From Pseudogemmobacter hezensis (GTDB taxonomy: Bacteria > Pseudomonadota > Alphaproteobacteria > Rhodobacterales > Rhodobacteraceae), in NCBI RefSeq assembly GCF_013155295.1, contig NZ_JABJXT010000029.1, positions 1,899-35,932 of the forward strand: a stretch of DNA of 34,034 nt. Reading direction: 5' to 3'. The position numbers and the translations under genes are program-made. The notes under the pieces were generated by a model. The model did no database searches. It had not been told where the DNA came from and was given only the letters and a program-made list of their open reading frames with translations. How positions within the stretch are numbered: the stretch's first letter is position 1; each line of letters starts with the position of its first letter. Positions 1 through 34,034 of the stretch are shown in pieces.

Positions 1-76
1 GCTACCGAACATTTGATGGCCGGTGATCTCTCGTCAAAGCCAACGAAACATGGGGGAGATGATGCGTGATGTGCAG

Positions 77-92
77 CGCCACAGCTGTGGCG
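77..92. repeat. 16-bp perfect palindrome
   Basis: CGCCACAGCTGTGGCG is a perfect 16-bp dyad, followed directly by AAAAAGG. It lies about 110 bp upstream of the resolvase start. It could be an operator, part of a resolvase recombination site, or the stem of a terminator for a gene to the left (the A/T run is short). The sequence alone does not decide between these. Confidence 0.45.
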
Positions 93-202
93 AAAAAGGA
101 GCCCTTTAGGTCAAGGCGGCGTTCTATGGAGTACAATGGCGTAAGGACCTTTCACGTCGCAGCCACAACCCTAAGGTGCAGCACGCACTGAACGGAAAGA
201 AC

Positions 203-763
203 ATGAAAATCGGATATGTAAGGGTCTCGACAGAGGAACAGCGGGTAGATCTCCAGAAGCTCGCGCTCAAGCGTGCTGGATGTGGGAAGATCTTCTGTGA
301 TCACGGGGTGTCAGGCAGCACGTTCAAACGCCCAGGTCTATCCCGCGCCCTAGAAAGCCTTGAACCAGGCGACACTCTCGTTGTCTGGAGGCTCGACCGT
401 CTCGGTCGCTCGCTTATAGGCCTAGTTCAACTTATTGATTCGTTAGGAAAAAATGATATTGATTTTGCATCTCTTACGGAAGCAATCGACACGTCGAGCT
501 CGGGCGGGCGGCTTGTGTTCCACATGATGGCGGCACTTTCGGAGTTCGAGCGGACTCTGATCAGCGAACGCACGCGAGCGGGGATGGAAGCTGCAAGAGC
601 CAAAGGCCAGCGGATCGGCCGACCTCCAGCGCTCTCCGGATCAGAGATCGAGGCTGCTCGACAGGCCATCTTCATTGACGGAGAAGATGTCTCAGAGGTT
701 GCGTCGCGTTACAAGGTCACCGTTCGGACACTAAGGCAGTCGATGCGCCGCACCGCCGCATGA
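203..763 (+). CDS. Small serine recombinase (resolvase/invertase family)
   Basis: This is a 186-residue site-specific DNA recombinase of the resolvase/invertase type. The N-terminal catalytic domain starts MKIGYVRVST, with the nucleophile Ser9 in the VRVS motif. It continues with the RLDRLGRS arginine motif (about residue 67) and the EFERTLISERT helix that leads into the dimer-interface helix. The C-terminal end (GRPPAL followed by about 40 residues) is the usual small helix-turn-helix DNA-binding domain. The length is normal for the family. I chose the ATG at 203 over one 27 bp upstream because the conserved fold begins there and GGAAAGA precedes it. It probably resolves or inverts DNA locally and is not the integrase of the element, which lies at the other end. 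Its own target site is not identified. Confidence 0.9.
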   Translation: MKIGYVRVSTEEQRVDLQKLALKRAGCGKIFCDHGVSGSTFKRPGLSRALESLEPGDTLVVWRLDRLGRSLIGLVQLIDSLGKNDIDFASLTEAIDTSSSGGRLVFHMMAALSEFERTLISERTRAGMEAARAKGQRIGRPPALSGSEIEAARQAIFIDGEDVSEVASRYKVTVRTLRQSMRRTAA

Positions 764-947
764 GAGTAGCTGTCGTTCGCAACAACCTGCCCGGAAAGGC
801 CGTGAGCACCCCCGCCAGAGCGACCCTGTACAGCAGATTCGCACGTTTGATATTGCCACGGTCTTCCTTATGTTACATTCTATTCTTGGCTTTGATGTGA
901 CTGCACCGCGCAGCGTATAGTTGCAGGAGCGCATGTTATATTAACAT

Positions 948-1897
948 TTGAATACCCCCCGAATCCTCCCAAAACACAATCTCGCAGTTCAGAAATCGAT
1001 CTGAAATCGATCCAGTGTTTCCTCGTAGTATCAGGCCACAGTAGCTTCGCTGCTGCGGGCCGATACCTCGGTGAAACTGCGTCTGCCATCAGCAGGAAGA
1101 TTCGCCGACTTGAGGACAGTATAGGCGTTTCGCTGTTTGAGCGTCATTCTGGTGGAGTACGACTGACCCCCGCAGGGCGAAGGTTCAACGTCAGTGCCAG
1201 TCAGGGCATCAGCTTTCTGGACATAGGCATTCGGACGGCTATCCAGGAAGGCAGAGGAGAATCCGGGGGAGCTGCGGTTGGAGTAGTGACCACACTTGCG
1301 GGTGGCATTCTTCGAAGCCTTTTCGAGTCATTCAAGCAGAAACATCCGACACTTGCACTTCGCATTCAAAGCGGGAGCCGCGAAGAGCAGATTGAAGCAT
1401 TGCGAAACAATGCAATCGATATTTTGTTTCTGCCCGGACAGGATGCGGGGGAAGGTTTTGATGCGCAATTGGTTGGCCATGAGCGCATACACGTTGCACT
1501 CGCCAAAGACCATCCGCTATCCAGGCACCCGGAACTCACGTGGGATATAATTCGTGGGGAAACTTTTCTTCTCCCGCGCAGCGGTGCCGGACCTGAGGTT
1601 CACGGGTATATCATGAGGCGCGTTTCAGAATTCTCTACGCGTCCCAACGTGACGTTTCAGGACCTTCCGCTGGATGAAGTAATGCACCTTGTTGCAATGA
1701 ACGAAGGGATTTCCATCATCACGGAAGGCTGGACACATATTCAAGCGCCAAACCTCGAGTTTCGACCGTTAAATCAGCCGTCGGAGATCCTTCCCCTCTT
1801 CGCCGTTTGGTCATCGAAACGTGACAATCCAGTGCTACGAAGATTTGTCAGTCATCTGCGATCATTCTCAAAATCGAACATCACGCCGATCACATGA
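948..1897 (+). pseudogene. LysR-family transcriptional regulator lacking a usable start
   Basis: From about 995 to 1897 one open frame encodes a nearly full LysR-type regulator. It has an N-terminal winged HTH (IDLKSIQCFLVVSGHSSFAA, then SAISRKIRRLEDSIGVSLFER and RLTPAGRRF) and a complete effector-binding domain ending near FVSHLRSF. The first in-frame ATG/GTG/TTG is a GTG at 1286, inside the linker, which would drop the whole DNA-binding domain. The frame is open back to 896 without a start. A TTG at 948 lies in another frame; one extra C in the C6 run at 955-960 would connect it, although the AGGAG at 925-929 is too far upstream to support that start well. The gene is therefore either a pseudogene with a 1-nt deletion or is expressed from a non-standard start. 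A LysR gene after the trb block is common in related elements, as far as I recall. Confidence 0.7.
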
Positions 1898-1907
1898 TAT
1901 GGCGAAC

Positions 1908-2165
1908 CTATCTGCCACTCTCGCCATCACTATGACCCTGCGCGACTTGTGATCTTTTTCTTGCCTTTGAAAATCCGCGATCCGTTGCAATAAAACGTTC
2001 AAGCATCGGAACGATAAGCCTTGTCGGATCGGAAATCCCTGTCCCTGTTTCCCGAGCGAGGGCCGCCGCATACGCAGTTAGATCACGGTGTAATCCTGCT
2101 GGGATTTCCACCGTGACCTTCAAAGGCTTGTCTTCAAAAATGGCCCCGAGCCTCAACTTTGTCAT
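1908..2165 (-). CDS. DUF2274 domain protein at end of trb operon
   Basis: This 85-residue protein starts MTKLRLGAIFEDKPLKVTVEIPAGLHRDL. This is the pattern of DUF2274 proteins, which are usually found just behind trbI in alphaproteobacterial trb clusters. The basic, ribbon-helix-helix-like layout (VEIPAGLHRDLTAYAAALARETG) resembles small antitoxin or CopG-type DNA-binding folds; its function is unknown. The ATG at 2165 is one base after the trbI stop (TGA-T-ATG), so translation is probably coupled. It ends the operon, with the convergent LysR-like gene only 10 bp away. Confidence 0.8.
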   Translation of the reverse strand: MTKLRLGAIFEDKPLKVTVEIPAGLHRDLTAYAAALARETGTGISDPTRLIVPMLERFIATDRGFSKARKRSQVAQGHSDGESGR

Positions 2166-2166
2166 A

Positions 2167-3330
2167 TCAGCCTCCATATGGTTCCAGAACGAGATCCCGT
2201 GTGACCATGATCCGCACCGGGAACCCTGACCGGATCGTCAGCGTGGGCTCGACCTGCAGCTGCCGCTCGACGATCCTCTGACCGACCTGGTTAATTGTTT
2301 CCTGCGCTCCGTCACGAAGCGCGCGGGCGAGCAGGTCTTCCTCATCGGCCGCGAGTTCCGCCCCGACGGCCAGGAGGGTAGCCAGGCCGGCCGCTTTCAT
2401 CACCTCGCCCCAGTGATGATCGACACCATCCTCAAGACCTGCGTACCCCGCAGCGTCTGCACCGGGTAGCCGCTCCAGTACAATGGAACGGCCATTGGGG
2501 AAGATCATCCTGGTCCAGACAAGGAGCACTCGGCGTTGTCCGAACTCGATCCGGTCATCATACTCTCCGATCACGCGTGTGCCCTGCGGGATCAGCAGCA
2601 GAGCCCCTGTCGGACTGTCATAGACGTTCTGGGTCACCTGGGCGGTGATCTGCCCCGGCAAGTCAGAGCGAATGCCGGTAATCAACGCTGCTGGTATGAC
2701 CGAGCCAGCCTGAAGCAGATAGGGTGAGGCCGGGGCAGTGATCCGATCAGGCGCGACCGTCATCCGATCCGGCCCGGCATTCAGAAAAGCCTGCCCCGGA
2801 TTTTCCGGTCCCGCGCCCCCTGCCCCGTCAACCGGACCTGGCAGACCTCCGTGCGCAAAGCTGATTGCTGATCCGCCAGAAACAGGACGCGTCTGGAAGA
2901 AGATCTGACTGGTGCGGGCGGCCTCCAATTCGGCAAGTCGGCGCATCTCCTCCGGGTCAGGCGTCACGGCCATGGGCACCGGCGTAAGCGGAACAGACCT
3001 GCCCTCTTGCTGCGCCTGCAGGATCGGACCACCAAGATCGCCCGGCAATGGCGGGCCAAGGAGCGGCACATCACCATAGCTGCCAGGGAGACCCTGAAGA
3101 CCTTCTGCCGTCGTGCGACGATCAGTCGAGACCAGTTCCTCCCCTGCGCCACCTTTCTCCCGACCTTGCAGCGCATAGATAAGCGCGCCCCCGATCCCGA
3201 CGCCCGCGATCATGCCAAGGGTCATCAGGGCCTTGCGCGATATCCGGGTGACACGCGGCGCCTCTGCGCGCAGCCGCATAGCAGCAGGAGCCGCAACCGG
3301 GCCGGTGTCTTGCGGCTCGTCAGCACTCAT
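2167..3330 (-). CDS. trbI: TrbI / VirB10-type conjugal transfer protein
   Basis: TrbI is the VirB10-class scaffold that spans the cell envelope and links the inner-membrane part of the mating channel to the outer-membrane pore. The 387-residue protein has a short cytoplasmic N-terminus and one transmembrane helix at about 34-54 (ALMTLGMIAGVGIGGALIYA). A long Pro/Gly-rich periplasmic linker follows, then the conserved C-terminal beta-barrel domain, recognised by VIPAALITGIRSDLPGQITA, LLIPQGTRVIGEYD and the GVDHHWG segment. Its start overlaps the trbG stop by an ATGA, so the two are translationally coupled. Length and order are normal for the P-type Trb system. Confidence 0.95.
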   Translation of the reverse strand: MSADEPQDTGPVAAPAAMRLRAEAPRVTRISRKALMTLGMIAGVGIGGALIYALQGREKGGAGEELVSTDRRTTAEGLQGLPGSYGDVPLLGPPLPGDLGGPILQAQQEGRSVPLTPVPMAVTPDPEEMRRLAELEAARTSQIFFQTRPVSGGSAISFAHGGLPGPVDGAGGAGPENPGQAFLNAGPDRMTVAPDRITAPASPYLLQAGSVIPAALITGIRSDLPGQITAQVTQNVYDSPTGALLLIPQGTRVIGEYDDRIEFGQRRVLLVWTRMIFPNGRSIVLERLPGADAAGYAGLEDGVDHHWGEVMKAAGLATLLAVGAELAADEEDLLARALRDGAQETINQVGQRIVERQLQVEPTLTIRSGFPVRIMVTRDLVLEPYGG

Positions 3331-4331
3331 GTCCTGCTCTCCCCTGTGGTCCCCGCCACAGCCTCGCGCAGCCCCTCGGTCCGAAGGATCCGAACGGTCT
3401 GCTGGCGCTCGCCACTTCCCAGCCGGAGCTCCGCGGCGCCGAACAGCCGATCAACAATCAGGACGTTGCGATGGACGCGGCTGTTGACGATCTCGGGCTC
3501 TCCTTCGGCGTTCAGCACGAAGAGTGGCGGCATCTCGCCCTGGATGATCCCGCGCGGGAAGACAACATAGACCCTGCGGCCATCGTCAAAGACCGAGACC
3601 GGACGCCATGGCGGTGTGTCTCCTTGCAGTCCATAGCGATAATTGCGTGCTGTCTCTGCGGGGATAATCGGTGCAGCGGGGGCGGTTACGCGGTTGCCAG
3701 GCGGCGGAGCGGGATAGGACCAGGCAATGGCCGGCATCCAGGTCGTCTCGCTGGCGCGCAACTCGATGAGATAGGTCCGCCGATCCGTGGTGATGACCAG
3801 ATTGGTGGTGATATCCGGGCGCGTGGGTTTCACCAACACATTGACACGCCGGGTTGGGCCCGTGCCACTCTCGGTGTCGCCAATGACCCAACGTGCCGTG
3901 TCGCCGGCAGCGATAGGCCCCGCACCGGTAAGGCTCTCCCCGGGTTCCAGCGCAATCGTGGTGATCTGACCGGGCGCGGCATAGACTTGATAGAGCGCCC
4001 CCTCGGACCAGGGGTAGACCTGGATCGCGTTGAAATATCCTTCACGGCGTGGCTCGACCCGGGCCGCGACATTGGCGTTGGTCACCCTGCCCTCGGCGGT
4101 TCCCGAGGCGACCCCTCCCCGGCTTGGGGTCCAGCCCGGCGGTATGTGCACAGGCCGTGGAGCCGTCTCGCCTGTGGCAACCCGCACCACCGGCAAAGGC
4201 GGAACAGCGTCATCATAGGTGATCTCGGGGATGTCGTTACGGGCACAGGCTGCGAGCAGGATTGCCGGAAGGAGAAGGGCACTGCCCCGGTGGCGCTGTC
4301 TCAGAACGTCCGGGAAAAGACGAAGGGTCAT
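3327..4331 (-). CDS. trbG: TrbG / VirB9-type conjugal transfer lipoprotein
   Basis: TrbG is the VirB9-like component of the outer-membrane core complex. The 334-residue protein begins MTLRLFPDVLRQRHRG, with a hydrophobic signal (about 17-29) ending in LAAC. This is a lipobox with Cys29, so it is probably a lipoprotein. The rest is beta-rich, with YPWSEGALYQVYAAPGQITTIALEPGE, which is the VirB9 N-terminal domain, and a C-terminal half with RYGLQGDTPPWRPVSVFDDG. A longer reading from 4445 is possible but runs into trbF. I chose the ATG at 4331 because it overlaps the trbF stop as ATGA and gives a proper signal peptide. Confidence 0.93.
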   Translation of the reverse strand: MTLRLFPDVLRQRHRGSALLLPAILLAACARNDIPEITYDDAVPPLPVVRVATGETAPRPVHIPPGWTPSRGGVASGTAEGRVTNANVAARVEPRREGYFNAIQVYPWSEGALYQVYAAPGQITTIALEPGESLTGAGPIAAGDTARWVIGDTESGTGPTRRVNVLVKPTRPDITTNLVITTDRRTYLIELRASETTWMPAIAWSYPAPPPGNRVTAPAAPIIPAETARNYRYGLQGDTPPWRPVSVFDDGRRVYVVFPRGIIQGEMPPLFVLNAEGEPEIVNSRVHRNVLIVDRLFGAAELRLGSGERQQTVRILRTEGLREAVAGTTGESRT

Positions 4332-5017
4332 TGGCTCATCTCCCGCGACCAGTTTATGGAATTGATGTAAATGCCAAGGGGGTTGGCCCGCAGCCGCTCG
4401 GCATCCCTCGGCTGCTGGACGGCAATGCCAAGGATGGCGGTCCAACGCTCAGACCTCGCCAGATGGCCTCCTTCATAGTGGCGCTCGGTCCAGGCGATGC
4501 GGAAGCTGTCGGGTGAAGCACGGATAACCGATGAGACCTCGATCGAGATCTGCTGCTGGCCGACCCTCGTGAACGGATCGTTGTCGCGGGCATAGTCGTT
4601 CAGCGAAATCGCACCGCGATCAGTCGTGAAGTCATAGGCCCTGAGCCAGTTCTGGCGCAGGATGATCGGATCACTCGGTAAACCGCGCACCTGCTCGACG
4701 AAGCGGGCCAAGTGGAAAGCAATTTGCGGATCCGTCGGCTGGTAGCCTGCAACGGCAGGTTCAACCGCACGCGCCTCGCCATGCCTGTCGATTTCCACGA
4801 CCCATGGCGTGATCGTACCACGCGCCGATTGCCAGACCAGGGCGGCAGCAAAGCCTGCGGATAACAGCAGGCCGCCAAAGGCCATAAAGCGCCAGTTCCG
4901 CGCCTGGACCCGGGCGGAGCCGATACGCTCATCCCAGACCTGCGCCGCTTTCTGATAGGGGGTCTCCGGCTGTGGGGTCTTGCCGTAATGCGATGCCGGC
5001 CGCCTGAATATGCTCAT
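4328..5017 (-). CDS. trbF: TrbF / VirB8-type conjugal transfer protein
   Basis: TrbF is a VirB8-like inner-membrane protein that nucleates assembly of the type IV secretion channel. The 229-residue protein has a cytoplasmic N-terminus with ETPYQKAAQVWDERIGSARV, one membrane helix at about 44-63 and a periplasmic NTF2-like domain (ITPWVVEIDRHGEA, then RNDPFTRVGQQQISIEVSSV-like strands). The closing NPLGIYINSINWSREM is typical of TrbF. It starts 2 bp after the trbL stop. The length is normal. Confidence 0.94.
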   Translation of the reverse strand: MSIFRRPASHYGKTPQPETPYQKAAQVWDERIGSARVQARNWRFMAFGGLLLSAGFAAALVWQSARGTITPWVVEIDRHGEARAVEPAVAGYQPTDPQIAFHLARFVEQVRGLPSDPIILRQNWLRAYDFTTDRGAISLNDYARDNDPFTRVGQQQISIEVSSVIRASPDSFRIAWTERHYEGGHLARSERWTAILGIAVQQPRDAERLRANPLGIYINSINWSREMSQ

Positions 5018-5019
5018 GT

Positions 5020-6321
5020 CTATCTGTCCTCCAGTTTCACGGAAGCGCCACCACCATGGTTGTCACCCGCACGCAGGGCTTGGGCCGCGATCTGCGTTCC
5101 CCGGCCCAGTGACTGGCTCCGGCGTATGCTTTGCACCCAGGCCGGGGCCGCGTCGGATGTGCCGCCGCCGGGGCCGGCCCCCAGGCTGCCCTGGGTGGTC
5201 GTGCCTCCCGTTCCGGTGAATGCGGCCTTGACGCCTGCGGTATGGCTTTGCGCAACGCTCGCACCTGCCCGGCGCAGCGGCGATGCCAGCGCCTGCCCTG
5301 CGGCCTTGCCAATCCCGGCGGCACCGGATGCGACAGCCGACATGCCCGATTGTCCGGCGGAGTTAAGAGAGTAGGCCCCGGAGGCAGCCCCCGTAACCGA
5401 CGCAGCTCCGCGCACCGCCGCGCCCGCACCGCGTGATGCCATCATCGCGCCACCACCTGCGGCCAGTGCGGCGCCACCAACAGCAAGCCCAGTCCCGACG
5501 GCGGCGCCTGCGCCAAGCTGCGGCCCGCCGGAAACGAGACCCGAGGCGATGCCGGGGCCAAAGATGCCGAGACCGAGGAGCGAAAGTGCCGCAAGCACGA
5601 TCGCCATGGCGTCATCAATGGTCGGGGTTGCGCCCCCAAAACCCGCGGTGAACTGGCCGAAGAGCGACGACCCGATGCCGATGATCACGGCCAGAACCAG
5701 CACCTTGATGCCGGAGGAGATGACATTGCCGAGCACCCGCTCAGCCATGAAGGCAGTCTTGCCGAATAATCCGAAGGGGATCAGCACGAAACCCGCCAGC
5801 GTGGTGAGCTTGAACTCAATCAGGGTGACAAAGAGCTGCACCGCAAGGATGAAGAAGGCCAGAAGGACCAATACCCAGGCAAACATCAGGCAGGCGATCT
5901 GAATGAAGTTCTCGAAGAAAGCGACAAAGCCCATCAGGTCGGAGATCGCCTCGAGGAGTGGGCGGCCGGCATCAAGGCCCGTCTGCGCAACACGCCCGGG
6001 CCGCAGAAGGTCGGCGGGCGAAAAACTCGTGCCGGAGGCCATCAGCCCGAGACCGGCGAAACTGTCGAAGACGATCTGCGCCAGATTGTTCCAGTTCGAG
6101 ATCAGATAAGCAAAGACACCGACGAAGAGCGTCTTCTTCACCAGACGCGCGAGGACATCATCATCGGCGCCCCACGCCCAGAACAGAGCTGCCAGGGTGA
6201 CATCGATGACGATCAGCGTGGTCGCGATGAAGGCGACTTCGCCACCGAGCAGTCCGAAGCCGGAGTCGATATAGGAGGTGAAGATGCCAAGGAAGTTGTC
6301 GATAACGCCGGTGCCGCCCAT
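5020..6321 (-). CDS. trbL: TrbL / VirB6-type polytopic membrane protein
   Basis: TrbL is the VirB6-class polytopic inner-membrane protein of the mating channel. The 433-residue protein starts MGGTGVIDNFLGIFTSYIDSG and has at least five hydrophobic segments in its first 270 residues (for example IQIACLMFAWVLVLLAFFIL and LTTLAGFVLIPFGLFG). The C-terminal tail of about 150 residues is low-complexity and Ala/Gly/Ser-rich, which is usual for TrbL and probably lies in the cytoplasm or periplasm without fixed structure. The tail is extremely G+C rich and gives long spurious frames on the other strand. Confidence 0.93.
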   Translation of the reverse strand: MGGTGVIDNFLGIFTSYIDSGFGLLGGEVAFIATTLIVIDVTLAALFWAWGADDDVLARLVKKTLFVGVFAYLISNWNNLAQIVFDSFAGLGLMASGTSFSPADLLRPGRVAQTGLDAGRPLLEAISDLMGFVAFFENFIQIACLMFAWVLVLLAFFILAVQLFVTLIEFKLTTLAGFVLIPFGLFGKTAFMAERVLGNVISSGIKVLVLAVIIGIGSSLFGQFTAGFGGATPTIDDAMAIVLAALSLLGLGIFGPGIASGLVSGGPQLGAGAAVGTGLAVGGAALAAGGGAMMASRGAGAAVRGAASVTGAASGAYSLNSAGQSGMSAVASGAAGIGKAAGQALASPLRRAGASVAQSHTAGVKAAFTGTGGTTTQGSLGAGPGGGTSDAAPAWVQSIRRSQSLGRGTQIAAQALRAGDNHGGGASVKLEDR

Positions 6322-6324
6322 GGC

Positions 6325-6612
6325 TCATTGCCCTTCAAGACTGGCCGGGTTCGCCGATGCGCTGCCGCGCCCGAGAAAACGATCACGCGTCTCAGCCCAG
6401 ACAGCGAGACAGCCGGGATCGGTGGCAGCTACATCACCAAGCCGCTGGCAGCGCCTTTGTTCTTCACGCAGCGGATCCGCGAGGGATTGCCGGGATGGGG
6501 AGAGAGATGCCGGCGCAGACTCGTCATCGCGCAACATCCCCACCACCGTGGCGGTGATTGCCAATGCGACGAATATGATGGCTGCGATCCGTGCGAGCAG
6601 CTTTTCTTCCAT
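6325..6612 (-). CDS. Putative entry-exclusion protein TrbK-alt
   Basis: This 95-residue protein has one N-terminal membrane helix (MEEKLLARIAAIIFVALAITATVVGML) and a short exported part with two cysteines (EEQRRCQRLGDVAATDPGCLAVWAETRDRFLG). The C-x(13)-C spacing and the AVWAETRDRFLG ending are characteristic of the TrbK-alt family, found between trbJ and trbL in Trb clusters. The family is proposed to block redundant entry of the same element into a cell that already carries it; the role here is inferred from family and position. Confidence 0.85.
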   Translation of the reverse strand: MEEKLLARIAAIIFVALAITATVVGMLRDDESAPASLSPSRQSLADPLREEQRRCQRLGDVAATDPGCLAVWAETRDRFLGRGSASANPASLEGQ

Positions 6613-6629
6613 CCCGGCGCTCCGCTGGC

Positions 6630-7406
6630 TCAGTTGAACATGCGGGCGGTGCCGGGCTGATAGCCCGCGCCGGGAGCCAGAAAGCGTTCCCTCTGGATCC
6701 GCCCCTGTTCAGCCGCCGTTGCGCGTTCGGCCTCACCGAGCATCTCTGCGCGACCGTTGGCCGAGACGACCGCAATCAGATCAGAGAGTTGCTGCGACTG
6801 GAGGGCGAGAAGCTGGTTACCTGCCTGTGTCGCCTGCAGCGCCCCCGTCGCCCCCTGGCTCTCACCGACCAGTGCCGACATCTCCGCACGGTTGCTGTCG
6901 ATATTGCCGACGACACCTGCCTGCACCCGCATGGCGTCATGCAGACCGCCGACGGTATTCTCCCAGCGACTGCGGGCATCGGCGATCAGGGCGGCATCGG
7001 GTGCTGTCGCCTGCAAGGCACCATAGTCTTGCTGGAACATCGCATCGATCTGCTGGACATCAAAGGCGATGCTCTGCGCCTGCCCCAGCAGAGCCTGGGT
7101 CCGTTGCACATTGGCCTGCAATTGCTGAAGCGAGGAATAGGGCAGGCTTGCCAGATTGCGAGCCTGATTGATCAGCATCTGGGCCTCGTTCTGAAGCTGA
7201 GTGATCTGATTGTTGATCTGCTCCAGCGTACGGGCCGCCGTCAGCAGGTTTTCGGCATGGTTGGTCGGATCATAGACGATCCTGCCAAGTCCCCCCAAGA
7301 AGGCATGGGCCGGAGACACAACCGGCGGCGCGACGGTCAGAGGGACCGCCAGCGCGAGTGCCAGCGCGGTGCCTACGAGATAGCGGGGCATTGCAAAGGG
7401 TTTCAT
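6630..7406 (-). CDS. trbJ: TrbJ / VirB5-type conjugal transfer protein
   Basis: TrbJ is the VirB5-like exported pilus-tip or adhesin component. The 258-residue protein has an N-terminal signal peptide with likely cleavage after SPAHA (about residue 35). It is followed by the family signature FLGGLGRIVYDPTNHAENLLTAARTLEQINNQ and a long alpha-helical, Gln-rich body. It starts inside the trbE stop (ATGA overlap). The length is normal. Confidence 0.93.
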   Translation of the reverse strand: MKPFAMPRYLVGTALALALAVPLTVAPPVVSPAHAFLGGLGRIVYDPTNHAENLLTAARTLEQINNQITQLQNEAQMLINQARNLASLPYSSLQQLQANVQRTQALLGQAQSIAFDVQQIDAMFQQDYGALQATAPDAALIADARSRWENTVGGLHDAMRVQAGVVGNIDSNRAEMSALVGESQGATGALQATQAGNQLLALQSQQLSDLIAVVSANGRAEMLGEAERATAAEQGRIQRERFLAPGAGYQPGTARMFN

Positions 7407-9946
7407 GGGATCATCTCCTCTTGGCTGGTCAGGTTTTCAGGGGGAACATCGTCTGCAAACCTTGTGTCGAAGGCCTTGGGCTCAACGGCAGCACTCTGCC
7501 CTTCCCCCTCGGCCTCAGGCACAAGGTTGGTCAGGTTCGGGATCAGATCAGCGGCCCATTCGACGCCACGTGCCCGCAGCCATGCCGCAAGAAAGCCGTC
7601 ACGTCCGTGCTCGGCGAGGATATCCGCGATCAGGCTCTGATCGGTTTTGGAAGAGGCGGCGCAGAGCGCGAGGCCGACCTCGCTGAGACCGAGTTCGAAG
7701 AGGCGGTTGCCGCGGCGGGACTGGCAGTAGTAGTCGCGCTTCGGCGTGGCGCGGGCGAGGATCCCGATCTGGCGGTCGTTCAGCCCGAAGCGGCGATAGA
7801 TCGCGGTGATCTGTGGCTCGATCGCCCGCTCGTTGGGCAGAAGAAGCCGGGTCGGGCAGGATTCGATGATCGCCGGTGCAATGGCGGAATTGTCGATATC
7901 CGAGAGCGATTGCGTGGCGAAGATCACCGAAGCGTTCTTCTTTCTCAGCGTCTTCAGCCATTCGCGGAGCTGGCCCGCAAATCCCTCGTCGTCCAGCGCC
8001 AGCCAACCCTCGTCGATGATCAGCAGCGTCGGGCGGCCATCGAGCCGGTCGCCGATATGGTGGAACAGATAGGACAGCACGGCGGGTGCAGCGCCGGTGC
8101 CGACCATCCCCTCGATCTCGAAAGCCTGCACCGAGGCACTTCCCAAATGTTCGGCCTCGGCATCCAGAAGCCGGCCGTAAGCTCCGCCTATGCAGTAAGG
8201 CCGCAGCGCCTGCTTCAGATCGTTGGACTGCAGCAGCACCGAGAGACCGGTGATGGTCCGTTCCCCTACCGGCGCCGAGGCTAGAGAGGTCAGGGCCGTC
8301 CAGAGATATTCCCGGACCTCGGGGGTGATCGCGATGCTCTCGCGGGCGAGGATCGCCGCAATCCAGTCGGCAGCCCAGGCCCGCTCGGAGGCCTGATGAA
8401 TCCGGGCCAGCGGTTGCAGCGCGACCGTGGTCTCGTCGCCTTCGGTCAGGCCACCACCGAGATCATGCCAGTCACCGCCCATGGCAAGGGCCGAGGTCCG
8501 GATCGAGCCACCGAAATCGAAGGCGAAGATCTGGCTCCGCGCATAGCGGCGGAACTGCAGCGCCATCAGCGCGAGCAGCACGGATTTGCCCGCGCCGGTC
8601 GGGCCGACCACCAGCGTATGGCCGACATCTCCGACATGAAGAGAGAAGCGGAACGGGGTGGAACCTTCCGTGCGGCCATAAAGAAGCGGAGGCCCTTTGA
8701 AGTGTTCGTCCCGTTCCGCACCCGCCCATACGGCACTGGAGGGAACCATATGCGCGAGGTTGAGCGTCGAGACCGGGGGTTGGCGGACATTGGCGTAGGC
8801 GTGCCCAGGCAGAGACCCAAGCCAGGCATCGACAGCATTCACGCCCTCGATCATCGCGGTGAAGTCGCGGCCCTGGATCACCTTCTCGATCAGGCGGAGC
8901 TTCTCGTCGGCAAGACGTGGGTCATGGTCCCATACGGTGATCGTCGCGGTGACCCAGGCCATGCCCGCAACGTCGGCCCCGAGTTCCTGTAGCGCCATAT
9001 CGGCGTCCAGCGCCTTGTTGGCGGCATCGGTGTCGACCAGGGCGGATTGTTCGTTGGTCATCACCTCCTTCAGGATGGCGGCGATGGACTTCCGCTTGGC
9101 GAACCACTGGCGGCGGATCTTCGTCACCATCTTCGTCGCATCGACCTTGTCCATCAGGATGGCGCGGGTCGACCAGCGATAAGGAAAGGCGAGGCGGTTC
9201 AGATCGTCGAGGATCCCCGGCGTGGTGACGGTCGGAAAGCCGGTCACCGTCAGCACCCTCAGATGGGCTGGGCCGAGGCGCGGCTCCAGCCCGCCCGCCA
9301 GCGGCTGATCAGCCAGCAGGGCGTCGAGATACACCGGCACTTCCGGCACCCGCACCCGATGCCGGTTGGTCGAGATGGTGGAATGCAGATAGGTGAGCGT
9401 CCCTGCGTCATCGAGCCAGCGGCATTCCGGCATGAAGCCGTCCATCAGCGCCAGCACCCGGTCGGTGCGGTCGTTGAAGGCGCGCAGCATCTCATGCGGG
9501 TTCACGCCCGAGGTCTCGCGGCCCTCATAGAGCCAGCTCTCGGCGCGCGCGGCCTCCTCTAGCGGGGGTAGCCAGAGGAAGGTCAGGAAATATCCCGATA
9601 CGAAATGGCTCCCCTCTTCCTCGAAGTCTGCCCGCCGCTCGGCCTCGACCAGCGCCGATGCCGCATCCGGGAACCGGCTTGTGGGATAGGTGGAGGCCTC
9701 GGACCGTTGGGCTTCGACGAAGATCGCCCAGCCTGACCCGAGGCGGCGAAAGGCGTTGTTCAGCCGCCCGGCCACGGCGACCAGTTCGGCGGCCACGGCG
9801 GAGTCCAGATCCGGTCCTCGGAACTTTGCCGTGCGCTGGAAGCTGCCATCCTTGTTCAGCACCACACCCGGCGCGATCAGCGCGGCCCAGGGCAGATAGT
9901 CGGACAACTGCGCGGCATGGCGGCGATACTCGGCGAGGTTCATCAT
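7403..9946 (-). CDS. trbE: TrbE / VirB4-type conjugation ATPase
   Basis: TrbE is the large ATPase that powers substrate transfer and pilus assembly at the inner face of the channel. The 847-residue protein opens MMNLAEYRRHAAQLSDYLPW, typical of the CagE/TrbE/VirB family. It has Walker A GPTGAGKS at about 448-455, a Walker B region LLIIDEGWLALDDEGF in the last third, and the FATQSLSDI and ALCAASS motifs near the C-terminus. A longer reading from 10015 would overlap trbD. The ATG at 9946 is preceded by GGAGG about 9 bases upstream and matches the usual MMNLAEYR start, so I use it. Confidence 0.95.
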   Translation of the reverse strand: MMNLAEYRRHAAQLSDYLPWAALIAPGVVLNKDGSFQRTAKFRGPDLDSAVAAELVAVAGRLNNAFRRLGSGWAIFVEAQRSEASTYPTSRFPDAASALVEAERRADFEEEGSHFVSGYFLTFLWLPPLEEAARAESWLYEGRETSGVNPHEMLRAFNDRTDRVLALMDGFMPECRWLDDAGTLTYLHSTISTNRHRVRVPEVPVYLDALLADQPLAGGLEPRLGPAHLRVLTVTGFPTVTTPGILDDLNRLAFPYRWSTRAILMDKVDATKMVTKIRRQWFAKRKSIAAILKEVMTNEQSALVDTDAANKALDADMALQELGADVAGMAWVTATITVWDHDPRLADEKLRLIEKVIQGRDFTAMIEGVNAVDAWLGSLPGHAYANVRQPPVSTLNLAHMVPSSAVWAGAERDEHFKGPPLLYGRTEGSTPFRFSLHVGDVGHTLVVGPTGAGKSVLLALMALQFRRYARSQIFAFDFGGSIRTSALAMGGDWHDLGGGLTEGDETTVALQPLARIHQASERAWAADWIAAILARESIAITPEVREYLWTALTSLASAPVGERTITGLSVLLQSNDLKQALRPYCIGGAYGRLLDAEAEHLGSASVQAFEIEGMVGTGAAPAVLSYLFHHIGDRLDGRPTLLIIDEGWLALDDEGFAGQLREWLKTLRKKNASVIFATQSLSDIDNSAIAPAIIESCPTRLLLPNERAIEPQITAIYRRFGLNDRQIGILARATPKRDYYCQSRRGNRLFELGLSEVGLALCAASSKTDQSLIADILAEHGRDGFLAAWLRARGVEWAADLIPNLTNLVPEAEGEGQSAAVEPKAFDTRFADDVPPENLTSQEEMIP

Positions 9947-9962
9947 CGGGGAAAGCCTCCGG

Positions 9963-10244
9963 TCAGACCATGAGATGTCCGGGCAGGCGCAGATGCCTGC
10001 GCCCGACCTCGGCAAAGAGCGGATCGCGTTTGGCAGCCTGGACCGCGGCCATATGGCCGACGGCCCAGATCAGCAGGCCGCCCAGCCAGAGCTGCAGACC
10101 GAGGCCGACGGCCCCGGCCAGCGTACCGTTCAGAATGGCGATGGAGCGCGGTGCGCCGCCGAGCAGGATCTGCTCGGTCAGCGCCCGGTGGACCGGAACG
10201 GAATATCCCGGCACGGCGTCGGGTTGCTCCAACTGGCCTGACAT
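9963..10244 (-). CDS. trbD: TrbD / VirB3-type conjugal transfer protein
   Basis: TrbD is the small VirB3-like inner-membrane partner of TrbE. The 93-residue protein starts MSGQLEQPDAVPGYSVPVHR and carries the family motif ALTEQILLGGAPRSIAILNG. A hydrophobic hairpin follows at about 41-66 (TLAGAVGLGLQLWLGGLLIW), then a basic tail. Its ATG overlaps the trbC stop by one base (ATGA overlap). Confidence 0.93.
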   Translation of the reverse strand: MSGQLEQPDAVPGYSVPVHRALTEQILLGGAPRSIAILNGTLAGAVGLGLQLWLGGLLIWAVGHMAAVQAAKRDPLFAEVGRRHLRLPGHLMV

Positions 10245-10576
10245 CAGATCAGCGCCCCGCCACCGAAGCTGAAGAAGCTCAGGAAGAAGCTCGACGCCGC
10301 GAAGGCGATGGAGATGCCGAAGACGATCTGGATCAGCCGCCGGAAACCGCCGCCGGTATCTCCGAAGGCCAGCGTCAACCCGGTGACGATGATGATGATC
10401 ACCGCGACGATCTTGGCGACCGGGCCTTCGACCGATTGCAGGATCGACTGCAGCGGCGCTTCCCAGGGCATGGAAGAGCCGGCCGCATGGGCGGCGGGGG
10501 CCAGCAGAAGGCTGACATAGCCGAAGGTCGCGGCGCTGGCGATGTGGCGGCGGATAGTGACGGCATGACGGATCAT
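10244..10576 (-). CDS. trbC: TrbC / VirB2-type pilin precursor
   Basis: TrbC is the major conjugative pilin. The 110-residue precursor has a basic N-terminus and a long signal peptide ending near APAAHAAGSS (about 26-34). The mature part has two hydrophobic helices, about 54-72 and 82-105, separated by the turn GDTGGGFRR that is typical of VirB2/TrbC pilins. The ATG at 10576 overlaps the trbB stop. In other P-type systems the mature pilin is cyclised by TraF; a TraF homologue is present at 20478-21056. Confidence 0.92.
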   Translation of the reverse strand: MIRHAVTIRRHIASAATFGYVSLLLAPAAHAAGSSMPWEAPLQSILQSVEGPVAKIVAVIIIIVTGLTLAFGDTGGGFRRLIQIVFGISIAFAASSFFLSFFSFGGGALI

Positions 10577-11574
10577 GCGGGATCTCCCTGTTCTGGGCTG
10601 GAGGTTGCGGGTGGAAAGTCGATCGGGACGACCCGGTAATCGCCGTCCGGACCCAGGCCCTCGACGCGGGCGAGTTCGACAAGGCGGCGGTTGCTGCCGC
10701 GTCCGGCAAGGACGGCGACCAGATCGATGGTCTCGGCGATCAGAGCGCGCGGCACGGTGACCACGGCCTCCTGGATCAGCTGTTCGAGGCGTCGCAGGGC
10801 GCCGATACCCGATCCGGCATGGATGGTGCCGATACCGCCGGGATGGCCGGTGCCCCACGCTTTGAGGAGGTCCAGCGCTTCAGCGCCGCGCACCTCGCCG
10901 ATGGGAATGCGGTCGGGGCGCAGGCGCAGCGACGAGCGAACCAGGTCCGAGAGCGTAGCGACGCCGTCCTTCGTGCGCATGGCCACGAGGTTCGGGGCCG
11001 CACATTGCAGCTCGCGGGTGTCTTCGATGATGATGACCCGGTCAGAGGTCTTCGCGACCTCGGCCAGCAGCGCATTGGTCAGGGTGGTCTTGCCGGTTGA
11101 GGTACCGCCTGCGACGAGGATATTGGCGCGGGTGGCGACGCCCAGACGCAGCGCCTCGGCCTGCACCCGGGTCATGATCCCGGCAGTGACGTAATCGTCG
11201 AGCGTGAAGACCGCGACGGCAGGCTTGCGGATCGCGAATGAGGCGGCCGTCACCACCGGCGGCAGCAGGCCCTCGAACCGCTCTCCGCTCTCGGGCAGTT
11301 CGGCCGAAACGCGCGGGTTCCTGGCATGGACTTCGGCACCGACATGATGCGCGACCAGCCGGACGATACGCTCGCCGTCCTCAGGCGACAGGTGCTCGCC
11401 GGTATCCGAGAGGCCCTCCGAGAGCCGGTCCACCCAGATCCGCCCATCCGGGTTCAGCATCACCTCGATGACGCCAGGATCCTGCAAATACGCGGAAATG
11501 GCAGGCCCGAGCGCGCTCCGGAGCATCCGCGCGCCCCTCTGCCTGCTTGCCTCAATGCTGCCTGAGCCTGCCAT
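10573..11574 (-). CDS. trbB: TrbB / VirB11-type conjugation ATPase
   Basis: TrbB is the hexameric VirB11-family ATPase that works with the coupling protein and TrbE. The 333-residue protein has an N-terminal domain ([22 protein letters not shown]) and Walker A GGTSTGKT at about 156-163. The Asp box ([11 protein letters not shown]) and the His box region ([15 protein letters not shown]) follow. Start chosen at the ATG at 11574, preceded by GGGGACGG; an upstream reading from 11613 begins with residues foreign to the family. It is the first gene of the trb operon as it now stands, so the promoter should lie in 11575-11924. Confidence 0.94.
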
Positions 11575-11924
11575 CCCGTCCCCGTTCAACCGGGACAACT
11601 CGTGACAACACACCCCGGATGGGGATGACTAAGAGAAGGGCGAAAGGTGGCTGCGCAACAGTGTTTACGGCGTAGTAGGGCTCTGGGGTAGAAAGACAGG
11701 CCGTGGCGTAAGCAACAATGAAGAGCCGCAAGAATGCCGATGCGGCATCGGCTTTGCCTGGTCCAGTGACACTTGAGCAACCGCCGCGGACCAGAAACGA
11801 TATCGATTAGGATATTCTCCCACAATCATGATACCCCTTGAAGCATCAAGCCTTGCAGCGAACCGCATAGCGGTATACCCTTAAAGACATCAAACCAACA
11901 GTTAGATACCTGAATGAGTATCGA
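11575..11924. promoter_or_regulatory. Divergent promoter region between trbB and hipB, with dyads
   Basis: This 350-bp non-coding interval separates the trb operon (minus) from hipBA (plus), so it should hold both promoters. Dyads seen: GCCGATGC-G-GCATCGGC at 11736-11752; GGTATACC at 11872-11879; and GATAC-N8-GTATC at 11905-11922, ending 2 bp before the hipB ATG. The GATAC/GTATAC dyads are good candidates for HipB operators, since HipB proteins repress their own operons. No clear -35/-10 pair stands out for trbB. Confidence 0.5.
11905..11922 (+). promoter_or_regulatory. Inverted repeat GATAC-N8-GTATC before hipB
   Basis: Two 5-bp arms separated by 8 bp lie directly in front of the hipB start codon. 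A related perfect 8-mer palindrome GGTATACC lies 33 bp further upstream. Spacing and position fit autoregulation by an XRE-type antitoxin. This is inference from position. Confidence 0.4.
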
Positions 11925-12518
11925 ATGGACTATGCAGTCGAACAAATCGCCCGCCAGATCCAGGCCGCGCGGCAGGGCAAAGGCCTCAGCCAACGAGATC
12001 TGAGCGCCCTCTCGGGAATTTCCCAAGGGCGGATTTCGCGTATCGAAGCCGGTGACCTGGACCTGCGCCTGTCCAGTCTGACAGCTCTGGCCTCTGCTCT
12101 TGATCTTGAACTGGTATTGGCGCCGCGCAAAGCCATGCCAGCCATCCGCTCTCTGAGCGCCTCAGCCTTGCGGCAGAGCGGTGGCGATCTTGTTGATATC
12201 CGGCGTGCATTCGAGCAGCTTTCAGAGACCCTGCGCGGGCTGCAAATCCGGGAACCCGAATTGATGGGGCTGGAAGAGTTGCGCCGCGGGCTGAGTGACC
12301 TGCAACGACTTCCGGACAGTTCGATGGAAGTCTCTGAACTCCGCAAACTGCGCGCGCTGATCGAGCAAATTGGCGATCCGGCCCGTGCGAGACGCGCCCT
12401 CCCCCACAGCCTGGATCTGATGCGCGAGATCAGAAACCGAGAAACCCATGGACGACCGGGCGAAGATGCATCCCGGGAACCCCGGCCAGCATGGTCACTG
12501 GACGAGACCGATGACTGA
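11925..12518 (+). CDS. HipB-like XRE antitoxin with long C-terminal extension
   Basis: This 197-residue protein has an N-terminal XRE helix-turn-helix (about 10-62: QIQAARQGKGLSQRDLSALSGISQGRISRIEAGDLDLRLSSLTALASALDLEL). It is followed by about 130 residues that are helical, Leu/Arg/Glu rich and unlike the classical HipB, which is only about 90 residues. The extension may bind or mask the partner kinase. Its 3' end overlaps the hipA start by 8 bp (ATGACTGA), the normal arrangement of a hipBA operon. The expected role is to neutralise HipA and repress the operon through the dyads upstream. Confidence 0.85.
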   Translation: MDYAVEQIARQIQAARQGKGLSQRDLSALSGISQGRISRIEAGDLDLRLSSLTALASALDLELVLAPRKAMPAIRSLSASALRQSGGDLVDIRRAFEQLSETLRGLQIREPELMGLEELRRGLSDLQRLPDSSMEVSELRKLRALIEQIGDPARARRALPHSLDLMREIRNRETHGRPGEDASREPRPAWSLDETDD

Positions 12519-13749
12519 TCTGTCCATACTTGACGTCCGCCTGCACGGACGCAGCATCGGCACGATGACCTATATCGGTGGCGAACGGTCCCTGTTCGCC
12601 TTTTCCGGCGCCTATATCGCGGACCCGGCGCGCCCGACCCTCGGGCTGCGCTTCAAGGACAGGTTTGGAGATCTGATCACCGAGTTTCGTCCCTACAAGA
12701 TGAAACTCATGCCCTTCTTCTCCAACCTGCTGCCGGAGGGGCATCTGCGGCGCTATCTGGCGGAAAAAGCTCGCATTCACAGCGATCGCGAGTTCCTGCT
12801 CCTGCAGGCCCTCGGCAAGGACCTCCCCGGAGCGCTGACCGTCGAGGCCGTGGATGGCGCACTCTGGCCGCCGCAATATGATCCGGACAGTATCGAGGAC
12901 GGTAGAGCCGCCCGCGATGCAGCACAGAATGCGCTGCGCTTTTCTCTGGCGGGCGTCCAGTTGAAATTCTCGGCGGTGGCAGATGGCACGGGCCGCCTGA
13001 CGGTGCCTGCCCGTGGCGTCGGCGGTGACTGGATCGTCAAACTGCCATCTCGTGAGTTCCCCGGGGTGCCGGAGAACGAGTTCTCGATGATGACGCTCGC
13101 GAGGATGGTCGGCATTGATACCCCGGCTATCGATCTTGTGGATGTCGGGGCGATCTCGAACCTCCCCCCGGGCATGGAAAAGATCGGACCGAAGGCCTTC
13201 ATCATCGAGCGCTTTGACCGCAGGCGCGACGGGTCTTCAGTGCAGATCGAGGATTTCGCCCAGGTTTTCGACGTCTATCCCGACGACAAGTACAGGACCG
13301 CCAGCTATCGCAACATCGCGACCGTTCTCGCAGCTGAGGCAGGTCTGGCCGACTCTATGGAGTTCATCCGACGACTGACGTTCAACACGCTGATCGGCAA
13401 CGGTGACATGCACCTGAAGAACTGGTCGCTGATCTACCCGGATGACCGCAATGCCCGGCTCTCGCCCGCCTATGATCTGGTCTCGACCATCCCCTACATC
13501 CCCGGCGATCAGGCCGCACTGAACTTCAGCCGCAGCAGGGACTTTGCCGCGCTCACAACCGACGAGCTCGAGCATCTGTCGGCAAAAGCCGCCTTGCCAT
13601 CCAGATCCGTGCTGAACACGGCTCGGGAAACGGTTGCCCTGTTCATGGAGCGCTGGTCAGCCGAAAAGCTTCATCTGCCGATGGGATCGAAGGTCCGCAG
13701 GAGCATCGACGAGCACCTCCGCGGCCTGCCCATCATCACAGAACTTTAG
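12511..13749 (+). CDS. HipA-family serine/threonine kinase toxin
   Basis: This 412-residue HipA-like toxin kinase has an N-subdomain (SILDVRLHGRSIGTMTYIGGERSLFAF, then LPEGHLRRYLAE) and the SLAGVQLKFS loop at about 145-154, which corresponds to the autophosphorylated P-loop-like segment of HipA. VKLPS (K177) is the candidate ATP-binding lysine. The catalytic motif NGDMHLKN (297-304, with D299) and the metal-binding AYDLV (D322) are present, so it looks catalytically intact. In characterised HipA proteins the target is an aminoacyl-tRNA synthetase such as GltX; the target here is unknown. I chose ATG 12511, which overlaps hipB, over an upstream reading from 12448. Confidence 0.92.
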   Translation: MTDLSILDVRLHGRSIGTMTYIGGERSLFAFSGAYIADPARPTLGLRFKDRFGDLITEFRPYKMKLMPFFSNLLPEGHLRRYLAEKARIHSDREFLLLQALGKDLPGALTVEAVDGALWPPQYDPDSIEDGRAARDAAQNALRFSLAGVQLKFSAVADGTGRLTVPARGVGGDWIVKLPSREFPGVPENEFSMMTLARMVGIDTPAIDLVDVGAISNLPPGMEKIGPKAFIIERFDRRRDGSSVQIEDFAQVFDVYPDDKYRTASYRNIATVLAAEAGLADSMEFIRRLTFNTLIGNGDMHLKNWSLIYPDDRNARLSPAYDLVSTIPYIPGDQAALNFSRSRDFAALTTDELEHLSAKAALPSRSVLNTARETVALFMERWSAEKLHLPMGSKVRRSIDEHLRGLPIITEL

Positions 13750-13792
13750 ACCCGACTATCGCGGTCCGGGTCGTTCATCATGGCCAGCCCTC

Positions 13793-13811
13793 GACAGTGG
13801 CTGCCGCTGTC
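13793..13811. terminator. Possible hairpin between convergent genes
   Basis: GACAGTGGC-T-GCCGCTGTC forms a 9-bp stem with one G-T pair, in the 70-bp gap between the hipA stop and the convergent membrane gene stop. The following plus-strand bases (AGGTGTTCTT) are only moderately T-rich, so this is a weak terminator candidate. Confidence 0.3.
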
Positions 13812-13819
13812 AGGTGTTC

Positions 13820-14176
13820 TTACTGTTCCCGGGTATTGAACCAGATGTAGGCTATACCGAAGGGGGCAACGAAGACGGCGGCCCCCCAAAGAAGGACGTT
13901 CACGATCATCTTTGCCGGGTAGAGGAAGACGATCGGCAGAAACAGAACTGTTTCCCCGAGAACAAGCGATTTCAGTTGGTCCCAGACCAGTTTGGCGAAC
14001 GGGAAAAGCAAAGTGCAGAGGGTGAAGTATCCCAGGACCGCCGCAGCTCGTCCAACATTGTCTGTTCTCGAGAGGAAGCCCCCGACCACAATGGCTAGAA
14101 GGATCGCGCCGATTAGATAGGCACGCAGGATGTACCTGGTGTCGACACCCGCAAAAATGCGCTTCAGGCTGTTCAT
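13820..14176 (-). CDS. Unrecognised small membrane protein (three to four helices)
   Basis: This 118-residue protein starts MNSLKRIFAGVDTRY, with AGGACGA as the ribosome-binding site 6 bp before the ATG at 14176. It is almost entirely hydrophobic. Helices can be seen at about 17-36 (ILRAYLIGAILLAIVVGGFL), 43-62 and two close together at 72-112, with an Arg/Lys-rich N-terminus. I do not recognise a family. It lies 44 bp downstream of another membrane-protein gene on the same strand, and the two probably form a cargo operon between copG and trbB. Candidate roles (exclusion, immunity, abortive infection) are speculation. Confidence 0.7.
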   Translation of the reverse strand: MNSLKRIFAGVDTRYILRAYLIGAILLAIVVGGFLSRTDNVGRAAAVLGYFTLCTLLFPFAKLVWDQLKSLVLGETVLFLPIVFLYPAKMIVNVLLWGAAVFVAPFGIAYIWFNTREQ

Positions 14177-14220
14177 GTATTTCGTCCTGTCGTGATCTTC
14201 ATCCGCTGACTGGTGACAGC

Positions 14221-14694
14221 TTACCTGTCCAGGGCAGCGGCGTTTTCCTCTATGCGGTCGAGCGTGTGTACCCGGAACGCCTTGAGCGAGTCGGAGAACT
14301 CCTTGAAGTAGCCAAATGCGCCCCATGAAACGATCGAGATTGGCACAATGAAGCCAATCGCGGTCGCAGTTTTCCCCACGTTCCAGCCGATACGCCGCCA
14401 GCGGCCTTCGCTGTGCTTTGTGGCATCGTCGATCATCTCTCTGAGCCAGAACATGAGCCAGCCGAAGGAAATTCCAAAAAATACAAACATGCCCAGGATA
14501 AAGATGCTCAACTCCAGCCGTTGCAGCTCCGGCTGCTGATAACTGTCCGCGAGGAGCTTCAGAAGGACTGCTGCGGCTGACGCAAAAACGATTGAAACGC
14601 CGCTGAGGCCCTTCAGCATGTTGCGCAAACCCTCGAGGGCGCGTTTGCTAACCCCGGCCTGCTTTTCCGCAAGCGATTGATCGCAATCACTCAT
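14221..14694 (-). CDS. Unrecognised membrane protein with helical N-terminus
   Basis: This 157-residue protein starts MSDCDQSLAEKQAGVSKRALEG at the ATG at 14694, supported by the ribosome-binding site GGAGGGCGGGA. A polar helical N-terminus (about 1-28) is followed by three hydrophobic segments, about 30-46, 58-80 and 104-124. A charged loop (REMIDDATKHSEGRWRRIG) sits between the last two, and the end is a polar helix (HTLDRIEENAAALDR). I do not recognise a family. Longer readings to 14901 are high-G+C shadow and overlap copG. It pairs with the gene at 13820-14176. Confidence 0.7.
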   Translation of the reverse strand: MSDCDQSLAEKQAGVSKRALEGLRNMLKGLSGVSIVFASAAAVLLKLLADSYQQPELQRLELSIFILGMFVFFGISFGWLMFWLREMIDDATKHSEGRWRRIGWNVGKTATAIGFIVPISIVSWGAFGYFKEFSDSLKAFRVHTLDRIEENAAALDR

Positions 14695-14897
14695 TCCCGC
14701 CCTCCAAACTCGTGCATGAACATGGTCTGCTATCGGGCGCGCGAGCTGAGATAAAGGCAAAATCGGTAGATCAGCCCTGCCGCGACGGCACAGGGCTGTG
14801 CGCCTCAGGCACTGCGACCGCCTCCAAAGAGGCTGCACCGCACATGGTTCCCCGTTTCCGGCCTGCGCGCTTCCGGCACCACAGCGAACCAGATCGA

Positions 14898-15368
14898 TCA
14901 CCCACCTGCCATATCTTCCCCATCCTGAGCTTCATCCCCGGCCCCATCTGCCGCAGCGATGTCGTCTGCGATCTCCTGGCGCAGCAAGGGCCCTCGTGCC
15001 AGCCGCCGGCCGAGTGCCGTGACGAAGGTATCATAGCGCTCGCCGGCTTTTGCTCTCGCTGCAGCGGCATCCGGCTCGGGCAAGGTGGGCGTCGCGCCCA
15101 ACCAGAAACGGATGAAGATCGCGAGAGATTCCACAGAGATCCCGAGGTCGCGCTCCAATCGGCCGAGTCGGCGGTCCAGTTGATCAAGGCGCTTGGCGAT
15201 AGCCGCCTCACGCCTGTCAGCCGCATCCGGTGACAGGAACGATGCAACCGCAGCTTCGGTGATCATGGACTGCGACAAGCCACGCCGGGCGGCATAGTCT
15301 GACAACATCGCCATCACATCAGGTGCGAGATAGACAGAAATCTGCGTCTTCTTTGTGCGAAGGGCCAT
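14898..15368 (-). CDS. CopG-family ribbon-helix-helix regulator of the transfer region
   Basis: This 156-residue protein starts MALRTKKTQISVYLAPDVMAMLSDYAARRGLSQSMITEAAV, which is a ribbon-helix-helix DNA-binding domain. It is followed by a coiled-coil-like helix with repeated Arg/Leu (RREAAIAKRLDQLDRRLGRLERDLG) and an acidic tail. Genes of this type lie between traG and trbB in many P-type clusters. The ATG at 15368 is 2 bp after the traG stop (TGACCATG); a TTG at 15374 is an alternative. It probably regulates the transfer operon or helps assemble the relaxosome. Confidence 0.85.
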   Translation of the reverse strand: MALRTKKTQISVYLAPDVMAMLSDYAARRGLSQSMITEAAVASFLSPDAADRREAAIAKRLDQLDRRLGRLERDLGISVESLAIFIRFWLGATPTLPEPDAAAARAKAGERYDTFVTALGRRLARGPLLRQEIADDIAAADGAGDEAQDGEDMAGG

Positions 15369-15370
15369 GG

Positions 15371-17356
15371 TCAAAGATCCATGTTGTCATTGGGATCCAT
15401 GGCGACCTGACGTGCAACCCCACGCATCACCCTGACCAGGCGGCGGTTCTGCGCGGCTTCATCATCGGTCTCATCCGCCAGTTCAGGCTCGAACTCGTTG
15501 ATCGCGGGCTTGGGCTTCCGGTCGGGTTGCGCCCGGTTCAGCTCCGGCTGATAGCGACGCTCAGAGTCGGTAGGGTCCTCCCTGTCAGATCGGTCCTGCG
15601 CCCGACCGGCGTCGATCACAGGCCGCGCAGGCAATGGCAAGGCCGTCCAGTCATCAGGTCGCGCAGCATCTGGTGGCTTCGGCGCAGGGGCCGGGAGCAG
15701 GCGTTCGGTCAGCCTGGGGTCTTCATAGTAGCGGGCCTTCTTTGCCCGGATGGGCGGAATACCGGCGACCATGACAATTTCCTCCGAGGGCGGAAGCTGC
15801 ATGATCTCACCCGGGGTCAGGAGCTGACGTGCGGTTTCCGACCTCGAAACCATCAGATGTCCGAGCCAGGGTGACAGCCGGTGACCGGCATAGTTCTTCA
15901 TCGCCTTCATCTCGGTCGCGGTTCCAAGGGCATCGGAGACCCGTTTGGCTGTGCGCTCGTCATTCGTGGCGAAGCTCACCCGGACATGGCAATTGTCGAG
16001 GATCGAGTTGTTCGGCCCATAAGCCTTTTCGATCTGGTTGAGAGACTGGGCGATCAGGAAGCTCTTCATCCCGTAGCCAGCCATGAAGGCAAGCGCAGAC
16101 TCGAAGAAATCCAGACGCCCAAGGGCCGGAAACTCATCGAGCATCAGCAGAAGCCTGTGCCGCGCACCCTTCTCCGTGAGATCCTCGGTCAGCCTGCGGC
16201 CGATCTGGTTCAGGAGCAGGCGGATCAGCGGCTTGGTGCGGTTGATGTCAGAAGGCGGCACGACCAGATAGAGCGTTACCGGATCGCGCCCGCCAACCAG
16301 GTCGGCAATGCGCCAGTCGCAGCGCCGGGTGACCTCGGCCACGACAGGATCCCGGTAGAGCCCCAGGAACGACATCGCCGTCGACAACACCCCGGAACGC
16401 TCGTTGTCGGATTTGTTGAAGAGCTCGCGCGCGGCGCTGGCGATCACCGGATGCGGACCTGCCTCGCCGAGATGGCTGGTTGCCATCATGGCCGCAAGTG
16501 TGGCCTCGATCGGTCGCGCGGGATCGGACAGGAACGCCGCAACGCCAGCGAGGGTCTTGTCCTTTTCAGCATAGAGCACATGCAGGATCGCCCCTACCAG
16601 TAGCGCGTGGCTGGTCTTTTCCCAGTGGTTGCGCTTCTCGAGACTGCCTTCGGGATCAACGAGGATATCGGCGATGTTCTGCACATCGCGAACCTCCCAC
16701 TCTCCCCGTCGCACTTCCAGAAGCGGATTATAGGCCGATGATGCCGCATTGGTCGGATCGAAGATCAGCACGCGGCCGTGCTTTTGCCGAAAGCCAGCAG
16801 TCAGACCCCAGTTCTCACCCTTGATGTCATGGACGATGGCCGAGCCAGGCCAGGTCAGCAGCGTTGGCACCACCAGCCCCACCCCCTTGCCGGAGCGGGT
16901 CGGCGCAAAGCACAGTACATGCTCGGGCCCATCGTGGCGCAGATAGTCGCGGTCGTATTTGCCAAGCACCACACCGTCAGGTTCCAGGAGACCGGCGCCG
17001 CGCACTTCTGCGGCCTCTGCCCAACGGGCAGAGCCATAGGTCGCGACATTTTTCGCCTCCCGGGCCCGCCAGACGGACATGCCGATGGCGACAATGATCG
17101 CCATGAACCCGCCAGAAACCGAGATGATCCCGCCTTGCATGAAGATCGCTGGCGCATAGGCATCGTAGAAATACCACCACCAGAAGAGCGCCGGAGGATA
17201 GTAAACCGGCCAACCCATGAGCATGAGCCAGGGCGGGCCGAGCTGGGGCTGGAAACCGAGTTTCCAGGCGACATATTGCGTCCCCGCCCATGTGGTGACG
17301 AGGACGATTAGAAACACGGTGATGATCTGCCCCCAAAGGATCTTGGTCGCGGACAT
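15371..17356 (-). CDS. traG: TraG / VirD4-type coupling protein
   Basis: The type IV coupling protein is an inner-membrane ATPase that delivers the relaxase-DNA complex to the mating channel. The 661-residue protein has two N-terminal membrane segments (about 8-28 and 70-95) and the ATYGSARWAEAAEV motif. Walker A APTRSGKG is at 151-158 and Walker B LLLMLDEFPALGRL around 395-408, followed by FLIAQSLNQIEKAYG and DNCHVRVSFATND. The C-terminal 110 residues are polar and repetitive in charge. The gene starts 21 bp after the relaxase gene, in the same operon. Confidence 0.96.
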   Translation of the reverse strand: MSATKILWGQIITVFLIVLVTTWAGTQYVAWKLGFQPQLGPPWLMLMGWPVYYPPALFWWWYFYDAYAPAIFMQGGIISVSGGFMAIIVAIGMSVWRAREAKNVATYGSARWAEAAEVRGAGLLEPDGVVLGKYDRDYLRHDGPEHVLCFAPTRSGKGVGLVVPTLLTWPGSAIVHDIKGENWGLTAGFRQKHGRVLIFDPTNAASSAYNPLLEVRRGEWEVRDVQNIADILVDPEGSLEKRNHWEKTSHALLVGAILHVLYAEKDKTLAGVAAFLSDPARPIEATLAAMMATSHLGEAGPHPVIASAARELFNKSDNERSGVLSTAMSFLGLYRDPVVAEVTRRCDWRIADLVGGRDPVTLYLVVPPSDINRTKPLIRLLLNQIGRRLTEDLTEKGARHRLLLMLDEFPALGRLDFFESALAFMAGYGMKSFLIAQSLNQIEKAYGPNNSILDNCHVRVSFATNDERTAKRVSDALGTATEMKAMKNYAGHRLSPWLGHLMVSRSETARQLLTPGEIMQLPPSEEIVMVAGIPPIRAKKARYYEDPRLTERLLPAPAPKPPDAARPDDWTALPLPARPVIDAGRAQDRSDREDPTDSERRYQPELNRAQPDRKPKPAINEFEPELADETDDEAAQNRRLVRVMRGVARQVAMDPNDNMDL

Positions 17357-17377
17357 GGCTGCTCCTTTCAGGTGGGA

Positions 17378-19117
17378 TCAGAGACCGAGGCCGCGTTTGC
17401 GGCCAAAACTCCAGTCGACGCTGCCATCGGAGCGCGCGAGCCCCGAAACATGGCGGCCCAGCTGGCTCTCGAGCGAAGGGGACCAGGGCACGAGCTGGAA
17501 TCCGAGACCATTGTCGATCATGGCGTAACGGCCCGAGGCGAGTGCGAAACGCTGGCGATAGCTGCCGGCGACATAGTCGCCGCCGGTCACGCCACCAAAG
17601 CTCTTGCCGGTCTCCCCCATGATCTTGTCGGCCAGCCCCTCCAGGTCGCGCCGGCGCAGGGTCTCGATCAACCTTCGGGCAAAGATCACCCGGCCACCTT
17701 GCCGCTCTGCAAGCCCTTCACTGACCAGATGCTCCGCGCGCTGTTCAAGTGCTTCGCGAACCTCTGCACCAAACCCCGTATCCGCCAGCGCGCCCGGCTC
17801 CCGCGCGATCGCCTGCCGGTCGAGCCAGGTTGCGCCATCGGCAGAAACCTGGCGCGCGAGATCAAAGTCGGACCGGACCGCAAGCGCCACACGTGGCTGC
17901 CCGCGCGCATCCTCGAAGCGGCGAAGCTCAACGATGGATCCGGGCGCGCTGTCACCGGAAGCCGCGAGATCCGGCAAGCGAATATGGTGGCTGCGGCCAT
18001 CGGTGCCATCGATCACGGCATAGGCGGATCCCTTCAGCTCGTCATCGAGCCCCCGGGCGACCAGCCGCCCGACCACCGCAGTCTCCAGTTGTTCGGCAGC
18101 CAGGACGTAGCTGCCAGCGGCGCGCTCGATACCAAGTCCGGTCAGCGCGCGATGCATCCGCTTGATGATGTCTCCCCGCTCGCCGAGATCGCGCATCACG
18201 GTCTCGGCACGATCGGCAATCGTCCATTGGCCGGGACCAACCTGCTCGGCGAGGCCCAGGGTCTCGAGCTTTCGCAACCGGCCCAGCTTCTGCAGTGCGA
18301 AGGCATCCGGCTGCTGCCCGGGCACCGGCGCAGTGTCGATGACGCCGGCGACCCCGGCATCGCGGACCAGTTGACGGTCCAGCTGTGTCCAGCGTTCTGC
18401 CGCGACCTGCCGGTCAAGAGAGGCCCTGATGTCATGGTCGGTCCGCGGACCGAGTTCCTGCGTGATCAGATCCCGTATCCGATCCCGCATCCCCTCCTTG
18501 ATATAATCGCGCGAAATGACAAGGTTCTCGCCATCATCACGGACACCGCGCACCAGGAGATGGACGTGCGGATGCTCGGTATTCCAGTGATCAGCGGCAA
18601 CCCAGTCAAGGCGCGTGCCGAGGTCCTTCTCCATCTGCCCGACCAGTTCTTCGGTGAACCCCTTCAGGTCAGACATCTCCACTGCATCATCGGGTGAGAT
18701 GATGAAGCGGAAATGATGCCGATCCCCTTCACAGCGATCCGCAAAGGACTCGATGTCCTGACCCTCGACTTCGGCCCCGAAGAGCTGACCCTTCTCCCCG
18801 TGCCGGGTGACACCATCACGCGACAGATAGTCGAGATGGGCCGAGAGCGGTGCGCCACGGCCGCTCTGCCGGACGACCCTTGCCTTGATGACAGCCCCGC
18901 GAGATCTGGAGGTGATCAGCCGATTGGCCTGAATGCTGGCACGCTGGCCGCGCCCGAAGGTCGAGCGACTGCCCGGCACGATCCGACCGGATCTCGATAC
19001 GCCTCCCCCGGCCTTCTGCGCTGCCGCCAGCGCCTGTGCGATGAATGGCCGCGCACTTTGCGCCCTCGTGGAGCGAATTCGCCCAGGCCGGATGCGGAAT
19101 TCACGGTCATCGGCCAT
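17378..19117 (-). CDS. VirD2-like relaxase with DUF3363 (RlxS/TraI type)
   Basis: This relaxase nicks oriT and pilots the single strand into the recipient. The 579-residue protein has an Arg-rich N-terminus with a candidate catalytic Tyr97 in HLDYLSRDG. A second motif, RHHFRFIISPDD, is at about 133-144, and the metal-binding HUH-type motif EHPHVHLLVRG at 181-191 coordinates the ion. The long C-terminal part (RWTQLDRQLV to the end) is the DUF3363 region typical of the RlxS relaxases of proteobacterial ICEs (MOBP class). I chose ATG 19117, which has GGAG 8 bases upstream, over a TTG at 19132. The gene lies next to a repeat-rich gap that is a likely oriT. Confidence 0.93.
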   Translation of the reverse strand: MADDREFRIRPGRIRSTRAQSARPFIAQALAAAQKAGGGVSRSGRIVPGSRSTFGRGQRASIQANRLITSRSRGAVIKARVVRQSGRGAPLSAHLDYLSRDGVTRHGEKGQLFGAEVEGQDIESFADRCEGDRHHFRFIISPDDAVEMSDLKGFTEELVGQMEKDLGTRLDWVAADHWNTEHPHVHLLVRGVRDDGENLVISRDYIKEGMRDRIRDLITQELGPRTDHDIRASLDRQVAAERWTQLDRQLVRDAGVAGVIDTAPVPGQQPDAFALQKLGRLRKLETLGLAEQVGPGQWTIADRAETVMRDLGERGDIIKRMHRALTGLGIERAAGSYVLAAEQLETAVVGRLVARGLDDELKGSAYAVIDGTDGRSHHIRLPDLAASGDSAPGSIVELRRFEDARGQPRVALAVRSDFDLARQVSADGATWLDRQAIAREPGALADTGFGAEVREALEQRAEHLVSEGLAERQGGRVIFARRLIETLRRRDLEGLADKIMGETGKSFGGVTGGDYVAGSYRQRFALASGRYAMIDNGLGFQLVPWSPSLESQLGRHVSGLARSDGSVDWSFGRKRGLGL

Positions 19118-19360
19118 CACAATGCTCCGCAAGGTGCGTTTTGTGGTTATATTTCAGCGAAATACCGCAAATCCGCACATTGCGGATCGGCAAAGCAATG
19201 TGCGGGAAGCACCAAATTTCCCTGCAAAAACAACCGACCGACCGCAGCACAATGTGCGCCCCTTTATCCTGCCCTCTTACGGTCGAGCGGCTGGCCACAG
19301 CCCGCGAGACCGCCCTTCCTTGCCGGGAGCACGCAAGACTACGCCTGAATGCGATCCGGC
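19118..19360. other. Candidate oriT region between relaxase and transglycosylase genes
   Basis: This 243-bp non-coding gap sits inside an otherwise gapless minus-strand gene run. The octamer AATGTGCG occurs at 19197-19204 and 19251-19258, and inverted at 19174-19181. The first two form an 11-bp perfect inverted repeat, CCGCACATTGC (19173-19183) with GCAATGTGCGG (19195-19205), separated by 11 bp. A tighter hairpin, ATCCGCA-CAT-TGCGGAT (19171-19187), overlaps it. A third dyad, GCACA-A-TGTGC, is at 19247-19257. An oriT next to the relaxase gene with inverted repeats is the usual arrangement; the nick site is not identified. These dyads could instead be operators for the relaxase operon. Confidence 0.5.
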
Positions 19361-20137
19361 TCATGGCGCGGGCTCCATGAGATCGCCCCCGACGAAAAGC
19401 CCGCGCACAGCTGTTTGCACTTGTGGAAAGAGGATCATTTCCGCAGCGGCAGATGATGCGGTCGAAGAGCTTTCGACCGGCGCAATTTCCGCCTCTGGCT
19501 GTGCCTCGAAGGAGGCGACAAAGAGCGATGCTTCGCGCCAGTCACGCGGTCGGGAGGCAGTACCCGTCAAGCGGTCGAGCAGGGTTTGATCGGCCAGAAC
19601 CGGGGCCAGCACAGCGACATAGGCGCGGGTTTCGGCAGGCAGATCACTGCCGGCGAGGTGCTCCTCATAGCGCCCTGGCCCGGCGTTATAGGCTGCAAGC
19701 ATCGCGCCGGAATTTCCGAAACGGTCGAACATCTCGCGCAGATAGGCGGTGCCTGCGAGTATGTTGTCGCGCGGCGCGAATGGGTCATCGCCAAGGCCGT
19801 GACGGATGCGAAGCTCTGCCCAGGTGCCGGGCATGACCTGCATCAGCCCCATCGCACCAGCCTGCGAGATGGCATCCGCACGGCCACCACTTTCGACCCG
19901 CATGACAGCACGAATCCAGTGTTCCGGAATGCCGAAACGCTGCGCGGCGATGCTGATATGCTCCGCGTACGGATCGCGCGCCATGACCTCGGCAGACGGC
20001 GCTTCCTCTGCACCAACCGGAAGCGCCAGTGGCAAAGCACAGAACAGGCCGGAAAGAGAGAGAAGCGCGAGACGCCGGGCAGCACTCCGCCGCCCGACTG
20101 CCCGTCTTCCGCCAAAATCTGCGCGGAAGATCGTCAT
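19361..20137 (-). CDS. Lytic transglycosylase (VirB1-like)
   Basis: This exported muramidase opens the peptidoglycan so that the mating channel can pass. The 258-residue protein has an Arg-rich N-terminus and hydrophobic signal with likely cleavage near PVGA (about 43). The SLT domain has the catalytic Glu82 in IRAVMRVESGG, then AISQAGAMGLMQVMPGTWAELR and the AYLREMFDRFGN-AAYNAGPGRYEEH motifs. The C-terminal 60 residues are low-complexity. It starts 3 bp after the DUF736 stop, in the same operon as traF. Its function in transfer is inferred from family and location. Confidence 0.93.
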   Translation of the reverse strand: MTIFRADFGGRRAVGRRSAARRLALLSLSGLFCALPLALPVGAEEAPSAEVMARDPYAEHISIAAQRFGIPEHWIRAVMRVESGGRADAISQAGAMGLMQVMPGTWAELRIRHGLGDDPFAPRDNILAGTAYLREMFDRFGNSGAMLAAYNAGPGRYEEHLAGSDLPAETRAYVAVLAPVLADQTLLDRLTGTASRPRDWREASLFVASFEAQPEAEIAPVESSSTASSAAAEMILFPQVQTAVRGLFVGGDLMEPAP

Positions 20138-20140
20138 GGC

Positions 20141-20476
20141 TCAGTCTTTCCCATCGCGACGCGAAGGCCGGTTCCATGTCAGAATCCAGCCGTCGCCTGC
20201 GTCATCCTCACGGAAGAGATTGGCGCGGATGGGCTGCGCGAACGACGGATCGTCGATCTGCATCGAGAGATACTCGCCCGCCTTTTCGCCGGTCCGTTGC
20301 CAGGCCGCGCCCACCTCCGGTCCCTCCGCATCATCAAGATGGATTCGGTAATCCGGCGCGTTTTCTGAATCGCCATTCCTGACCGGGACAAGCAGCAGTT
20401 CCGCATCAAGCGCGAGCGTGCGAACACGTCCGGCATAGCCGTCTGTCGTCTTGGTGAAGTGTCCGATTTGCGCCAT
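20141..20476 (-). CDS. DUF736 family protein
   Basis: This 111-residue soluble protein starts MAQIGHFTKTTDGYAGRVRTLALDAELLLVP and contains APDYRIHLDDAEGPEVGAAW and GEYLSMQIDDPSFAQPIRANLF. These are the hallmark segments of DUF736, which is widespread on alphaproteobacterial plasmids and ICEs. The function is unknown. The ATG at 20476 is 1 bp from the traF stop, with AGGAGAGATG in front. A longer frame to 20644 is shadow of traF. Confidence 0.9.
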   Translation of the reverse strand: MAQIGHFTKTTDGYAGRVRTLALDAELLLVPVRNGDSENAPDYRIHLDDAEGPEVGAAWQRTGEKAGEYLSMQIDDPSFAQPIRANLFREDDAGDGWILTWNRPSRRDGKD

Positions 20477-20477
20477 G

Positions 20478-21056
20478 TCATCTCTCCTGTTCTGGCGTGG
20501 GTGGTGGAAGTTCAGGCGCGACAATCTCCGGGTCGCTGGCATCCACGGCGCGCGACCATGTCCAGATCGGGCGCAATCGACCGAGCACGGCCCGCGTCGG
20601 CGTAACACCGAAATACCGACCGTCGAGGCTGTTGCGGATGTCACTGTTCATCAGAAAGATCTCGCCCTGTCGCAGCAGTCGGCATCCCTGCCAGACCGGC
20701 ATCGGACGCCCCAAACTGTCGGTTTCCATGGCGTAGCCGAGCAGCTGGTCATCGACAGAAACCGCGCCTCCAAGGCGGCAGACACGTTGCCCCGGAACTG
20801 CAGCCACGCGCTTCAGAAGCGGCACATCGGTGCCGAGATAGCCGCGCTCCAGGATAAGCCCGGCGTTTCGCTCGGGGGCAGCAACCGCGACAAGATCACC
20901 ATGTTCCAGAGCGTCGAAAGGCTGCAGCACGTAGAGGCCGAGCGGCAGACTCGCTGTCGCGTTCCAGATCAGCCGCGGTGTCACCGGAATGAGAGACACA
21001 AAGCCGGCGCCAAACACCGCGAGCGCCATCAGGATGAAGAGCGAACGGCGTCTCAT
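20478..21056 (-). CDS. traF: TraF-type S26 signal peptidase
   Basis: TraF is a membrane-bound serine protease which, in P-type conjugation, processes and cyclises the TrbC pilin. The 192-residue protein has an N-terminal membrane anchor (about 5-25), the Ser36 nucleophile in ATASLPLGLY and the general base Lys82 in PLLKRVAAVPGQ. The distal box NSDIRNSLDGRYFG is also present. The C-terminus is Pro-rich. The start overlaps the DUF2840 stop (ATGA). Confidence 0.93.
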   Translation of the reverse strand: MRRRSLFILMALAVFGAGFVSLIPVTPRLIWNATASLPLGLYVLQPFDALEHGDLVAVAAPERNAGLILERGYLGTDVPLLKRVAAVPGQRVCRLGGAVSVDDQLLGYAMETDSLGRPMPVWQGCRLLRQGEIFLMNSDIRNSLDGRYFGVTPTRAVLGRLRPIWTWSRAVDASDPEIVAPELPPPTPEQER

Positions 21057-21562
21057 TGCAGGATCCTGCGGCGGCGGATCCAGGCCAGATGCTGCGCTCG
21101 TGTGTAGTCAAGTGGCGGGTCGGCGATGCAGAGGCGGTTATGGATATGCCGCCAGTGGTCCGGGCAGGCTTCCGCGGGTTCAATGCCGATACGTTCAACG
21201 GCATCGATCGCACGCAGTACCCGCTCGACCTTCGGCCAGCCATTCTGACGCAGCAGGATCTCTGCTCCGGGCCGCACGAACGGCACACTCTGGCACGCCT
21301 GGCCGGATGCGACAGCGCGCAGGATATCAATACTGGAGACCACAGTGCCAAAGTCACCTGCGGCCCAGCGAATGAAGGCAAAGATCGAGTCCGGTGCGAA
21401 GCCGACGATGCTGCGTTGCTGATCGAGGTGCTGCTCATGGCACTTGTTTCCGAACCGGATCCAGCGCTCGACCTTGCCCTGTTCCCAGAGCAAATCGACC
21501 AATGTCATGCCGGCATCCGCCGCAGATGACGCTGGGCCAGGCGAAGAGTGACCCGCATTCAT
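21053..21562 (-). CDS. DUF2840 domain protein
   Basis: This 169-residue protein has VDLLWEQGKVERWIRFGNKCHEQHLDQQRSIVGFAPDSIFAFIRWAAG and ends HWRHIHNRLCIADPPLDYTRAQHLAWIRRRRIL. I recognise it as DUF2840, a family found between repA-like and traF genes on such elements. The function is unknown; the basic Arg/Trp-rich character suggests nucleic acid contact. The ATG at 21562 overlaps the repA-like stop. A second start at residue 19 (MTLVDLLWEQ) is an alternative. Confidence 0.82.
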   Translation of the reverse strand: MNAGHSSPGPASSAADAGMTLVDLLWEQGKVERWIRFGNKCHEQHLDQQRSIVGFAPDSIFAFIRWAAGDFGTVVSSIDILRAVASGQACQSVPFVRPGAEILLRQNGWPKVERVLRAIDAVERIGIEPAEACPDHWRHIHNRLCIADPPLDYTRAQHLAWIRRRRILQ

Positions 21563-22665
21563 GGCAAGCTCTCCCCGAGAGAGTTCAGGGGCGGCTTTTG
21601 CGCGTCAACACCTGTCGCGGTCCTGCTGACGGGCAGGTTTTCCACAGCAGGGATGCCCTCTTCAAAGGTTAGAGTCTTGTTAGACTCTAAGTTAGCAGCC
21701 GGATTCCCGCTTTCCGGCCAGAGGCTTAGCTGGGGGTTTTGCGTGTGATCTCCCGATACCCCTGCGTGTAATCTCCCGATACTCGTTGCGTGTGATCTCC
21801 CGTGTCCATGCACAGGTTGGTCCGCCCGATTTGTGGACAAATCCTGCACGACAATCCGCAGCAGTTCGCGGCGCCCGATCCGCTCGAGCGACAGCCGATA
21901 GCCCGGGATCGGTTGGCGCAGCACGATACGCCGGACCTGCAGCGCAAAGTCGGAGACCCGCGCCATACTGCCGGATTTTTCGTGAAGATGCGGAAGATCG
22001 AAAATCCAGCCATGGGCCTGACGACCGGCATGTTTGCGCGCCACACGGTAGAGCCAGCGCTCGATCCCGCCGGTCAGACGGAAATATGCCGGATCGATCC
22101 CAAGCACGAGCGACTGGTCGATGACGCCGCGATAGAACCAGTCCGGCAAAACCAGTTCCATCCCTGCGCTGCGGCCATCACGCAGGGTAAGCTCTTCCCA
22201 TTCATTGATCCAGGAAAACTGGTGCCGTCGCCATTGTTCGCCCTGACGGATCGTGGTCCGCACGGCCGTGGACTGCAGTCTGGTCAATGCACCGCGAAGC
22301 AGGCGGTAGTCACTCGCGCCAGTCTCGCGCCCCGTGGCGGTCAGGAGCTGGTAGGGCGTAAAGCGCAGAAAACGCGAGGTTGCCAGTCCGGCATCAATTG
22401 CATCGACGATCTGGCTGGCGGCCCAGATCAGGACGTCGGCATCCCAGATCGTTGCCATTCCATGTTCCGGTACCGCGTGCACCTCGACGCGGACATTACC
22501 CGATGCATAGCGGATCGGCGCGACGCGCCGGGTCTTCGCCAGAGAAAAGAAGGGGCGCTCCATCAGGTCGCGCTGATCGCGGGGCCGGATATCGCTGCCG
22601 GTGACGACAAAGGGCGTGAGATGTTGACGCTCGCCCGGATCTGCCCTGAGAACATGGCGCGTCAT
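21559..22665 (-). CDS. RepA-like replication initiator protein
   Basis: This 368-residue protein belongs to the plasmid replication initiator A type seen on alphaproteobacterial elements. Key segments are RDLMERPFFSLAKTRRVAPIRYASGNVRVEVHAV, the helical stretch ATIWDADVLIWAASQIVDA, RFTPYQLLTATGRETGASDYRLLRGALTRLQSTAVRTT and YFRLTGGIERWLYRVARKHAGRQ. These form winged-helix DNA-binding units. The conserved core ends near LRIVVQDLSTN; the remaining 95 residues are variable and their DNA holds three iteron-like repeats. On ICEs such proteins may support transient plasmid-like replication after excision. It is coupled by ATGA to the HTH gene upstream. Confidence 0.85.
   Translation of the reverse strand: MTRHVLRADPGERQHLTPFVVTGSDIRPRDQRDLMERPFFSLAKTRRVAPIRYASGNVRVEVHAVPEHGMATIWDADVLIWAASQIVDAIDAGLATSRFLRFTPYQLLTATGRETGASDYRLLRGALTRLQSTAVRTTIRQGEQWRRHQFSWINEWEELTLRDGRSAGMELVLPDWFYRGVIDQSLVLGIDPAYFRLTGGIERWLYRVARKHAGRQAHGWIFDLPHLHEKSGSMARVSDFALQVRRIVLRQPIPGYRLSLERIGRRELLRIVVQDLSTNRADQPVHGHGRSHATSIGRLHAGVSGDHTQNPQLSLWPESGNPAANLESNKTLTFEEGIPAVENLPVSRTATGVDAQKPPLNSLGESLP
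21741..21802. repeat. Three iteron-like direct repeats inside the repA-like gene
   Basis: GCGTGTGATCTCCCG at 21741-21755, GCGTGTAATCTCCCG at 21764-21778 and GCGTGTGATCTCCCG at 21788-21802 start 23 and 24 bp apart, about two helical turns. The first two share the extension ATAC. In the gene's own frame two repeats encode GR(S/L)HA but the third is read in another frame (SGDHTQ), so the conservation is in DNA and not in protein. This fits initiator binding sites (iterons) within or beside the initiator gene. Confidence 0.65.
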
Positions 22666-22955
22666 GCGCGACGTCCGTCCTGCAGGTCAGGTGCCGACAC
22701 CCTGTTCAACTGCGGATGGCGCTTCGCAGGCAGAACCCGGCCGCGCGGGTCTGAGGTCGAGGTGACATTCCCCCGCTGCGCCCAGGCCTGCAGATCATCG
22801 AAGGCGTAGACGACCCGCCCGCCCAGCTTGCAATAGGCCGGTCCAGTGCCGAAGCACCGATGCTTTTCCAGCGTCCTGCCGGAAAGCCCCAGAAAACGCG
22901 CAGCCTCGGGTGTGCGCAGAAAGCGCGGCGGCAGGTCGGAAAGGTCAGGCTTCAT
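22662..22955 (-). CDS. AlpA/MerR-like HTH protein, candidate recombination directionality factor (RdfS-like)
   Basis: This 97-residue protein starts MKPDLSDLPPRFLRTPEAARFLGLSGRTLEKHR, an excisionase-type winged HTH, and continues PAYCKLGGRVVYAFDDLQAWAQRG. The closing STSDPRGRVLPAKRHP is conserved in homologues on related elements as I recall them. It heads the repA-like/traF operon. In ICEMlSymR7A the gene in this kind of position, rdfS, encodes the factor that turns integration into excision and is switched on by FseA; equivalence here is inference. The ATG at 22955 has GGAG 8 bp upstream. A longer reading from 23006 is not needed. Confidence 0.82.
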   Translation of the reverse strand: MKPDLSDLPPRFLRTPEAARFLGLSGRTLEKHRCFGTGPAYCKLGGRVVYAFDDLQAWAQRGNVTSTSDPRGRVLPAKRHPQLNRVSAPDLQDGRRA

Positions 22956-23037
22956 CAGCGTATCTCCGTGCAGTGCCTCAGGCGGTTGGCAGCCATGGGC
23001 GATCACGGAGGACCATGTCGAAGATCGGCGAAGAGGA

Positions 23038-23074
23038 GGGAGTGCGAATCTTCACGGCGTGAATTCGCACTCCC
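23038..23074. promoter_or_regulatory. Long inverted repeat upstream of the RdfS-like gene
   Basis: GGGAGTGCGAA (23038-23048) pairs perfectly with TTCGCACTCCC (23064-23074). Inside, TTCAC (23051-23055) pairs with GTGAA (23059-23063), leaving only a 2-nt bulge and a GGC loop. It lies 20 bp behind the DUF2285 gene stop and 83-119 bp upstream of the RdfS-like start. It could be an activator-binding site for that promoter or a terminator of the gene before it; no T-run follows on the minus strand, which favours the first. Confidence 0.6.
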
Positions 23075-23093
23075 CAGGACGCCTCAATCGTCG

Positions 23094-23723
23094 CTAACGT
23101 TCGGGAAACCTTTGCAGGAGATCACGATAGCCGCCATTGACCAGCTTCATGCCGTCGCGCACGAGAGCAAGGGTCGCGTCACGGAGTGCCGAACTCTTCC
23201 AGGGATCGCTGGCGACCCGCCCCTTGCCAAAAAGAGCTTCGGCAATCTGACGGTAGCTCGCGCCTGCTTGCCGGGCGTCAATGGCCTGCAACATGTGACG
23301 GTAGCGACGGCTTTGTTGCCGCGTTGGCTGACGCGTCATTGGGCGGCGGCGGCTGAAGGTCGCTTCGAGCAGGTTTCTGGCTGCGCGCAGGCGCTGGATC
23401 CCATGTCGTGCATAGGGCGTCACTATGACCAGAGGCTGGTCTGGAGATGCCCCCTCGAGCAGGAGGGCATCAAGCCCGGTGCTACGCCCTTCGACAATCA
23501 TATGCCGACGGTATTCCCCTGCCCTGCCACGACGGCGACTTCTCGGCAGGCCGAGCCGACGCAACGCGCCGGCCTCGGCGGCGAGAATGCTCGGCGCAGG
23601 CGCAAGAACCACTGTGCCCGCATCGTCCGCAGGCTGCCAGAACAGCGTGGCCTGCTGTGGGGATAAGGCGGGATCGACCAGGAAAGGACAACCTCCAGCG
23701 TTCGGCAACCTCGTCGGCATCAT
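23094..23723 (-). CDS. DUF2285 half of a frameshift-split FseA-like activator
   Basis: This frame encodes the C-terminal part of a DUF6499-DUF2285 protein. It starts GCPFLVDPALSPQQATLFWQPADDAGTVVLAP, continues through a basic middle (RRLGLPRSRRRGRAGEYRRH) and ends with the DUF2285 HTH-like domain RRYRHMLQAIDARQAGASYRQIAEALFG to GYRDLLQRFPER. DUF2285 is an extended-turn HTH that binds DNA in FseA of ICEMlSymR7A. An ATGATG at 23723 could start it alone, but GCPFLVDP follows naturally on the upstream frame's DEVAERW after a +1 shift at 23694. The expected full protein of about 260 residues would run from 23871 to 23094. Confidence 0.82.
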   Translation of the reverse strand: MMPTRLPNAGGCPFLVDPALSPQQATLFWQPADDAGTVVLAPAPSILAAEAGALRRLGLPRSRRRGRAGEYRRHMIVEGRSTGLDALLLEGASPDQPLVIVTPYARHGIQRLRAARNLLEATFSRRRPMTRQPTRQQSRRYRHMLQAIDARQAGASYRQIAEALFGKGRVASDPWKSSALRDATLALVRDGMKLVNGGYRDLLQRFPER

Positions 23724-23871
23724 CGGGATTTCCCGATGCCATGGCCTCGTTGTAGTCGCGGCGATAATCTGCGTTCCGGCGCAGAAACTCCCAACAGAAT
23801 TCCGGGATCGTCAGAGCATCAAGATAAGCATAGGGTCCTGCCGCCGGTGCAGCATTTTGATGCGATTCCAT
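23482..23871 (-). CDS. DUF6499 half of a frameshift-split FseA-like activator
   Basis: The ATG at 23871 has a strong ribosome-binding site (GGAGGAAGG). The first 59 residues contain AYLDALTIPEFCWEFLRRNADYRRDYNEAM, the DUF6499 pattern, up to DEVAERW. After that the zero frame gives non-family residues and stops at 23482 (129 residues in total). A +1 shift at TGG-A-GG joins it to the DUF2285 frame. In FseA the DUF6499 domain contacts DUF2285 and is the target of the anti-activator QseM. Without the shift, the product is a short DUF6499 protein with an unrelated tail. Confidence 0.8.
   Translation of the reverse strand: MESHQNAAPAAGPYAYLDALTIPEFCWEFLRRNADYRRDYNEAMASGNPDDADEVAERWRLSFPGRSRLIPTAGHAVLAACGRCGHSGSCACAEHSRRRGRRVASARPAEKSPSWQGRGIPSAYDCRRA
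23688..23700 (-). other. Candidate +1 frameshift site joining DUF6499 and DUF2285
   Basis: Read on the minus strand the sequence is CGC TGG AGG TTG TCC in the upstream frame. Skipping the A at 23694 gives CGC TGG GGT TGT CCT (RWGCP), which restores family sequence on both sides. The AGG codon in the A site is rare in many bacteria and could promote slippage after TGG. It could instead be a one-base insertion that kills the gene; both halves otherwise look well preserved. Confidence 0.6.
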
Positions 23872-23987
23872 ACCTTCCTCCTCTCATCACTGCGGCAGTT
23901 CATTGCCGCAATGGTGAATCTTTCAGTGAGGAATCATTGCTGGAAGTCCTCCCTCAGGCACAGGGATGTTCCAGGGCTGCACCACAG

Positions 23988-24296
23988 TCACGACCGGACC
24001 GATGCTGCCTCGTTCAACAATAGGCGATAGCCAGTCGTACTCATCCAGTGCGCCCGTGACAGATGCGTCTCATGCATCATGCGTGCACGCTCGGGCTCGC
24101 GCTCTACCTCGACGTGGAGAAAGTGTCTTGCCACCTCCTGCCATGCCACCCCCGCTTCTTCTGAATCGAGCAGGCAGAGATAGAGTTGCAGGTTCTGCCG
24201 ATCATAGTCGGTCAGGCCATCCTCAAACGGTGCCGTGTCCCAAAAAACAGATCCTTTCACACTTGCGCTCCGAAACGCTGGAAAATTGAACAGCAA
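23988..24296 (-). CDS. Stand-alone DUF2285 protein, QseM-like anti-activator candidate
   Basis: This 102-residue protein contains FWDTAPFEDGLTDYDRQNLQLYLCLLDSEEAGVAWQEVARHFLH and EPERARMMHETHLSRAHWMSTTGYRLLL. It lines up by pattern with the end of the 23094 gene (Y..ml.a.D...aG....ia to GYR.LL), so it is a second DUF2285 domain. It is rich in Asp/Glu and lacks DUF6499. QseM of ICEMlSymR7A is such an acidic single-domain protein that binds the FseA DUF6499 domain and blocks activation. The start is a TTG at 24296; a GTG at residue 13 behind CGGAG is an alternative. The gene lies 116 bp upstream of the FseA-like gene on the same strand. Confidence 0.8.
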   Translation of the reverse strand: MLFNFPAFRSASVKGSVFWDTAPFEDGLTDYDRQNLQLYLCLLDSEEAGVAWQEVARHFLHVEVEREPERARMMHETHLSRAHWMSTTGYRLLLNEAASVRS

Positions 24297-24366
24297 TGGT
24301 AGCCTGTAAGAGAATTACAACCGAACCCACACCTTCGACGAACAGCCTTGCATCCTCGTTGCGCAG

Positions 24367-24615
24367 TCAGCGCTTTTTGTCAGGCCTCGAGATCCGTCCG
24401 GCATCGATCATAACTCCAACATGGCCCGAACTGATAAAGATGATACCCGCCTCCTCGAGCGCCCGGCGCACCTGGTCTGCGGTGCTGTCGTAAACACGCA
24501 GGCCCCGCTCAAGCCGCTTCAGCGCGGTGAGAGAAACCATGGCCTTGTCTGCGAGCGCCTCCTGTGTCCAGGTGAGCATTGCGCGCGCGGCCCTTATCTG
24601 TTGGGCGGTGATCAT
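24367..24615 (-). CDS. Small XRE-family regulator (QseC-like position)
   Basis: This 82-residue protein is little more than an XRE helix-turn-helix, MITAQQIRAARAMLTWTQEALADKAMVSLTALKRLERG. It ends with a conserved-looking tail, VRRALEEAGIIFISSGHVGVMIDAG, common in small phage and ICE repressors. It lies 70 bp upstream of the QseM-like gene, with a 25-bp dyad over its promoter. In ICEMlSymR7A the XRE protein QseC controls qseM; the same role is possible here. Start at ATG 24615. Confidence 0.85.
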   Translation of the reverse strand: MITAQQIRAARAMLTWTQEALADKAMVSLTALKRLERGLRVYDSTADQVRRALEEAGIIFISSGHVGVMIDAGRISRPDKKR

Positions 24616-24653
24616 GCCTGATCACATCCCATTGGCGTTGATCCGCGCGCCAG

Positions 24654-24678
24654 AACTACGACTATAATAGACGTAGTT
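24654..24678. promoter_or_regulatory. 25-bp dyad operator over the XRE gene promoter
   Basis: AACTACG (24654-24660) and CGTAGTT (24672-24678) are perfect inverted arms, with an inner pair CTAT (24662-24665) and ATAG (24667-24670). Only the centre base and two A residues break the symmetry. The site is centred at 24666, 51 bp upstream of the XRE start, and overlaps the predicted minus-strand -10. This is the expected geometry for autoregulation by a dimeric XRE protein. Confidence 0.65.
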
Positions 24679-24693
24679 TACTGTAAAATCCAA
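24664..24693 (-). promoter_or_regulatory. Predicted promoter of the XRE regulator gene
   Basis: On the minus strand TTGGAT (24693-24688) is followed after 18 bp by TATTAT (24669-24664), a fair sigma-70-type pair. The -10 lies inside the 25-bp dyad. The plus strand of the same dyad contains TATAAT at 24663-24668, so a divergent start cannot be excluded. Confidence 0.4.
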
Positions 24694-24733
24694 CTAGAAT
24701 CGTTTAGTGCGGTTTCGCAGCGCAAGTTTGCGG

Positions 24734-24753
24734 CGCATCGATTCGCATCGATC
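24734..24753. repeat. Two tandem 10-bp repeats CGCATCGAT(T/C)
   Basis: CGCATCGATT at 24734-24743 is followed directly by CGCATCGATC at 24744-24753. The 10-bp period puts both on the same face of the helix, in the gap between ssb and the XRE gene and next to the ssb terminator. It could be a protein-binding site; no function is known. Confidence 0.45.
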
Positions 24754-24787
24754 CAAACGGAAAGAAGCCGGCGGCTTGCGCCGCCGG
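24754..24787 (-). terminator. Rho-independent terminator of ssb
   Basis: After the ssb stop on the minus strand, CCGGCGGC-GCAA-GCCGCCGG forms an 8-bp G+C stem with a GNRA tetraloop (24787-24768). It is followed by CTTCTTTCCGTTT, a moderately T-rich tract. This is a convincing intrinsic terminator that separates ssb from the XRE regulator gene. Confidence 0.75.
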
Positions 24788-24803
24788 GCTCCGGGCTTCC
24801 CGC

Positions 24804-25205
24804 TCAGAACGGAATATCATCGTCATCGATGAATTTGCCGTCGTCGGTCTCGGTCTGTTTCGCCCGGCTCAGGAAATCGACCGTCTCGGCGATGATCTCG
24901 CAGCCGTAGCGGTCAACGCCGGCCGCATCGGTCCATTTCGTGTAGTGGATGCGGCCGCGCACCAGAAGCTTCATGCCCTTTTCGCAATGCTCCTGGACCG
25001 TCTTGCCGAGGCCGTTGAAGCAGGTGATGCGGTGCCATTCGGTGTCCTGTACCCGATAGCCGTTCTCGTCGCGAACCACACGGCCTTCTGCGTAGCGGGG
25101 ACGCGAGGTGGCCAGGGTGAAGCGGGTGATGCCGGTGCCGCCTTGGGTGGTGATGGTTTCGGGGGCTTGGCCAATGTTGCCGGCGAGGATGACGATGTTC
25201 TGCAT
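24804..25205 (-). CDS. ssb: Single-stranded DNA-binding protein
   Basis: This 133-residue SSB coats single-stranded DNA during conjugative transfer and replication. It starts MQNIVILAGNIGQAPETITTQGGTGITRFTLATSRPR. The OB-fold continues through DTEWHRITCFNGLGKTVQEHCEKGMKLLVRGRIHYTKW and CEIIAETVDFLS. The tail ends DDDDIPF, the acidic tip that docks SSB partners. The ATG at 25205 has GGAG 7 bp upstream; a longer frame to 25520 is shadow. It is shorter than chromosomal SSB because the linker is reduced, as in many plasmid versions. Confidence 0.95.
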   Translation of the reverse strand: MQNIVILAGNIGQAPETITTQGGTGITRFTLATSRPRYAEGRVVRDENGYRVQDTEWHRITCFNGLGKTVQEHCEKGMKLLVRGRIHYTKWTDAAGVDRYGCEIIAETVDFLSRAKQTETDDGKFIDDDDIPF

Positions 25206-25579
25206 TGTAAGTCTCCGTTGCTTCTCGGAGGGACCATCCCTCCGACGAGACCCGGCCAAGGCCGTCGGAAGAGACCCGCAACTGCCGCACTCGCGGCAGC
25301 TTGCCCCCAAGGCCCGGAGTGGTGCGGGCAGGCGCGCCTCGCGCGCCAACACGGTCCGGAGCCGCGGGGGTTGCTGGTGGAAACCGAGCGGACTTAGGGG
25401 ATCAGTCAGGCGGAGGGAATGGTGCGTTCGAGTGCTCTTCGGAGACGCGGAGCAGAACAGGCATCCCATGCGGGTATCAGCATCGTCCCCCTGAAACGGG
25501 CACCCGAGAGCACAGGTCAATCAACCCGCCTCCCGGCCACCCCCTGCCCTTCCCGCCGGAAGGTCTTTTGGTTCGGGAC
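25206..25579. other. Non-coding leader between ssb and the IS, with 9-bp hairpin
   Basis: I see no supported gene in these 374 bp; the open frames here are high-G+C shadows. TCGGAGGGA (25225-25233) and TCCCTCCGA (25237-25245) form a perfect 9-bp inverted repeat with a CCA loop, 20 bp upstream of the ssb start on the minus strand. It could be an operator or an RNA hairpin in the ssb leader. The ssb promoter should lie here or in the IS. Confidence 0.45.
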
Positions 25580-25581
25580 TA

Positions 25582-26422
25582 GGCTCAGGACCCATTGATT
25601 TCAGGACATTGTCGTGATTCAGGCTCTGCAAGGAGACCTGACCAATGAGCAACCTTTACTGGCTTTCTGACGCCCAGATGGAGCGCCTCAAACCTTTCCT
25701 TCCGAAGAGCCATGGCAAGCCCCGCGTCGATGACCGTCGCGTCCTGAGCGGCATAATATTCATCAATCGCAATGGTTTGCGCTGGCGTGACGCACCGAAG
25801 GAATACGGCCCGGCGAAGACCCTCTATAACCGCTGGAAGCGCTGGAGCGACAATGGGGTCTTCGCCCGGATCATGGTGGGCCTGGCCACCGAGCGCGCCG
25901 AACACAAGACCATCATGATCGACGCGACCTACCTCAAGGCGCACCGCACGGCGTCGAGCCTACGGGTCAAAAAAGGGGGCGTGCGCGCCAGATCGGACGA
26001 ACCAAAGGCGGCATGAACACCAAACTGCACGCGGTTTCCGATGCCAAAGGACGACCAATTGGGTTCTTTATGTCGGCTGGCCAGGTCAGCGATTACACCG
26101 GCGCGGCGGCGCTGCTGGGCAGCCTGCCGAAGGCGGGGTGGCTGCTGGCCGACAGAGGCTATGACGCCGATTGGTTTAGAGATGCCTTGAAAGACAAGGG
26201 GATAAAGGTCTGTATCCCCGGCAGAAAGTCCCGCAAGAAGGCCGTCAAATATGACAAGCGCCGCTACAAACGGCGCAACCGCATCGAGATCATGTTTGGG
26301 AGGTTGAAGGATTGGAGGCGTGTCGCCACCCGATACGACCGATGCCCGGAAACCTTCTTCTCAGCCATCATGCTCGCCGCAACGGTCTTGTTCTGGCTAT
26401 GATCCAGAACGAGTCCTGAGCC
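25582..26422 (+). mobile_element. IS5-family insertion sequence (IS427-like), complete
   Basis: The element is 841 bp with terminal inverted repeats starting GGCTCAGGAC at the left (25582) and GTCCTGAGCC at the right (ends 26422); 13 of the first 15 positions agree. TA is present on both sides (25580-25581 and 26423-26424), preceded by C and followed by G, which fits insertion into a CTAG target with duplication of TA, usual for this group. The transposase is read in two overlapping frames. It looks intact, so the insertion is probably recent. Confidence 0.85.
25645..26402 (+). CDS. IS5/IS427-type DDE transposase, two frames joined by -1 frameshift
   Basis: The first frame (25645-26016) encodes the N-terminal DUF4096-type part MSNLYWLSDAQMERLKPFLPKSHGKPRVDD and the first catalytic Asp region (TIMIDATYLKAHRTASSLR). 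The second frame, open to 26402, encodes GRTKGGMNTKLHAVSDAKGRPIGF, the second Asp in LADRGYDADWFR and the Glu region RYKRRNRIEIMFGRLKDWRR. A run of A6G5 at 25969-25979 sits where the frames must join, the known site type for programmed -1 frameshifting in this group. RBS AAGGAGA is upstream of the ATG at 25645. Confidence 0.88.
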
Positions 26423-26424
26423 TA

Positions 26425-27000
26425 GCCGACATTGACCCGCCGATCTGGCGGCGCCTTGTCGTGCCAACGGACTGGACGCTCGACAGGCTTCACCTGGTTC
26501 TTCAGGCAGCTTTCAGCTGGACCGACAGCCATCTGCACGAGTTCCGGATCGGCGGGCTACGCTATGGCGATCTCGATCAGCTTGAGGATGGCTTCGGTGG
26601 GACGCGGCTCTACGACTACACAGAGGTCGGGCTGGCGGATTTCACGGGGCAGGATCTCACCTTCAGCTATCTCTATGACTTCGGCGATGACTGGACCCAT
26701 GTGATCCGGATCGAGGAATGGCTGGCCCTCGATCCCCTGCCCCGCCACGCTGAATGCATCGAAGGTGCCCGCGCCCGACCGCCCGAGGATGTTGGAGGCC
26801 CGTGGTCATACGGAGACTTTCTCGGGACGCTCCTGGACACGGAGCATGAAGACCACAAAGCCCATCTTCGTTGGGTAGGCGGGCATTTCGACCCCGAGTG
26901 GTTTGACCTCGATCTCATCAACAGAGATCTGCGCAATACCTTCCGCACCAACGTCAACAGACGCCTGCACCAGCCAAAACCAATACCCCGAAACCTATAG
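26425..27000 (+). pseudogene. Plasmid pRiA4b ORF-3-like protein, N-terminus lost to IS insertion
   Basis: The frame reads LADIDPPIWRRLVVPTDWTLDRLHLVLQAAFSWTDSHLHEFRIGG and then YLYDFGDDWTHVIRIE, hallmarks of the pRiA4b ORF-3 family (function unknown). It ends normally at 27000. The homologous start of about 10-20 residues (a beta-strand before the IxPPIWRR motif) should lie left of 26423, where the IS begins. The sequence on the other side of the IS does not supply a plausible N-terminus. The frame remains open into the IS back to an ATG at 26320, so a fusion product is possible but unlikely to be native. Confidence 0.8.
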
Positions 27001-27084
27001 CTGAAGGCCGCAGACCAAGCCCTGACCTCGCGTGCATCCCTCATGCGACTTTCACGCCAGGATTTTACAGAATCAGAACGCGAC

Positions 27085-28416
27085 CTAAAGTGCTACTCTA
27101 TAGGGCATTCCGTAGTTGGCCGCATACCTGGGCAGATACCCATTGTTCATCAGGAGTGAATCTACCGTTCTTTCGCTCACTGAAAAATGGTCGGACGCAT
27201 CCGAAAGCGCAGCCTCCGAGAAATCGCCGCTAAGAAACTCCACCAGAGAATTGATCGGGCACAGAAACTCTGCGGCAAACGCTCTTTGGAACTTCTGCCT
27301 TGCACTCGAAAGATCGGCGGACACAAGCCAAGGCGCTTGGCCATTTTTCGGCGTACGGATGTAATCTCCGATAAATCTCGCGAGATCAAATCTCTGAGCA
27401 ATGGGGTGTCGCCGCCGAGGGACGAACTTCATTGCCCCCTTGCCCTCGGGGCCGGCAACGGCAGCTTTGGCTGCGTTCACTGGAATCCATTCCTTGAACT
27501 TTGTGAGAGACAGACCCAGAAGGTCGCTGAGAACAGAGTCCTTCACGGGCCCAGAGACATCACCAATCGTTTGCCTGAGCTTCCTGGCGGCCGAGACCGC
27601 ACTTTCCCACGGCTGTTTTGTCGCGCTCTCAAAGTTAAAATCGAGAACTTCACTCGGCGCCCCCTTCAAACCTTCTGCTTGAATAAGACATTGTATGGCA
27701 CCGATGCGATCATCCGTATCCTGAGCATATGCACCAGAAAGCTCCGAGAACGAATCGGCACCAATCCTCGCTTCCAGATCAATTGCTTGCGCGATCAGAT
27801 ACTCCGGGCAGCTCTCAGGGTCGAAGCCAAGAACCGCCTCGAGACGCCGCTTTTTGTGCTCTACGGGGTTATTCAAATCTTCCGAAATAAAACCCCATAT
27901 GATCGCAAGGTCGGAGTCTTTACAACCAACCTCGTGCAGCCGCGCGACTACGCTGCTGATCAATGACGTCATCTCACGAGTGAACTGATCCTTGGGAATT
28001 ATGGACGCATAATCCAGACCATTAAGGAATCTGACGGCATCTTCTCTTTGACCTTGCGACGCCTGCGCCCAAACTTGAATACTGTCGGCATCGGGAGAAA
28101 AGACAATCTGCGGCCACAGGAAGCCCATGTTGGCTGCGGCCATCTCATGGCTCATGCGCCAGTCATGCGGCGGAGATTTCCTGACTGTATCGGGAAGCAC
28201 TTCATAGTGCAATCTCCACCAGGACGAGGCAAGCCACATCGCCAATGGGTACAGAGAAACATGAATCTGGTCCCTAATCGTTTTGGAGAAAAGGTCATGG
28301 TTCTTTGTCAGACAATAGCCATCAAGGAAGATTCCAAGCCGAGCAGTGGTTTCCCCGCATTCGGTCAGAGAGTCATCGTAAGAGTTCCAGTCATGCGTGA
28401 TGTGAAGTTCAGTCAT
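27085..28416 (-). CDS. Unknown protein with ImmA/IrrE-like C-terminus lacking HEXXH
   Basis: This 443-residue protein has an N-terminal part containing SSWWRLHYEV (about 64-73) and DWRMSHEMAAANMGFLWPQIVF (about 85-106). A helical middle follows, then a C-terminal portion SSARQKFQRAFAAEFLCPINSLVEFL and SDASDHFSVSERTVDSLLMNNGYL. The latter matches the end of ImmA/IrrE metallopeptidases (the FAAELLMP helix and following winged segment). The zinc motif HEXXH that should precede FAAEFLCP is not visible, so peptidase activity is doubtful. The ATG at 28416 overlaps the stop of the 139-residue gene upstream (ATGA), so the two form an operon. I recall similar pairs elsewhere but know no function; a toxin-antitoxin or defence role is conjecture. 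Confidence 0.8.
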   Translation of the reverse strand: MTELHITHDWNSYDDSLTECGETTARLGIFLDGYCLTKNHDLFSKTIRDQIHVSLYPLAMWLASSWWRLHYEVLPDTVRKSPPHDWRMSHEMAAANMGFLWPQIVFSPDADSIQVWAQASQGQREDAVRFLNGLDYASIIPKDQFTREMTSLISSVVARLHEVGCKDSDLAIIWGFISEDLNNPVEHKKRRLEAVLGFDPESCPEYLIAQAIDLEARIGADSFSELSGAYAQDTDDRIGAIQCLIQAEGLKGAPSEVLDFNFESATKQPWESAVSAARKLRQTIGDVSGPVKDSVLSDLLGLSLTKFKEWIPVNAAKAAVAGPEGKGAMKFVPRRRHPIAQRFDLARFIGDYIRTPKNGQAPWLVSADLSSARQKFQRAFAAEFLCPINSLVEFLSGDFSEAALSDASDHFSVSERTVDSLLMNNGYLPRYAANYGMPYRVAL

Positions 28417-28832
28417 TCTGCATTCCAGAATCTTTTGATCTCTGCAGCCATCGGATCCTCCGAAGGCATCGGGTATCCATGGTAACGCCCTTCCCCATCT
28501 CTCTGGGCTTCCAAGGGAGTACCATCTTCAGTGACAGCCCATATATTTTTTGGCCAGCCATCGACGAATGCTTCACTGATGGCTCCCCGTTCCAGCCCAT
28601 CTCTGAGATATCGCAATGCGTCAGCCTTCTTGAAGATCGACGCAACATCACACAAGGTTTTACCTCTACGCGGCTGGGCGGGTGGCGTCAGGTTAAAGTC
28701 GCCAGGGTTGCGCTTGTGCTCAGGATTTCCGGTGTAAATAACGGCTGCGGCAAGCGTTTCCAGCTCACCGCATGAGAGGCGCCCGGCAGCGGCAAGGCGT
28801 CGCTTAGGGTTGAATTTGTTGTACCGCTTCAT
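28413..28832 (-). CDS. Small protein of unknown function, partner of the ImmA-like gene
   Basis: This 139-residue protein is MKRYNKFNPKRRLAAAGRLS followed by conserved-looking segments: IYTGNPEHKRNPGDFNLTPP (about 32-51), PRRGKTLCDVASIFKKADAL, WPKNIWAVTEDGTPLEAQ and GRYHGYPMPSEDPMAAEI. It is a soluble, basic-then-acidic protein. The KRNPGDF and KTLCD segments could bind nucleic acid or metal. The start at 28832 follows AGGTTTCCCGC. It is translated with the 443-residue protein by ATGA overlap. I do not know its function. Confidence 0.78.
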   Translation of the reverse strand: MKRYNKFNPKRRLAAAGRLSCGELETLAAAVIYTGNPEHKRNPGDFNLTPPAQPRRGKTLCDVASIFKKADALRYLRDGLERGAISEAFVDGWPKNIWAVTEDGTPLEAQRDGEGRYHGYPMPSEDPMAAEIKRFWNAE

Positions 28833-29731
28833 GCGGGAAACCTCTTTGGAACCCGGTGCAATTTGACGACTTTTACCCGGATTACCGCAAAAGGTCGATA
28901 CTCGGCATTCTGGATTGCATAAGGAACGGCAAAGTACCGTTCACCGACACACCCTAGCGTGTCATGGATAGCATGACTTCTGCGACTATGCCCACTGAAC
29001 CTCTATCCCGAGTGGCCTGATCCTGCCGAGCACACTCCTTGAGGCCGCACCTACGGAGCAGGCCTTTGCTCAGCGAGCCTTCGTAGTACAGCGCCGCAAC
29101 GGCATCATGCTTGAACGGTAAAAAGTGTTCGCGACCTACCGAAAGCCCCGCGAGTTCACCCTGCCCCCCCGGTGCGCAGTTCGGGTGTCGGTGATCGATG
29201 ATGGAGTTCATCGCCCCTACCATGTGGCAACGGGAGTGCGACCTCCCACCCACCCAAGCTGGCGAGTTCGCGCGACAGGTCGGTGATTTGATGCACAACC
29301 AGATGCACCACCTCACCATAGCACCTTGCCCTGCGTCCGCGCGGCGATCGGGACGATCCCCCCGGCGGCGAAACAGGCCGCTGTTGCCCAGTCTGCCGCG
29401 CCATTGCCGCCGCCCGCGACCTCATGCTGGTAACCAAGCGCCAACCCGCCGCCCGGCCAAGCGATGGAAGGTCGAAAGGAGCATATCCCGCGTACGCGCG
29501 CCTTCTCCCTCGAGTTGCGAGACGCACGCGCGGAGGGTAGCTTTGGCCTGACTGATGGCGCGCTCGTGCATCTTGAGGGAAGGCTCCGGGTCTTTCCAAG
29601 GGCCAATCCCCTTGTTATATTCCCTATTTGTTCTCATGCGATCCGCGAGCGAATCTGAGCTCCGAAAGATGTGGTCGGAAGCCTCGCCGAAGGTTCTGGC
29701 AAATGGTGAACGTACAACCGGAGAAGCGGCT
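28833..29731. other. Region without a convincing gene; probably decayed coding DNA
   Basis: No frame of normal family character spans this interval. Minus-strand pieces in different frames, such as 29422-29637 (KMHERAISQAKATLRACVSQLEGEG in residues) and 29156-29319 (GEVVHLVVHQITDLSRELASL), look partly protein-like but do not join without several shifts. This suggests a degraded gene. The plus strand from 29610 holds the upstream region of the SRAP gene. Confidence 0.4.
29619..29633 (+). promoter_or_regulatory. Possible LexA box upstream of SRAP-dinB genes
   Basis: ATTC-N7-GTTC occurs here. The alphaproteobacterial LexA site is the direct repeat GTTC-N7-GTTC, so this has one mismatch in the first half. 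It lies about 100 bp upstream of two DNA-damage-related genes (SRAP and Pol IV). The spacing is correct, but chance occurrence is not negligible. Confidence 0.35.
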
Positions 29732-30292
29732 TTGTGTAATCTCTACCACCTGACGACCAACCAGCAGGCGATCCGGGACATCTTGACGCTTACCCACGAA
29801 AGCATCGGCAACCTCGAACCTTCGCTCGACGCCTATCCCGACCGACCTGCGCCGGTGGTGCGCAACACATGGATACGCCATTGGCAGCAGTGGCTGGGTG
29901 TCGAGCACCGTTGCGTCCTCCCAGCGACGGCCTTCTCCGAATATGGGCAGGCGCATGATCCGGCGATGAAGCGCAAACCCCTCTACTGGTTCGCGCGTGA
30001 CCAGACGCACCCGCTGTTCTTCTTCACCGGGATCTGGACACAATGGGAGGGCACCCGCGGATCGAACCGCACACCGAGGCCGGGCCAGCATGAGTTGTTC
30101 GCGTTCCTCACCACGGCCCCCAACGCTCTGGTGAAACCGGTCCATCCGAAAGCCATGCCGGTGGTTCTCACCACCCGGGAGGAAGTGGAGGTGTGGCTGA
30201 CAGCCGACTGGCGACAGGCAAAGGCCCTGCAACGCTCCCTCGATGACGACCTGCTTGAACTCGTCGAGAGACCGGTACCTCTGGCTGGCTGA
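29732..30292 (+). CDS. SRAP-family protein (YedK/HMCES type), TTG start
   Basis: SRAP proteins form a covalent thiazolidine bond with abasic sites in single-stranded DNA and protect them. The 186-residue reading starts at TTG 29732, giving Met-Cys-Asn-Leu-Tyr, so that after Met removal the catalytic Cys2 is N-terminal as the family requires. GGAG lies 8 bp upstream. The other active-site residues are seen: Glu70 in CVLPATAFSEYG and His138 in VKPVHPKAMPVVL. An open frame extends upstream to 29555 but would bury Cys2, so I reject it. The gene is 9 bp before the Pol IV gene. It could protect transferred single strands or act in SOS. Confidence 0.9.
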   Translation: MCNLYHLTTNQQAIRDILTLTHESIGNLEPSLDAYPDRPAPVVRNTWIRHWQQWLGVEHRCVLPATAFSEYGQAHDPAMKRKPLYWFARDQTHPLFFFTGIWTQWEGTRGSNRTPRPGQHELFAFLTTAPNALVKPVHPKAMPVVLTTREEVEVWLTADWRQAKALQRSLDDDLLELVERPVPLAG

Positions 30293-30301
30293 GTATCATC
30301 A

Positions 30302-31429
30302 ATGTCAGGGCAGGCGGAACAGATCAGGGAGCGAGATGAACCGGCTGGAACGGCCCGCAAGATCATCCATGTCGACATGGATGCGTTCTATGCCTCGGTC
30401 GAACAGCGCGACAACCCCGAACTCCGAGGCAAGCCGGTCGCGGTTGGCGGCTCAGCCGCGCGCGGTGTAGTGGCGGCCGCCAGCTACGAGGCGCGCACTT
30501 TTGGAGTGCGCTCGGCCCTGCCTTCGGTCACCGCGAAGCGTCGCTGTCCCGATCTGATCTTCGTGAAGCCGCGCTTCGAGGTCTACCGCTCAGTGTCGGC
30601 GCAGATCCGCGAGATCTTCGCGGAACATACCGATCTGATCGAGCCGCTGTCACTGGATGAAGCCTACCTCGATGTCACCGAGAACAAGCAGGGCATTCCC
30701 ATCGCGACTGAGGTGGCGAAGGTCATCCGGGACCGGATAAAAGCGGTCACCGGGCTCAATGCCTCGGCCGGGATCAGCTACTGCAAGTTCCTCGCCAAAA
30801 TGGCGAGCGATCTGAACAAGCCCAACGGCCAAGCGGTGATCACGCCGGCACGCGGGCCGCAGTTCGTGGCCGATCTGCCCGTGAAGAAGTTCCATGGTGT
30901 CGGCCCCGCGACGGCGGCCAGGATGGAACGCCTCGGCATCCTGACCGGCACCGATCTGCGAGAGAAATCGGCCGAGTTCCTGCGGGAGCATTTCGGGAAG
31001 TCGGGCGGCTGGTATTACCGGATTTCGCGAGGGATCGACAATCGTCCGGTAGAACCGCATCGGGAACGCAAATCGATAGGGGCGGAGGATACCTTCAGCG
31101 AAGACATCACGAACCTTGAACCGACGCTGCGGGAAATCCGGATGCTGGCCGACAAGGTCTGGCGCAGTTGCAAGGCCAAGGACCTTACGGGGCGCACCGT
31201 GACGCTCAAAGTCAAGTACGCCGATTTCCAGCAGATCACGCGCAGCCGCACTATCGAGCACGGAATGCGGGGCGCAGAGGAACTCTCGGCAATCGCTTCG
31301 GCCCTTCTGGAGCCACTTTCGCCATTTGCGAAGGGTGTGCGGCTTCTCGGGGTGACGCTATCCTCGCTGGAACTAGACATCGGCGAGTCTATCGAACAGC
31401 AACTCAGCCTCGGCTTTCCGGGCCTGTAG
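30302..31429 (+). CDS. dinB: DNA polymerase IV (Y-family translesion polymerase)
   Basis: This 375-residue translesion polymerase has catalytic acidic residues in HVDMDAFYASVEQ (Asp25) and LSLDEAYLDV (Asp119, Glu120). The palm/finger segment YEARTFGVRSALP, the thumb (VKKFHGVGPATAARMERLGI) and the little-finger domain after DRKSIG-like ERKSIGAEDTFSEDI are all present. The tail QQLSLGF is a beta-clamp-binding motif. It appears intact, and is probably co-transcribed with the SRAP gene. A copy on a mobile element may raise mutagenesis or help replicate transferred DNA. Confidence 0.95.
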   Translation: MSGQAEQIRERDEPAGTARKIIHVDMDAFYASVEQRDNPELRGKPVAVGGSAARGVVAAASYEARTFGVRSALPSVTAKRRCPDLIFVKPRFEVYRSVSAQIREIFAEHTDLIEPLSLDEAYLDVTENKQGIPIATEVAKVIRDRIKAVTGLNASAGISYCKFLAKMASDLNKPNGQAVITPARGPQFVADLPVKKFHGVGPATAARMERLGILTGTDLREKSAEFLREHFGKSGGWYYRISRGIDNRPVEPHRERKSIGAEDTFSEDITNLEPTLREIRMLADKVWRSCKAKDLTGRTVTLKVKYADFQQITRSRTIEHGMRGAEELSAIASALLEPLSPFAKGVRLLGVTLSSLELDIGESIEQQLSLGFPGL

Positions 31430-31449
31430 AGAGCGCACAGGAGTGCAGC

Positions 31450-31827
31450 ATGAAGCGTCAGGACGAGGAGCGGATCGCAGCCCTGCTCGCCAAGGCAATG
31501 GCGATGGTCTGCGTCCGCAACACCATGTTGGAGAGCATCCATGCCGGGCGCATGCCAGTGACGAATACGGGGGATTTTTCAGATGTCTTCGTAATTGATG
31601 GTGACGGCAACCTGATTCCATGGAAGGAACTTTCCCGCATCGACGATGAAGAGATGCGGGATCTGATGCGGCAGGTGGTCAACCCCTCTACACGTTTCAG
31701 CTTCGCTTCGGCGAGCCAGAGTTCCGAGCATTTGTTGATCGCTGGCTCGGGTCTACCCATAAATGGGACGAACCCAAACTTGATGGAGGCCTGGCAAAGA
31801 GCACGTTCTGGCCCGGAAGAATATTGA
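31450..31827 (+). CDS. Hypothetical protein, probably broken by a 1-nt deletion
   Basis: The frame starts MKRQDEERIAALLAKAMAMVCVRNTMLESIHAG (ATG 31450, 20 bp after dinB) and is protein-like through SRIDDEEMRDLMRQVVN. It then becomes atypical, Ser-rich sequence until 31827. In the next frame the DNA reads LYTFQLRFGEPEFRAFVDRWLGSTHKWDEPKLDGG, which continues the first part naturally if one G is restored near 31684 (AAC CGC CTC TAC gives NRLY). So the gene is probably a pseudogene through a single-base deletion. I do not know the family. Confidence 0.65.
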   Translation: MKRQDEERIAALLAKAMAMVCVRNTMLESIHAGRMPVTNTGDFSDVFVIDGDGNLIPWKELSRIDDEEMRDLMRQVVNPSTRFSFASASQSSEHLLIAGSGLPINGTNPNLMEAWQRARSGPEEY

Positions 31828-32084
31828 AATTGGATGCGCATCGTCGTAGGCTGCCCACAGGACTTGGCTGGAACGTCTCGCTGTGCGAGCAGATGTTCAT
31901 ATCCCCTGTGAGCCGCACATTCGCACAGCGCTGCGCCAGTATTTGCGCTACGCCATGCTGCTCAGGACTACGCCAATGCCCTATTCTGTACGCTGTCGAC
32001 ACCCGAACGCCGCCATGCGCTTCTCTGTAACGCATTGGAATTGCTTCGTAGAGTTCGTGCATCCCCAAAGGTCACGGCACGACG

Positions 32085-32270
32085 ATGGCACTGCAACCGA
32101 ACACCATTCACAAGGCGGAAGCGCAGATCGGCAAGCCCGAACTGACGCTGCTGACCGCACCGGATGGCCGCGATCCTCGACTGGTCGCTCTGGTCCGCCT
32201 TCTTGCTCGCCGGGCCGCGCGCGGACTTTACGAGCAGCAGCTGAAGGATCACCGGCCGCCGCACCCTTGA
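32085..32270 (+). CDS. Small hypothetical protein before the recombinase
   Basis: This 61-residue protein is MALQPNTIHKAEAQIGKPEL followed by APDGRDPRLVALVRLLARRAARGLYEQQL. I recall similar small ORFs just ahead of large serine recombinases in alphaproteobacteria, and the LVRLLARRAAR helix recurs in them. The gene stops 19 bp before the recombinase start, which suggests co-transcription. A role as accessory or directionality factor is possible but unproven. Confidence 0.6.
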   Translation: MALQPNTIHKAEAQIGKPELTLLTAPDGRDPRLVALVRLLARRAARGLYEQQLKDHRPPHP

Positions 32271-32289
32271 TCACTGTGGAGGCCTGACC

Positions 32290-33984
<1,695 letters not shown>

Positions 33985-34034
33985 GCCGTATCCCCTCGGG
34001 GTTAGTATGAGGGGAGTTTGTATCGTATTGGAGA

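Follow-up and report, generated by a model that had tools for sequence, protein, structure and literature searches.

An FseA-like activator gene of a conjugative element in Pseudogemmobacter hezensis with a conserved, very probably programmed +1 frameshift

The window analyzed here, 34,034 nucleotides of contig NZ_JABJXT010000029.1 from Pseudogemmobacter hezensis, is part of a conjugative element. It encodes TrbI, CagX/TrbG, VirB8, TrbL, TrbK, a TrbC pilin, a T2SSE ATPase, and a TraG-type coupling protein, together with a DUF3363 relaxase (569 bits against the RlxS model, under the cut-off of 850), a transglycosylase, DUF736 and DUF2840 proteins, an S26 peptidase, and RepA. The first-pass annotation had described the element as one of different gene content, which is wrong for the stretch around the gene studied here, the same order (lone DUF2285, DUF6499, DUF2285, HTH, RepA, DUF2840, S26 peptidase, DUF736, and transglycosylase) being found on a plasmid of Paracoccus saliphilus. 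The trb genes are separated from the coupling-protein gene by a HipB/HipA-like pair on the opposite, plus strand (11925–13749); PADLOC gave no defence match for seven of the eight window proteins queried and a weak PDC-M03A match for the HipA-like protein. Also on the plus strand, an SRAP-domain protein and, after it, an ImpB/MucB-type DNA polymerase (29555–31429) may form an SOS cassette on the element, and within 32290–33984 the gene of a large serine recombinase overlaps with its end a tRNA-Met gene (33908–33984, minus strand). The 39 bases at 33882–33920 are repeated at G000:C7:89-127 and are a candidate attachment site.

The features of the FseA-like gene and its neighbours are collected in Table 1. 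A DUF6499 ORF with a strong ribosome-binding site and a DUF2285 ORF, overlapping in different frames, had been noticed in the first pass, and both are real: they match PF20109 and PF10074 on the minus strand, AGGAGG precedes ATG 23871, and a single +1 step joins the two frames into a product of 258 residues, the DUF2285 frame being usable from about 23681 after the predicted slip. The characters by which FseA is recognized are present in the sequence, namely an N-terminal DUF6499 with an AWEFLRRN-like motif, a C-terminal DUF2285, and two ORFs in +1 relation with the conserved TGG-N9-TTT-C. An inverted repeat, TGCGGCA-N6-TGCCGCA (23891–23910, minus strand), lies just 5' of the ribosome-binding site and is a possible operator. 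A second +1-arranged pair occurs in the host genome, on contig C7 (L004).

Table 1. Features of the FseA-like gene and its neighbourhood (window positions).
Feature	Position	Strand	Evidence or remark
0-frame ORF, DUF6499 (PF20109, E 3.2e-17), CWEFLRRN motif, 129 aa	23871–23482	minus	start of FseA-like gene
+1-frame ORF, DUF2285 (PF10074, E 9.9e-30), 209 aa from own ATG	23723–23094	minus	
AGGAGG ribosome-binding site of 0-frame ORF (ATG 23871)	23877–23882	minus	sequence
Shine-Dalgarno-like TGGAGG (family mostly TGGGGG), six bases before slip codon	23692–23697	minus	
Predicted +1 slip site TTT-C	23682–23685	minus	TTT in 159/159, stops in both frames of relatives
Candidate FseA box TGCGAA-N15-TTCGCA	23043–23069		6/6 matching, within palindrome 23038–23074
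RdfS-like HTH_17 protein, candidate target gene, start ATG 22955	22662–22955	minus	PDB 8dgl (RdfS), E 6.2e-9
Lone DUF2285, QseM-like candidate antiactivator	23988–24296	minus	PDB 7uqt (QseM), E 7.9e-16
Small XRE-type HTH protein, position of QseC/RihR-type regulators	24367–24615	minus	PF01381, E 5e-7

Judged by their sequences, the neighbours (QseM-like, RdfS-like, RlxS-like relaxase, and trb genes) fit the circuit known from ICEMlSymR7A of Mesorhizobium. The QseM-like gene has a listed start at TTG 24296, GTG 24260 being the likelier start by eye, and its product scores 22.1 bits with PF10074, under the cut-off of 26.4. It is a lone acidic DUF2285 protein, with a net charge of -7 over its matched residues 19–93 versus +11 over residues 171–253 of the fused protein (the DUF2285 part of the activator), like the contrast between antiactivator and activator described in the part of PMC10359603 available to us. 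At the positions of QseM Asp31 and Arg28 it has Asp and Cys, respectively (with an inferred chain offset of 11); Arg28 has been linked to repression more than to binding in the same accessible text (PMC10359603). The RdfS-like gene lies upstream of the S26 peptidase and RlxS-like relaxase, the position expected of rdfS, and the palindrome between it and the FseA-like gene has a fold z of -3.03. In R7A, FseA binds an inverted repeat before rdfS with hexamers 15 or 16 bp apart (PMC10359603, accessible part), and the candidate box here has the same spacing. We searched promoters for such boxes (hexamers 15 or 16 bp apart, the right one starting TTC) with a pattern framed after viewing the alignment, dropping 5 of 41 rows (two repeats of the window gene and, by choice, L004, L066, and L029); at least five of the six positions matched in 6/36 promoters and at least four in 11/36, the mononucleotide-shuffle mean for at least five being 0.11 (maximum 2). 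Transcription of FseA in R7A is activated by TraR with AHL. No TraR gene was found on the window's contig, which ends at the window's end; the two Autoind_bind matches in the genome are both on other contigs.

Relatives were gathered by PF20109 searches that matched 5 of 13 genomes at the level of genus, 22 of 295 for the family, 47 of 390 for the order, 25 of 385 for the class, and 43 of 398 for the phylum, with overlapping draws. The best loci by match, at most 30 per genome search, were taken in, so distant members are under-sampled; further loci came from five plasmid records and from a scan retaining 80 named genome loci. Eight of the first 117 loci gave no DUF6499/DUF2285 pair, and leaving out two Brucella loci of the scan, two copies of the window gene, and sequence duplicates resulted in 178 distinct pairs. 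These comprised 162 pairs in +1 relation, 13 single ORFs, two in +2 relation, and one in the same frame with an intervening stop, a proportion of +1 pairs that is not a population frequency because the loci were mostly picked by DUF6499 match and as the best matches of each search. Among the loci examined, the +1 relation exceeds chance. For comparison, PMC10359603 counts, in its accessible part, 4709 FseA homologues, about 61% of them with two ORFs and a conserved +1 site. The relatives analyzed are not close ones: the first scan of genome contigs gave no close homologue of the window gene, the best near-full-length matches in a plasmid tblastn had about 40% identity to it, and a near DNA search with 6 kb around the gene returned 114 plasmid records, none covering 80% of the query.

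The motif TGG-N9-TTT was found in 159/162 of the +1 genes. The slip codon was TTT at each of the 159 sites (TTC was accepted by the search and never seen), followed by C in 152 and T in seven. The exceptions are L038, L049, and L191, the +1-arranged L038 reading TGG-AGG-TTG-CGG-TGT-C, with TGT in place of TTT, and being possibly inactive. When TTTC was taken as a single signal word, the step fell at an earlier TTT-C in the WEFL of the window, so UUU-C alone is not the signal.

The comparison of homologues at the DNA level upheld the +1 relation proposed in the first pass and displaced the shift itself. It had been put at TGG-A-GG (23694), where a +1 step does restore an open frame in the window (product ERW-GCPFLVDP) with identical following residues, FLVDP. 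This is nevertheless very unlikely to be the place. Four +1 relatives (L047, L102, L173, and L178) have a +1-frame TGA between TGG and TTT, so a shift at TGG would terminate in them, and the single-ORF relatives have WGLR there: L111, L113, and L115 read RWGLRLLEDPAL at the junction and L110 has RWGLRSLEDPAL, the former having the same length and pattern as RWRLSF-LVDPAL of the window, i.e., the 0-frame reading up to the TTT that all sites share. Together with these four early +1 stops, a 0-frame stop at +21 from TGG in 9/159 loci places the slip at or near TTT; a shift position common to all members would be TTT or one of the next two codons. In the window the slip codon is at 23685–23683 and the next base, C, at 23682, some ten bases past the first proposal, TGGAGG being the Shine-Dalgarno-like element, and the predicted junction becomes ERWRLSF-LVDP. 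A 2015 PNAS paper on the R7A site is said to attribute slippage there to tRNA-Phe moving from UUU to UUC. The WGL adjoining the R7A site is encoded by an RBS-like UGGGGG (PMC10359603, in the part seen), which fits a 0-frame reading of WGL.

Slippage would be superfluous if the DUF2285 frame were translated from its own start and the halves cooperated as two separate proteins. The window has +1-frame ATG codons 5' of the slip (23723 and 23720), DUF6499 interacts with DUF2285 (PMC10359603, accessible text), and the Azorhizobium caulinodans pair rihF1b and rihF1a is described in the accessible part of PMC9601964 as lacking PRF, each member having its own start and stop codon. Against this, the 25 bases before ATG 23723 contain GGGA and no AGGAGG-like site, 88/159 relatives are without a +1-frame ATG, GTG, or TTG before the slip, and L209, from the genus of A. 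oxalatiphilum, reads TGG-GGA-CTT-CGA-TTT-C in +1 relation with no such start in the stretch from 176 bases upstream of TGG to 85 bases downstream of it. We regard two separate proteins as improbable, if somewhat less so than a shift at TGG. The least likely of the alternatives is an inactivating single-base change or a sequencing error in an ordinary one-ORF gene: 13/178 distinct pairs are single ORFs and some loci look decayed (L069, L092, and L095), but the +1 relation is common to 162/178 pairs and to 78/78 of the named genome loci examined, and the site is conserved at the codon level. A shift peculiar to this strain, amid close homologues all in a single frame, was thus the opposite of what these admittedly not close relatives display. 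The FseA-like identity and the programmed +1 frameshift proposed in the first pass are well supported by this comparison and match the family as published (PMC10359603, in the part available). We consider the frameshift real, conserved, and very probably programmed on the evidence of sequence, and the favored reading, to which we give a probability of roughly 0.85, is that of a transcriptional activator from the FseA family, made by a +1 slip at UUU-C and belonging to a conjugative element of ICEMlSym type.

The codons of the site are biased compared with the same genes elsewhere. In the first 90 sites, Phe is TTT in 90/90 (baseline 26.7%), Arg before the slip is CGA in 52/57 (9.1%), Gly is GGG in 63/88 (16.4%), and Leu is TTG or TTA in 59/82 (11.3%); the P values count related genes as independent and are indicative only. 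A bias of this kind among synonymous codons suggests that the RNA itself is under selection. The window site, UGG-AGG-UUG-UCC-UUU-C, departs from the GGG and CGA of most relatives in having AGG and UCC; AGG occurs in 2/159 sites and UCC in 4/159, both together only in the window, so that this site may work at a different or poor efficiency. The duplex of UGGAGG with the anti-Shine-Dalgarno sequence, at -10.0 kcal/mol, is slightly stronger than the family median of -9.1. Across 90 genes, downstream RNA structure showed no signal common to the family (mean z of -0.11, -0.16, and 0.02 in three stretches, control -0.55), the window's own values in the three stretches after the site being -0.82, -1.98, and 0.53.

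In prfB, the Shine-Dalgarno sequence lies three bases before CUU-U, with a stop codon in the A site. The window shares with it an SD-like element upstream of the +1 slip codon but differs in that this element lies six bases before the slip, which is at UUU-C and has no adjacent stop codon. A speculative reading, less likely than not and more doubtful than the frameshift itself, is that the family has a +1 signal of its own kind, unlike that of prfB, with an SD-like element six bases before UUU-C, a strongly favored rare CGA directly preceding the slip codon, and no downstream RNA structure, of which the window would be a variant with UCC for CGA and a stronger SD-like element that retunes the frequency of donor cells. 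The influenza PA-X site UCC_UUU_CGU (PMC3498833, accessible part) shares seven bases with UCC_UUU_C of the window and the direction of the shift; it operates on eukaryotic ribosomes, and the resemblance does not imply common descent.

The frames, the conserved site, the family identity, and the neighbours can thus be read from the DNA, and a plausible course of expression may be drawn on them. Ribosomes would initiate at ATG 23871, read the DUF6499 frame, and probably be slowed by the SD-like UGGAGG at UGG-AGG-UUG-UCC-UUU-C, where a fraction would slip +1 on UUU-C (tRNA-Phe moving from UUU to UUC) and complete the 258-residue protein in the DUF2285 frame; those that do not slip would yield a protein of 129 residues carrying the DUF6499 domain alone. 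Binding of the fused protein to the inverted repeat before the RdfS-like gene would turn on excision and transfer, and the adjacent QseM-like protein would counteract the fused protein by binding the DUF6499 domain. The slippage with its efficiency, DNA binding, antiactivation, and the effect on transfer are all modelled here on the R7A system. A structural model of the fused protein has pLDDT 86.9 and pTM 0.84, with pLDDT values of about 95 in the segments flanking the junction. Its only PDB match at E ≤ 0.001 is RovC (6xz5; E 3.0e-6, TM 0.55/0.65), a loose superposition (rmsd 7.3, 17% identity) accompanied by a sequence match over residues 187–251 (E 1.2e-5). RovC of Yersinia differs in its role, regulating a type VI secretion system according to the accessible part of PMC10359603.

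Among the closest described counterparts is R7A FseA (msi172-msi171), as presented in the available text of PMC10359603. It too is encoded by two ORFs, the first for DUF6499 and the second for DUF2285, which are joined by a +1 frameshift after W-G-L with an adjoining RBS-like UGGGGG, and it is accompanied by a QseM antiactivator and an rdfS target before traF and rlxS. Unlike R7A, the window has AGG and UCC at two usual codons of the site, and its rdfS-like gene is separated from traF by RepA and DUF2840, an arrangement shared with non-symbiotic ICEs (PMC8627217, part seen). ICEAc of Azorhizobium caulinodans carries homologues of the same four genes (rihF1b/rihF1a, rihF2, and rihR), i.e., a DUF6499/DUF2285 pair, a further R7A-like gene, and an XRE-family regulator; neither rihF1 half alone restored transfer (PMC9601964, accessible part for both). 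Contrary to that source as far as accessible, frameshifting seems likely at L209, the locus from that genus, too.

What is described here is a known and widespread mechanism in a new family member, with the slip site corrected, so that a reporter or a proteomic search can aim at the correct peptide. A codon-by-codon description of the signal is added, including the preference for CGA before the slip codon, which may already be in print, and L209 puts in question the printed claim (PMC9601964, in the part available) that the Azorhizobium module is without frameshift. By analogy with R7A, the frameshift may limit donor formation in this element as well.
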